The translations under genes and the position numbers were made by a program. This document shows positions 1 through 64,000 of a stretch of DNA of 64,000 bases, in pieces. This DNA comes from Antedon bifida (Eukaryota; Echinodermata; Crinoidea; Comatulida; Antedonidae). Where the stretch lies: NCBI GenBank assembly GCA_963402885.1, contig OY727093.1, forward strand, positions 1,984,001 through 2,048,000. Direction: 5' to 3'. Numbering within the stretch: the first letter of the stretch is position 1; each line of letters starts with the position of its first letter. A model generated the notes under the pieces. That model saw only the letters and a program-made list of their open reading frames with translations. It searched no databases and had not been told where the DNA came from.

Positions 1-511
1 ACATGAGCCAAAGAACATAATTACCCCAGTGATAAAGATAATCAAAGTACACTGTGCTACTAGGAAATGAGATTGTGTATTGTATAATAAATAATGCACG
101 CCCAATAAGTTAAATAAAACAAATATATTACAACTTAGAGTTATAATTTGCTCTATATATACCTGTACTGTATATACAATATACTTCATCAACCATGGAA
201 AGCAATTCAATGGGGTTTTTTTGACAAGGCCAAAAGACATTATCAAATTCTAAAAATGTAATGTCGCACAGTACTATAGTCAACTTTCCTTTGGGCTGGC
301 CTAAAATGTCTGGTTTTTTTTTAAAGTCTGGTAGTCTGAATGTGTTTCTAATTGTAAAATGAATTTGGGACTGTTTTTACCTCAAGAAAAGTCTGGTTTT
401 TGGAGAGTTTCCAATTTTTAGAGAGTTCGGTATTGGAAGAGTTGACTGTATTGCTGTATTCTACTTTTAAGATTTAATAAGCGTTAATTTCTTCAATGAC
501 TATTTACTCAC

Positions 512-689
512 ATGAAGGACAATGTAAGAATCTCCTTGGAAGAAGTGACCATAATCTTTCTCTGGCCAACTCACAACTTTCATGTTCTCAATCCTCCAGA
601 TCTTAATACCTTCTTTCCTGCCTGCATCCCTAAATGCTGGATCTACTTGCAAAGCCATGGTGGCAATAGACGAAATGCCTAGGTACTAT
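512..689 (-). CDS. Villin/gelsolin-family protein, first coding exon (partial gene)
   Basis: The coding part is 658 down to 512, 49 codons, starting MALQVDPAFRDAGRK and continuing with a WRIE motif (residues 21-24) and FFQGDSYIVLH at the end. The WRIE, GxFFxGDxYI pattern is the start of gelsolin-homology domain 1 in villins, advillins and gelsolins, which cap, sever or bundle actin in the cytoplasm. The ATG sits in a GCCACCATGG context, a near-ideal start. A consensus donor GTGAGT follows codon 49 (506-511, minus), and a TTTTCTTCAG acceptor lies just upstream (690-699, minus), so 659-689 is 5' UTR and at least one non-coding exon lies further upstream. The rest of the gene is off the left edge. 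The choice among villin, advillin and gelsolin cannot be made from one exon. Confidence 0.8.
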
Positions 690-866
690 CTGAAGAAAAT
701 AAAGTGTTTTTATTGTAAATAATTTTAAAAGAATTTTATTTTACTTGTTAGGAAGAAAACAATAACAATCTGTTATATATGGCTTAGTTAATTAATAACA
801 TTTAATATAATAATTAATAAAATATAATAAAAACATGAACCTAGCAGGGTGTGACTGTGTTATTGT

Positions 867-980
867 AAGCTCTGTCTACACTATCAAACTTTATGTGACA
901 AAGAAATGTGATGTGCCCACGTTCACTACCATATTTGGACACATCACATTTTTTTGTCAAACTAGTTTGTTTGTGTAGAT
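867..980. mobile_element. MITE-B copy 1 (degenerate)
   Basis: Begins with the family end AAGCTCTGTCTACACTATCA and has the typical inner segment GATGTGCCCA...GGACACATCAC. The right inverted repeat is decayed. Confidence 0.7.
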
Positions 981-1854
981 ATGCTATCTTTGATCGATTG
1001 ATTAACAATATAAAAACAAAAATGTACAACATGGCAGGGCATTTACATTATATTTGAAATGGTGTTTCATTAGCCAACCTCTGTACATTGTAATATAATT
1101 GAAAATCGTTATCGTTATAATAAAGCATTGTAGAATTTTTGTAAAATAATTACTTTACAAATTTGAAGCTATTCAACTGTTTTGTAAAGATCTACACACA
1201 TCAATGGAGATGAGGATCAAAAGTGTACAAACTGTAAACAATATATTTGTGTATTCAAAACATTCCATTACACATTATATTAATATTTGTCGACTCTCCG
1301 ACTCTTTGAAAATGGAAATTCCACAAAACCAAACATTTCTTGAGGTCCAAAAGGTCCCAAATTCTATTCACCAGAGGGTTTGAAAAAAAAATATGGATGC
1401 TACAGTATATTAGTGGCCAAGGGTGGGCGGTATTTGGAGAGATGATCACTGTAATAGATCTGTTGTACAATGAACACAAATTAGCAGAGCATAAATCAAA
1501 TAAAACTTTCCACCCTGTAGCGAAATGGAAGCTTCCGCAAACATTATTAGAATAAATGAAATACTGGGTCAAAGGTTAAATAAATAAAGAAAATATGAAT
1601 ATGTGTATAATAGTTAACTAATGAACAAGAAGAAAGTTAAACAATCAAAATAAGGAACTAGCTGTGTATTAATTCCACCGAGAAAGTTTGTAATAAATAA
1701 TTTATTTTAAAATAAATTTTATTTTCTTAAATGCTGAAAAAATATGGATGTATGGCCATCTGAAAATGTGTATTTATAATAAATAATGCTTGTAATTAAA
1801 CAATGTATTATTAGCAACATAAAGTAAATTTTAGTCAAAATTAATAAACAGGAT

Positions 1855-1975
1855 CCCTTAATAAGGCCTGTGTCTCCTAAATCAGGATTGGCTGTAGTGC
1901 ATACAATGCGCCACATGTTTCATAGTGGTGTCCCTTTAACAGTTGGTGTCCCAAATGAGGAGTTCTACTGTGTGA
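1855..1975. repeat. Dispersed repeat of the GTCCC/GAGTTCTACTGT type
   Basis: Contains GGTGTCCCTTTAACAG and GAGGAGTTCTACTGTGTG. It resembles the stretches at 18390-18525 and 62060-62310, which share the words 'gtcccctTAATAg' and 'GGTTCTAxTGTA'. Probably a dispersed repeat family of unknown class. Confidence 0.35.
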
Positions 1976-2014
1976 GTCACAAAACATCTCAAACCAGTAC
2001 AGTATTTCTTTTAA

Positions 2015-2608
2015 AGCTCAGATACAGGCATGAATTTTAAATATAATATTTGGTTAATTGTACATAAATCAAATATTTGTGACAGAAATCAAGATGAAAA
2101 AACATGAATTTCCCTTAATATGGTCAAATACAAAATTTGGCAAAATTCTTCCATAAAAACCAGGAAGACTTTTTTTCAGTAGTTAGGTAGTTAACCTAAT
2201 GTATTAACATGTCTGGTGACTCCCTAGAAGGTGAAAAAAGATGGTGGATATACGGTGGATAATTTTTGCTATAGCATGAAAATAAAAATCTGAAGTTGAA
2301 TAAAAATACCAGAAATGTAATATTCAAGTTATATTACCTATATTTAGTCATCTGATAACATTTTTTACCACACCGTTTATTTTTCATAGCTTTTTAAAAT
2401 GCCTCTCTATTTACAAAATTTGTGTACAAAAGAATAGAGATTTTACTGTGTAATTTGAACTATCCCCCCACTGATAAGAAAGTGCTTATTTTCAACAAGC
2501 TCGTGTAACACAAATAAAATCCCAAAAATTATGAAACATAGGGGAAACTATAGATCGATAATTATTGGAATGTATGATTAAGAGAAATTTTTTGCCCGCA
2601 CCTGGCCT
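2015..2608 (+). mobile_element. MITE-A copy 1 (594 bp, TTAA-flanked)
   Basis: Flanked by TTAA on both sides (2011-2014 and 2609-2612). The ends are inverted: AGCTCAGATACAGGCA at the left and, reverse-complemented, AGGCCAGGTGCGGGCA at the right. Nearly the same sequence occurs at 32275-33228 and, inverted, at 42922-43505. It has no coding capacity, so it is a non-autonomous element. TTAA target sites are used by piggyBac- and Kolobok-type transposases; which of these applies is unknown. Confidence 0.85.
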
Positions 2609-2610
2609 TT

Positions 2611-2750
2611 AAGCTGTGTCAATACTATCTAGTTTGACAAAAAAAGTGTGACATGCCCAATTATGGTAGTGATATGACATCATGTCCATACAGTATATGG
2701 GCACATCACATTTTTTTGCCCTATAAAGTTTGATAGTGTAGACAGGGCTT
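2611..2750. mobile_element. MITE-B copy 2, abutting MITE-A
   Basis: Left end AAGCTGTGTCAATACTATC, right end GATAGTGTAGACAGGGCTT, inner GACATGCCCA...GGGCACATCAC. Its left end overlaps the right flanking TTAA of MITE-A copy 1. Confidence 0.8.
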
Positions 2751-3010
2751 TACAATTATAGTACATTTATCATATGGAAAAATGTAAAGTCTCCTAAAGT
2801 TCAAACCTGTAATATAAATTTAAAGTAAACATGTTATTATATAATTGTACATGTTTTGAACACAGCACAAATTACCTAAAGTATCATTTTACAATATTAA
2901 TTTTAAATCTCAACAACGGATTTAACACAGCTGTTCTGATTGGCTGGCGCTAGCTGCTGACCCATAGTAATACAACTACCCCAGCTGAATGAGACGCAAC
3001 TTGTAATACT

Positions 3011-3067
3011 AACCGGCCAACTAAAGGCATTGATACCCGGCCAACTATAGACATTGATACCCGGCCA
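3011..3067. repeat. 24-bp tandem repeat, about 2.4 units
   Basis: The words CCGGCCAACTAAAGGCATT, CCGGCCAACTATAGACATT and CCGGCCAAG recur at 24-bp spacing. Confidence 0.7.
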
Positions 3068-3354
3068 AGTCCATTAACAGTTTACTCATTAACAAAAACA
3101 TACTGTCTACCGCTTGTGTCTACCACACTCGTTGTGGAGATGAATACTTTGACCTACGGTACAAAGTTTTCTGCATATGGAAATTTGAACTGATGTATTA
3201 TAGTTTGGAGTTGAATTCATTTCAACAGGCTTACAACACAGTATAAACAAAATCAGCCTATAGAGTAATAATTATTATCTTTGTTTTAGTATCTTATATT
3301 TTATTTGAATTTATATATATATATATAATTATTTCATTTATTTTAAATATTATC

Positions 3355-3655
3355 GTTTCAAAGATGTACTACGGTAGGTTCTTTAAAGTGCACTTAATAA
3401 TAATATTCATTTTTATATACTATAGCGCTGATATCACAATGCTTCTAAGCGCCTCACATTATTACCCAGGTCATTTTTTTGGAATCAAACACGTATGGAA
3501 ACGTACTTCCATAATGCAGCTACTGTAGTAATCAGTGCCAAGTTTTGTACCCCGGACCTACGGTTTATAGTAGTTATCCGAGAAGACTCGTTCTGCCACC
3601 AGAACCATGGAGCTGTTCCACTGTCTTAACCGCTCAGCCACTCACTCCGTCTTCT
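3355..3655 (-). mobile_element. tRNA-derived SINE (minus strand)
   Basis: Read on the minus strand it begins with GTGGCTGAGCGGTTAAGAC, a typical pol III A-box region of a Ser/Leu-like tRNA. It continues through CTTCTCGGATAACTACTATA and ACCGTAGGTCC. The segment GGACCTACGGTTTATAGT and the following CCACCAGAACCATG recur at 56130-56192, and TCAAAGATGTACTA...GGTTCTTT (3358-3384) recurs near 55957. This is inferred to be a roughly 300-bp SINE family. Confidence 0.55.
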
Positions 3656-4413
3656 GATTTTTAGGGTTTAAGTACTAATGTGCATAGGGTTTCGTGGTAT
3701 GTATGTGGTACTCTATTATTGGGTTATAGTGTTGTGTGATGTGTGGTATTTAGGACTTATAAATTACACATTCAGGACATTTTAAATCTAGCGTACATCT
3801 CAACAAATATTCTATGTAATACATGATGTAATTCTATCTTCCAATTAATTATTAAGTGAATTACAGACTTAACTTACCTACAATGTTACACCAGTGATTA
3901 TTTTTATGCGAATTAAGTTTGTTTATTAATCATTTCATAAACATAATAGTTTGGAAACTTGTTAGAATGATCATCATGCGAAGGTCAACCACAGATTGAC
4001 CTTGCAAAAATCCTTAGTTTATGATGTTTAGGAATACAATAATGATTTTATAAACAAAATATTACAAATAGTGGGTTTTGGGATTATCATAGGTTTATGG
4101 TAATAACAAACATTGCAGTAGGTGTTGTTATTTCCTATAATACTAGGTTAGGAAATCTACCATAACCACGGATTGGTACAGTATACAGTAGCATTTCAAT
4201 TGTTCCTGAAAGCTAACCACACTTTACTGTGTTTGCGCTTATAAATAAATAAATAAAAAATAATCTAGAATTTAATATGATTGTAGTTAGTAATTCAAAA
4301 TATACTGCATTGAGGAATTTATCAAAATTGTCTTCAAAAGTCAAAGATTTAGTGCTTAAAAAAAACCAACCAGTCAAATAAAAATCTCCAAAAGAAGCTA
4401 CCAGAACATCAGT

Positions 4414-4484
4414 TAAAGCTCTGTCTACACTATCAAACTGTGACAAAAAGAAAAAAAAAAGTTTGATAGTGTAGACAGAGCTTA
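4414..4484. mobile_element. MITE-B copy 3 (mini, about 70 bp)
   Basis: Only the two inverted ends remain, AAGCTCTGTCTACACTATCA and TGATAGTGTAGACAGAGCTT, joined by an A-rich spacer. It is flanked by TTAA-like sequence and is an internally deleted family member. Confidence 0.85.
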
Positions 4485-4859
4485 AGATCTTGACGAGATC
4501 ACATACAAAAGATGGTGTGGATAGCTTAAGGTAAGTATATGCAGATTGCCATAAAAGGATTCGAATTTGATTTAAAAAATGAATTAAATACTGATTACAA
4601 AATCAGTTTGCATAATGAGAACATGAAACTCGTCTTGTTACTAAGATACGGTAAACAGCTTCCTATCACTTGCAGGAACTGATCGTACATCATTAGAAAT
4701 GTCTGATCGTATCAACATAGCGTATTTTAAAATAATTAGATATAATTAATAGCCCCAAGGATCATGCTTGAACATTTCCATAAGTTATCAATAATAACCA
4801 ATTAAACAGGCTTAATTCAACCAACCTAATTAGGTCTAAACTTAATTCAAGAAATTCAA

Positions 4860-5059
4860 GAAACATTTATTGACCATATTTTAGCATAACATTAACAATG
4901 GTTAGCATATAATATATATAGTCGAGAGACTACAAAAGGCCCGATGGGCCTGTCGCTGTAGTCCCTCTTTACATTATACAAGTAAACATACAAATACAAA
5001 TAATAATAATAATACAACACTTAGGCTAATCTTAATTAGCCGTTACGTACATTATATCA

Positions 5060-5091
<32 letters not shown>
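4860..5091. repeat. LINE-like 3' tail with hairpin and poly-A
   Basis: A CAAGAAACATTTATTG stretch is followed by the hairpin GACTACA...GGCCCGATGGGCC...TGTAGTC (about 4928-4965), then a microsatellite and a run of about 25 A at 5067-5091. This resembles truncated retroposon 3' ends, but the family was not recognised. Confidence 0.35.
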
Positions 5092-8000
5092 TTGCATTGG
5101 TATAGAACTTCATTTTGCTAAATATAAGATAATGGTTTAGAAGATGTAATATTCTGATATTGTAAGACTACAACATATTGTACCAATAATCTTAATTAAT
5201 AATACTGCATAAATGATTAAAAATATTTATGGATGTACTATATGTACTGTAGAAAGTTTAATAACATTTTAATGCACTATATTGGGTCAAATAAAAAAAA
5301 AATGTAATTTTGATGTCCATGATTTGAAATTTTGTTTAGCTTAAATGCAGACAAAATAAATTGAGATAGAACAGAATTTCTTTGCTAAATATGTATATGA
5401 CCCACAATGTATCCCTAAGTTTCTGAATAATATAAAATCTCTTCCGATTAACTTCTGATAAAAAATAACATATGATTGGATAATCTAAATACATCACTTC
5501 ACATCACAAATTTTATACGGTAAAATTGTAAAAAGATTTATATTAAAAATAATAAACATTAAATACCAATTCATTATAAATAATTTGGCTTTATGATACA
5601 AATTAACAAAAGGAAAGGTGTTTTATTTGAATTGCACAAAATAAGGGTGTCCACAATCATTAATTCAACAAATGAAAGGAGGTGAAGTCTGATAACACAT
5701 TGATTGGCAGCAATGAATTTAAAGGAATGGCTTCCTACTATCAGCTATCAAGATCCAATCCATCGAGCAGCAGGCTATTTTGAAATTGTCTATAAGCACA
5801 TAAGATTACTACTGTATCACGCCAGATACTACATAACGACAGGGGACACAACTACTGTAGCATCACCGATGGTCTAGTTGCTTGCATAAGGCAACTGTTA
5901 ACCTTATGTTGGACTGACCTGGTATTTACCAATCAACACGGTTTATACGACCTTTGAACTATGACTATAATCAATTGCGATCTGTTTCGGTTTTTAAAGG
6001 CATTTATTCCACATTAATTTATTTATAAAAATAAAAATTAATATGAAACATTTTCATTAAATAAAAATTTGATTAGCAGTAACTTGACCAATCTGAATTT
6101 TGGGTAGGAAACATTGTTTTGTGTTACTTTTTTTGGCACATTTGATAAATGTGTAGCAATATAAGGTGGTATTGTAACAAGAAGCAGTTTTACAGTACAG
6201 TATTAACTGTATGTGCCAATAAAGTCTATGTGTATGTGTAGCATTCACTATGCTACACTGGCGAAAATCTTTCTTGATTAACTATGATAATCATTTAAAA
6301 AAACTGTAAATTGTCTATTTATACTATATATCAACTCCGTGTTGAGCCAGTTCACTTAAGCATATTTAAGGTTCTCTCTCAGTCACGGAAACCAAACTTA
6401 TAATATTGATTGTATTTGAATATTCAATGTTTAAAGTTCAATAATTCTTAATTTAGCTGGCGTCGATATTGACTCCTTGCTCTTTTTATGTTGGTTCCTG
6501 TTTGTTTAGTATCTGTTACACTGTTACAATTCAACAAGCAAGTTTGAAATAACAACGACTTTGATTGTCTATTTAAACAGCAAAATCATAGAAATTTACA
6601 ACACAATTTGATGATAAATTCAATGGCTAAATAGGTTTTTAAAAGCATATGATGAGTAAATAAAGGTCTAATGTGTCTGCTTTAATGTAATCAATGTCTT
6701 ATTACTGTTGGAATTAACATAATTAATGAGAACAAATTACTGGATGACCCAGATTATTTGAAATCTAACAGGCGCTGAAATGTATTTTCAATGCCAAACT
6801 TACAATTGAGCTCAATTGGTAAGTTGTACTAAAGAACATGCATTTGAAAGACATCTCATTTTGTTTGACCTACATTTATAAAGGCTATTATCATTGGTTA
6901 CTGAACGTCTCTAATCATTTGCATTATACTGTACTGTAAGGAAGAAAGGGTATGTGTAATAAACAATATCAGTCCTTGCACTACAGAACACAGTACATGA
7001 AAGTAAGCCTACTGTACTGGAAAAAAATAAAATCAGTGAAAGTATTCCATATATGGTATTAAATAAAGTATACTACTATAACCAAATTGATTATGGTCTA
7101 ATGCCAACACTATTATGTGGATCGCAAATGCTCTCAGAATGTCACCAAACAACACAAGTGACAACTTTTTATTATATTTTAAATAATGTTTCTACACAAT
7201 AAACAAACAGCAAATCATGGAATAAGAAACTGCTTTTATTTTGAGTAATAAGTACAGTAAAGTACAGTAGGCTACAACGCGATCTTTGCTTAATAACGAA
7301 AACTAGATAATTTCAGTTTTTTTTTAGAAACCGGTGGTAATAATGCAAGTGGAAATTGAACTTATTAATGACAGTTGCCGATAGGTTAGCCTTGCATTCA
7401 AGCAAAAATCAATTACCACCATTGTGTACAGAATTTAGCAGACTGTTCAGTGCTTACCTTGGTTATTAGTCCTATTCACACTTATCCATCAACTATTTTA
7501 ACAAATTAATTAATTAATCGGTTTTCGTTTACATTTTTAAATACTTATTTTAGAGGATTGCTACTACGGTACTATTGTGAAGTACTGTACATGTTTCCTT
7601 TATTGTCGATACAAAATCAAATAATATTAAAACAAATTTAAAGATGTTTTTTCCCCCTTCATTCGCAATTAAAGTACTGTGGGGTATTACACAGCACATA
7701 ATCCAACAGTGGTGATATGTATGAGTGCCACTTACCTGGATAAACCAACAATAGCCTGTGCTCTCCTATGAGAGAGTGATACGAAAAGAGGTTCTTTATG
7801 CCTTATGATAATGGACTAATCCACCAACCCCACCCTCATATGGACACACCCTGTACCATTCACGTTAGAGGTAACTGTATTAATAACATGTGCTAAACAA
7901 TATTTTATTCAGACCCCAATAGAAACTATTTTTAGGATAAATTGGGTTGTCCTGAATCAATTCATCTTCATGTTTCTCCTTTGTTTTTTTCCTGATGTTA

Positions 8001-9000
8001 TCATTTGACTATTGTATTTATGTATCAACGTATTATGTATTCTTTTATAAATATGTATTGCATTGGATTTAAAATAAAAACAAACAATTGTAGTAATTTT
8101 GTCAATGAAACTGAAGCGATTAAATAATTTGCGATGCAATATAATTATGTATACTGTAGTGTAGGGACGATAAGAAAAGTGTTTGGACTTTCTTACTGAA
8201 TTGTTCTAAACTGTAACCAATATTGAGGAAACTCTGTAGCCATACATCCATCCAGTGATGTAACCTACTATAAAGCGTTATCTCAAACGATTAAACTATA
8301 AATTAAAATCGTAGCTCAGTGGAATTTACACACCTCGATGCTTACACGCCCAAGAACCTTTAGTCTGCTAACACTTAGACATAGTTGCTTGTGTACACAA
8401 TGCAAACAAAGGCCTACAGACAGTAGGCATTAGTGGAGATAACAACATCAAAAGGTAAATATTTAATATGCTTCAACTGAATATGATAAATTAAATATGG
8501 TTTCATAATTGGAGTTGTTTTAATGAGTATAATGACCAAAGATTAATCAGAGTTTACCCTATAGTACCAGGACCACTCCTAAAGGTAGGCCGCGAAATAG
8601 ATTCTTTAAAGGTGAAAACAACAGACAATCCAACCATCCCGATTTCTTCGGAAGCTTCCCGTATTTTCATCCTATCTCCTGAATATTATCAAATCAGCTA
8701 TAAATCGATCAAACAAGTTCAATATTAATTTATAACAATAAATGGTTGATGAAGAAATTTTCAATTGAGGAAATTCTTCTGTTTTTGAAAAAATTGACAT
8801 TTGACATTTCGAACATAAAATGACATAATTATAGGAAATGATGACATAGACACTTTTAATCATAGAGGCTATTCTTTTAATGCATACTATGTAAAGTTTT
8901 AGATTATCAGTAATGTGGTTATTAAAAAACCATACTGGAAGAATATTAATGATTCGTTAGTAACCAAATTAATACAATTGAAAGCCCAATGCATTCACTA

Positions 9001-9168
9001 AAGCTCTGTCTACACTATCAAACTTTATGGATGACAAAGAAGGTGTGATGTATCCAAATATGATAGCGATATGCCTAAATATGATAGTGATATGACATCA
9101 TCATGTCCATATATGGGCACATCACATTTTGTTGTCATATAAACTTTGATAGTGTAGAAAGAGCTTTA
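9001..9168. mobile_element. MITE-B copy 4
   Basis: Both inverted ends are present (AAGCTCTGTCTACACTATCA; right end slightly altered, GTGTAGAAAGAGCTT). The inner CCAAATATGATAG unit is doubled. Confidence 0.85.
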
Positions 9169-11483
9169 GGCAAATAAGACTAATATTGAGCCATCCTCAA
9201 TGCATTCAGGTAAGTATCATCTATTTTTAGTGGTCTACTACAACATTCCATAAAGCTCAAATAAGGACACGCTGATGAAAAATAGCCTATGTATTGTACT
9301 AAAGCATACACACAGATACAGTGTCTGCCTACATAGTGTAGCCTACACTATTGGCAGCCTACACACTGTAGCATATAGTTAAGGCATTGACAATCAGTGT
9401 TCATAACAAACACTATATTCTGTATGCAACATATTTTACCTAGTAGTACTGTACGCAAAAACCTTTGAGATGAAACCGAACGTTGCTGAATGAAAGGCGA
9501 GTGTGTGGTTAGTTTTGCATGCTTCAACGAACCCATAGAAATCCGAGGCATTGATGGTGTTGGGGTTATATTGGTGTAGGAAATGAACTAGAATTAAGAG
9601 CGTTTACTAATAAACAAATAACGAGTTATAAATCATTACAAAATGCAAATATGATGTTTAAATAATGGATTTAACGTGATTGAAAATAGCTGAATATATA
9701 TTTATATATATTTTAATTTAAATTCTATCTCTGTGTTTGTCTCTAGGGAAAACTGCTTCACTCTACTTGTAATGTGTACAGACAATAGTGTTGGGAGTAA
9801 ACAGTGGTAGATTCCAGCAGAGAAATTTACACTTTCATCTCAGTAGTAAAATCATGGACCTATAAATTGTCTAATTCATAGATCCATGGTAAAATGTTAC
9901 TGAATGTACAGCTACTGTACATTAACAGTTTAGTCCAATGCTTTTGGTGACAATAAACAAAGCAGATTCAGAAAGGTGCAGAACTGGGATTTCTGATATT
10001 GCTAAACTGCACAAATGCCTGCGCGGTGTGTAAATTGGACAAGCTATGCGGTTTTCCGCTTAAGGTTCGTCCATGTTTAAAATTGGCCTTAAGTTTCATA
10101 GGTGAAAGAAAGCCTCAGTAACAAATGGGAAGGCTCCTATTTGGTCCAATTTTCCCATTATTATCCTAAATCTATCCCCGAGAAGCCAAACTGTGATTAT
10201 TCATTATCATATAAAATTAATTAAAATTGGATTGGATAGAGTACCTACTGTACTGCAGTTGCCTAAGTATACTAAAAGTTTCTGATCAATGGAATTTCAG
10301 GTGTACTACAGGAGAAGTACCATATTCCTAGTAAAGTACTATGCAGTAAATACCATTTATATTACTGTTACTGTAGTTATAGTAGATAATCTAAGAGTCT
10401 TCGATAAATAAGTGTAATTGTTCTTCCAAAAGTAGAGAATTGCAAATTTGTTTTAGGGTTATTCAAACTGTTGGTGGACCCTCAAAGGGTCACTTCACCT
10501 TCAATCTATGCCTCTTCTTCTTTTGTAGTTTTTTTGCAAACAATCAAGCATTGTTTGTAACGCATCAAGTTCACACAATACCGGTGTGCAATTATCACTT
10601 CTCTGTTTTCAGTAACAGACTGTACAATGAAGTGGGCAAAAAGATTTTATTTGGAAATTTACAATAAAACAGAATGTATTTTACAGGGCTACAAATTTAC
10701 TTTGTAATACATTGGCAAACCTTTGCTATAGTACTCAAAATTACCTGCTATACTAATAAAACTATTTTTTAACAAATAAAACATTATTTTTGGAATATTC
10801 ACCTAGCAAATAAAAAAATCAAATTGCTGGTTTTTAGGGTGATTATTAACCATGTGAATAATAAACCTCAATTTCTTGGCAGCAGAAACAGGACAAATTT
10901 TCAATAACCGATTAAATGGCAGTCTGAGAATAATAATAAAAAATTGATTTGGCCACATGAGTGCATTTAGCATTTTGGGTATCAACCATCCATTGAGTTA
11001 AACTGTTATTTGGGAGCACAAAGTAGCAGAAATGCAGTTAATATAAAAATGGTTTATTTGGCGCTAGATGCAGTCACACCATGTGATGATAGGTTTATAA
11101 TTAATATCTTTATTTACATTGACACAGAGACATTTAGATTTTAATAGTTTTGACTTCCTTGAAGTATGGTTACATAGAATGAATTGATTCCTAAAGGATT
11201 CTGTATTGCTAACTGGAACAGGATCTAAATGACAAATACAACATTGGATTATCAGTAGAAAACAATAGGCTCATTTATAAATGAAAGTTATTAGGAAATT
11301 GACTATTGAAGTGATGCTTACAATACTGTTTGCATTACTGAATGGTTCCTCTGTGAAAGGTGTGAAAAACATTCAGTTAAATAGTTCATTCTTAGAAGTG
11401 TATTTATTGATTTCACAATTAATTCATTGAAATTAAAATAATGGTTTTGTAGAATCGCGTTGAATTATTGTTTTGTTTATACA

Positions 11484-11642
11484 TAAGCTCTGTCTACCAA
11501 CCAAACTAGTTTGACAAAAAAAATGTGATGTGCCCAAATATGGTAGTGATATGCCCAAATATGGTAGTGATATGACATCATCATCTCCATATATGGGCTC
11601 ATCACATTTTTTGGTCACATCATTTGATAGTGCAGACAGAGC
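11484..11642. mobile_element. MITE-B copy 5
   Basis: Left end AAGCTCTGTCTACCAA, right end GATAGTGCAGACAGAGC. The inner GCCCAAATATGGTAGTGATAT unit is present twice in tandem. Confidence 0.85.
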
Positions 11643-12149
11643 AAAACCTATGAATAAAAACATCAGACGTACGTCTTGTCTTTATATTCTTTATTAGTGG
11701 CTGCCATACATACGTTCTTAATTAATCATGAATGCAATCCACTACATCAACTTTCTGTCTGTTCATAATAAATTTTAAAATAAATTGCTTTCATTTTCCA
11801 ATTTAAATTACTCAAACATACTGATAGGAGTTGACATATTTATATCTAATAACACACACTGCTATGTCTGTATAGACTATGTTGAAGTATAAATTGAGCT
11901 AGTTATTTGAAAATAAAAACCCAACAGAACTTTAGGCCACAAGACCAAGGGGAGACCGAAAGCGGTTCACCGGTAGGTTTGCCGGCCATCCCTCCCCCAT
12001 ATCAGTCAGAGAGAGGGTTCACCACCCTGATTAGCCTAGAAACCTAACGACGATCGTAACTGAATAAAAAACAGCATTTCATAGAGCCCTTTTGATATCC
12101 TACACCGCATACATACTAATAAAATATTTAAATCAAGTTTATACTCACA

Positions 12150-12350
12150 AAAAACTCACAATAAACAAATTTGGTGAATGTTAAAGCAGATATTCCACCA
12201 CTCCAGCAGTGCAGACTTGAGTTGTTGACCGCGGCAACAGGCTTAGTTCAGTACCACCGTGCACTTACGAAAGTGGGTGGAGCTGTGTACGTAAATTATA
12301 GAGGGCGATATACTCATATGATACTTTATCACAGTAAATTTTCGAAAAAT
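12150..12350 (-). promoter_or_regulatory. Candidate promoter and 5' UTR exon facing left
   Basis: This patch is richer in G+C and CpG than its surroundings. Read on the minus strand it ends in TTTTTTGTGAGTATAA, a plausible donor. It could be the untranslated first exon of the villin/gelsolin-type gene, head-to-head with the deiodinase gene. Other strong minus-strand donors exist at about 7731-7736, 7455 and 3900, so this assignment is weak. RNA data would decide. Confidence 0.22.
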
Positions 12351-12899
12351 GTTATCAACTAGTCAACAAGTAAACGTCGCACTTAAACGTATTCATGGTT
12401 TAACGTAAAGAATGATATACACACAGTAAATTTTGTTGATAAGCAGTACCATAAAGATGCAAGAATTTTGTTTATATATTAATATTGCTATTTTTAAACA
12501 AAAACATGAAAGAATAATGAAATTACACAAAAAAATACACCAATCAAAAACTGTTAAAAATTGTTAATTGATCTCCAAATGATATGGATATTAATCACAA
12601 CCGATATCAAGATTAGATAAAACTTCAAAGCATGGTTTATTTTATTTTCTCCATGATAAAATTAATAAAAGTCGAATGCCTGCTGATTTGCCTAACCAAA
12701 ACACGTCTTGGTCAGGTCTAATCTCGGAGTCAATTTCCTAGTATAATACACCCCTCCCCTTTCTAAAGGAGGGATACCATGGTAGTGAGTCGACACGAAA
12801 CAAAATAATAAATGAATTTAATAATAATTATTAATATAGGGGTAGGAGTGACCCATGGTCCCCTGACCAGAGAGGTGTTATGTTTCGTCCGAGAAAGGG

Positions 12900-13161
12900 A
12901 GGTGTTGTAATAAATAAAGTCAATCACAGAGATATAAACACACCCTCATGCGTCTGGCGGATGACGTGTGCGTCGTGTGATGAACGCGCGCACTGTTCCG
13001 AATATATAATCCATTCAGAAGTCAGCTGATTATCCCTCTTTGTTGTACGCTTCAATAAATATAATACCCCTTTAGTATTACTAACAATAGTGGTAGTAAC
13101 TAGTATTTGGTTGATAGCAATTCAATAGGCCTCTATAGTCTATTGCATGCAGTAGTTCAAC
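12900..13161 (+). promoter_or_regulatory. Candidate promoter and 5' UTR of the deiodinase gene
   Basis: A CpG-rich island in otherwise AT-rich DNA (about 12945-13010) holds GGATGACGTGTGCGTCGTG, with CRE-like TGACGTG cores, and then an A/T-rich AATATATAATCC. It lies 150-200 bp upstream of the deiodinase start codon. The TGACG matches and TATA-like run are seen directly; promoter function is inferred. Confidence 0.4.
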
Positions 13162-16100
13162 ATGGACGTATCAGCTCCATTCATCGCCAACTATTGGCAG
13201 TATATTTTAACTGTATGTATTGGAATTATCATTGTTCAATTTATTCAAAGCTTCTACAAAAATTCTTCTTCAACAAATCGAAGTAGTGTCGACGATAATC
13301 GGAAGATATTTGTCGATAACGACGACGATGAAGGCTGCGTTGACGATAACGGTAACCAGAGTGTTCCAACCGATGACGATTGTGAACATATACCTTATGG
13401 TATGGTTAGGTACCCTAACGATGAAATGTTGACTAGATCTAGACATTTCTACGAAGAAATGAATAAACGGAGATCTGTACGATTTTTCTCAGATGAACCT
13501 GTGGCACTAAATGTCATTGAAAATGTTCTCCTAACGGCAGGTAAGCTAGGCCTTGAAATATTATTTGTAAAAAAATGAGTAGGCCTAAGTATATTGAGCA
13601 TTAAAATTAGTATTAAAGATGTATTTATATGTAAATAATTTTAATGTCACTAATATGTATTTACTCTGACCAAACATTGGATCGAAAAAACTGATATTTA
13701 CCTAAAAGCATGTAATTTAAGAAAAAAATAGTCAAATTGGCAGCCAGCCAATGGGTTTTTGGTTGAATGTACCCATTTATTTTGTCATTTTATAAATGAA
13801 AACACTATTTTTTCTGTGAATGAATGAATGTATGTCAAATTATCAAAATTCTAAACGTCTAGCCAAATGATAAGGGAAAGAACGTATTGTGTGTATGGCC
13901 TACCAGCAATACTACATTTTAAATAGTTTATTAATAAACCATACGGATGAAATATGGTCGGCGCTTTGGATCTGAACAATCAATACCTATATTTGGATTC
14001 ATACCGCATGTTTACGCACGCATGTGCAGGCAGCCTCTATACAGTTCATTCAATAACCAAACAGACATTGTCTTCGTTATAGATTACATCCATACATGTT
14101 TGTTTATATAATAAAAGGTAAAGGTAAAGGTATTTATATTTGTCCTCAAGCTTAACTGGAAACTGAGGAAATTCGGATTAGGCCCTCCACGGACCCACGG
14201 CAGCCAGTAATATATTATATATATATAAATTCAAAGGCAAATTACTGAAAAATGACAATGCTGTGGGTATCAGTGGCTGGATCTCAATGGAGATACAAAA
14301 AAAAAGCGAAAAGCTAAATCAAAACGATAAAGTAAAACAGCCAGAAAAGTTAGCAGAGCTTTCGGGCAACACTAGCCCTTCATCAGTGCAATACATACTT
14401 TTCTTCATAATTCACAATTACATTTACAATATTCAATAGTAGTATACAAAAAGAGGCAGTTGCTTGTCAGTTTGGTAACCATTTAAATGTACAGTATATA
14501 CATGCCAGACAACATTCATGTACAAAAAAACAACATGGGTCGCCCACGACGACCGGTCAGACAATGTTTCCATATTGAAGATATGGCAAGATAAGAGCGT
14601 TATATAGATTTATTAATATGTGTACAGGAAATATATTTTAACTTTGCAGATGATACCAATGACCTTAAGGATCTTATCTATATTATAAGTGAGAGAGTTT
14701 GTACGTTTGTTTGTTCGTTATATACAAATTAATTGTTACTGCACTTTTATGGGGTATCAAAATGACTGCAATTGTACCGGGAAGGTTCTAAACTATATTT
14801 GAACATCATCCGCCATCGTGGTTCCAAGTTAGGGGCCAAAATGTTGACAAAATGGCCCACTTTGCACCACTTTCGTTAGACAAATTTTTGTTTCTGCACG
14901 TAAAAATTACTGCAATTGTACCGGGAAGGTTTTAAACTACATTTCAAAAATTCCCCAAGTTGTGCTAGGGGTAGTAGGCTATATCAAATTGACCAGAATT
15001 GTATTTTAAAATATTTTAATTTTCCCGAATAGGGATTGGTCGTAGTGTTAAAACAAATGCTCCTCACTTCTTTTCACAGTAAAGTTTCCTTCAAAAGAAA
15101 GGTATTTTATACTCTGTATCAAAGGTTGTCCGCAAAAATAACTTAAATTTATAGATGACTACTCTATAGGCTTTCGACTACAAAAGAATCTTTTGAGAGT
15201 GGGGTTGTAGCTATGTCTTTTTAGAGGGCCCTAATGGCCTAAATGATCTATAAACTGGATAGGGCCAACCACAATAAATATGGTATTAATTAATACATTT
15301 TGTATAATTATATAGGAACCGCCCCTAGCGGAGCTCACACAGAACCATGGTTTTTTGCCGTAGTCTCAAATCCAGAAGTTAAGTCCAGCATTCGAGAAAT
15401 AGTTGAGGAAGAGGAACGAATCAACTATGCGAAACGGATGGGGCAGAAGTGGCTAGATGATCTTGAAGTTATAAAAACAACATGGAGAAAGCCATATATA
15501 GAAACCGCACCTTACGTCATCGTGGTTTTCAAACAGGTGAGTAGTTCTTATCCGTCATCTCGAACGCGTTTGCGTCGTCCTCAGTTGGTACCAAACGCGT
15601 TACGAAAACACGTTTACCTGCTCTAAACTCATATAGCACAAACGAGTATTATTACCTGATTTACACCATAAACGTATTTTTATTCTTCATTGACCATAGG
15701 CTCTATTTGATGTCATCGCATGCAAAAATAAATAATATACCATTGTATCTTTAGGTTTACGGTTTAAAGAAAGACGGTACACGGATTGTCCACTATTACA
15801 ATGAAATGAGCTCGTCTATTTGCGTTGGATTCCTTCTTGCTGCGTTACAGGTAATGTAGAAACAGTTCACTCCGCCGGTATTTGCAGATTCCGGTTTCGT
15901 CTTCCCGCCAACCAACTAGATGTTGGGCAGTCAATTTACAAGTCTCTGACACTAGGCCTACTTTCTGTTATAAATTAGATATACTAATTCAAAACAATAA
16001 TGAAATAAACATGTCTCATTTTCTTCCAGAATGCAGGACTTGCAACGGTAACCTCAACTCCAATGAACTCAGGCCCACGCCTCCGTCAACTACTAGGTCG

Positions 16101-16212
16101 ACCCGTCAACGAGAAGGCAATATTGTTACTACCCGTCGGCTTTCCTTCTAGCGACGCTACTGTACCGAATTTTCACCGAAAACCACTGGAAGAACTCATG
16201 GTCACTATCTAG
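13162..16212 (+). CDS. IYD: Iodotyrosine deiodinase (nitroreductase family)
   Basis: Four exons: 13162-13540, 15316-15536, 15755-15850 and 16030-16212. All have GT-AG borders and keep frame, giving 292 aa against about 289 in mammals. The enzyme is an FMN- and NADPH-dependent membrane protein that removes iodide from mono- and di-iodotyrosine for salvage. An N-terminal membrane anchor spans residues about 11-31, followed by an acidic, Asp-rich linker (about 44-75). The nitroreductase domain follows with RRSVR (103-107, flavin phosphate binding), [12 protein letters not shown] (127-138), the substrate-lid signature [13 protein letters not shown] (157-169), [21 protein letters not shown] and the C-terminal LLPVGFP. 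The lid Glu and Tyr that grip iodotyrosine in characterised enzymes are present. The start is the first ATG before the anchor. The gene lies about 1.3 kb upstream of AKIP1 on the same strand, with no evident functional link. Confidence 0.95.
13541..15315 (+). other. Intron 1 of the deiodinase gene, repeat-bearing
   Basis: A 1.8-kb intron. About 14110-14590 is repeat-like: GGTAAAGGTAAAGGTATTTA, then AGCTTTCGGGCAACACTAGC near 14360, a word typical of dispersed retroelement tails. About 14677-14970 carries two copies of GCAATTGTACCGGGAAGGTT some 150 bp apart. The rest is plain AT-rich sequence. Confidence 0.5.
14677..14970 (+). mobile_element. Possible non-autonomous Helitron fragment
   Basis: Starts TCTATATTATAAGTGAGAGA followed by GTTTGTACGTTTGTTTG, a style common at animal Helitron 5' ends. 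No clear 3' hairpin with a CTAG-type end was found, so this is a weak call. Confidence 0.25.
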
Positions 16213-17530
16213 TGGGTGCGCCTGGAAAGCAGCCGTCTTTTAAAAACGCGTCGCATCGCGTCATTGATCGAATACGCGAGACAAGAACGAGTTCAGAATA
16301 ATCTATTTATTAATCGATAATATATATATTATTCGATTGGTTAATTCAGATTCAGATTCGATTTATTAAGTCATTCATACATAGTATAATGATAATTGTT
16401 TTCTTGGCAGAAAAACACAAGCAAAACAATACATACATAATATTTACATTCCTGATCAACTTGGAACTAACAACAACAACAACTGATAAATTCATTGTTT
16501 GTTGATTCAGTTTTAAGATTTAATTTTTAATATTAACAATTAATGTTCACGATATCCATACTGTATAACAAATGGTACGGTGTATGCGAGTCGTACCAAT
16601 TCATTTGTTGTCTATTAATAAGTATTTTAAATGATTAAAACAATGCCTATGTACTTGTTGTTTGGATTCGCTTTGTATTTTAGATAATTTTAGGTTTACA
16701 AAAAACATTGTTAGGCCTCCTGCTAATTAGTGATGCACCGTACGTGCATTTGGTTCTTTATTATGTAATATTTCCAAAATAATGTAGATTTTAACTTGTT
16801 TTGAAATATGATTTCTTAAAATCTTCACATGCGTATAGATATACAGTCTGTGTGTCTACAAGTCGAAATAGATCATGTAGGACTTTTTCACTGTATTGTA
16901 GACAAAATACCATCCAAGATGCTTAAGTGAAAACTACATTTTTTTTTGGAAGTAACTTTTTTAGAGGGCGCTATTTAGATTAGGATTTGGGTAATTTGTT
17001 GCGTTGCGACGAGAAAAGATGCATTCGCGCGTAATCACGCGGGGTGCTTGTTGAAAGGAACGTCATTTTTGGTTGGAAGAGTGTGTTTACGTTCAAGAAA
17101 GACGACAGATCATACATTTTGTGTTGAAACTTTTATCGTAAGACTAATAAAGTGTAAGAATGATCAAACTAGGGCCTTCCCTACAACTAAAAATACAGCT
17201 AGGCCCTAGCCTAGACCTCTCTCTACTATAGGCAGGATAGGCATGTCCTCCGTCCTACTAAAAAGCACGGCCGGAGTGCCCGACCGAGCCGAGGTACTGA
17301 AAGAAGCGCCCGAGTAGGCAGGCCTAGGCTAGGAATGAACAGTTATATATAGGCCCTAGGCCTATATATATCTTTAAAATAATTATGCTTAATTAATGCT
17401 TTGTGGTAACGAATTTCTCTGACGTTAGCCTCGAACGTTATTTAATATTTGAATGTTTTCATTAACTTTTTAAGATGATTTTCATAAATTTTATTTTTCG
17501 ACTTTTTTCCAGTTAGTGTGGTATTCTGTC
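16213..17530. other. Spacer between deiodinase and AKIP1 genes, including AKIP1 promoter side
   Basis: 16213-16900 is AT-rich 3' UTR or spacer. 16960-17160 contains CpG-bearing sequence and a possible donor (TTTATCGTAAGA, about 17131), and an acceptor-like TTTTTTCCAG sits near 17512. AKIP1 may therefore have a non-coding first exon. 17180-17340 is a CTAGGCC-rich low-complexity patch. Confidence 0.4.
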
Positions 17531-19600
17531 ATGCCTGAGGATACAGAGGTAGGCATCTAGAATAACTTGTTTTTAATGTCATAAAGGCAGTATTATTAAT
17601 AAATATTAATTAATTAGCCTCTCTAAAATAGGCCCCTGGGCCCTGCCTATTTAATATACTGAACTTTATTTTTCAAAATGTTTATATACTTTTTTAGAAT
17701 AGTTGGATGTCATGTACATTGTGCAGGGCTGGTAGGCAGGGGAGTAGCGTTCTCAACAGAGCTCAACAACGACGTGTAGAGTGGCCAGCGCAGGTGGAGC
17801 ACACAAGGCCTGATATTCAGGTATGCATGAGTTGTCTCTGTGCTGCAGTATATTATGATTATGTACTTTAGATTAAAACAGACTTGAGGATTTTAAAACA
17901 AGGAACATACCTACCTGCTGAAATACAGGCCAGACTATTGTGATCGGCACTCTTGTGTAAAATGAATAAAACTCATAAATGTTTAACCCAGCTACCTGAA
18001 AAATTGTGATTAGCGATAGCCATAACTGTTAATCAACCAGAATTTGTATGCATTTTTTAATGTACCATTTAAATGCATAGCAATATATGGTGGTGGTGGT
18101 GGTACTGTATTGTGTTGTATAATTTGGCTATACTATTGTACACTGGAAGATATTCCCTGATCTGATCAATACCATATACTAGTGTTTTGCTACATGCTAA
18201 CTATCCTCTGTCTAAATTTTGTCTGTACAGGATCCGCTGGTGTATACATCGTTAGACGAGGCGTTTAGCAGTATGTTACAGTTCATGTCAACGTCAACAA
18301 GGCAGTGCAAGGTATAACTATGCTTTGATACATTTATTTCCCAAATATACACATTACAGCACTTATTATGTCAAATTATTGAGACCCAACAAAGTGTCCC
18401 CTTAATAGGGCTGTTCCCTGAATAGACGTTGACCACAGTGTTGAAATGTATATTTTGCTTTGTTCGTTTCATGAGAAAATGTCCCCTTAACGGAGTGTCC
18501 CAAAGAAGGGGTTCTAATGTAGATTATATTATTACGTTTATTGTTAAAAATTTGATTTTATATTCATAATATCATGAGTAATTACTCCTTGCCTCCTTAT
18601 TTCACATAAGTTAAACTAAAGCTCTGTCTACACTATCAAAATTATTTGACAAAAAGTGTGATGTGCCCAAATATAGTAGTGATATGCTTAAATATGGTAG
18701 TGATATGACATCATGTCTATATATGGACACATCACATTTTTCTTGTCACATAAAGTTTGATAGTGTAGACAGAGCTTTAAGAGATAAACAAGACTGGTGA
18801 CTAATATTAATTTCAATTCATAGACTGGTTTCTTAAACATTTTACTTTAGTATAAAAAAAATAATCTGTGTTTTTTTTTCCTTGACAGAGATTTTATAGA
18901 TGCGTCCCGTCAGCAAGCAAGACAACCCATGATCAGAGTCATTGCCGCCGTTTCCACTCCCACCGAATTGTTCCAATTCAGAAAACAAATCCGGTATGTA
19001 ACTTATTATTCATGTCAACAAATTAATTTAGAAATATCTTTTTAACAAACCAATCGGAATGAAAAAAGAAAAATGAAACTGTCATGGTAACTTTTACCAT
19101 CTTAAGTAAAAAGAAATTTCTAAATTCATTTTAGTATTACAAACAAGAGGACCATATTTTGTAATCGCATATTAATTGTTTATTTTAACTTACACATATG
19201 CCTGGTGTGGTCTCTATCCAAATACATAGATGTGTTTACTTACACATATGCCTGGTGTGGTCTCTATCCAAATACATAGATGTGTTTGCTGTCACATTTC
19301 AGGTCTTCCAAAATTAATTAGACCACAACAGGTAGAAAGGCATATTCCAACTGAAATTAAATTTTATAAAATATGATAAAACAGCAACAAAAAATACACC
19401 CCCAAATTTGTTCCTAGCTGTGTGCAAACCTTTGACAAAGATTCCATTTATTTCAGCTTCACAAAACAGAAGATGTCCATGTGGTGGTAGCCCCAGGAAC
19501 ATACGCTGTGACTGCGGGGACGTGGGGTAAAGATCAGCAGACGACGCACGTTGTACACGTTAATCAGGGTCAAAGCGTTGACCTTGATTTCAACATTTAG
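17531..19600 (+). CDS. AKIP1: A-kinase-interacting protein 1
   Basis: Five exons: 17531-17548, 17698-17820, 18231-18311, 18889-18993 and 19457-19600. Every exon length is a multiple of three and all borders are GT-AG, giving 156 aa. AKIP1 binds the catalytic subunit of protein kinase A and NF-kB p65 in vertebrates. Three islands match the family: RAQQRRVEWPAQVE, like the RAKRRAVDWHAL stretch of the vertebrate protein; SLDEAFSSMLQFMSTSTRQC (a full exon core); and the C-terminal APGTYAVTAGTWGKDQ then HVVHVNQGQSVDLDF. The protein is about 50 residues shorter than human AKIP1, and the middle region is compressed. The MPEDTE start exon is very short and is the least certain part. A polyadenylation signal AATAAA lies at 19753-19758. 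Confidence 0.88.
18390..18525. repeat. Dispersed repeat of the GTCCC/GGTTCTAATGTA type
   Basis: Carries AGTGTCCCCTTAATAGGG, CCTGAATAGACGTTGACC and GGGGTTCTAATGTAG. These words recur in altered form at 62060-62310. It lies in AKIP1 intron 3. Confidence 0.5.
18618..18780. mobile_element. MITE-B copy 6
   Basis: Both ends intact (AAGCTCTGTCTACACTATCA, TGATAGTGTAGACAGAGCTT), with a double inner unit. It lies within AKIP1 intron 3. Confidence 0.9.
19188..19287. repeat. Perfect 50-bp tandem duplication
   Basis: Two identical 50-bp units, 19188-19237 and 19238-19287, each beginning ACTTACACATATGCCTGG. They lie in AKIP1 intron 4, and perfect identity implies a recent event. Confidence 0.95.
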
Positions 19601-20977
19601 GAGGCATCAAAGCACATTTCTTTTCAGGGAGAAGTCTGGCTATGTATATAAATCTTAACAATTATGTTTCTCAATTTTGATATGAATTAGTTTGTATTAT
19701 AGATTATGTTTTGTAAGGTAGTATGTAATTTATTGTTTTTTAATTATGAGGTAATAAATTGTAATTTTTATAGGAATATTAATCATGATACTAGTGTAAT
19801 ATATGTATTTAGTTTGTAAAAATGTGATTCGGTTTATTTTTCCTGTAAACTAATAATATATATTAAATAATTGAATAGTATTGTTGTAAATTGTGTACAA
19901 AACCTATTGTAATATTTATTCTTCTTGGTTGAAAAGATTGATTAAAATATACATTTTAAAAGTAAGTTATTAAAAGAATAATTTTTTTTAACAAGGTACT
20001 AATTCATTCAACATTTTACATGATATAAATTTGCATCATGCGAGGAGACTTCTCTCATGTTCAAGAGGGGCTTAAGCATGTAGTGGTTTGCCTCAAATTC
20101 CACATGTTACATGAACAAGTTAATCATTTGGACTACTGTCATGTACTGTACATCACAATCAGTTATTATGCATAGCGGCATAGCCTGACCAAATGTCATA
20201 TTCTTTCAAGTATAATAACATACCTCTTTTGATCCCATTTCCAGTATAGATAGACTCTAGCGTAGCAGTAAATTACTGAATCTAGTGTCCCGTATTCCAT
20301 TCACATTCCATAATCGGTAAAATGATTTTTTAATCAGGTCTAACAAGGCCTACTACGTTATGTATTACAGCACTTTCTCTCGTCTGCAAAATTTTTAAAA
20401 AACGCGCACGTGAGAGTTTGTTTGTTTTTGTCAGAGCGCCCTCACACTAATATCAAATTATTGAAGGTGGCGGTTTTTGTAAACAAAACAGACTCTTTTC
20501 CATTTATCCGACCCTTTTCCACGTTTTCTGTCTAAGTGATAGTGGTAAAATATTTAAAAGTATAATTATCTTTATTAGGAATATATCGTAATGTTTGATT
20601 CAATAAATATAGTTAATCTGAACTATTTTAGGGTATATAACTAGGCTAGGCCCATCCACATGTGTATTTTGTTGGGCCAGCAGTCAGTGAGTTTGACCGT
20701 CGCAGTGTCGATGCTGTCTATGCTCCTGGAGCCTACTCTATAGCTAGGCCTAGGCCCATTCTACTACAGTACTTACACTAGGCTAGTACGTACGCCGAAG
20801 ACTATCCAGCCTGGCTTATGCCTATTAGCGTTTTACTAGGCCGAAACTGAGTTTGCAAATTACACTTTAATAAACATAAATTAAAAGTAAGATAAATGGG
20901 TCAACCAGAAGATCAATCATCAGATTCGCCTGCTTCTTTTTAAAATTCATTATTTTAATTTTCATTAGATTGGCAAT
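19601..20977. other. AKIP1 3' UTR and spacer, then Nup37 promoter side
   Basis: 19601 to about 19760 is AKIP1 3' UTR ending near AATAAA (19753). 20390-20530 is CpG-bearing (AACGCGCACGTGAGAG, with an E-box CACGTG) and may hold the Nup37 promoter. 20640-20850 is CTAGGCC-rich low complexity. No further gene was seen. Confidence 0.4.
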
Positions 20978-23900
20978 ATGGAACAAGAAAATTCCACCAA
21001 ACAGTTGTCAATAGACTGCAAAGAACCAGTTACGTGCGTGGAGTTCTGTCCATTTGAGGCATCGTCTCATCTCATTGCTATTGGGGGCAGTATGCGCATT
21101 CTCATCGGCACATGTGTATTTCCAGTGAGTAACGAATATTACTTCAATTCAACATATTTTAAACTAAAAAAATAGTAATTTATTATCTTTTTATACTGGA
21201 GATACTTTTTAAAATAAAAATAAATGATAATGATAATAAATTTGTAATAACTGTATAAACATCTGTATATATTTTAAATATTCAGTTATTAAATTAAACT
21301 ATGATATTTTGGTAAAATAATGGATTAAAATAATGTTAAAATGAAAACAGAAACAAATTTAGTGATTCATTTACAAAATGTATTTAGTCATAAATTATGA
21401 GCTATTTTTTATTCTTACAGGAAGAAGACAAAGATCTAGACAAATTTGAATTTCATCAAGTTAATGAATTCCATCATGGCTGTCGTGTAGATGCCCTCTC
21501 CTGGAGTCCAAGGACAAGTCTAGACTGTCTACCAAGATGTATAAGGTAAGTAGGTACTTAGTAAGTATTACATCAATTACAAACACATGTACCTCACCTG
21601 CATAATGAGACAAAAACAGGTATAATATGTGTAGTAGTTGATGCATGTTTTACATCGATGGATAAAAAATAAAACATTGTATAATATAATTGTCTAAATA
21701 ATGTCATGTTGTAATGAACCAATACAAAAATGCGTTTTATAATGTTGTCTTTTCAGTTATTCTGTGTTGTACTTACACTATTGAATTCCCTACCAATATA
21801 TATTAGACATAAATAATATTTTTCATTCATTAGGTGAAGCCTTTATTTGTACCATTGTACTGTAAAAATAGCCACCAATCTATCAATATATTTTTCAATT
21901 GATTTTCAGATTCTGTACAGCTGGGTCTGACTTCAGATTACGTTTATTTACATCTGATCTCAAAGAAGACAACACAGTTCAGGTAAAAACAAATTAATAT
22001 AACATCTTTATTTAGTTATCCAACCACTATGTTTATAAGTTTATACACTGTAAGTATTAAGATTAGTGTACCTTACATAGATTAAAGAAAGGTTTTTATA
22101 TGACAAATAACTCAGGTTTTTCATGTCACAGGTTTTTGATGGGCATACTGATTATGTAAATGAAGTTAGCATAGAACCGTTAGAGGGCGATCTGATAGCG
22201 AGTGTCTCCGATGATTACACATGTAGAACGTGGGACCAGTGCGGACAACAGAAAGCGTTATTCCCATTGAAATCTCAAGGAATGTCAGTTGCTTGGCATC
22301 CACGTGACCCAATGAAGGTTTGTTGGTTTTTTTTTATAGATAAATAGTCATTTATTGTTTGTACAATATGATACATTTCAATAAATTCATTGATAATTAT
22401 ATATATAGTAATAATTTCTGTGAACAGTGTCATTTGATATAATTATATGATTAATTAATGCACTATTAATACATATATCTATGTTTTGTTTGATTTCTCT
22501 CAGCTTATGGTGGCTGAAAAGGGTGGAATTATTCGGTTCTATGACATGAGGCTTGAGGAACCAATCATGACCCTCGATGCTGGACCTGGTATGTTGCTGT
22601 CTGCTGATTGGTCGTGGGAGGATGCTGCATGTGTTGGGGCTGTCGTTAATGGTGATTGGATGATTTGGGATACTACAGATTCAAGGTAAAAATATAATAG
22701 TTTATGAATTAAATACAGTATATGAAATCGAAAAAAAGAAGTTAATTTGTTTGTTGCTGTTTATATAATATATATGTAGAATCTTTTAAAGAAAAACCAA
22801 CTGCCAAAATACTAGGCACAATATCCAGTTGTTTTATAACAAATTTATTTGTTTACCTCTTTCAGTCAAGCTATAGAGAGCCAACGAGCACATTCCGAGA
22901 AGGCGCGTTATATACGCTGGTGTCGTAGCAGTAACAGTTTGTTTGCGACCTTGGGTCAACCTAATAATCAGATCAAGATAGTCCATTTAGATCATCATCA
23001 GGTGAATTTCTTTTGTTAAAATTTGGAAACAAAAACACATTAATGTTTGATAACAGTTCTGTAATGCTTATGCTATTGTATTTTATATTAATAAAAGTTT
23101 GCGGTTTTTACCTTTTATGTCCCAAACACAAAAACAAATGTATACAGTTGCTAGGAAACAATAGCATAGTCACTGACTTAACACATAAGTGGTTATGAAT
23201 GCTTAAAAATGAAAAAAAGTTAATTTGGTTGTATATTTATCATTTTGCAGTTTATTGTCATGGTTATTAGTATTAAAAAAATATCAACAGATTTATGTCA
23301 AAGTACTGTATGTGCTCCGGTATAATCCCACTTTGTGTCTCCTACTTCATGTCTGATTTCACAAACAGGCATATCCCTGGGTATAATCCCAGTATTGACT
23401 TTTGGTCTGGATGTAGGCCTCTCTCTAGCCAGTTCAGATGAGTTTTTACAAGAAATGCTTACCAATCATTTTTGTGTTCTAGGTGGTGGGGGGTGGATTA
23501 TAGTAGAGGATATACAGTAATTCTTTTCAATCCTTTTTTCTCCTCTATGGGTTGTTTTCATCATAACTCAATATTTTAAATTTGTATTGATGTACTATGT
23601 TTTTAGAGTAGTTGGAAAGTCACCGGAAAATGCTCTATCAAATACCTATTACTATTTGTAATCTATTAAGTTTGTCTTTTCTTAGCATCTATTAGGTTTG
23701 TCTTCTTAGCAGGTGGTTCGTAGTGCATTTCAGATTTAATTTCCTTTTCATACCTTTTTTAGAGTTTAATTCTTCAGTTATATAAAAATCAATTATCCCT
23801 TACTACTCGCGGCGTATTTATATAAAGTCACTTGCTTCATTGCCATAGGTTAGTGGTCAAATTTAAATGACCGCTGGTGTTTTCAGTCTTTGACCATTCA

Positions 23901-24181
23901 TATGTCAGTTTTGTTGGTGATAAACTATTATGATAAAGTGCTTTTAGATTTTGAATTTGCCTTTAGGTATTTTTGATTAATAATTATTTTTACGTTGCAA
24001 CAAAAAAAGGATTATTTGTTTAAAACTAATAAAACATCACTTACGTTTTATAAATGATATTTTTCAGGTACCGATCAGTTATAATCTACCGATTCAGGGA
24101 GGAATAAGCTGGCATGCGTTTCTCCCTATATGCGCCGCTGGTGGAAACAGAAAAGTTCATCTCTTCACTGCTGAACTTTGA
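20978..24181 (+). CDS. NUP37: Nucleoporin Nup37 (WD40 repeat)
   Basis: Seven exons: 20978-21124, 21421-21545, 21910-21982, 22132-22317, 22504-22685, 22866-23001 and 24068-24181. All have GT-AG borders with phases that match, giving 320 aa against about 326 in human. Nup37 is a seven-bladed WD40 propeller in the Nup107-160 (Y) complex of the nuclear pore and at kinetochores. Visible blades include CVEFCPFEASSHLIAIGG (near residue 20), RVDALSWSP, FCTAGSDFRLRLFTSD, VFDGHTDYVNEVSIEP, then SDDYTCRTWD, GGIIRFYDMR, NGDWMIWDT, RYIRWCRSSNSLFATLG and the last blade ISWHAFLPICAAGGNRKVHL. The start ATG follows a short 5' UTR. The polyadenylation signal AATAAA is at 24917-24922. The fold and order of motifs match Nup37 throughout; no break was seen. 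Confidence 0.93.
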
Positions 24182-25680
24182 CCTTTTCCCCTTCATAAGG
24201 GTGAATGACTGAATAAAAGTAGTTTGTGACACTATGATGAATTTCGCATCTCTGATGTAATTGTTAAAATTGCAAACATGATCAAACGGGGATTCCATAT
24301 AGTTAGTGTTATCTTGAATCACGACAGCGATGTTCAATTTTCTAGATGGATTAGATTGAAATAACATCTGTTGTGTAAAGTCTGATTAAATTCCTTGTTA
24401 AGTTGCATTTATTTGATTGATAACATGTTTACAACTTAAAAAACATGGAATTTGAATGTTTTTACATGAAATTAAAACAACTTTGAAATATATGTTTAAA
24501 TTCTTGTCAAACAAATGGTGTAAGTAATCCATCCAGAAAAACTGAAAGGTCATGCCTGGTGATTATTAATCTTTAAAACGTTACATTGTAAGATAATACT
24601 TTACAAAAAAAGGAAGAATTAAGTCTAAAAGTACTTATATGTAAAATTAAAATGTCACAATTCTGATATTAGTTTATTTTTATTATTGACAATAAATTAT
24701 TAATTTGTTTGTACAGTTTTTAATTTTAGCATTTGCCTTAAAATACATTTTGGAGGGTAAGCTTATCTTGGAATAATCAATTTCGCATTTTGTCTTCTTT
24801 TTTTAACATATTTTTTCAAAGAAAAAGACTTTCGTTAAACATTATGGCAATGGGTTGAATGATCAGCCTGGTCTCTTGTGTGGCATACACTCTGTAAATA
24901 TAAATATTGTTCCACAATAAATTCCTATAACCAAGTGTATTTGTATATTTCATTATTTAGCACATATCAAATTACTTCCCGTTCTTGTATCTATATCCAT
25001 TGATGATTTCCCTCGGGTAAGATGGTATGATACAAATATTAGCCCTAGCTTTTATCACAAATCCTAAGGGAACTTTGCCGTTGTGCCGCTTTTGATGCTG
25101 GTATGATGGTCCAAATCCTACTGTGATTTGAGAGAACTCCTATAACCCGTCTGAGAATTATCCCACCAAAGTCGCATCTAAAAATCCTATAAATTAATTT
25201 TTAATTGGTAAAAAAAACATTTTTTTTTTTTTTTTCTGACAGTAATTTCCATGGAATTCAATATAGAAGTATGTTGGGGTCAACTTTCGGTAATTTTTGA
25301 CCTTTGTAGGGTGTGTAACACTTTATCACACAGTAATATCAAATTTTGTATATGAACACAATCGATGGAACTGACTTTACTTTTTTATTCAAAGTTTTCA
25401 CTGTCACAAAATTAATTACAGAAAAAAACTAAAATGCTATAATATACAATAATATAATTTCAATAACAATAAGGCTATAATTTACAATTCGTTTTCTACA
25501 AGGTTTTCCGTTTCCACTTCTTATTGAACTGTAGATAATCATTGGACTTTTAATTTATACAAATTGTTTTAAACCCAAATTTGGATTATTAAAATACTCT
25601 CATACTCTTATCTCTCGAACAAATTAAAAGGTATAAAAAATACTTGATAATTGGTGATGTATCTCCACATATGACAATAG

Positions 25681-25826
25681 TTGCCCAGTATCATAGGAAA
25701 AACAGCATCTCATGTGTGTCACATGTGGTGCCAGTATCATGTAAGGTTATGGTCTACAATACTAGGCAATACATGTGAAACACATGTGATGCTGTATTGC
25801 ACAATTTTCCCATGATATTGGGGAAA
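25681..25826. repeat. Imperfect inverted repeat, possible small MITE
   Basis: The left arm reads CAGTATCATAGGAAAA...CAGCATCTCATGTGTGTCAC. The right arm, reverse-complemented, reads CAATATCATGGGAAAA...CAGCATCACATGTGTTTCAC. The arms are separated by a short centre. Confidence 0.6.
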
Positions 25827-26026
25827 TCTAGATACAGTACCGAGAATGGTTACAATTAAAAGAAATTTAAAATAAAATTGATCTAATGCATATTCATGAA
25901 AACTATTCATAAACATGCATATTCATGAGATGATTGTTCACATAGGAATATCCTGTCACACACAACGCAAAATATGCTAATTAAAATTTGAATATAGAAC
26001 TATGTATTTCAATACTTTTATTAGTA

Positions 26027-26170
26027 AACCTCTGTCTACACTATCAAACAATGTTGACAAAAAAAGTGTGAGGTTCCCAAAAATGGTAGTGATATGACAT
26101 CATCAAGTCCATATATGGGCACATCATATTTTTTTTGTCACATAAAACGTGATAGTGTAGACAGAGCTTT
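26027..26170. mobile_element. MITE-B copy 7
   Basis: Ends AAACCTCTGTCTACACTATC and GATAGTGTAGACAGAGCTTT, single inner unit. Confidence 0.9.
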
Positions 26171-27254
26171 AGAATGTATGTATTTAATAAATTCAGAAAT
26201 AGCAAATAAAATTTGACATGGAAAATATATGAAGATCGTTAAACCTAACTCTCTCAGACACAAAGAACAAATGCATCATCTAGTTTGGATCACATAAAAA
26301 GATTGTTTCCAACAAATTAAATCCGATGACCTCTTGACCTTTAAATTCATCCATAAAAGGATGATCAGTAAAAGAAGATTATAGCCATGAGGTTAGAAAC
26401 CATTTTAGCAGATGAAAGTCATAACATTTACAGCCTTATCTCTTTATTAAATCTAACGATTCTACTCGTCTAAATACATTTAGACAAGTAAAAAAATACC
26501 GGATGGATACCACGATCTTGTAATTTCAAATTACAACTAAATGTCACATTATTAGGAGTTTAGCAATCGCTCTCTATCTCACATAATTTAATCTATGTTC
26601 ATAATGTACAAAAATTCAAGGGAAAGAATACAGTAGTACTATATATTTATATATATTTATATAATAAATTTATCTTGGCTTGGTACACAATTTTCTACAA
26701 ATCACTCAATTTACAATTTGTTTTAGCAATTTTTTTTCACCTTCAGAATTATTTTCAATCATGCAGGGATTTAGTACAATTTTGTTTTTCTAATAATAAC
26801 AATATACACATAGGATTTAGATTCTGAGAAAAAGATGAAAACGAGACATTAAATAATGCTACATAAAATGCTACTAAAAGTGAAATTTGGCAGTTTAAAA
26901 ATTATTTTCATTATTGAATTCAATATTGTTTACAACAACCTGTAAATGTCACTGGTAAAAAAACTATTGAAAACAAATTTTAGTCTTAATTTGTGGTGGT
27001 GGGTGCTTAATAACAAAAGGTATTTTAAGATCATTTTAAGTACAGTAATAAATGCATGAGATAAAGATGCAATAAGAAGATCTTAATATTTTAAGTGCTT
27101 CTTTAAAACTAGTTTTCAAACCATTGTCTAAATTATCTACTTTTTCTACTGAACGTTCACTGAAAATGTATCTTTTTAGTGAATACAGTATTAGTTATAT
27201 TACATTAAAGGTTTTTATAGAATTACTTGATGCTACAATTAAAATAGTCAGTCT

Positions 27255-27394
27255 AAAGCTCTGTCTACACTATCAAACTAGTTTGACAAAAAATCGTGAG
27301 GTGCCCAAATATGGTAGTGATATCACATCATCATGTCCATATATGGGCACATCAAATCAAGTCACATAAAGTTTGATAGTGTAGACAGAGCTTA
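27255..27394. mobile_element. MITE-B copy 8
   Basis: Both ends intact with single inner unit; the right side has a small loss at ATCAAATCAAGTCAC. Confidence 0.9.
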
Positions 27395-28017
27395 AGTGTA
27401 TAGAGAGATAAACATTATTTTTCTGTGCTATCAGAACAATCAATTACACTGAGTTTATACAGCAGTTCTTTGAATACATTTACTGTGCTAGCATTAGGGT
27501 CATAGTTGATAGTGGAATATACAATGATTCTACCGGACAAAAACATCTTCATTTTCTATGAATCAATAAACATGCCAAGCAGGTGCGTCAGATACATTCC
27601 CATTTAGTTTATCCTTTCCAGTAATTATCTTAATATTTATTTTCTTAATAGAACCATTAATAAGTTCAATAGATTTTACGCTGAAATAATTTGGCACAAG
27701 TCTTTCAAATCTGTAATTCTTGAACACTGTACAAAATAACTTGTGTATTTTGGTTCATATCTTTCAATTCAGATACGTCATTTTGTGATTGGCTGTTCCT
27801 GGTCCTGAGTAAACACTGTAATATTTTTCGCAGAGACCATAATAACTCAACACCTTTGCGATCTTCCTAATAAATAGTCTCTGAAGCTCAGATTAGGTTA
27901 GCTTACTGTTAACAAAGTTCTAGCTTTTTTCCAATATGTGTTTATGTTTTATTATCAATCCTCAAATTACATATAAGGTAATGGCAGTACATTCTGCATC
28001 TAGCAACATGTTATGAG

Positions 28018-28300
28018 TAGGCCAGACCTCTGCTCTCAACATAACTGCTCTAAACACGATGGCTTTCTCGGTGTTAGTGCAGGCCAGACTACTGTTCTCA
28101 ACACGATTGTTTTCACTCTCAACATGCTGGCATTCTCTGTGTCAACGCAGGTCAAACTTTTGCTCTCAACGTGATAGCTTACTCTTTGTCTGTGTAGGCC
28201 AGACCTCTGTTCTCAACACGATAGCTTTACATGTGCCTGTGCAGGCCAAACCTGTACTCTCACCATGGCTTTGTATAATGTCTGTGCAGAGAGCACATTT
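28018..28300. repeat. Degenerate minisatellite, about five units of 47-65 bp
   Basis: Units start with CAGGCCAGAC or a variant and contain CTCTCAACACGATAGCTTT-like words. They lie just downstream of the receptor stop codon, so probably in its 3' UTR. Confidence 0.7.
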
Positions 28301-28657
28301 GGCCTAAGGATCATTCTTCATCAGCTATTACAGGTAATTTTTAAATTAGTAATACTAGGATTTTACAACCTGTGAGAGCAGTATTTGAAACGTCATGTTT
28401 TATACCTGAACGCCACCATCTTCATCTCGTATCTGTAAAGCCTACCCTCCATAGTTATAAGTTTATGAAACCTTTGAGGGCGGTGTTTACAACATGTCTT
28501 CCAAACAAATATTTTAACACTTTGTCTGTGGATTTACCGATCCAGTGCAAATGTCATGACGGTGTTTACAACATTTCACGACTCTCTTGTGAATATATCC
28601 ACATTCTGAAATTTCACATTTCAATATATTTTATAAACAGTTGCATTTTTGTTTAAT

Positions 28658-28795
28658 TTAGTAAACAATTTTTGATGTTTTTGAGCAAGATTCTGAAATC
28701 TTCATAAGTGTCTTTTTTACACGAAGAGATGTATGTCGAGCAGATGCCGTGTGGTACCAACATTCCTTCATCAACTTAGCAAGACATGTTAGAGT
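28658..28795 (-). CDS. Terminal coding exon of the ACVR1-like receptor
   Basis: Minus strand, 45 codons plus TAA, preceded by a TCTCCCCACAG-type acceptor at 28796-28798 and upstream. It encodes [20 protein letters not shown] followed by [13 protein letters not shown], the end of the C-lobe of a type I receptor kinase (compare [10 protein letters not shown] and LRIKKTL in ACVR1). It joins in phase 0 to the exon 46492-46622 (ending NRWCTDQ). The 17,696-bp gap between the two is the intron occupied by the transposon. Confidence 0.93.
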
Positions 28796-31700
28796 CTGTG
28801 GGGAGATAAGTAAATCATACATCAAATTCAATTTCAAATTGCTATCATTACCCTAGTAAAAATGAAAGTGGGATCCCAGTGGGATCCCAGGGGATCCCAC
28901 TGGGATATGGTTATCCCAGTGGGATAGCACCATCCCACTGGGATTTTATATTGACACAGTGGGATTTTCTAGGATGAGTGAAAAATCCCAGTGGATCCCA
29001 CTGGGATAGATATATCCCAGTGGGATTGTTTTATCTCACTGGGATAATATGAAATCCCAGTGGGATTCAAATTATCCTACTGGGATGAATAAAATCCCAG
29101 TATTAAATACCACTACTTTATCAAATCCCACTCAAGTGGGATAAAATCCCAGTACCATCCCACTCCTTTGTAAAATCCCACTCAAGAGGGACAAAATCCC
29201 AGCTCCATCCCAGTACCATCCCACTACTTTATCAAATCCCACTCAAGTGGGATAAAATCCCAGTACCATCCCACTCAAGAGGGACAAAATCCCAGCTCCA
29301 TCCCAGTACCATCCCACTACTTTATCAAATCCCACTCAAGTGGGATAAAATCCCAGTACCATCCCACTCCTTTATCAAATCCCACTCAAGTGGGATAAAA
29401 TCCCAGTACCATCCCACTCAAGAGGGACAAAATCCCAGCTCCATTCCAGTACCATCCCACTACTTTATCAAATCCCACTCAAGTGGGATAAAATCCCAGT
29501 GCCATCCCACTACTTTATCAAATCCCACTCAAGTGGGATAAAATCCCAGTACCATCCCACTACTTTATCAAATCCCACTCAAGTGGGATAAAATCCCAGT
29601 GCCATCCCACTACTTTATCAAATCCCACTCAAGTGGGATAAAATCCCAGTACCATCCCACTCAAGAGGGACAAAGATCACACAGCCCCCTCAAAACACAA
29701 CACTATATAAACAAACAAAACCCCTGGACACACAAAGATGTGCGAGTCGGGGAAAACCCCATCCCCCAAAATACTCCCACTTTTAAACGCGCATTCACAT
29801 TTTCTATTTTTATAGATCAATAAAATCCAGTGTGCCACCCACTCAATCATCAGATTTTTGTTGGTTTTGCGTTATTTTATAGTCTGTAATACATCGTAAA
29901 TGATCAGATAAGAGCCGCCGATTTCGGAAAAGGAGGATACCCGGCATCATGGCCGTGGCTTCTTTGATCACTTACGATGAGCGAGTAGTTTATGTCATCT
30001 CATTCTATTTAACATCCATTTTATTAACAAGTTTTTGAGTTAACTCTTTTATATTTACTATGTTTCATAACGTTTACAAGTTTTAATTAATTGTTGAGTT
30101 GAGTTCCTTTAATATGTTGAGGGTATTACGCTATTGGTTTCCTAGCTGATGAGTGCAATGCACGCCTGCATAGACAATGCATGTTAATTGTTGTGCAGGA
30201 GATCCGATCAATAGCCACCTCCCTAACTGAGGATCGAAACAGTTATCATCATTGGTGTCATATGAAAAATAAATTTAAATCAAAATAAAAAAGTAATTGG
30301 CTTAAATACACTCAAAATTTATATTTTTGGAATTCCCAAAATCAATTTAACCTGTGCAATAAATGATGATGATAGCTGTCCTGGGATAAACAACCCAGTT
30401 ACTTATTTTTATACTAATTTGGTAATCAACATCGACAGCAGTGGTTCAGAAAGAGTCGAGCTCATTGACGATTTCACATGATCTCGTCGGCTTTTCTTTG
30501 TATGCCTCACAGCAGTAGGTAAGTACTGTACTTATTATTCTCTCCAAGCTTTTGGTTGGTGACTTGGCAAAAAAACCCATTCCAGTATGTTTCATCTTGA
30601 ACAATAATTTTTGTTAGACGGACATAATTGTTTATATAGCAACTAAATGAATGATAATGGTTAATTGATGAAAGATTATACAGCATAGCGTCACTTTGAT
30701 CAGATCTCCTGATAATGAATTAATGTAAAGGAAACCAAAAGCGCAATATTCATTATAATAGTATTCCATCTTGGTTAGCCAATTAATAAAAATTGTAGAA
30801 ACAACTTGACAAGTCATTATTATCAAATCAATCTTATTATCCTAGCAAACACCCTGGACACACAAAGATGTGCGAGTCGGGGAAAACCCCATCCCCCAAA
30901 ATACTCCCACTTTTAAACGCGCATTCACATTTTCTATTTTTATAGATCAATAAAATCCAGTGTGCCACCCACTCAATCATCAGATTTTTGTTGGTTTTGC
31001 GTTATTTTATAGTCTGTAATACATCGTAAATGATCAGATAAGAGCCGCCGATTTCGGAAAAGGAGGATACCCGGCATCATGGCCGTGGCTTCTTTGATCA
31101 CTTACGATGAGCGAGTAGTTTATGTCATCTCATTCTATTTAACATCCATTTTATTAACAAGTTTTTGAGTTAACTCTTTTATATTTACTATGTTTCATAA
31201 CGTTTACAAGTTTTAATTAATTGTTGAGTTGAGTTCCTTTAATATGTTGAGGGTATTACGCTATTGGTTTCCTAGCTGATGAGTGCAATGCACGCCTGCA
31301 TAGACAATGCATGTTAATTGTTGTGCAGGAGATCCGATCAATAGCCACCTCCCTAACTGAGGATCGAAACAGTTATCATCATTGGTGTCATATGAAAAAT
31401 AAATTTAAATCAAAATAAAAAAGTAATTGGCTTAAATACACTCAAAATTTATATTTTTGGAATTCCCAAAATCAATTTAACCTGTGCAATAAATGATGAT
31501 GATAGCTGTCCTGGGATAAACAACCCAGTTACTTATTTTTATACTAATTTGGTAATCAACATCGACAGCAGTGGTTCAGAAAGAGTCGAGCTCATTGACG
31601 ATTTCACATGATCTCGTCGGCTTTTCTTTGTATGCCTCACAGCAGTAGGTAAGTACTGTACTTATTATTCTCTCCAAGCTTTTGGTTGGTGACTTGGCAA

Positions 31701-34700
31701 AAAAACCCATTCCAGTATGTTTCATCTTGAACAATAATTTTTGTTAGACGGACATAATTGTTTATATAGCAACTAAATGAATGATAATGGTTAATTGATG
31801 AAAGATTATACAGCATAGCGTCACTTTGATCAGATCTCCTGATAATGAATTAATGTAAAGGAAACCAAAAGCGCAATATTCATTATAATAGTATTCCATC
31901 TTGGTTAGCCAATTAATAAAAATTGTAGAAACAACTTGACAAGTCATTATTATCAAATCAATCTTATTATCCTAGCAAACACAAATCCATACAGTAATAC
32001 TGATCCAGATTGTTTATTGGAAATTGTATATTACAATACAGTATAAACAATTTTGTAGGCCTATTTAAAATTAGTTTGAAAATAACAATGCAATATACCA
32101 AACTTTCAAATTTCCATGAAGCAGAGAAATGTCAGTAGAATAATAGATTGATAACAAATGTGTGTAATAACCTGTGTGTTCAAAGACCATTTTTTCCAAT
32201 TACTTTTCATACCATACATGATAAATTCCATTGGTTTTTATGATTGATTCCTGTGCACATTTAAAGCTCAGGTACAGGCATGAATTTTAAATGTAATATC
32301 TGGTTAATTGTACATAAATCAAATATTTATAATGAAATCAAGACAAAAAAACATGAATTTCCCTTAATATGGTCAAATACAAAATTTGGCAAAATTCTGC
32401 CATAAAAACTAGGAAGACCTTTTTTCAGTAGTTAGGTAGTTAACCTAATGTAATAACATGTCTGGTGACTCCCTAGAAGGTGAAAAAAAGATGGTGGATA
32501 TACAGTGGATAATTTTTGCTATAGCATGAAAATAAAAATCTGAAGTTGAATAAAAATACCAGAACTGTAAAATTCAAGTTATATTACCTATATTTAGTCA
32601 TCTGATAACATTTTTTACCACACCGTTTAGTTTTCATAGCTTTTTAAAATGCCTCTCTATTTACAAAATTTGTGTACAAAAGAATAGAGATTTTACTGTG
32701 TAATTTGAAAAGGGGTTTCATTTTCAGACATCAGAAAACAAATAATTTGTCCAAAATTCAATGAATCTGAATCTTTGTATACAATAGAATAATTTTGTGT
32801 TCGTTTTGTTGTGCTAGTGGTTTTAGAAGTGTAGCAATGTTTACCGATTTTGTACTTAGAAAAACTCTTTGTGAAACGGATATTTTGTGGTTGTTCAAAG
32901 TAGTTAGCAATATTTGGCAATCTTTGAAATTTGCCAATAACGCCATTGGCAACAGCCTGATTTTCCTCTGTTGCTAGTTTTGATGACAGTTTACTAAAAA
33001 GCTTCTTCATGTCATTGTTATTTGTTTCCTCTGTTAAACTTCTCACTAAGTCAGGAAGGGCCTTTGTCATTTGTACTGCGAATGAAATCACTGATAAGAA
33101 AGTGCTTATTTTCAACAAGCTCGTGTAACACAAATAAAATCCCAAAAATTATGAAACATAGGGGAAACTATAGATCGATAATTATTGGAATGTATGATCA
33201 ATAGAAATTTTTTGCCCGCACCTGGCCTTTAAAGCTTTTGAATCAAAATGTAATCAACAATCATAATAAAACATTCAATTTGATTAGAGATTCAATATTC
33301 AATTGTGTTCAAGCAGATTTGGTGGATATGACATATACATGCCATCATCTGTTTCAATAAATACACACTTCTTACAGATTTCTGTAAGAGGAAGCAAGAT
33401 ATTATTACCTGGGGTTACAATTGCCATATGATTACAAAGTTGTCTGTGTGTGTAACTGTTAAGGGTTGGGTTTTGAATGCGAGTTGGTGCAATTAGAGAC
33501 TGATTAGAAATGTATTTTTGGACAATTGCAAAAGGGGTTTCATTTTCAGACATCAGAAAACAAATAATTTGTCCAAAATTCAATGAATCTGAATCTTTGT
33601 ATACAATAGAATAATTTTGTGTTCGTTTTGTTGTGCTAGTGGTTTTAGAAGTGTAGCAATGTTTACCGATTTTGTACTTAGAAAAACTCTTTGTGAAACG
33701 GATATTTTGTGGTTGTTCAAAGTAGTTAGCAATATTTGGCAATCTTTGAAATTTGCCAATAACGCCATTGGCAACAGCCTGATTTTCCTCTGTTGCTAGT
33801 TTTGATGACAGTTTACTAAAAAGCTTCTTCATGTCATTGTTATTTGTTTCCTCTGTTAAACTTCTCACTAAGTCAGGAAGGGCCTTTGTCATTTGTACTG
33901 CAAATGAAATCTGAAATCCAAGAACATTATTTATTACTGTATTAAAAAGTAAAATAAGCATTAGCATTATTTCTTATTATTATTATTATTATTTAGCTTT
34001 CAAGCACCTATATATAATTGTACATATAATAATGAATGTATACCTGGCTATTCACATATCTTGTGCCATGAAACATACTTTTGAGGTGAGCATTCATTGA
34101 CTCGAACCCAAAGCAAGAAAAATGGAAAAGTGGGCCATACAGTTTAACAAAGTATGGCATGTGTCGTAATGTGTGAATATTCATTGTCTGTCTTGTTTCA
34201 CCTGCCGAGGGAAAAGGCATATACCGTATTCATTTAATGTGATTATACTCATTGTTCATTTCTACAAACAATATGACAATCATGTTTATTAACTAGATAC
34301 AAAAGTTGTCAAATGTGCACGTCATCAGGCTGAGAGTATAGAAATCATATTTATGTATTCTCAATCATTGAATGGTTTGAAAAATTGTAATAAATATGCA
34401 GTTGCATTTACCGTATATAGTTGGAAAAATTTGACAAAAATCATTCAGAAGAATGTTGGCATATGAGAGGTCTGCTGATGTGATGCGTTCTTGAACAAGC
34501 AGAGACAATCCAGACACTAATAGGCAATAGTGGATGAAAATATCCGGTTCCAATATGCCTCTTAACACAGGTACTGAAAAGTGAAGTAACCATTCACGGT
34601 ACTCTGTAGCTGTAATAACAACGCAAAAGTCACATAATCATGGAAAAACAGGTGTCTAGGAAACTTGGATATATCTGAGTTTTCTAGATCTAGAAAACTC

Positions 34701-37700
34701 AGATATATCTGAGCTCTGAGTTTTCTAGACACCCTGAAAAAACGGCTACAATTTATGAAACATGCAATCCAGTTGAAGGTCGCAAAATGATTGAAGGTTA
34801 CATTGGTAATATTTTCAACATTTGCTTTTGATGTGTTTTGTCTGATCATACCATATTCAACTTAAGGAAATAAAAATGGTGCACGTCATACTCTGTATAT
34901 AAACAGTATAGACTACTGGAAAAAAATGAAAAAGAATTTTATTACCTTTCCAGTGCTGGCTTTCCTCCAACCTTCTTTGACTACGAGCAATAAAATCGGG
35001 TAACTTTATCTTCATAAATCTTGTATTCATAAGATCAATCTACATTAACATTCAATTTATATTTATTATTATAATTAAATTAGGTGTATCAGAATATGAA
35101 ACATTAAAAATTGCTAATAACAATATAAAAAGGACTAAATAAACAGTATAGTATTGTGTGTAATCTAAATGCATATTCAACAGTTATCAGTTAGAACACA
35201 AGTGACAAATTAGCTAAATTATTCAAACAATGATTGTTTAGAAGCTCACTGGAATTAAATCTACATAATTTGTGTTTATAAAAGAAGTATGTGCAATTTC
35301 AAATGAAATTTTCTTTTAAATATGTTTTACCTTAGAACCAATATAAAACTTCTTTGCCTTGTGGTCTTTTCCAAGCCACAAGTTCAACATGGATTTGGTA
35401 ACTCCTAACAAGCAGGAATGCATCCAGTCAATTGGAAATACACATGATAAATCAACATAGCTCAAAGCTACCAAAGGGCATGCTCCCTTTATTCCTCTGA
35501 CCTGAAAGTATGAAAATATATCAATTAAATAATGGAGCTATAAATTGTGATTGTATAGGCATTGTACAATAACTTTACACAATCAATAAAAAAAAGTCTA
35601 CAATAACACTGAGACAATTTGATTGTTGTCTCAGAATAACAGTAGCCGTTTACAACTGTTATATCTAGCGGTACCACAAAGGATTTCATGACCTAATTCT
35701 ACTTGGTAGTCATGGCATCTGTAAAAAAATATTGTAACATGTTACAATATTTTTTTCTCATGATCACTATGGTAACAGAGTGCAGTGAATTCCATGTTAT
35801 TGTTGACGACCGAGCGAGTTCATTGCGGAAGTTTACAATCGTCACGTTCACGCATTTCCTTTCTGGTACGCGGTACGAAGCGAATTTAAATATATGTAAA
35901 CACTTATAACCCCAAGGTCGCTGATACCAATAATATTTATGGCTAGTCTGGTTAGTAGGACTACTACTGATATACCTTCAGCACAGCTGAGTTGGTGGGT
36001 AGACTAGGCCTAGCCTAGAGTGGATGATTTGAAGGCTAGCTATTTTGTTAAGTATCACTAAAAAGGGAAACGTCCGTAATTTTTCAGAAATCAATGACGA
36101 ACGTACGGAAATGAAGACCAAAATACATAAACTACCAGCAATTATAATTTACCTTAAATTTTAGGAAACCCTCAGCAAAACATAATAATTAATGAACAAA
36201 TCAACGACTCGAACTAAAAGGTCCGTAATGCAAGCTTCCGGGTTTCTCCATACTACAAGCATGGACAAGCGTTGAAACACGGCATGTGTTTCAAGGAGCA
36301 ACGGGCAGAGTACAATGCACTGGGTCTGTCAGTTCGAAAATCATTCTGCGCAGTCTCAAAAACCACTGAAAATAAACGTCTGGGAGCGTCTTTGGGTAAA
36401 GATAGCGTTTAACGTTTTTCGTGGGCGACTACTCACTGATTTTAACTGATTATTGAAAAGCGAAAACTTTGATATAAAATGATTTTAAAAAAAATTTATT
36501 TTCAAATAAATTGTTATTCGGCGTTATGGAGCAGAATAATAATAATAATAAAATAACTCACAGCCTTGCGTGTTACGGCAGCAGTTCTGGCGTCTTGAAT
36601 GATAGTTTGATGTGACCGATGTTCATTGTTGTCAGTGAACGGATAGTGTCTGTGAAGTGGGGCATTTGGTCTTGTCATACCCTCGTCTAAACAAAGTGAA
36701 CAGCCAAACCGACCATTAAATTGTTTCATATTAGACACCATTGCTCTGGCCGGTAAGTCTAAACACGATGCCAGTAGATGCCCTTTTACTTGTTTTTCTC
36801 CATAGCACGTCATGATTTGAATTCCTGCGATTGAATCATCAGTGTACAAGTATCATATAAATATTTAGCCAGAAAAGTTGTTATGGTTTTATTATATTTA
36901 TTTTAATCCCCTTCCCCCTTTACAGCGAACCCCCATCCCCGACATGCCCAATACCTCATCCTCATCTCCCACAGTACATAAGGTTGTTCGTAAATTGAAA
37001 AAATCGTAAACTCGTTCGTGAATAACTCTAACCAGGGAGATGTAAAATAAACTAACTTCTTCCCTCCTGTATGAGGGTACGTCGAGCGATACGTGTCTGT
37101 AAATTTCAAAGAGTTGCTAATGAATTGCAGATTTTCAGCTGAAATATAAATACGTATTTTTGGTACCTGGATGCCCCTGGATGTAACATGTTATTGTTGT
37201 TATAGCCTTCTTCCGACGTACATAAAAAAATTGAACGCTGCGGTTATTATAGTATTTATGTTTATGAAATATAGTGTATCATCATCATAGAGCATTATAG
37301 TGAATATTAATATATTACACTATACTTTCTATAGAATCATGTACTGTAGTTTACATTATAACATCCGATTTATTTTATAGGCCACCAGCCGATACGTACT
37401 CAACTCAAATACTACCTATTTGTCCGAAGCCCCCCCCCCCCCCCCTTTGACAGACCCTGGCTACGGCCCTGTACGTTACAGTATTTTGAACATTAAAAAA
37501 AAAATACGAACCTCTACTAAACCGCAACAGAACGTCAATAAGTGATCGCAAGTATGTCGTCATACTTGGCTTTTCGGCTTGGCAGTGCAGAAGACATGGT
37601 ATTATGTATCGTCTTGCAAATCTGAAATGTGTAAATAGTACGGTATTGGTGGATCATTCCAGAACAGGTTAATTATAACCTACCGGTATGTCTTATATTT

Positions 37701-40700
37701 TGCATTAACATTTGAAATTTAGGCGATCCAACAATCGCCCACCCCCTCTTCATCCTCTCCCACTGACATCTAAAAAAACACCAGTAAAGTAATTTTTTAA
37801 AGTATAAGTAATTTATTTTACAAAATATATTGCATGTTATTACTAATGTACCTACCTATATTGCACTGGCAATTCATTAATTGCCAAGTATACAGGCCAG
37901 AGACTTCCTTTATTTGATGATTTGAAAACTGCCACGCCATCTGCATAAAAAAAATCATTTCAAAAAAATGTATCATCCACATTTAGGCTATGACATACTG
38001 AACGCTTTATTGGGATTTTTCCCTTCGACCCCACCGCGACATCGCGGCGGCAGCCACATTACCCTCAGGAAAGTGATGATGATATGTGTTAGTTGTTAAT
38101 TTCATATCATAAATAACTACCATGATGCTAACCAGTATTCATCATGAATGTCAGATGAACAGTATTCATCATCGGTTCTCTTGGAACAATTCTACTGTAC
38201 TCTTCACCGTCACATACGTCCTTCCACACACCAGCTTCCGCGTACCGACGTCTTGCCATTACCATCTCACAAAAATGTTGATCTGAAAAATACATTTATT
38301 TAAAAAGAGGTTAGAAAACGTGTCTGTTATTTTATAATACCACTGTGTATTTGAAAAGGTTGTATACAATAACGTCATCTTACCTTGGAAAAGTTTTTGA
38401 ATCTGATTTTCGACATCCAAGCTTAAGTACTCTAGCACTTTCCCACTCATGTCCGTACAGTTACATGAATCGGATGACGTTTCCACTTCTCTATTGCAGT
38501 TTTCGCAGTAAAAATGGGTTGTTGATGTTTCAAATTGGGTATTTTTCTTTAGAATCTCTTTGACCATGTAAGTTGACTTAGCGATGACACACGTTGGTGG
38601 AAGTATAGAGGCAATCAAATGTAGAAGATCGGAGAATGCTTCTCCCGAAAGTGAATGTTTGATAACGAATAGCATTAAAGATGTATATAGAGAAATATGT
38701 GTCTGAGGACAACCGTCAAATAAAGGATGTTTGCCATTGACGGGTTCCTCGCCTTCGATGTTGTCGTACTCATCATCTGTCGGTGCGTCACTACTGATCG
38801 AAGGATCGGTGGTAGGCCGACTTGAGATGGTACTATCACTACTACTACTATCGTCAGTATTTGAGACATTTTCTGGTGATGAAAAAATGGAGCTACTCCT
38901 GTCTAATTCAAAATCAGACTCACTTTCGCTTGACGAAGAACTTGTCAATATTGATTCCCTTAATAAGGGGCCAGGTGTTTTTTTAGCTAATATTACTGCT
39001 TTCAAATATCGAGCACGTCTAGGGTTAAACCCATGACGTTTTGATAGTACACGCCGTCTCTTTTGCGGTGTTGCCAGAAATTGCTCTTCTGTTGTGGTGG
39101 TATCACTTGAATCCATGTTGCATACTACTAGGCCTAGTACTACCTACAGTATCGAAATTAATAAAATGTTAAAAACAAATCAAAGATAAACGCAAGCAAT
39201 TATATAGCAAAAATGATTACCTCTAAAAAGGGCACCTTGTAAAATTTAGGGGGGGTTGCATGCGGACCCAATGACACAATATTGATTGATTTTTATAAAG
39301 AATATAAAGCCTTATTAATTATAATATAAGTTAAGTTATATTTTAGGCCTAGCCTATATTGAAAAATCAGTACTTACTACTTGATTTAAATAGAGTTCTT
39401 TCAAATCCAAACATATTACCGCGAAATTTGAAAGACGATGCAAGCTTGTGCACAATATGTCAAAAGGGCAGCCCTGACTAGGCCTAGCCTAGGCCTAGGC
39501 TCTTAATATAATATTAGGACTTGCCCAAATTTAGCTTACTGACGTAGGCCTATAATAAGTAGAAACTAATACAATATGGCTATTCTATAGCTAGGCATTC
39601 CGGATAGACATAGGCCTAGGCCTATATGTATATTATTTGCTTTAAAAAAAAAAGAAATGTGACACATATAGGATAGCTTAGGCCTAGCTAGGCCTATTAT
39701 AGGCCTATACAACATAGGCTAGGCTAGCCTAAAAAGCCTATTAGGGCCTAGTATAGCCTATGTATGTAGCCAATATAGGGCTAGGCTATATGCCTATAGG
39801 CTAGGCCTATTATACTAGCTAGCTATATAGGTGAATGGGTCTTGTTATAAGTTTACACGTCCCAAATAAAATGTAGGACTCATCATGTAAATCTATGTAT
39901 GTATTTTACTGACCTGTTGAGGTGTACAGTGTTTAGCTCTTCATATTATTCATCATCTAGGCCTAGCGTGTGTAGCGTTCTCCGCTCTCTGCTGGCACGT
40001 CACACGACCAAAGATCGTATAGCGTCACTTCGTTTTATCTTTTGCACACGACGATAGGAGCCGCCGGACACGTCACACGCCGTATATACGTGACATGTCG
40101 TGCGCATATTATACGCGTCTCGCACGCGACGCCCGGGGCATACCAAACATAACAAGGGGGCGGCTCGCGGCGGAGGCGTCTTCAGATAATTTTCAAAAAT
40201 CGTGTGAAAAAGGGTGATATTCAATATCCATGACGGGTGGTAAATATGGTAACAAATTCACTTTAAGGATAAATTCCAGTAATTTAGAAACAAATTATGA
40301 AAATAAAAAGGGTGCGTAAAATTACCCGTATCATCTGTCCGTCCGTCCGTTCGTCCGTGCGCGTAAGTTTCAAATCATTTGGCGGTCGATCCTCCTCTTT
40401 TTTCTCTTGTTCTTCTTCTCCGCCCGTCGGTTGTCTGTTCATCATCATCATCTTTTTAGTAAATTTGTTTAATCATTATGGGTCTAATCACATTAATGAT
40501 TTGGATTAATGACGATCCTGTTACGGGTAATGTTATCAAAATAGAGAATATTGTAGAGCCACGGTGGGAATTGAATGACTATTTAGTAGGAGACCGTGTT
40601 AAAGCAAAGTGCCCAGGTTTTGGTATACAGACAGGACTGATTGGAGAAATAGGCGGTAAGTTAATTTATTTGGTCCAACAGCACTCATATCATTGTATAG

Positions 40701-43700
40701 CCTTAGGTTCGACAACCGTAACACACAAATTAATTTGTGATAGGCCTATTAATAAAACTTATGATATGGTCTAGCCTATTAAATAAGATTTTAAAAGTAA
40801 TAGGCCCTAAATTAACTTAACGTCACTGGAGGACAACTGAAATTTATAATTACCAATAATAATGGTTAGGGCCCAGGCCTACCCTAGGCCCTAGGTAGGT
40901 ATAGGGCCTAGTTAGGCCTATATAACTCTCTCAACCTTAAAAGTATACCTGTTTGCCAACATTTAGTTTTACTTTTAGGCTATACTATTTTTTGCAGATG
41001 AATCAATGCGAAAAAAATTCTCCAAAATACTTTCTGGCCCAGAGTTTCCAGATTTGGTCTCCCAAGTCCTGGAAAGTGAGACACATATCCAGAAAGGGCA
41101 AAAGGCGAGTACATACATATACTAATTAGGCCTATGCCTACTACTATCATTATTAAAGCAGATAAAAAGTTACAATCAATAGGCCCCTAGAATAAATGAA
41201 ACAATGATACACTTTAAACTACAAAAATTGAATAATACACTAGGCCCTAAGCCTAGGCTACATCGAATACATTTAAGCTGCATGAAGTTAGCAGTTAACA
41301 GTTTCTTAAAAAGAGAAAGTGTTCATATAGTATATGCCTATATATTCATGTATAGTCATACAAATAAAATATGATATTAATGTGGGAAAGCTATATTAAC
41401 GGTGAAAATTAAATATTTTTTTATTTATTACAGAAAGCATTAGAACTAATGCCACCAAAGAAAAAGGTAGGGTTCATTGTGTTTATAGTCTATATATGCC
41501 GATTTTAGTACTGTAAACATAAACATGTTTTGGTTGTGTGACCGTTTTATTTCATTTACAGGCTGCCGCATCAACCGTTTCCGTTCCACCAACAAAGAAG
41601 ATAGTAGAGGTAAATTGTTCTCATTGAATGAATCAATTGTGATGAATAATTTACGATACCGAATGAAACTATCGTTCCGTATTTATTCGAATAAAACACC
41701 TTTCATAGCAGAATTCTTTGACTTCCATGATCTACAATTTACCAAGCATTTTGATACAATTTTACATTATTTTATCACTTCTTAATATTAATTGTGTTAT
41801 ACTATAGTTTTTCATACCTATGTGTTTTTTTTTATTGGGAGTTTATTCGAACAAATACGGCATGTGAAAATCCAACTTTCATGGGTGCATGCCATTCACA
41901 TTAAGGGTGCATAATTACGTTTTTGTTTTAAATTACAGATGGCTTCAGAACCCATACAACAAAAGAAATCCTCAAAAAGGAAAAACGTAGAAGTACATTG
42001 TGTTTAGTATTTTCCACTTACTTTTGCATTTTGCACTTGCATTTTGTTTTTGCCAAATTGTTTTTAATACTTTAATAGGCAGCATTTTGATACAATTGTT
42101 ACTGTATTTTACCAGTTCTTGTTATTGATTGTGTTATAGTTTTTTATATCTAGGGCTTTATTATTTGATTATACATGTTACTAATTACACCCAAAAAAAT
42201 AAACGCCCTCGCCCAAAATCACCACATGCATTATTTTTGTTTATATTTATTTTTATATTTATGTTATGATATCCAGCTTTCATGATTTTAAATCTACCAT
42301 TGTTCTTGATTAACGTGAACTACGCAATTTTTTATTTAGCATTCGTCTAGTCTATGCCGATGTTAGTACTGTAAACATAACATCACAACAACTGCCTTTA
42401 GATAATAATTATTAATAAATATTTTGGTTGTGTGACCGTTTTATTTCATTTACAGGCTGCCGCATCAACCGTTTCGGTTCCACAAAAAAAGAAGATAGTA
42501 GAGGTAAATTTTTCTCATTAAATGAAGCAATTGTGATGCATAATTTACGATACCGAGTGGAACTTTATTTATATATTTATACAAGTTACCATAAACGCAT
42601 CGAATAAATAGTCATTGCGACTTGTTTTTATATTATCCAGGATATTATTATTATTTTATGATATCCAGCTTTCATGATTTTAAATCTACCATTGTTCTTG
42701 ATTAACGTGACCTACGTAATTGTTGCTCGAATATAATTACAGGCAATCACGGTAAAAAAAGCCGTGGCAGCTGAGAAGAAGCAAAAAGAAAAAGCGAGGG
42801 AACAATATGCAGTGTCCTCAACATTAAGTTTGGTAGATGGAGGGAATTATCAGGACATAATAGATAAGGTAAAATATGTTTTAAAAATGTATTTAGCCCA
42901 AAGTTGAATAGTTCAATTTAAAGGCCAGGTGCGAGCAAAAAATGTCTATTGATCATACATTCCAATAATTATCGATCTATAGTTTCCCCTATGTTTCATA
43001 ATTTTTTGAATTTTATTTGTATTACACGAGCTTGTTGAAAATAAGCACTTTCTTATCAGTGGGGGGATAGTTCAAATTACACAGTAAAATCTCTAGGCCT
43101 ATTCTTTTGTACACACATTTTGTAAATAGAGAGGCATTTTAAAAAGCTATGAAAAATAAACGGTGTGGTAACAAATGTTATCAGATGACTAAATATAGGT
43201 AATAAAACTTGAATTTTACATTTCTGGTTTTTTTTATTCAACTTCAGATTTTTATTTTCATGCTAGCTATAGCAAAAATTATCCACCGTATATCCACCAT
43301 CTTTTTTCACCTTCTAGGGAGTCACCAGACATGTTATTACATTAGGTTAAACTACATAAAAAAAGTCTTCCTGGTTTTTATATTTTATAATTTATTTTGT
43401 ATTTGACCATATTCATGTTTTTTCGTCCTGATTTCTGTTACAAATATTTTATTTATGTACAATTAACCAGATATTATATTTAAAATTCATGCCTGTACCT
43501 GAGCTTTAAGCATAAGTATCCCTCAACTCCGATTGTTCATTTGTTTGTAAACCGTTATGCACAATAAATGTCTATAGTTATCAATTAATAATTATATGTA
43601 ATTTAATTTGATTTTTGAAGCTCAACCGCATAGAACAAAATCAACAAACTATTATGTCGTTGATGCAGGACAGGCAAGCTGTCAAGTTCTTGTACAAGGT

Positions 43701-46700
43701 ACGGTAGATGAGACACAATTTAAAGTAATATATGTTAGCTTGTGTAATATCTGTGAAACTGAACATATTTTTCAGAATTTGAATTTTTAAACGTTTCAGA
43801 ATTTGAAGACTGCCGCCGTTGCGGATGATGGACGATGTGAGTACATAAGATATAATTTGTAATAATTTGATGTCTCTCCTTCATATAAAGTTGCAATCTT
43901 TAATATATTTTTAAAAATGTTTTCACACTTACGTCGTTTAGTATAATGTAACTTAGTCAGAGTAGTAGGGCAAGCTGACCAATTACTCGGCTTTCTGACG
44001 CACTGAGCTGCTACACAGTAGTTACATACAATTATCATTAATTATACCGTATTCTATATTAACTTATTTGTAGTGGCTGATCATATATCTGGTGAAAGCA
44101 GGCATGCGGCGAAATCGCCACCATCATCATGTCCTCTTCCTCCTCCTCCTCCTCCTCCTTCTTCCCAAGAGGATTCTGATACTAGTGGTAGGTTTTGAAA
44201 ATAATTGTTTAGCCGGCCGTGAATTTGGTGTGTTATTTATTATGTTGATCTAATCGATTGGAAACAATTTATACATGTGACCTACAAGGATTTATAAATA
44301 CTTTTTAAAAACATTCCTCGTTGTAATGTTCTTGGAATATAAACACATCATAACTTTTTTTTTTTGTTTTGTTTATAACAAGAATTTACATACATGGGTG
44401 ATGCGAAATTTGGGGTCAGTGTCAGCAGGGAGAGGCTGACACTGGCTGAAATGTCGGCAACCAACATAATGAAGCTGGCCCTTAACCTTCTTGAACTGGT
44501 TGTTTGCAAAGAAGAATGCGCCACTTTAAGCATTTATGGATTTGGCCGGGACAAGGTGGCGATGGCCGAGGTTAAAAGACGGGCGCTTAGAAGTGAGTAA
44601 ATTAACAGTATCTTTGGTTACGAAAGCAGCAATCCCCTTCCAAGCCCCACCTGTGGAAACTTTATGTTTAATGTTTCTTTAAAACAACTCGTCTGTTGCA
44701 GCACTATAGGCCCACTGTGTCATTGTAATGCGTCTTGTATGCATGGACAATAATTAAACACTGTAAATAAAAACACAACACAACATTCTGTGATTTAACC
44801 GGCGTATTGTTTTATTTCAGCTCACATATTCAAACGATACCAAGAAGTTCAAGTTGAGCAAAGGGAGCAGGTGTGGACCGAAATTGTCAAAAAACTAAAT
44901 GATAAAATTAGAGCAATCAAAAATAACAAATATACTTTGAAGTATTAATAACGAGATGTTAATGTGATTAAAAGATAATTTAAAATGCAATATGTCGACT
45001 TATGATTTTTTATCACAGCGAGAATACCCCCAAAAAAACCGATCGGGATTCCCGCCGGGATCCCGCCTGAATCCCGATGGGAAATATCACAAATTACCCA
45101 AATCCCATCGGGATCCCGGTGGGATTTTACGCAAATCCCATCGGGATCCTGGTGGGATTTTACGCAAATCCCACCGGGATCCCGATCGATTTTTTTTTAA
45201 TGAGGAAGGATCCCAGTGGGATTTTACGCGAATCCCAGCGGGATACCGCTGGGAATCCCGATCGTTTTCATTTTAAATTCAAGCGGAATCGCACCGGGAA
45301 TCCCGACCATAAATCCCAGTGGAATTTTACGCAAATCCCGGCAGGATCCCGCGAAAATCCCGATCGTTTTCTTTTTAAATTCAAGCGGGATCCCAACGGG
45401 ATCCCAACGGGATCCCAACGGGATCTCGCGGAAATCCCGATCGTTTTCTTTTTAAATTCAAGCGGGATCGCACCGGGATCCCACCGGGAATCCCTACCAT
45501 AAATCCCAGTGGGATTTTACGCAAATCTCGACGGGATCCCGCGGAAATCCCGATCGTTTTCTTCTTAAATTCAAGCGGGATCGCACCGGGATCCCAACGG
45601 GATCCCAACGGGATCCCACCGGGAATCCCGACCATAATTCCCGGTGGGATTTTCGTAAAATCCCACCGGGATCCCAACGGGATCCCGCCGGGAATCCCGA
45701 TCGTTTTTTTACCCGGGTACTACAACATTCAAATTCAAACATCTTACAAATTTTAATTATTCATCCGGGAGTAAAATATGAAGCATTAGACGATGTCTGA
45801 AAATCACAAGTTGAGAAACAAAAACTGATAAATAGTGATGTGTAACATGTGTTATTACCGTGGCGATGATCTCATAAGAAAGATGTCAACATTTGTCAAT
45901 GATGACACACTGTAGTTGACAGACGGTTCAGTATTTGTAATGAATTTGAAATGTAGACAATGAAAAATATCAAACAGACTATTGTAACTTAACTGAAATC
46001 AAGATAACATAATCCATGTACGAACAAGTGTATTATTAAACACTAAAATACACTATTATGTTTATTAGGCTTAATAACATACAGTATTGTTATTTTTCGA
46101 ATGATGACCTACTGAAGCGTTTAAATATTGATTCTCTGACCAATGATATTCCTTTAATTATTAGTAGCCACAATTAAGCTCTGTCTAAACCATCAAACTT
46201 TATGTGACAAAAAATGTGATGTGCCAATATATGGACATGATGATGTCATATCACTACCATATTTAAGTATATCACTATCATATTTGGCCACATCACACTT
46301 TTTTTTGGCAAACTAGTTTGATAGTGTAGACAGAGCTTAATGAATCCTGTCAAAATGATTCTACTACAGTAAATACGTTTTTACTGCAATAAACTGTGTA
46401 TATGATGCCAAAACAAGTTTGCAGAATAATTGTATATAAACAAATTCAAGAGTAAACAAAATGTAGTCTATATTTGAATAGTGTTACTTACTTGGTCTGT
46501 GCACCACCTATTATGTAACGTGGGTCTTAGCTTCTCTACACATACAACTTTTCTCATGTACTCAAAACTAGGGTCGTTGGGAACATATTCATAAAATGGT
46601 GGTTTATATTCCTCACACAAACCTGAAATAAAAAATAAATATAAATTCAAATTAACATTAATGTATCTTGAGCATATAATTATTATTGGCTTAGTCATAA

Positions 46701-49700
46701 GCAATGTAATATCGTTCTATGAAATCAGCAAAACTGTATGTTGTTTTGGATTTAAATTTGTAACAACTAACCTCAAAGTGTACATACTAGGTCGTAGTGC
46801 AATTAAATAAAATATGTTTGTAGCAGAATATCCACATATAGATATGAATATCACTAATCATTTCATTTCATTTTTTCAACAACAAAATGACATTAAAAAA
46901 TAAAGTAAATAAAAGATAATCTCTGTCTCCTCCCAAAGCCTGGCAGCATCATCAAAAGGATAATTAAATACTGTCGAATGACTTTCCAAGCATATTGGTG
47001 GAATCAGAACATATTATACAAGAAGCTGTTTTGTAGCTAACAGGGCCAAATTGCACACCAAACAAATCTACATATCATTGTGGATAACCTTTTCGACAAA
47101 ATATGGTGAACCTTATAACTAGCCTCTTCTTCCTTCCTATAGTATCAAAGGTCAAAATCACTGACCCCCCCCCCACCCCCCATCGTTACCTGATTATTAT
47201 CAACCACCTTACCTCCAATCTCACACCGCCTTCCAACTTCCCATAAGACCATTCCAAAAGCGTAGACATCAGCTCGCTTGAAAGACTCAAAGCTTTCCAT
47301 GTTCATAGTCTCGTCCAACATTTCTGGCGACATATACCTTTTCGTTCCAACTTTATTGTTAGATCCTACGTTAATAGTATTAGAACCTTCAGAATGTAAA
47401 ACGGCCAATCCTAAATCCGCGATACAACATGTGAGATTGTCCCGAACTAATATATTTTTAGTTTTAATGTCTCTATGCGCAATGGCAGGCTTTGTTCTAT
47501 TACACTTTATCTCCGTGTGCAAATGGACTAATCCGCTTGAGGCAGAAAGAAGCAGACGACACATTAACGGCGGATCTAGAATGTTCCGGTTCAAGAAATC
47601 GTAGAGTGAACCGAGAGGATGGTAATGAGTGATTAACCAAAGTTGCGTGCAAGAATTACGAGACGTCATGTCAGATGCGATGAAACCCAGAATATTATCG
47701 TGCCTCAATAACACTGTGTTATAAATCTCTGTTTCTCGTATCCAAGATTTTTCGTCTCTTGAACTAAATATTTTGACGGCAACGTTTTCTCCCTGCCACT
47801 GACCCCTCCAGACTTCACCATACCTGCCTTTACCTGAAAGATAATTATAAGAAAGATTTATAATTTTATTTTATCAACAAAAACAACCAAGATTAATAAA
47901 AAAATGTAATAACTATATTGTGTTTCTGGCCATTCATTCATCAGTAAAATCAACTTTAACATTTATTGTCATGTAGATGTTACAAATAAAAACAGAAGGT
48001 ATTTTTAGAATTGGAAAAGAAAAAGATTGTCATTTCAAATGCATTATCAATCAAAATAATGTCACGCTATAAATATTAATAACTTTGCAAACCCTAATAT
48101 AAATATTATGGCAATATTTTTCTAAGGAACTTTCTACAAATTGAATTTAAATTAAAAACATATCCGAGTTTAATAAACCATACAAATGTACAAATTGAAT
48201 CTCTATTCATGTAACAGAAATTAAATCATCTTCTTTGTAATATTAAGCTATAAAAAAAGGGCAAAATTAATATGTTTTCATGGCAACCAAGTAGGTTCTC
48301 ATGGAAACGATGTATAATATAACTTATGTAATAATGTCTGCGAAATACAAGGATTATTCCAAAATCATTTGTTGCATCGGCAACGATGAATCATGCTTCG
48401 GTAACAAAGCACATCCCCCTGACAACAGTCTGTGCCGTCATGGTGATAAAGTTGTGCGATCATGTTAAATCCGCAAATGAAATTCCTCGCAATGATCTTT
48501 TAATGTGAACAAGCTTACTGCGACGTAAGCTGTTCTATACTGGGCTATACATTCCTGTATGAGACATGACAGTTTAAGTGCTAAGTAAAATTACCACTAG
48601 ATAAATCACAAAATCTTGTATTAACAACGTTTGTATTACAAATGAGCAAAATACGTTTGTAACATAAAACTTTAGGCAATCAAAGATTTATGCTTCATTA
48701 CACATCTTCTTCTTCTAATTCAAGTTTTTATGTACTCAAATTATTCATTTTAATCATGTTAACACAGAGGATTTATGAAAAAATATGTTATTTTAACGGT
48801 TTCTCATCGGCCAATCAGAAGAAGTGTGAATCCCAGTATATAATGAATCCACACTGCCCCTACACATAAACTAACATTTCACACTAAAATATTTAAATCA
48901 CTTTTTTATTTATTCCAATGTATGGTATAACAAATCATTTATTCATTTCTGTCTCAAAATTCATTTTTGTTCCTATTTCAGTACATTAATTATCATAACA
49001 TATTTTTATCATAACAAAGATTGCTTTTTGTAAAAACCAAAATATTATAAGCGAACTTACAGAACATTTCGTAAAACCAGATGAAATTTTCCCAATATTG
49101 ATTAATATTTTATTCAGGGGAGTTTCTATGAAGTTATTTGTTTGAGGGAGGTATTTATTCGAGGGAGGTATCTATTCGAGGGAGGTGTTTATTCCAAGTT
49201 AACATTTATTAAAATGGTACCTATCTAATTAATATAACATTTCACTAACAATAAATATTAAGTTTTTGCTGCCCAAATGAATAAAGAGCTAAACAAATTC
49301 TTATTCAAAATCAGCCTAAAGTAATTAATGTTCTTTCACTGGAAAAAAACAGATTGAAAATCATTATTAATGTTCCACCTGCCTAAAATATTTGTAATCG
49401 TTACTTTCGCTAAACAGTAAAACACAACGATAACAGGAAGAAATTAACGTAACGTTTATTTTTATTAATCACATGCATTAAAACGATATTGATTTTTGAA
49501 TAGTCACCAGGTAATAAAACTTTCAACAAATTAGTATGGGAACAATTTATGAATTATCAATATTAATAATTGTTATGGAATAATCCCGCCATACATCAAT
49601 ATGACAGATGAAATCTGGGAATTATCCATAGAGGAAAGTTATGGCTTTAGTAATGTGCTGAGGTTATCTTTGTTAGCTTTGAGTTGAAAATGTACCTTAA

Positions 49701-52700
49701 ATTAAATTCTAATTTATGGAAGTTATTCCGTAACTAGAATTTTGATTAATTTATTACCATTTTGAGAACATTATTAATTTTAAATATATTCATGAGATTT
49801 AAAAATATATTACTCATTTTCTTATAATAGCATACAGTAACAACAAAAGAATTTGAGAAGTGTTCTAAAAATAATATTAAAGATATACTATCATATTCAG
49901 ATAATTACTATTTAATTGTGATTGGTTTTATTTAGATTTTAAAGATGTATTTTTTCCTAAAACATGAAAAATGAAGATTAATAAAGTTTTACTTCCGTAA
50001 AAAAAAAACCTATAAAAAGACAAAATAAACGGTTAAATTCAACCAAAACCCCATTGAATTCCAGTCAATTTGACCATTTTTACTTTAAATTTAAGCAAAT
50101 CATTTTTTTTTTCGATCCAATTTTTGTTCAAATGATTGTTTTTTTGTTTTCATTATATATTTGTATATTGTATGTATATCAAGTGTAAATCAACCAACTA
50201 AATGTCATTTGTACCTAGTTGTAAAAAATGACAATAAATACTATCATATCGTAACTATTATATGACATTAAAATTTAAAAAAATATTTTTTCAGGGTGAC
50301 AATATATCTTTGATACTTACCAACTTGTTCAACCAATGTAATTTGTCGTGCTACTGTTCTTTGTACCAAGAATGGTAATCCTGATCCACTGCCAGATGTA
50401 CAAGAATGGTCAAACAAGTCCTTTAAAAACAAAAATAAATAATAAATGCTAAACATTTTAAACATATCATTCTAAAGCTCTGTCTATCTTCTCAAACTAG
50501 TTTGACAAAAAAAGTGTGATGTGCCCAAATATGGTAGTGATATGACATCATCATGTCCATATTTGGGCACATCACATTTTTTTTGTCAAATAAAGTTTGA
50601 TAGTGTAAAAAGAGCTTAAGCTTTACAATTGATTAACAAAACAGTTTGTTCTATTTCTATGTATTGTTGTACATTTTATTCATGTTAATGATGAAGTAAT
50701 ACTACACACATTATTCTGTTTATGCTCATGAAAAAGGTCTAGCAAATTATGTACTTTTTTAACTTTCTGAATAAATATCACTAATTATATTTAAATCAGT
50801 TATAATATTTGTATTATTTAGATTATCCTTGACGAAGGAATACTGTTTTCCAAAGCTTGCAACTTCCATTAAGTTCTGTTTTAATTTACGATTTTGATTT
50901 ATCTTTTTGCTTATTTTCACTGACACCCACAGCTTTACAGACCAAGAATGTCTTTCTATCAATTTGTAGCACTTTCCTTTTTTAAAAATTCTTAATAAAT
51001 ACCATAAATTGATACGAATCACCAGATTCATAAAATATTAAGATATAGAGATAGGGTATTGCGTCTATTTAAATTGGTAGGTGTCGTGTTAAGTTCATTG
51101 CTCTAAAGCATTACTTATTTAATTTCGTGATACACAGGTGTAAAAGTCTCATGTTTTCATCAATTTCAAAGTGATACCATTTCAGAGGTTACCCTGGATG
51201 CAACGTTTGTCACATGTCACATTTTTTAATGTTACATGAGAATGGTTTATGTAACACGGTACCAATTAAATCATAATGTTTAGAATGGGCGATTGAAGAA
51301 AAAAAACATCTGCTTCTATCAGATGATTATTAATATTTTTGTTTTTAGTTGGAAAAATTCCAATGAATTATAACAATAAACTCATATTTATACAAGGTTT
51401 ATCCAAGAAATATAATCAGAAAAAGATATGAGGTGAAAGTCATTAACCATTGCATCATCAAACTTATTTTATTTTTTATTTTATTTTACTTCATACGCAT
51501 CCAACAGGGAGTAACTCCTCAATTACAGTATGGATAAACTATTTTATAATTATTCATGCTTACAAACAAAGTCAAATTTGAGGCTTAAGGAGTTGAAAGA
51601 GTTGTGAGTTACAACCTTGCACTAGGTCAGGATTGAACCCCAGACCCTGGATTGGAAGGCAAGCATGTGAACCATGTTCTTATGGAAACGAAAAAGTTTT
51701 ACAAACATGAAGCAGAAGAACCCCAATTAAGGACCATCATCGGAACCAAACAATGTATCTCTTTCAAAGGAAAGTATCCCCAGGGATGTCAAAATGAAAT
51801 GTAAAATTTGAAAAATTTGAATTCCATTGTTAATCATCTGATATTCAAACCTAAAGATTGACCCTTGACCCAACCATATGAATATGCATACAAAGTTCAT
51901 ACAAGTTATTGCTTGCTTATAATCACATAAACTTGTTAGTTAGTACCCTGGATTCATTCAATATGCTTGCTCTCATCAGACATTATTTAATTTCAAACAC
52001 CTGCAGTCCCATATTACTCTAACGCTTGTTGTGAGAGTTTGCCGATTTGAGATGGATGGGCTTAACTCTCATAAAAGGCTAGCAATGCATCTATATTGTG
52101 ATTATCCGTAGGCTAGGCTAGCTAACACTCAATCTTACTCACAAAGGAAACCGTACGACGGCGGTAATATGATGGAAAATCATTGGGAAACATTCAACTG
52201 TGATGAATCTTTCGTAATAAAGAGATTTATAAATTTGTTTGAAGATGCAAATTACAATGTATCAATATCTACAGTAGTGGGAAAAAGTTAATTTTTTGTA
52301 ATAAATAATAATGAAACAAAATCAACACATTAGAAAACAAAAGGAAACATTGAGGAATATAAATTGTTCGTAATACAAAATTTGTTGTTATTATCTAGTA
52401 AAAATAAATTTATGAATATGAAATATGTTTGTGATTAAAAAAAAAACAATTATTAAATTATTATATAGCATCCGAACATTGTTGACCAAAAACATCTTTT
52501 TTAGGTCGCACCTACCAGCTGCAAATGATAATAAGTACAAACAGATATAAAAGCTATTGATAAAAGCAAAAGGTCAAGAGGTCAGGTCATGACCTATGTT
52601 GCAAACATGTTGTTGTCAAGGACCCATATTGGTCTCTTCTTTGTAACCAAGACAATTTTTAAAATAAAAACTGAGTCAACAACCTGACAAAGTGCGGCAT

Positions 52701-55700
52701 TCAACAAGGTATATGAAATTGGAATTAAATTAGACATGCCGCCAACTGATGATGTATTAATGTTTCCAAATTACTGTACATCATTTTAATGTCATAGTTA
52801 ATATATAAATCTGTGAAATCTACAACAAGTTTAATAGAACTGACATTTGATTATAATGTGTCGGTAGGATTTAATCATAATTCAAGTTATCTCAATCATT
52901 CGCTCATTGACGGGAAACCTAGAAGATAAAGGCATGTTGTCTGTCTGTGAATAGACAACCTAACTAGGCCTCTCATCCTCTGAATAAATAATGTACATGT
53001 ACAGCATCAATGCATTTAGCTATTTATACGAAGAGATAAACTATACCCGCTAGTTCTATCAAAAGAGATATTTTTATAACCAAAATTGACAAAGTAATTT
53101 GTGTTCATTTTACATTCTTTAAACTCGGTAGGTCATCCATTTCTCGAGTAATCTCAAGTCATTCATATTCACTACCCGCATACATATCTACTTCTAACGT
53201 GACAATGCTAGAAGGCACTCTGCGGAGAACTATCCATTTATAACTAAATCATGTGTCTCGCTGATGACACATAAAAGCGAATCTGCCATACTCGACACAT
53301 ACGAGTAATTTACGCCGTATTTTGACGTTTATAAGTGCATCAATATCATTTTTGTATACCTGACGGTGTTGGCTTTTACCTGACGTTTACTGAATTTGAA
53401 TAATCTAACATGGAGTATGCATAGCTCTTGCGATTAATCATTTCTAAATGACAATCCGTAATAATTAATTTTCTGGGCATAAAAAAGGTTGTGAACTTCA
53501 GTAGATATAATCAGATTGGATACATTGAATGAACAGCACTCAGAAGCACTCAACAAGATTGTTGCTACATTGGACATTTCCAAAACGTCGCTGTTTATTT
53601 ATTAACTTTTATAATTTTTAATCAATTCACCTATTAACACTCTCTTAACAATTTATATTTCTAATTAATGCTTGAATGAATAAATTATATTGGATCCAGT
53701 AGTGTTTGGTTCAGCGAATTACGTGATCAAGATGTTTTTTTCGTTCCTGATAGTAAATCAAATTAAGACAAGTAAAACATGACGATGATCGCATTGGACG
53801 TCTCAAATGGGAGAAAACAATGGTTTATGGATATTGCTGATTGACAAGATAAATACACATTGACAAGCAGTTTTAAAGCATCAGATGACACAACACAAAT
53901 ATGCCATAAGAAGAAGAAAATATTTTTACTTGTCAATTATGATATTTTATTATTAATCGCAATAAAACATTTATTTCCTTTTGTGTCTTTTTGTAAATCT
54001 TAATATTATATTTAATACTTCACAAGAAAAAATTCAAAATCTACCTAAAAAATTCTTCAAGAAACTTAAAATAATATGGAAATTAGACATTATAAAATCT
54101 GTGAGAATGAAAAATACTGTAAAAGGGCCCCAATCAATTTTATATATTTTACATAAAATATTCTAAATTTGAATACAGTACTACTATATCAACATTTATA
54201 ATAATTACAGGTATAACAAAATAGAGACAAAGACAAATATATATTATTCGAAATTAAGAAGCTAGAGAGTCACAGAGTTCAATAATATCCATACATAAAA
54301 GCTATTTCAATTACGATTTACAGGTCATTTGTGAGCACGTTGACGCGACAACAACAATTTGAAGGGTTATACGTGGACTTAATAGCACATTTCAATTAAT
54401 AAGGCGCATTTAGGACATAGATTCCGAGTAGAAAATGAATATCTTCAAGTAAGTATAAAGTTGATGGAGATGAATGGTTATAGCAAGGCTGCTTGCTAAT
54501 TTATGATTTACAATCACTACGAATGAGACTTTCTTGAAAGTAAATAATGAATGCTTTTGATATTGAGAAATAAAAGGATACCTCCAAATAAAGACCAGTA
54601 TTTCAAGGTTAATTTTAATAATGTTAATGTATATAGCGCATGAAAACTGAGCTGATTTACATCCACAAATGAAACTTTCTTGAAAGTAAATAATGAATGC
54701 TTTTGATATTGATAAATAAAAGGATACCTCCAAATAAAGACCAGTTTTTCATAGTACCATGTTAAAAATTGAATATTGAAAAGGCAAATAAAGTGCAATT
54801 TGTAAAGATGATAATAACACTGTTCACAAAGAAATTGATGAATAAATTGCCTAGCAAAACTGAATACCCAAATACCTTTAGTGTACTGTCTCCTGCAGGT
54901 ACCGCACGTAACTCGTGAGGGTGTCTGTGTGCGTGTTCTGGGTCAACCATAGATAACTTTTGCATCTGCCTTTTGTGTTTATGCCGAAACAAACATAAAC
55001 AGAACAATATTAGAAATGTTAGAGCTACAAATGGACCCAAAATGGAGGTGACTAATATTGGAACATTGTACTTCGCCATCGTCATGTTCCCACCTGTAAA
55101 GAGAAAAAAAATAGGAAAATTAAAATAACTTTTAAACACTACAATTGAAGTAGTACAGTAGTGTACAGTAATATCATAAACTCTCCTTTTTTAATGCATG
55201 TCGCATTGGAAAGTAGATAAACACTGTGATTACTTATTTTTTTAAACGCATTGGTGTAAAGTATCTAAACAGAGTGTTTTATGAAAAAAAAGCACTACAA
55301 TTTTTGCGCAAAAAGTAGAACGATAGCATTCTGTAGAAATCACATAAAATATATTGTTTTTCATATTCAAAAGGCCATTATACATTCCCGAAGCATGAGT
55401 GGAAACTTTGCAAATTTGTCGGCCCTACTTTGACCTCCAAAGCCCTGAATAGGCAGCCATTAAAAACCAAAGGAATGATTAAAGGCTGCGTTATGCGAGG
55501 ATGGATGTCCTCAGAACTTTAAGTTTCTTTTACAAAAACATTGCTGTAGTCAGTTTTCGTTGGATGTTACTAATTAGTATTATAGAGTGAAAACAGTGTA
55601 AAATTCAAAGAAAGACTCATTTGGGATTTCATTCAGATGAATAAGTGCTAAGCCTGTGTTTTAAGAACCCCGTGAGTGATTTACTTGTTAATTTAGTCAT

Positions 55701-58700
55701 GTTAATGGTAAATCTTTTAAGCCATCTTAAAGTTTTATTCTCAGTTAGTTATTCTATTCCATTAGCACATTTACTATCTGGCCGTATCTTATCCGATACT
55801 CATACATTTGACATTATAAATCAGTTTATAAAAATAAATTTCATGTGAATCATCATCGTAAGTTTCACAATCAATATATTGATTATTACAGAACTAGGAG
55901 GCCAACTAGAAGGCCTACTTAAGACAGTGGCTGTATGTGAACATCCACTTGTCTCAAAGATGTACTAGGTTCTTTCAAGTTTATATTCCTTGTCTCCAAG
56001 TCCAAGAAGACTTGTTTTATCACCAGAGACAGTGGCTGTGTGTGAACTACTCAGTACACCAGAGTCACACACCACTAGTCTCAAAAGATGTACTACAGTA
56101 GATTCTAAATACACACAAGGATTTGGGTACACTGGACCTACGGTTTATAGTCCTTGTCAGAGAAGATTCATTCTACCACCAGAACCATGTAGCGAACCAC
56201 AAATGGACATGGTATTTGGGTGGAAGAAATATATGCTGGGAAGAATTCAGGTTTAGGATGGAACATGAAAATGTCATCACATCAATAAATAAAAGTGAAT
56301 GTTACCTGGGTCTGTTGATGCAGGTTTTGGTGTAGGAGATGTTGACAGTGACACTGATATGTTGACATTACACATGTTACCCTCACAGCACTGTATACTC
56401 AACTTGCTGTTAGATCCTGAGTTACATATAAGTATTCCTTGCTGACCATAATTAAGACAACCCTGAAAAATATAATATAATGAAAACATAAATTATATAT
56501 CAAGGGTACATTTTAATCCACTTTCTGATGTAATTGTCATTTTCAAAGCTTGGCCTGACTCTGTGGAATAACCTCACTAAAATGATACGCAATTCATCAT
56601 CATGAGTGGCTAAAAACACCTTTTTACCAGATGATCGGTTATTGTAAAGCGCTATATATACACGATGTAACCCGTAGGGGAGAAGAATGTTGTTGAAAAG
56701 ATGTAACATCTAAGTCCACAGCGCCTTTGATGCTGGAATTGGCGCTTTACAAATTCGTATATATATATATATATGACACTGTAATGTTATGCAAGAGAAA
56801 GCTAAATACTTAGTGTTACAAAATCCTTTGACAGCTCTTAGAGTATGCGACTAGATTTTTTTTTTGCACTTTCTATGCCCTTCTGTTTTTTAACAATATT
56901 TTAAAATTATTCTTCTACATTGATGAATTGCTATATGTCAAGACCAAAATGTTCTCTCATTTCCTTATTAGGCTCTCATGCATGTATTTAGGATTTGAAC
57001 TTAGGAATTTTAAGATTTAAACCATCATCTGACTAAGTTAGTATCTAGAATATATTTAAGTCGCATTGATTCATGGACGTCGAACTGTACACGTCTTGTT
57101 GTCGGTAAACATTAGACGGTGATCAAACAGTTACATTGCTTCCGTCATTTCTACGTAATTAGCAAAAACTTTGAAAAGTTCTTGTCTATCTCGGAGTTGT
57201 ACCGTAATAGATCGGTAAATTAAGATTTATCCTGAACACTGTAATATTACGCCACAGTTAATTACAATATATTCATACTGACTGTTTAAAGTCACATACG
57301 CCGAGAGAAAGAAGAGCGAAATCGACTAATTGTGCTCATTCTAAAGAATCATGTCTCACAGTCATCTAATCACACAGAGCAATGCCTTTAAGATGGTTCA
57401 AAACGACGACCTATCTTTATGACCAACTAAGGGAGAGTTGACCGAGAGTGGAGACTTGACCGATAGTGGAGACTTGACCGAGAGAACACTCCGACAAGAG
57501 GTAGTATAATGGCTAATTCACCGGTTCAACCCACGAAAATGTTAATATAATGAAAATTATGTTTTAGATGTTAATGCTAACATCTAAAAAATGTTTAGTG
57601 CATTGTACATAAACATGTGTTTTGAACTGTAGGGAATGCTTATAAAAAAAGCGTGAAAAAATGTTTATATACCGCAGTTCATTTACAAAAGCAGATATAG
57701 ATCTTATTGTTTCAAATATATATATTTTATTATGTCTGTTTGTCCGCCAGCAACTCACATTTGAAATTTGTTTTGTTTTTATAACAAGTTATTCAAATCA
57801 GCTTTCATACAATTATTATGTAATCAATCATTTAATAATATAATGCCTTTATTTAAATTCATTTTGTGGTCGATACAAGCAATCAATCAAATGACACTAT
57901 AACTGTCAATTAACTGTCAATCAAAATGCATGTTTTGGAATATTATTAATGCTAAATGATGTTCATATCTAAGCCATCAGCACAACCTTGGTGGTCTAGA
58001 GGTACAGTAGCAACTCCAGGCTAGTAATCTGGAGGTTGTGGGTTCGAATCTGACACGATAATTACTTGCAGCAAGTGTACTTTAAAATTATGTGTATAAT
58101 AGTTATGTCAGAGTAGAGAAACATATTTGACAAACATATTAAGTTATTATTTCATTTGATTGCTGTCAAAATAATAATTTTTATTGTCAAAATGATAAAA
58201 ATTATGAAATTTTCTTTGTTTACAATGATTTTATGAGTATACCAATGAAATCTTGATCAATTTCAGAAATGTTTTCATCCTGAAATGGAACAAAATTTAC
58301 CGCAAAGATCATAACATTGGAAGTAATAAAAATGAGTCTCATCATTACACTTCTACAGATTGTACTTGAACACAGTTGATATGGGATATCAGATACCTAC
58401 ACAAACATTCTGACCACTCCGCGCTACCTACATTTCAGATGTGAATACAACTAGCGTGGAGTCAGTTTGGTATTTCACAAATACAGATGCTACTAGCAAA
58501 ACAAAATACATGTCATCTGCGTTTTAAAATTCCAACTCCTTATATAAATGGATCGTTTTCTTCCGGTCGTGACTTTTCCACAATAACTCAACATCTGCTC
58601 AAATTCAAAGAATATACTTAATCGTTATTGTTTTCTAAATTTTATATTTAATACAGCTTCCTGTGGACTGGTTTAATAGAATTTTGTAAAAACATATTTG

Positions 58701-61700
58701 TATGGGGCAGTGGATGGACTAACACCATCTGCTGTGAACAATAGAATGTAGATTATGAATGATTCAAGTTTGTGGTTTCTCTCATTCTATGAATTAATTT
58801 AATTTAAATAATTACTTAATAATATTTGTGGTTCTCTATTCTTAGATATTAATAAATAAAGCATTTAATTTAAATCATTACTTAATATTTTATTTTATTT
58901 TGAAATACTAAACAAATAATATTAATTACAAAGTTACTTCATTTTTTAAAAATCTAATTAGAAATGTTACCAAAAATTATTTAAAAAATCATATTTTTAT
59001 TTCAATGTGATATTAAAAGATATCTTCCCTTGAAAAAATAATTGGACATTTTTTTTGCTGTTGTTGGTCATTTTAATGTCATATAATTATCCAATTTGAC
59101 CAAAAATTGGATGGAGAAAAATATAATTTTTATAAAAAATATTTACCAAATAAAGCATGATTAAAGAACAATATTTTATTGTTTATTTTTCGGCAAAAGT
59201 GAATAACTTTATTAAAACAACATTTTTATGGCCTACCTGTATTAGAAATTTGATTTTTGAGTTTAGTAGTCAATCTGATATCCCCATGTGTATGGATTTA
59301 TGCAATAGCAAATACTTATATAAAAAATATAAGTCTACCTTATCCAGCTCTAATTTATATATAGATACAAGATTTATTTATTTATTTTCATTTCATGTTT
59401 ATAAACTAGAGAAATCGTCAAATAAATAATTCATTGAATAACAACATTCCAAATATAATGATTGAATATTATTTATATATTCTTTGAAAAGAATATTTTG
59501 TTAAAATGCATATAAGCATCAGTTCACGGACATCTTTTGAACATGAAGTGCTCGTTGTAGTAGTAAAACATGCCGTAAAATCTATTAATACTGCCATTAC
59601 TGCTATTAAACATACTCTCTACACTACTTATGCTACACTTATAAATCTTGATGATATATCAGTTGATAAACTTCGATGAGAAACTCATTGCCAGAAGATA
59701 AATTTTTTCGAAGAATGATGAAAATTAAAAGGTTCGAGATTGAAAAACGACATTGTGAATAATTTATTTACAATAGTATGTTGAGATGAGTAGAGATAGA
59801 TAGATACATACATAGTGGAGATGCTTTAACAATGATGATGGGATAAAGAGATAAAAGATGAAGATGATGATGATGATGAATGAAGAAGGAGTGAAACGTT
59901 AGTGCTTGGGCCTATACCTCAACTTGTCTTTCTTTAAGAGTTCTTGTCGATCAAGTGATGATACTGTGAATGATCGTAAATCGTTGAAAAATGAGATAAG
60001 AACGAAGAGATTTACTACAAACTATCAATAAACCTATGTACTGTATAGTTTCTTTTAGGCTTACATAAATAATAATTTTTAATCTTTACAGAAATATCTA
60101 ACACAGAGAAATTTAGAAATAATCATAGGATAATTATTATAAAAAAAACCCAAATAGTTTGTACAATTATTTTAAATAATTAAATTATTTGAAAAACTAC
60201 AGATTTTCTGCATCATATTACACTAAATTCAGAATGTCAAAATACTACCGTACTAGTATACTGTAACTACAGTACTGTAGTTACTTCTTATTCATTAAAT
60301 ATAAAAACATAACAATTCACATATAAACTCATATTTGCTGGTAATTAACTCTATAAATAAACCATTAATCTCATATTTTAAAACAAGATTTAATAAAATC
60401 ACACACTTCATCAAACACACACTTACAAATATTATCAAACTCTCGCGAGAATCACTGAACTAATTTTCTTCATAATATTTTGGTTTAAAAATTAAAATAT
60501 TGAGATGGAAATTCTTGGATTTTGAGTAATAATTTGAAAATGTCACACCAATTAGAATCTAGCGCAAGATAAAGTAATTTAAGTTTAAGCATTAGGTTAG
60601 AAACTGACACGATTTCCTCATATTGCCAAGTTCTATAACACATTTCATAGAATTTAATGAGACGGTTGTAAGACCGCTACAATCTGGAATTTGATGAGCT
60701 ACGTAATATAGTCTAGCAGAAGATCAGTTTTATATTGAGTATTTACGTTTCACAGATTCATTTCTTCTCGCGATTCAAAGACGTAAATCTGGTTTAAAGC
60801 GTTGTGTCCTTAGAGAGTTAACTCGTAAGAACATCGTGAAACGGCTGTATCATCTAACAGAGGTTGTACATGCCTATGCCCGTTTCTCGCAAAATAATTC
60901 ACAGATACGTTCTCCAATGACCACTAACTTTGATTTTCTTGTATATATTTCAAAAAGAACGATAAAGATTTGAGTATTTTTACAGCTATCGTATTTTTAT
61001 TCACATTTTATTCGTTTATGGTGTAGGTATGAAGTAAGTTTTGCCAATTTAGTGAATATAATGCTTCTTGCAAAAGAAAAAAAAACAAGCTTTGTGTAAT
61101 AATATAGTTTTACAATTATAGCTATAACTTTGTCTAGAATTATTTTTATGTGAAGTACTGTATGTTGACAATAAATTATATAAAAATATAATAAACTTCG
61201 AAAAACGTCTACAGTATCTTTGAGTATTTTAACTTGTAAATCTGTACAGAGCTATAGCTATGATCAATTTTATGTGAATTAGAATATTATTATTTCTTCT
61301 TTCTAAGAATGTCAATGTTACTGTGGGTAACATAGAACGTCAATGATGTTATCATTGAGTGTCTTAAATTCTAATTCTGCACATAGCTATGAGCTATGTA
61401 TGTCTTGATACAGCAATGAATTATTTGAATTTAGATTCTCATATCAAAGCAACAAGGAGACGTCTCATTAATCACATTCAAAACTGAATAAGCTTTACCT
61501 ACTCAAAAAATGTTTTCAATTTTAGCAGATGGATAGTAACTCAAAGGGCACTTGAAGGGCTTGTACAAGTGAGAATCCTCTAAGCCGTGGTGACGCAGCC
61601 TCTACAAGGATTTCAGGCTGAAACTGTGGCATTTCAAGTAGGCTTGAATCAAGAACGTCCTGATAGGCCTCGCTATGAGTAGGCTTAAAAACCTGTTTTC

Positions 61701-62645
61701 TTTTAGAAACCAATCATAAATGAATACATCAATAACCACTCCAATCGAGCCTATCAATCTGCAAGTCATTTCATTAAATTTACAAAGATATTGAAGCTTT
61801 TTTTTTGTGTACAGCTGTTGCTTTCAAAATGATTTCTGATGAGTGGAATGAACTTAATAGAAGATAATTAATCATCACTATTATTAATTGTTTTGATGGT
61901 TTGTGGTTAAGTTTAGGTAGATCCTCTTTTAAGTTTAAATAAACATAAATTATATAAGACCAAAACCAGATTTTTCAAGTATACAGTATTTCATACATTG
62001 ATTTCAACACAATTAAAAAGATGGCAATTGTATTGTAGCCAAAATCTATAAATTACAGATAGACAGATGAACCTCTATTAAGGGAACATCTTCAGTATGT
62101 AAAAAGTGTCCTCTTAATAGGGATTTCCCCTGAATAGAGGTTGGCCATAGGAGTGTTAAAACATATATCTCCCCTCATTCGCTTCAAAGGCAAGTCTCTC
62201 CTTAATGGGGGTGTCCTCTGAATGGAGTTTAAATATTGTTCCCCTTATTCTTTTCTAGTGGAAGTGCCTCCTTAGGGGCGTCTCAAAGGAGGTAGTTCTA
62301 CTGTATATTGAGACTAACTACAGACTTAAGCTCTGTCTACACTATCAAACTTGATGTGCCCATATATGGACATGATGATGTCATATCACCACCATATTTG
62401 GCAATATCACTACCATATATGGGCACATCAATCTAGTTTGATAGTGCAGACAGAGCTTTATGAAACTGATAAATAAAAGTATTTTACCCTTCTACTACTA
62501 GTCTGCCCATTTCCGTCATCCTTTATTGATACGAAACATTTGCCGGTCGTTTCACATGGCTGCATGCCATTATCACACAGCTCATCACAGGCGCAAAAAA
62601 AAGATTTTCTCGTCGTCATGTTGGCATTGAGATCTTGATCATCAG
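28658..62645 (-). CDS. ACVR1: BMP/activin type I receptor serine/threonine kinase, ACVR1/ALK2-like (5' partial)
   Basis: Exons in order: 62488-62645, 56306-56462, 54876-55093, 50321-50420, 47213-47833, 46492-46622 and 28658-28795. All are GT-AG with matching phases; 506 residues are visible, and the signal peptide is off the right edge. It is a single-pass plasma-membrane receptor that phosphorylates Smads after ligand and type II receptor binding. The ectodomain has paired cysteines ending CCEGNMCN, the three-finger signature of the family. The membrane segment is at about residues 115-138. The GS box [10 protein letters not shown] is at 185-194, the ATP loop [11 protein letters not shown] at 211-221, then AVKIF, the loop [19 protein letters not shown] (like ACVR1's), [15 protein letters not shown] and GTKRYMSPE. 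The C-terminus [14 protein letters not shown] points to ACVR1 rather than BMPR1 or TGFBR1. HRDIKTKN departs from the usual HRDLKSKN, probably conservatively. ACVRL1 is a less likely alternative. Confidence 0.92.
28868..29672. repeat. Left subterminal array of TCCCACTGGGAT-type palindromes
   Basis: 28868 to about 29110 is packed with ATCCCAGTGGGAT palindromes at irregular spacing. About 29111-29672 is a more regular array of 50-bp units (start TACTTTATCAAATCCCACTC, with CAAGTGGGATAAAATCCCAG inside), mixed with shorter units carrying AAGAGGGACAAAATCCCAG. It lies directly inside the left terminus. By analogy with En/Spm it may bind an element-encoded protein (inference). Confidence 0.92.
29722..31981. 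repeat. Direct tandem duplication, two copies of about 1,130 bp
   Basis: About 29722-30851 and 30852-31981 appear identical wherever compared: both contain GTGCGAGTCGGGGAAAACCC, GAGCCGCCGATTTCGG and the same 64-codon open frame (30632-30826 and 31762-31956, minus). The junctions share short ACAAACA/GCAAACA homology. The unit holds no recognisable coding exon. It is either a very recent duplication inside the transposon or an assembly artefact. Confidence 0.93.
32275..33228 (+). mobile_element. MITE-A copy 2 with a captured transposase fragment (954 bp)
   Basis: TTAA flanks on both sides (32271-32274, 33229-33232). The ends match copy 1. An 11-bp C-rich stretch present in the other copies (CTATCCCCCCA in copy 1) is replaced here by 382 bp, 32708-33089. 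That segment is nearly identical to 33530-33911 of the adjacent transposase gene. Open frames read on the minus strand here are therefore a copied exon piece, not a separate gene. Confidence 0.92.
33299..39116 (-). CDS. Tnp2/DUF4218-type transposase of the 16.9-kb element
   Basis: Ten exons: 38384-39116, 38133-38282, 37856-37940, 37512-37621, 36562-36824, 35331-35501, 34946-35039, 34412-34609, 34044-34201 and 33299-33910. All have GT-AG borders and phases agree throughout, giving 857 aa with no internal stop. The N-terminus is basic then Ser/Glu-rich (residues 1-120). A CxxC pair (FYCENCNR) precedes the core. Tnp2-like core motifs are [19 protein letters not shown] (from 295), [20 protein letters not shown] with [11 protein letters not shown] after it (from 373), and [16 protein letters not shown] (from 471). 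DUF4218-like motifs are [20 protein letters not shown] and [16 protein letters not shown]. This type of enzyme cuts and joins transposon ends using a D-D-E centre; Asp in DLPARA and in IDWMH are candidate acidic residues (inference). It is divergent from the BEND5-like gene. Confidence 0.88.
34651..34732. repeat. Near-perfect palindrome inside a transposase intron
   Basis: The core at 34668-34709 is a perfect palindrome centred on TTTCTAGATCTAGAAA, with arms ATATATCTGAG. The outer arms GGTGTCTAGGAAAC and GTTTTCTAGACACC extend it. It lies between exons 7 and 8 of the transposase gene and may be a tiny MITE. Confidence 0.85.
37429..37445. repeat. Poly-C tract
   Basis: A run of about 15-17 C between transposase exons 4 and 5, followed by TTTGACAGACCC. 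It is prone to length error in sequencing. Confidence 0.9.
39117..40477. promoter_or_regulatory. Central bidirectional promoter region of the transposon
   Basis: This 1.36-kb spacer separates the start codons of the two divergent transposon genes. 39474-39830 is dense in AGGCCTAGGCCTA palindromes. 39960-40180 is CpG-rich (GACACGTCACACGCCGTATA; CGCGACGCCCGGGG), unlike the AT-rich surroundings. 40327-40360 is a CCGT microsatellite-like tract. Promoter activity is inferred from position and composition. Confidence 0.5.
40478..44948 (+). CDS. BEND5-like BEN-domain protein encoded by the transposon
   Basis: Twelve exons: 40478-40655, 40998-41104, 41434-41466, 41562-41609, 41939-41992, 42456-42503, 42743-42868, 43621-43698, 43800-43836, 44074-44187, 44383-44592 and 44821-44948. 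Phases agree, giving 386 aa with no internal stop. All introns are GT-AG except the second, best read as GC-AG (donor AAAAG|GCGAGT). The N-terminus carries [18 protein letters not shown], in a layout like the BEND5 N-terminus. The middle is Lys/Pro-rich with AAASTVSVP twice. A short coiled-coil-like [20 protein letters not shown] is at 199-218, then a Pro run. The C-terminus (about 280-386) [19 protein letters not shown]...[10 protein letters not shown]...[15 protein letters not shown] resembles a BEN domain. BEN domains bind DNA, often palindromic sites. ATTAAA at 44967-44972 may be the poly-A signal. The match to BEND5 is remembered, not computed. Confidence 0.75.
41460..42560 (+). repeat. 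Internal exon-plus-intron duplication in the BEND5-like gene
   Basis: Exons 41562-41609 and 42456-42503 and their flanks are alike: TTTGGTTGTGTGACCGTTTT upstream, the GCTGCCGCATCAACCGTTTC exon start, and AATTTACGATACCGA downstream. A second pair, GATATCCAGCTTTCATGATT at about 42270 and 42661, shows further local duplication. Confidence 0.9.
42922..43505 (-). mobile_element. MITE-A copy 3, inverted (584 bp)
   Basis: Flanked by TTAA (42918-42921 and 43506-43509). Starts AGGCCAGGTGCGAGCA and ends TGCCTGTACCTGAGCT. It lies inside an intron of the BEND5-like gene and keeps the uninterrupted C/G-rich centre (CAGTGGGGGGATAG). Confidence 0.9.
45042..45712. repeat. Right subterminal array of GGGATCCCG-type palindromes
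   Basis: Dense ATCCCRNYGGGAT-like palindromes (for example AATCCCATCGGGATCCCGG), with a higher-order segment CCCGATCGTTTTCTTTTTAA then ATTCAAGCGGGATC repeated about four times. CGATCGTTTTTTTACCCGGG forms the terminus itself. The open frames seen here (Gly-Ile-Pro repeats) are by-products of the repeat. It lies within 100 bp of the BEND5-like stop codon. Confidence 0.92.
46175..46340. mobile_element. MITE-B copy 9
   Basis: Flanked by TTAA; ends AAGCTCTGTCTAAACCATCA and TGATAGTGTAGACAGAGCTT; double inner unit. It lies in the host part of the receptor's last intron, outside the big transposon. Confidence 0.9.
47834..50320. other. Receptor intron between GS-box exon and kinase exon
   Basis: About 2.5 kb, AT-rich. 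49140-49195 has a 17-bp tandem unit (GAGGGAGGTATTTATTC-like, about three copies). 48350-48560 is less AT-rich but has no coding signal. Nothing else was recognised. Confidence 0.5.
50474..50619. mobile_element. MITE-B copy 10
   Basis: Ends AAGCTCTGTCTATCTTCTCA and TGATAGTGTAAAAAGAGCTT (slightly decayed), single inner unit. It starts about 50 bp upstream of the receptor's GS-box exon, within the intron. Confidence 0.88.
51590..51690 (-). mobile_element. tRNA-Gly-like SINE fragment (minus strand)
   Basis: On the minus strand, TGGTTCACATGCTTGCCTTC, then a CTTCCAATC anticodon-loop-like stretch and GGGGTTCAATCCTGACC, match pol III A and B boxes and the middle of a tRNA-Gly(TCC). It has no proper acceptor stem, so it is read as a SINE head rather than a working tRNA. 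Confidence 0.45.
54524..54748. repeat. Direct repeat, about 80 bp twice at 146-bp spacing
   Basis: AACTTTCTTGAAAGTAAATA or its near-copy, followed by ATGAATGCTTTTGATATTGA, and ending AAATAAAGACCAGT, occurs at 54524-54602 and 54670-54748. It lies about 130 bp downstream of the membrane-segment exon in transcript order. Confidence 0.85.
55915..56210 (-). mobile_element. Degenerate tandem SINE remnants
   Basis: GACAGTGGCTGTATGTGAAC and GACAGTGGCTGTGTGTGAAC, two GTCTCAAA(A)GATGTACT words, and GGACCTACGGTTTATAGTCC repeat parts of the SINE at 3355-3655. It lies in a receptor intron. Confidence 0.5.
56535..56775 (+). mobile_element. Truncated LINE 3' end
   Basis: The plus strand encodes [19 protein letters not shown], like the conserved end of LINE reverse-transcriptase proteins (..LWNSLP..IR..). 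It is followed by TGTAAAGCGCTATATATAC and GCGCTTTACAAATTCGTATA with an AT-repeat tail (56757-56774). Its coding frame stops soon after that motif, and the element is 5'-truncated. It is of the kind seen in CR1/L2-like LINEs; the exact clade is unknown. Confidence 0.5.
57986..58056 (+). other. tRNA-like segment, probably a SINE head
   Basis: GGTGGTCTAGAGGTACAGTA resembles an A-box arm. CCAGG-CTAGTAA-TCTGG forms an anticodon-like stem-loop with AGT in the anticodon position. GGGTTCGAATC is a B-box. The T-stem pairing is poor and no matching acceptor stem was seen, so a working tRNA-Thr is unlikely. Confidence 0.4.
62060..62310. repeat. Dispersed repeat of the GTCCTCTTAATAGGG type
   Basis: Internally repetitive: AGTGTCCTCTTAATAGGGA, CCTGAATAGAGGTTGGCC, GGGGTGTCCTCTGAATGGAG and AGGAGGTAGTTCTACTGTA. 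Shares words with 18390-18525. Confidence 0.5.
62327..62458. mobile_element. MITE-B copy 11
   Basis: Ends AAGCTCTGTCTACACTATCA and TGATAGTGCAGACAGAGCTT. It lacks the poly-T/poly-A shoulders of other copies, and its inner unit is double. It lies about 30 bp from the receptor's ectodomain exon. Confidence 0.9.
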
Positions 62646-62824
62646 CTGAAAAAAAAACCAAAATAGATTGATTATCGAACTAAATAATGTCAAAAATTAA
62701 CAATATAAACCTGTAAATTTAAATATATAACTAAAATAATTAAACATACATTTACAGTAGTTTGCTAAAAATCAAAGTCTTATTGACAAAAATCAATTAC
62801 ATTACAAATTTGATATAGCGGCTC

Positions 62825-63000
62825 TTAGAACGAAACCATATCAAAAGAGCTGTACATCGAAATTATGTTCCATAAACTTGTTTAGTTTACGCTTAAAGCT
62901 ATCAAAGTTAGTTTCAGACCGATTTGCCACTGGAAGATCGTTCCATAACAGTGGATCTGAGACGCGTCAGCAAAGGTTCTCCTAGTTGTTGGCAACTTGT
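62825..63000 (-). mobile_element. Truncated LINE remnant
   Basis: The minus strand encodes KLPTTRRTFADASQ and, one frame over, LLWNDLPVANRSETNFDSF then KRKLNKFME. This matches the typical C-terminal end of LINE reverse-transcriptase proteins (...W N xLP...FK..L). One frame change separates the two parts, and the rest of the element is absent. Confidence 0.55.
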
Positions 63001-63457
63001 ATCACATCAATCTCGTTTAACCACAATCAAAATCTTTTGACATTTTCCTGTTTATTTTTTAACATACACTGTCATTAAATAAGAAGAAACACATTCCATT
63101 GCAAGTTGCATGTCTGTTTTCTTTGAAATCGGAATCATGGAAATGTGTCCACCGGAAGAGAAAGCGGAGAAGACGAGGCAAGATACACATCTGTCAGGTT
63201 TCTCAAATCCCCTTGTTGTCATGGAGATATGGATTGTTTATGGTGAATTGCGGAAATCACCTGCAAGGGATATTGTGTTATAGTATCATATTTTTTTTTA
63301 TGCTGATCACATACAATTATTATTCTATTTCTGTGTGGTATTCCTGATTTATGTTATAGATATTTGTGATATTTGTGAAAATACCAGAATGTAAAGCTAT
63401 GTTCCCATAATGGTTTTAACAACAATAAATAAATGTAGATTAATTGGGTTGACGACT

Positions 63458-63620
63458 AAATCTCTGTCTACACTATCAAACTAGTTTAACAAAAAAAAGT
63501 GTGATGTGCCCAAATATGATAGTGATATCCCCAGCTATGGTAGTGATATGACATCATCATGTCTATATATGGGCACATCATATTTTTTGTCGCATAAAGT
63601 TTGATAGTGTAGACAGAGCT
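63458..63620. mobile_element. MITE-B copy 12
   Basis: Ends AAATCTCTGTCTACACTATC and TGATAGTGTAGACAGAGCTT, double inner unit. Confidence 0.9.
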
Positions 63621-64000
63621 TGGGAGGGGTGTGTTTATTCAAAGTTCAACAGGACCCTGTAAGTGGTACTTTTGCTGATTATCTCCTAACAGAAAAAGAT
63701 ATTATTCCACATGTACAGCAATTACAAAAACATGCTCAACAGGGAGTTAACAGCCTCCAATATTCACAGCTTTTATAGATAAGCTATATAAATATTACAT
63801 TACAAATATGTAAAGAGTCTACTCTACCTGAAACATTATCACAATCCCCTTAATTGAATTTTTCAATATTTTTTTGTCAATCCGACAAAACCTATCCAAA
63901 GTGAATAAATTAGCAGAAAACCCAGACATTTAATACCATGGTAGATTATAATTAAACCAATATTAATTATTCATATTCATTAAAAATTCAACAAGACTCA

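Follow-up and report, generated by a model that had tools for sequence, protein, structure and literature searches.

The 64,000-nucleotide window analysed here (Antedon bifida assembly GCA_963402885.1, contig OY727093.1, positions 1,984,001–2,048,000 of the forward strand) raises the question of whether a transposase gene and a divergent neighbour with a possible BEN domain belong to a single mobile element and, if so, what the second protein does.

A complete and recently active transposon

Positions 28851–45717 of the window are one complete mobile element, a 16.9-kb animal DNA transposon, as the initial annotation had claimed. Its boundaries are exact: CCCTAGTAAAAATG begins at 28851 and TTTTTTACCCGGG finishes at 45717, with the TA of the target-site duplication outside both (28849–28850 on the left and 45718–45719 on the right). 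The left terminal inverted repeat, CCCTAGTAAAAA (28851–28862, forward strand), is identical in three further copies, and the right repeat (45706–45717, reverse strand) reads inward as CCCGGGTAAAAA, or as CCTGGGTAAAAA in one copy (C9). The matching terminal sequence noticed earlier (CCC..GTAAAAA) was found again and is short, with agreement at 10 of 12 positions. The distance to the last host exon is 55 bp.

The left subterminal array (28867–29680) consists of ATCCCA[G/C]TGGGAT quasi-palindromes and 50-bp tandem units and is free of CpG, whereas the right array (45010–45710) consists of CGGGATCCCG-type palindromes and is CpG-rich. TCCC-n(1–5)-GGGA palindromes number 8 on the left and 20 on the right, compared to maxima of 3 and 5, respectively, in 200 shuffles, and 0 in the 15.2-kb interior. 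GGGATCCC occurs 13 times at the right end (shuffle maximum 4) and 3 times at the left, which equals the maximum there; the palindrome arrays first described at both ends are thus above chance on both sides for the former motif and on the right for the latter. CpG observed/expected ratios are 1.4–1.7 at the right end of this family (f1) and at the ends of two related families (f2 and f3), compared to 0.8–0.9 inside.

Further inward on the left lies a tandem duplication of two ~1,130-bp units (29716–31982), reduced to one unit in C9. A conserved folded block on the forward strand at 30119–30246 has a second copy within the duplication (31249–31376); it is conserved and covarying in several of these families and was not seen in 16 kb of another locus, C7f5. 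Rfam returned nothing at gathering threshold over the window, and hammerhead or snoRNA identities for the block were dropped, there being no Rfam match. Sub-threshold Rfam matches in the arrays (MIR3444 and similar) were read as products of the palindromes, and a tRNA search found none.

Elsewhere in the genome are three further whole f1 copies (C9, C10 and C11) that share these termini and carry both genes, so the pair stands between the same ends in 4/4 full copies. The four occupy unrelated sites on four contigs with different flanks, and their duplications are TA in the window element and TA, CA and TA in the others. Divergence among copies is 0.006–0.43%, with 1 difference in 16,793 bases between C10 and C11 and 11 in 16,812 between the window element and C10. 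The reading frame of the BEN gene is intact in all four (C9 differs by in-frame length changes only, +3 and −6) and that of the transposase in three, C10 carrying a 4-bp insertion. For one f3 insertion, at least 40 empty sites showed 99–100% identity across the junction; this scoring took in 40 of 3,744 first-look candidates and was filled by the f3 flank. Among relatives, duplications are AA in f2, GT in the non-autonomous C7b, and TA and TTA in f3, and termini are CCC..GGG in f1, f2, f3 and C7b, except that one f1 copy, C9, has CCC..AGG. The transposon has been recently active, and its mobility is established.

The two genes and their products

The two divergent spliced genes of the initial annotation were reproduced without stops, and all introns are GT-AG with the sole exception of a GC-AG donor after exon 2 of the second gene, kept in 4/4 f1 copies. 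The transposase gene (33299–39116, reverse strand; 857 aa) comprises 10 exons (39116–38384, 38282–38133, 37940–37856, 37621–37512, 36824–36562, 35501–35331, 35039–34946, 34609–34412, 34201–34044 and 33910–33299), and a partial second copy of exon 10 with one stop lies downstream of it (32702–33089, reverse strand). As proposed, the protein is Tnp2-like. Its best Pfam match is DUF1258, of the Mirage group (E = 2.3e-11; 44.1 bits, cut-off 33.1), and it also passes Transposase_21 (35 bits, cut-off 28.6); DUF4218, which had been named alongside Tnp2, is absent among its Pfam matches at E up to 1. D295, D382, C401xxC404, H611xxxH615 and E635 are invariant in the window transposase and seven relatives picked from 53 matches, and the protein thus retains the catalytic residues by which PMC12730594 defines the CMC group. 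The duplications found agree with the 2–5 bp typical of that group, and the termini are CCC..GGG rather than CA..TG, a feature that the source gives for most members only. A relative in the clam Solemya is 60% identical, others are known from Porites and Branchiostoma, and the protein has further C-x2-C motifs at residues 204–207 and 833–836.

The second gene (40478–44948, forward strand; 386 aa) comprises 12 exons (40478–40655, 40998–41104, 41434–41466, 41562–41609, 41939–41992, 42456–42503, 42743–42868, 43621–43698, 43800–43836, 44074–44187, 44383–44592 and 44821–44948). Exon 1 (40478–40655) encodes a predicted small beta-barrel, with a mean pLDDT of 75 in the best model and 60–75 across five, and 15 of the best 18 matches to the predicted fold are titled Tudor; the N-terminal domain is probably Tudor-like. 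Exons 7–8 (42743–43698) hold a heptad pattern at residues 190–217, a possible coiled coil by a simple ad hoc score used without a control.

Exons 11–12 (44383–44948; residues about 274–386) encode the candidate BEN domain. The partner had been called BEND5-like; profile evidence supports the BEN domain, while the narrower label is too specific. Profile–profile comparison gave a probability of 95.5% (E = 1.5e-8), compared to 3.8% for the best of 40 column shuffles. Isolated BEN domains match PF10523 in 4/4 cases at E up to 10; the best reaches 8.6e-4, and the window copy has 0.088 and 13.5 bits, under the cut-off of 23.2. Among 177,635 PDB sequences, BEND3 (E = 0.7) is the sole match to the isolated domain with E no higher than 10. 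The whole protein gave no BEN match in a Pfam scan at E up to 1 and chance matches only against PDB. Since a genome search with PF10523 listed 18 places, none of them an f1, f2 or f3 BEN exon, and the window copy scores below the cut-off, the domain is divergent; that the second gene ends in such a domain is supported by these profile comparisons. One BEN-domain member had an unrelated NCBIfam match at 2.8e-3, so single-member matches of that size prove little. A protein database that yielded relatives of the transposase gave no homologue of the BEN protein among 7,995 scored candidates sharing most words, where low-complexity crowding is possible, or among 98 candidates of another search. In the solved structures of BANP and NACC1, the BEN fold has two N-terminal strands and five helices; one palindromic CGCG DNA accommodates two BANP BEN domains, and BANP and BEND3 prefer unmethylated CpG (PMC11472053, in part).

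Retention of the gene pair and role of the BEN protein

The divergent pair is retained in f2, f3 (two copies) and f4 of the same genome. Its position, orientation and exon edges are shared by families whose proteins are only ~50% identical, the conserved BEN exons ending at the same residues (exons 1, 11 and 12 in f2 and f3; exons 1 and 11 in f4). CGGGATCCCG is likewise common to the f1 right, f2 and f3 ends, those of f4 lying outside the stretch examined. A BEN match was found within 15 kb of 11/12 intron-bearing transposase loci compared to 1/12 single-ORF loci (p = 1e-4) or, counting each family once, near 6/7 compared to 1/9 (p = 0.009). At the intron-bearing locus C7f5 there was no BEN match in the 16 kb examined and the nearest was 23 kb away, and several BEN matches had no transposase match nearby, both genome lists being lower bounds. 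Amino-acid change was 0.26–0.58 per site in 13/13 comparisons, whereas synonymous change was saturated in 11 and 2.5–2.8 in two, which indicates purifying selection on both genes. Because the pair is kept in diverged families and co-occurs at 11 of 12 loci, the BEN gene is a stable part of the transposon lineage and, on these comparisons, the pair is inherited jointly across families. The pairing of transposase and BEN-domain protein put forward initially is borne out by all four full copies and by the diverged families; its layout differs from that of Spm.

We favour, with moderate confidence, a complete CMC-group (Mirage/EnSpm-like) cut-and-paste transposon whose chromatin-type DNA-binding BEN helper acts on the end arrays, much as TNPA does for TNPD. 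The DDE transposase would cut at the short CCC ends and leave a 2-bp duplication. The second gene would supply a helper with a predicted Tudor-like domain, a basic linker, a possible coiled coil and a BEN domain, which would bind the palindrome arrays of both ends, probably as a dimer, and mark or pair the ends for the transposase, like TNPA for TNPD in maize Spm. We infer binding to the arrays from known BEN biochemistry (PMC11472053, in part), the end motif common to f1–f3 and the Spm analogy, by which the protein may also be needed for transposition. Sensitivity to CpG methylation is possible, and since the f1 left end has no CpG, a strictly CpG-reading BEN domain would not see it. An extended, three-part system seems distinctly unlikely, in which the DDE transposase would be joined by a Tudor–BEN reader licensing transposition by chromatin and CpG methylation at the palindromic arrays (the CpG-free left end a methylation-proof anchor, the CpG-rich right end a switch) and by a hairpin of folded RNA or DNA, encoded close to the termini and, in several families, present at both of them in inverted orientation.

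Other roles were weighed against that of an end-binding helper. It is unlikely that the main function of the BEN–Tudor protein is to counter silencing or to act as an insulator, holding the CpG-rich ends unmethylated and the element expressed with no part in cutting. The CpG enrichment of the f1 right, f2 and f3 ends, the preference of BANP and BEND3, the Tudor-like predicted fold of exon 1 and the TET/JBP genes of other CMC-group elements, thought to counter silencing (PMC12730594, in part), would all suit such a factor. However, the arrays lie directly at both termini, like the excision-relevant repeats of Spm, and the left f1 array is without CpG. Transposons commonly capture genes, and the BEN gene might be such a passenger, with the arrays bound by the transposase itself, which has the two further C-x2-C motifs. 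Its conserved arrangement in families with ~50% identical proteins, purifying selection and co-occurrence with the transposase nonetheless make it look too stable for a passenger, and we regard capture as very unlikely.

Less probable still is that the BEN protein controls transcription of its own element through promoters located in the end arrays or in the gap separating the divergent genes. The BEN proteins studied so far are, in the sources drawn on, mostly transcription or chromatin factors, and TNPA likewise regulates its own element (PMC2613891, in part), but the gap between the genes has no array and the interior no palindromes. Finally, nothing was found in favour of an assembly artefact, or of a host BEN gene lying by chance beside the remains of a transposase. 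The existence of further copies refutes both: the four occupy separate contigs, each with its own flanks, have exact duplications and diverge only slightly; a second family also shows empty sites, and the likelihood of either is negligible.

Comparison with known systems

A full-text literature search, with Repbase itself outside its scope, found no BEN-bearing CMC element. A BEN partner would tie an animal chromatin-regulator family to transposon biology and hint at where BEN domains came from or where they went, and in a near-intact, recently active element the helper, arrays and CpG content are directly testable.

The Spm pair TNPA/TNPD defined how large Tnp2-type elements work in plants, and this animal element looks built like maize Spm. 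Like En/Spm (CACTA), it has short terminal repeats and subterminal arrays and encodes a Tnp2-type transposase together with a second protein. The Spm target-site duplication is 3 bp; the ends are CCC..GGG here compared to CACTA in En/Spm, and the BEN (and Tudor-like) helper and animal host are unlike the plant system. In size the element compares with Tam1 (17 kb) and Tgmt* (20.5 kb), its duplication is 2 bp compared to 3 bp in Tgmt*, and its two genes are separate and divergent, whereas in Spm a single unit gives rise to transcripts that are alternatively spliced (PMC2613891, in part).

By its top Pfam match, the transposase is close to Mirage, DUF1258 being the Mirage group, near Transposase_21; the part of PMC3985635 drawn on mentions no second gene in Mirage, in contrast to the BEN gene here. 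In ESTA and the fungal EnSpm/Plavaka elements with TET/JBP, a CMC-group transposase is likewise accompanied by a chromatin-type accessory gene, and ESTA has TA duplications, but the accessory is an oxygenase rather than a BEN protein, the elements are fungal and the ends of the group are mostly CA..TG (PMC12730594, in part). Nuwa also combines a transposase with a separate DNA-binding protein, there Myb/SANT (PMC12730594, in part), but is of the Harbinger-type superfamily, with another helper domain and 3-bp duplications.

Recent movement of an intact two-gene element

The whole transposon proposed in the initial annotation at window positions 28851–45717 is real, intact and recent. It spans 16,867 bp between ends that read CCCTAGTAAAAATG on the left and, inward, CCCGGGTAAAAAAAC on the right, with TA on both outer sides. 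A 112-base right-end probe run against the 315.6-Mb genome (27 contigs; the window is C1:1984001–2048000) gave 57 matches, three of them further near-identical ends. The regions fetched around these hold whole copies, with the same ends enclosing both genes, on contigs C10 (17,005 bp), C11 (16,796 bp) and C9 (15,392 bp), with 2-bp target duplications of TA, CA and TA, respectively. The C10 and C11 copies differ at 1 of 16,793 aligned bases, and the window copy differs from C10 at 11 of 16,812 and from C9 at 66 of 15,311. Because the flanks of these four copies (family f1) are unlike, they point to recent movement and not to segmental duplication. Four other fetched regions (on C7 and C14, and loci C1b and C7b) share array or short pieces with f1 and hold no whole f1 element. 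Inverted repeat pieces, 92–100% alike, lie at 32261–33233 (3' side of the transposase) and 42917–43509 (in a BEN-gene intron), and transposase exon 10 has a second partial copy in the element; these are internal rearrangements.

The insertion site is the last intron of a minus-strand activin-receptor/ALK-type kinase gene, the last two exons of which were recognised by eye. An exon at 47148–47870 (minus strand) has serine/threonine-protein kinase receptor R3 and activin receptor type-1 as its best PDB relatives (E ~1e-100). Judged by eye against kinase sequence, the penultimate exon presumably lies somewhere between 45718 and 47148, and we take the last to span ~28795–28658, with 55 bp separating it from the element. 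Elsewhere in the window, the plus strand at 15294–15623 carries part of a gene resembling iodotyrosine deiodinase, with a PDB match at 2.3e-30. The mitochondrial COX1 of the host (C27) has an open frame under mitochondrial codes 5, 9 and 13; its motifs are best fitted by reading AAA as Asn and ATA as Ile, as in the echinoderm/flatworm code, which points to an echinoderm host.

The transposase gene (33299–39116, minus strand) was modelled as 10 exons encoding 857 aa, with Pfam matches to DUF1258 (2.3e-11) and Transposase_21 (1.1e-8), both above cut-off. Scored over residues 260–700, the best 4 of 53 protein-database matches were an 873-aa protein of Solemya velum (60% identity), one from Porites lutea and two from Branchiostoma floridae (42–44% for these three). 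Residues D295, D382, C401xxC404, H611xxxH615 and E635 are unchanged in the window protein and seven aligned relatives picked from the 53. The window transposase is about equally near the clam protein (59–60%) and other families of its own genome; this closeness may reflect either old lineages or horizontal transfer.

The transposase–BEN pair in diverged families

Several lines of evidence leave us with little doubt that the BEN gene is an integral part of this transposon lineage. By searching the genome with both proteins and then reading the loci, we found the divergent pair also in the related families f2 (C10:17.05 Mb), f3 and f4 (C8:21.34 Mb), as well as in partial cases; BEN exon 12 was not seen at the f4 locus read. 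Two f3 copies (C7:21.42 and C13:23.42 Mb) are 99.66% alike over 13,344 aligned columns. Identity to the window transposase across four conserved stretches is 46–64% in f2, f3 and f4, and BEN pieces of the diverged families show 38–60%. Crude codon rates, computed on joined tblastn pieces, gave amino-acid change of 0.26–0.58 in 13 comparisons, with synonymous change saturated in 11 and 2.5–2.8 in two.

Transposase loci from the genome search were hand-sorted into 12 intron-bearing (including C8:19.58 Mb, a decayed f1-like piece with stops) and 12 single-ORF loci. A BEN match lay within 15 kb of 11 of the former compared to 1 of the latter (p = 1e-4). This count drew on 47 of 67 BEN rows; the remaining 20 are additional exons belonging to the four f1 copies. 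To allow for non-independence among loci of the same family, we also counted copies once under our own grouping, leaving BEN nearby in 6 of 7 intron-bearing versus 1 of 9 single-ORF families (p = 0.009). At the lone single-ORF locus with BEN nearby, the match has E 0.02 and four stops. Since the search could miss a highly diverged BEN, its absence near single-ORF loci is provisional.

The BEN domain assigned to the second gene (40478–44948, plus strand; 12 exons, 386 aa) stood up in a profile comparison of exons 11–12, but was absent when the whole 386-aa protein was compared with Pfam at E up to 1. Among the 18 places listed for the Pfam BEN family in the genome, none was an f1, f2 or f3 BEN exon. 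Exons 11–12 were then taken separately from f1, f2, f3 and a fourth locus, a BEN locus on C9 (8.50 Mb) at which a transposase was not found. All four matched Pfam BEN within an E limit of 10, the strongest at 8.6e-4 and the window copy at 0.088, under the cut-off. A profile of these four matched a profile built from nine BEN domains of the same genome with 95.5% probability (E 1.5e-8), compared with at most 3.8% for 40 column shuffles and 0.06% for the reversed profile. The nine came from eight of ten small fetched stretches (of the other two, one was too short and one duplicated a near-identical copy) and from stretch L034; one, L049, falls slightly below the Pfam cut-off. The sole PDB sequence match was the BEND3 BEN domain (E 0.7). 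The L034 domain (~2611–2778; C7:23637611) is a classical one, above the Pfam cut-off, just outside an f2-type element.

Exon 1 of the BEN gene, kept in four further loci at 46–54% identity, is likely, if not proven, to encode a Tudor domain. Its predicted fold is a small beta barrel (mean pLDDT 75 in the best model, 60–75 across five), and the top 18 Foldseek matches comprised 15 titled Tudor domains and 3 JMJD2A/B chains, mostly from the KDM4/JMJD2 family and none below E 0.1. A possible heptad pattern was seen at residues 190–217.

Insertion sites and a recurring folded block

The f3 copy on C7 is inserted into an abundant repeat with a duplication of TTA (or TA plus one base): its joined flanks fit 40 of 41 places among the matches listed at 99–100% across the junction. 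The 41st was obtained with the joined flanks of the C13 copy (duplication TA), at 86% and just 24 bases past the junction. The whole f2 element measures 14,874 bp and has duplicated AA. C7b (5,157 bp; L021 2796–7952; C7:11732796–11737952) has f2-type ends, both arrays and a GT duplication, with transposase and BEN matches both absent. It is a non-autonomous derivative, and its lack of either gene fits the expectation for a system acting in trans.

A covarying block of ~130 bp lies at window 30119–30246 and 31249–31376 and recurs at 71–89% identity in f2, f3, f4, C7b and a further locus, C7f6 (also stretches L021–L027, L029 and L032); it was not found in 16 kb examined at locus C7f5. The f2, f3 and C7b elements have the block on both sides, inverted, and f1 has it solely beside the transposase; the BEN-side block of f2 and f3 is inside the last BEN intron. 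A joint fold of seven sequences has 27 shared pairs; at 5 of these, one or more sequences have both partners substituted. The consensus energy was -24.0 compared to -5.7 (sd 2.4, lowest -14.5) for 200 column shuffles. Folding of the opposite strand is as favourable (-24.2), with G-U pairs favouring the inward-reading strand. AGCTGA and GGATCGAAAC are invariant and bear a possible resemblance to RNA polymerase III boxes. Rfam at the gathering threshold gave no match to the block in the window. A DNA search of the genome returned at least 37 matches, a lower bound because the diverged copies in L029 and L032 are missing from it. Fifteen belong to copies of f1, f2, f3 and C7b, the f4 and f7 transposases have one each next to them, and 3 are no more than 25 kb from a BEN match. 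A further 6 are arranged as three pairs in inverted orientation, among them C16 17.734/17.741 Mb and C11 13.092/13.099 Mb, and 11 are unplaced. This distribution suggests that the block is characteristic of the lineage and not a widespread repeat.

End arrays and comparison with known systems

TCCC-n(1–5)-GGGA occurs 8 times at the left end of the window element, 20 times at the right and 0 times in the interior. CGGGATCCCG, common to the f1 right end and the f2 and f3 ends, is found 1–6 times per end versus 0–2 in interiors, and CpG observed/expected is 1.4–1.7 in these ends and 0.8–0.9 inside (f2 and f3 arrays were examined; f4 ends lie outside the stretch fetched). The f1 left end (28851–29680) has 0 CpG in 823 bp versus 36.7 expected, as at the left end of each of the other three copies, and the right end (45010–45717) is CpG-rich. 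The left motif, ATCCCA[G/C]TGGGAT, equals the right CpG motif with both CpGs turned into CpA/TpG, and all four copies show this difference between their ends.

The window transposase falls in the CMC (CACTA/Mirage/Chapaev) group by the motif test defined in PMC12730594; the element's ends are CCC..GGG and do not fit the CA..TG described there as usual. Full-text literature searches, with most subscription papers and Repbase outside their scope, returned no BEN-bearing CMC element, and its novelty is provisional. A passage of a zebrafish paper terms DUF4806, present in several genes of one gene block, a BEN subtype, which offers a lead to further BEN genes of possible transposon origin.

According to PMC11472053, a single palindromic CGCG DNA is bound by a pair of BANP BEN domains, and the full-length protein favours its unmethylated form. 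In maize Spm, according to PMC2613891, TNPA binds the subterminal repeats and both proteins are necessary. From these two precedents and the end arrays we infer, as the best mechanism and with moderate confidence, that the BEN protein would act as an array-binding helper comparable to TNPA, the counterpart that the initial annotation had proposed.
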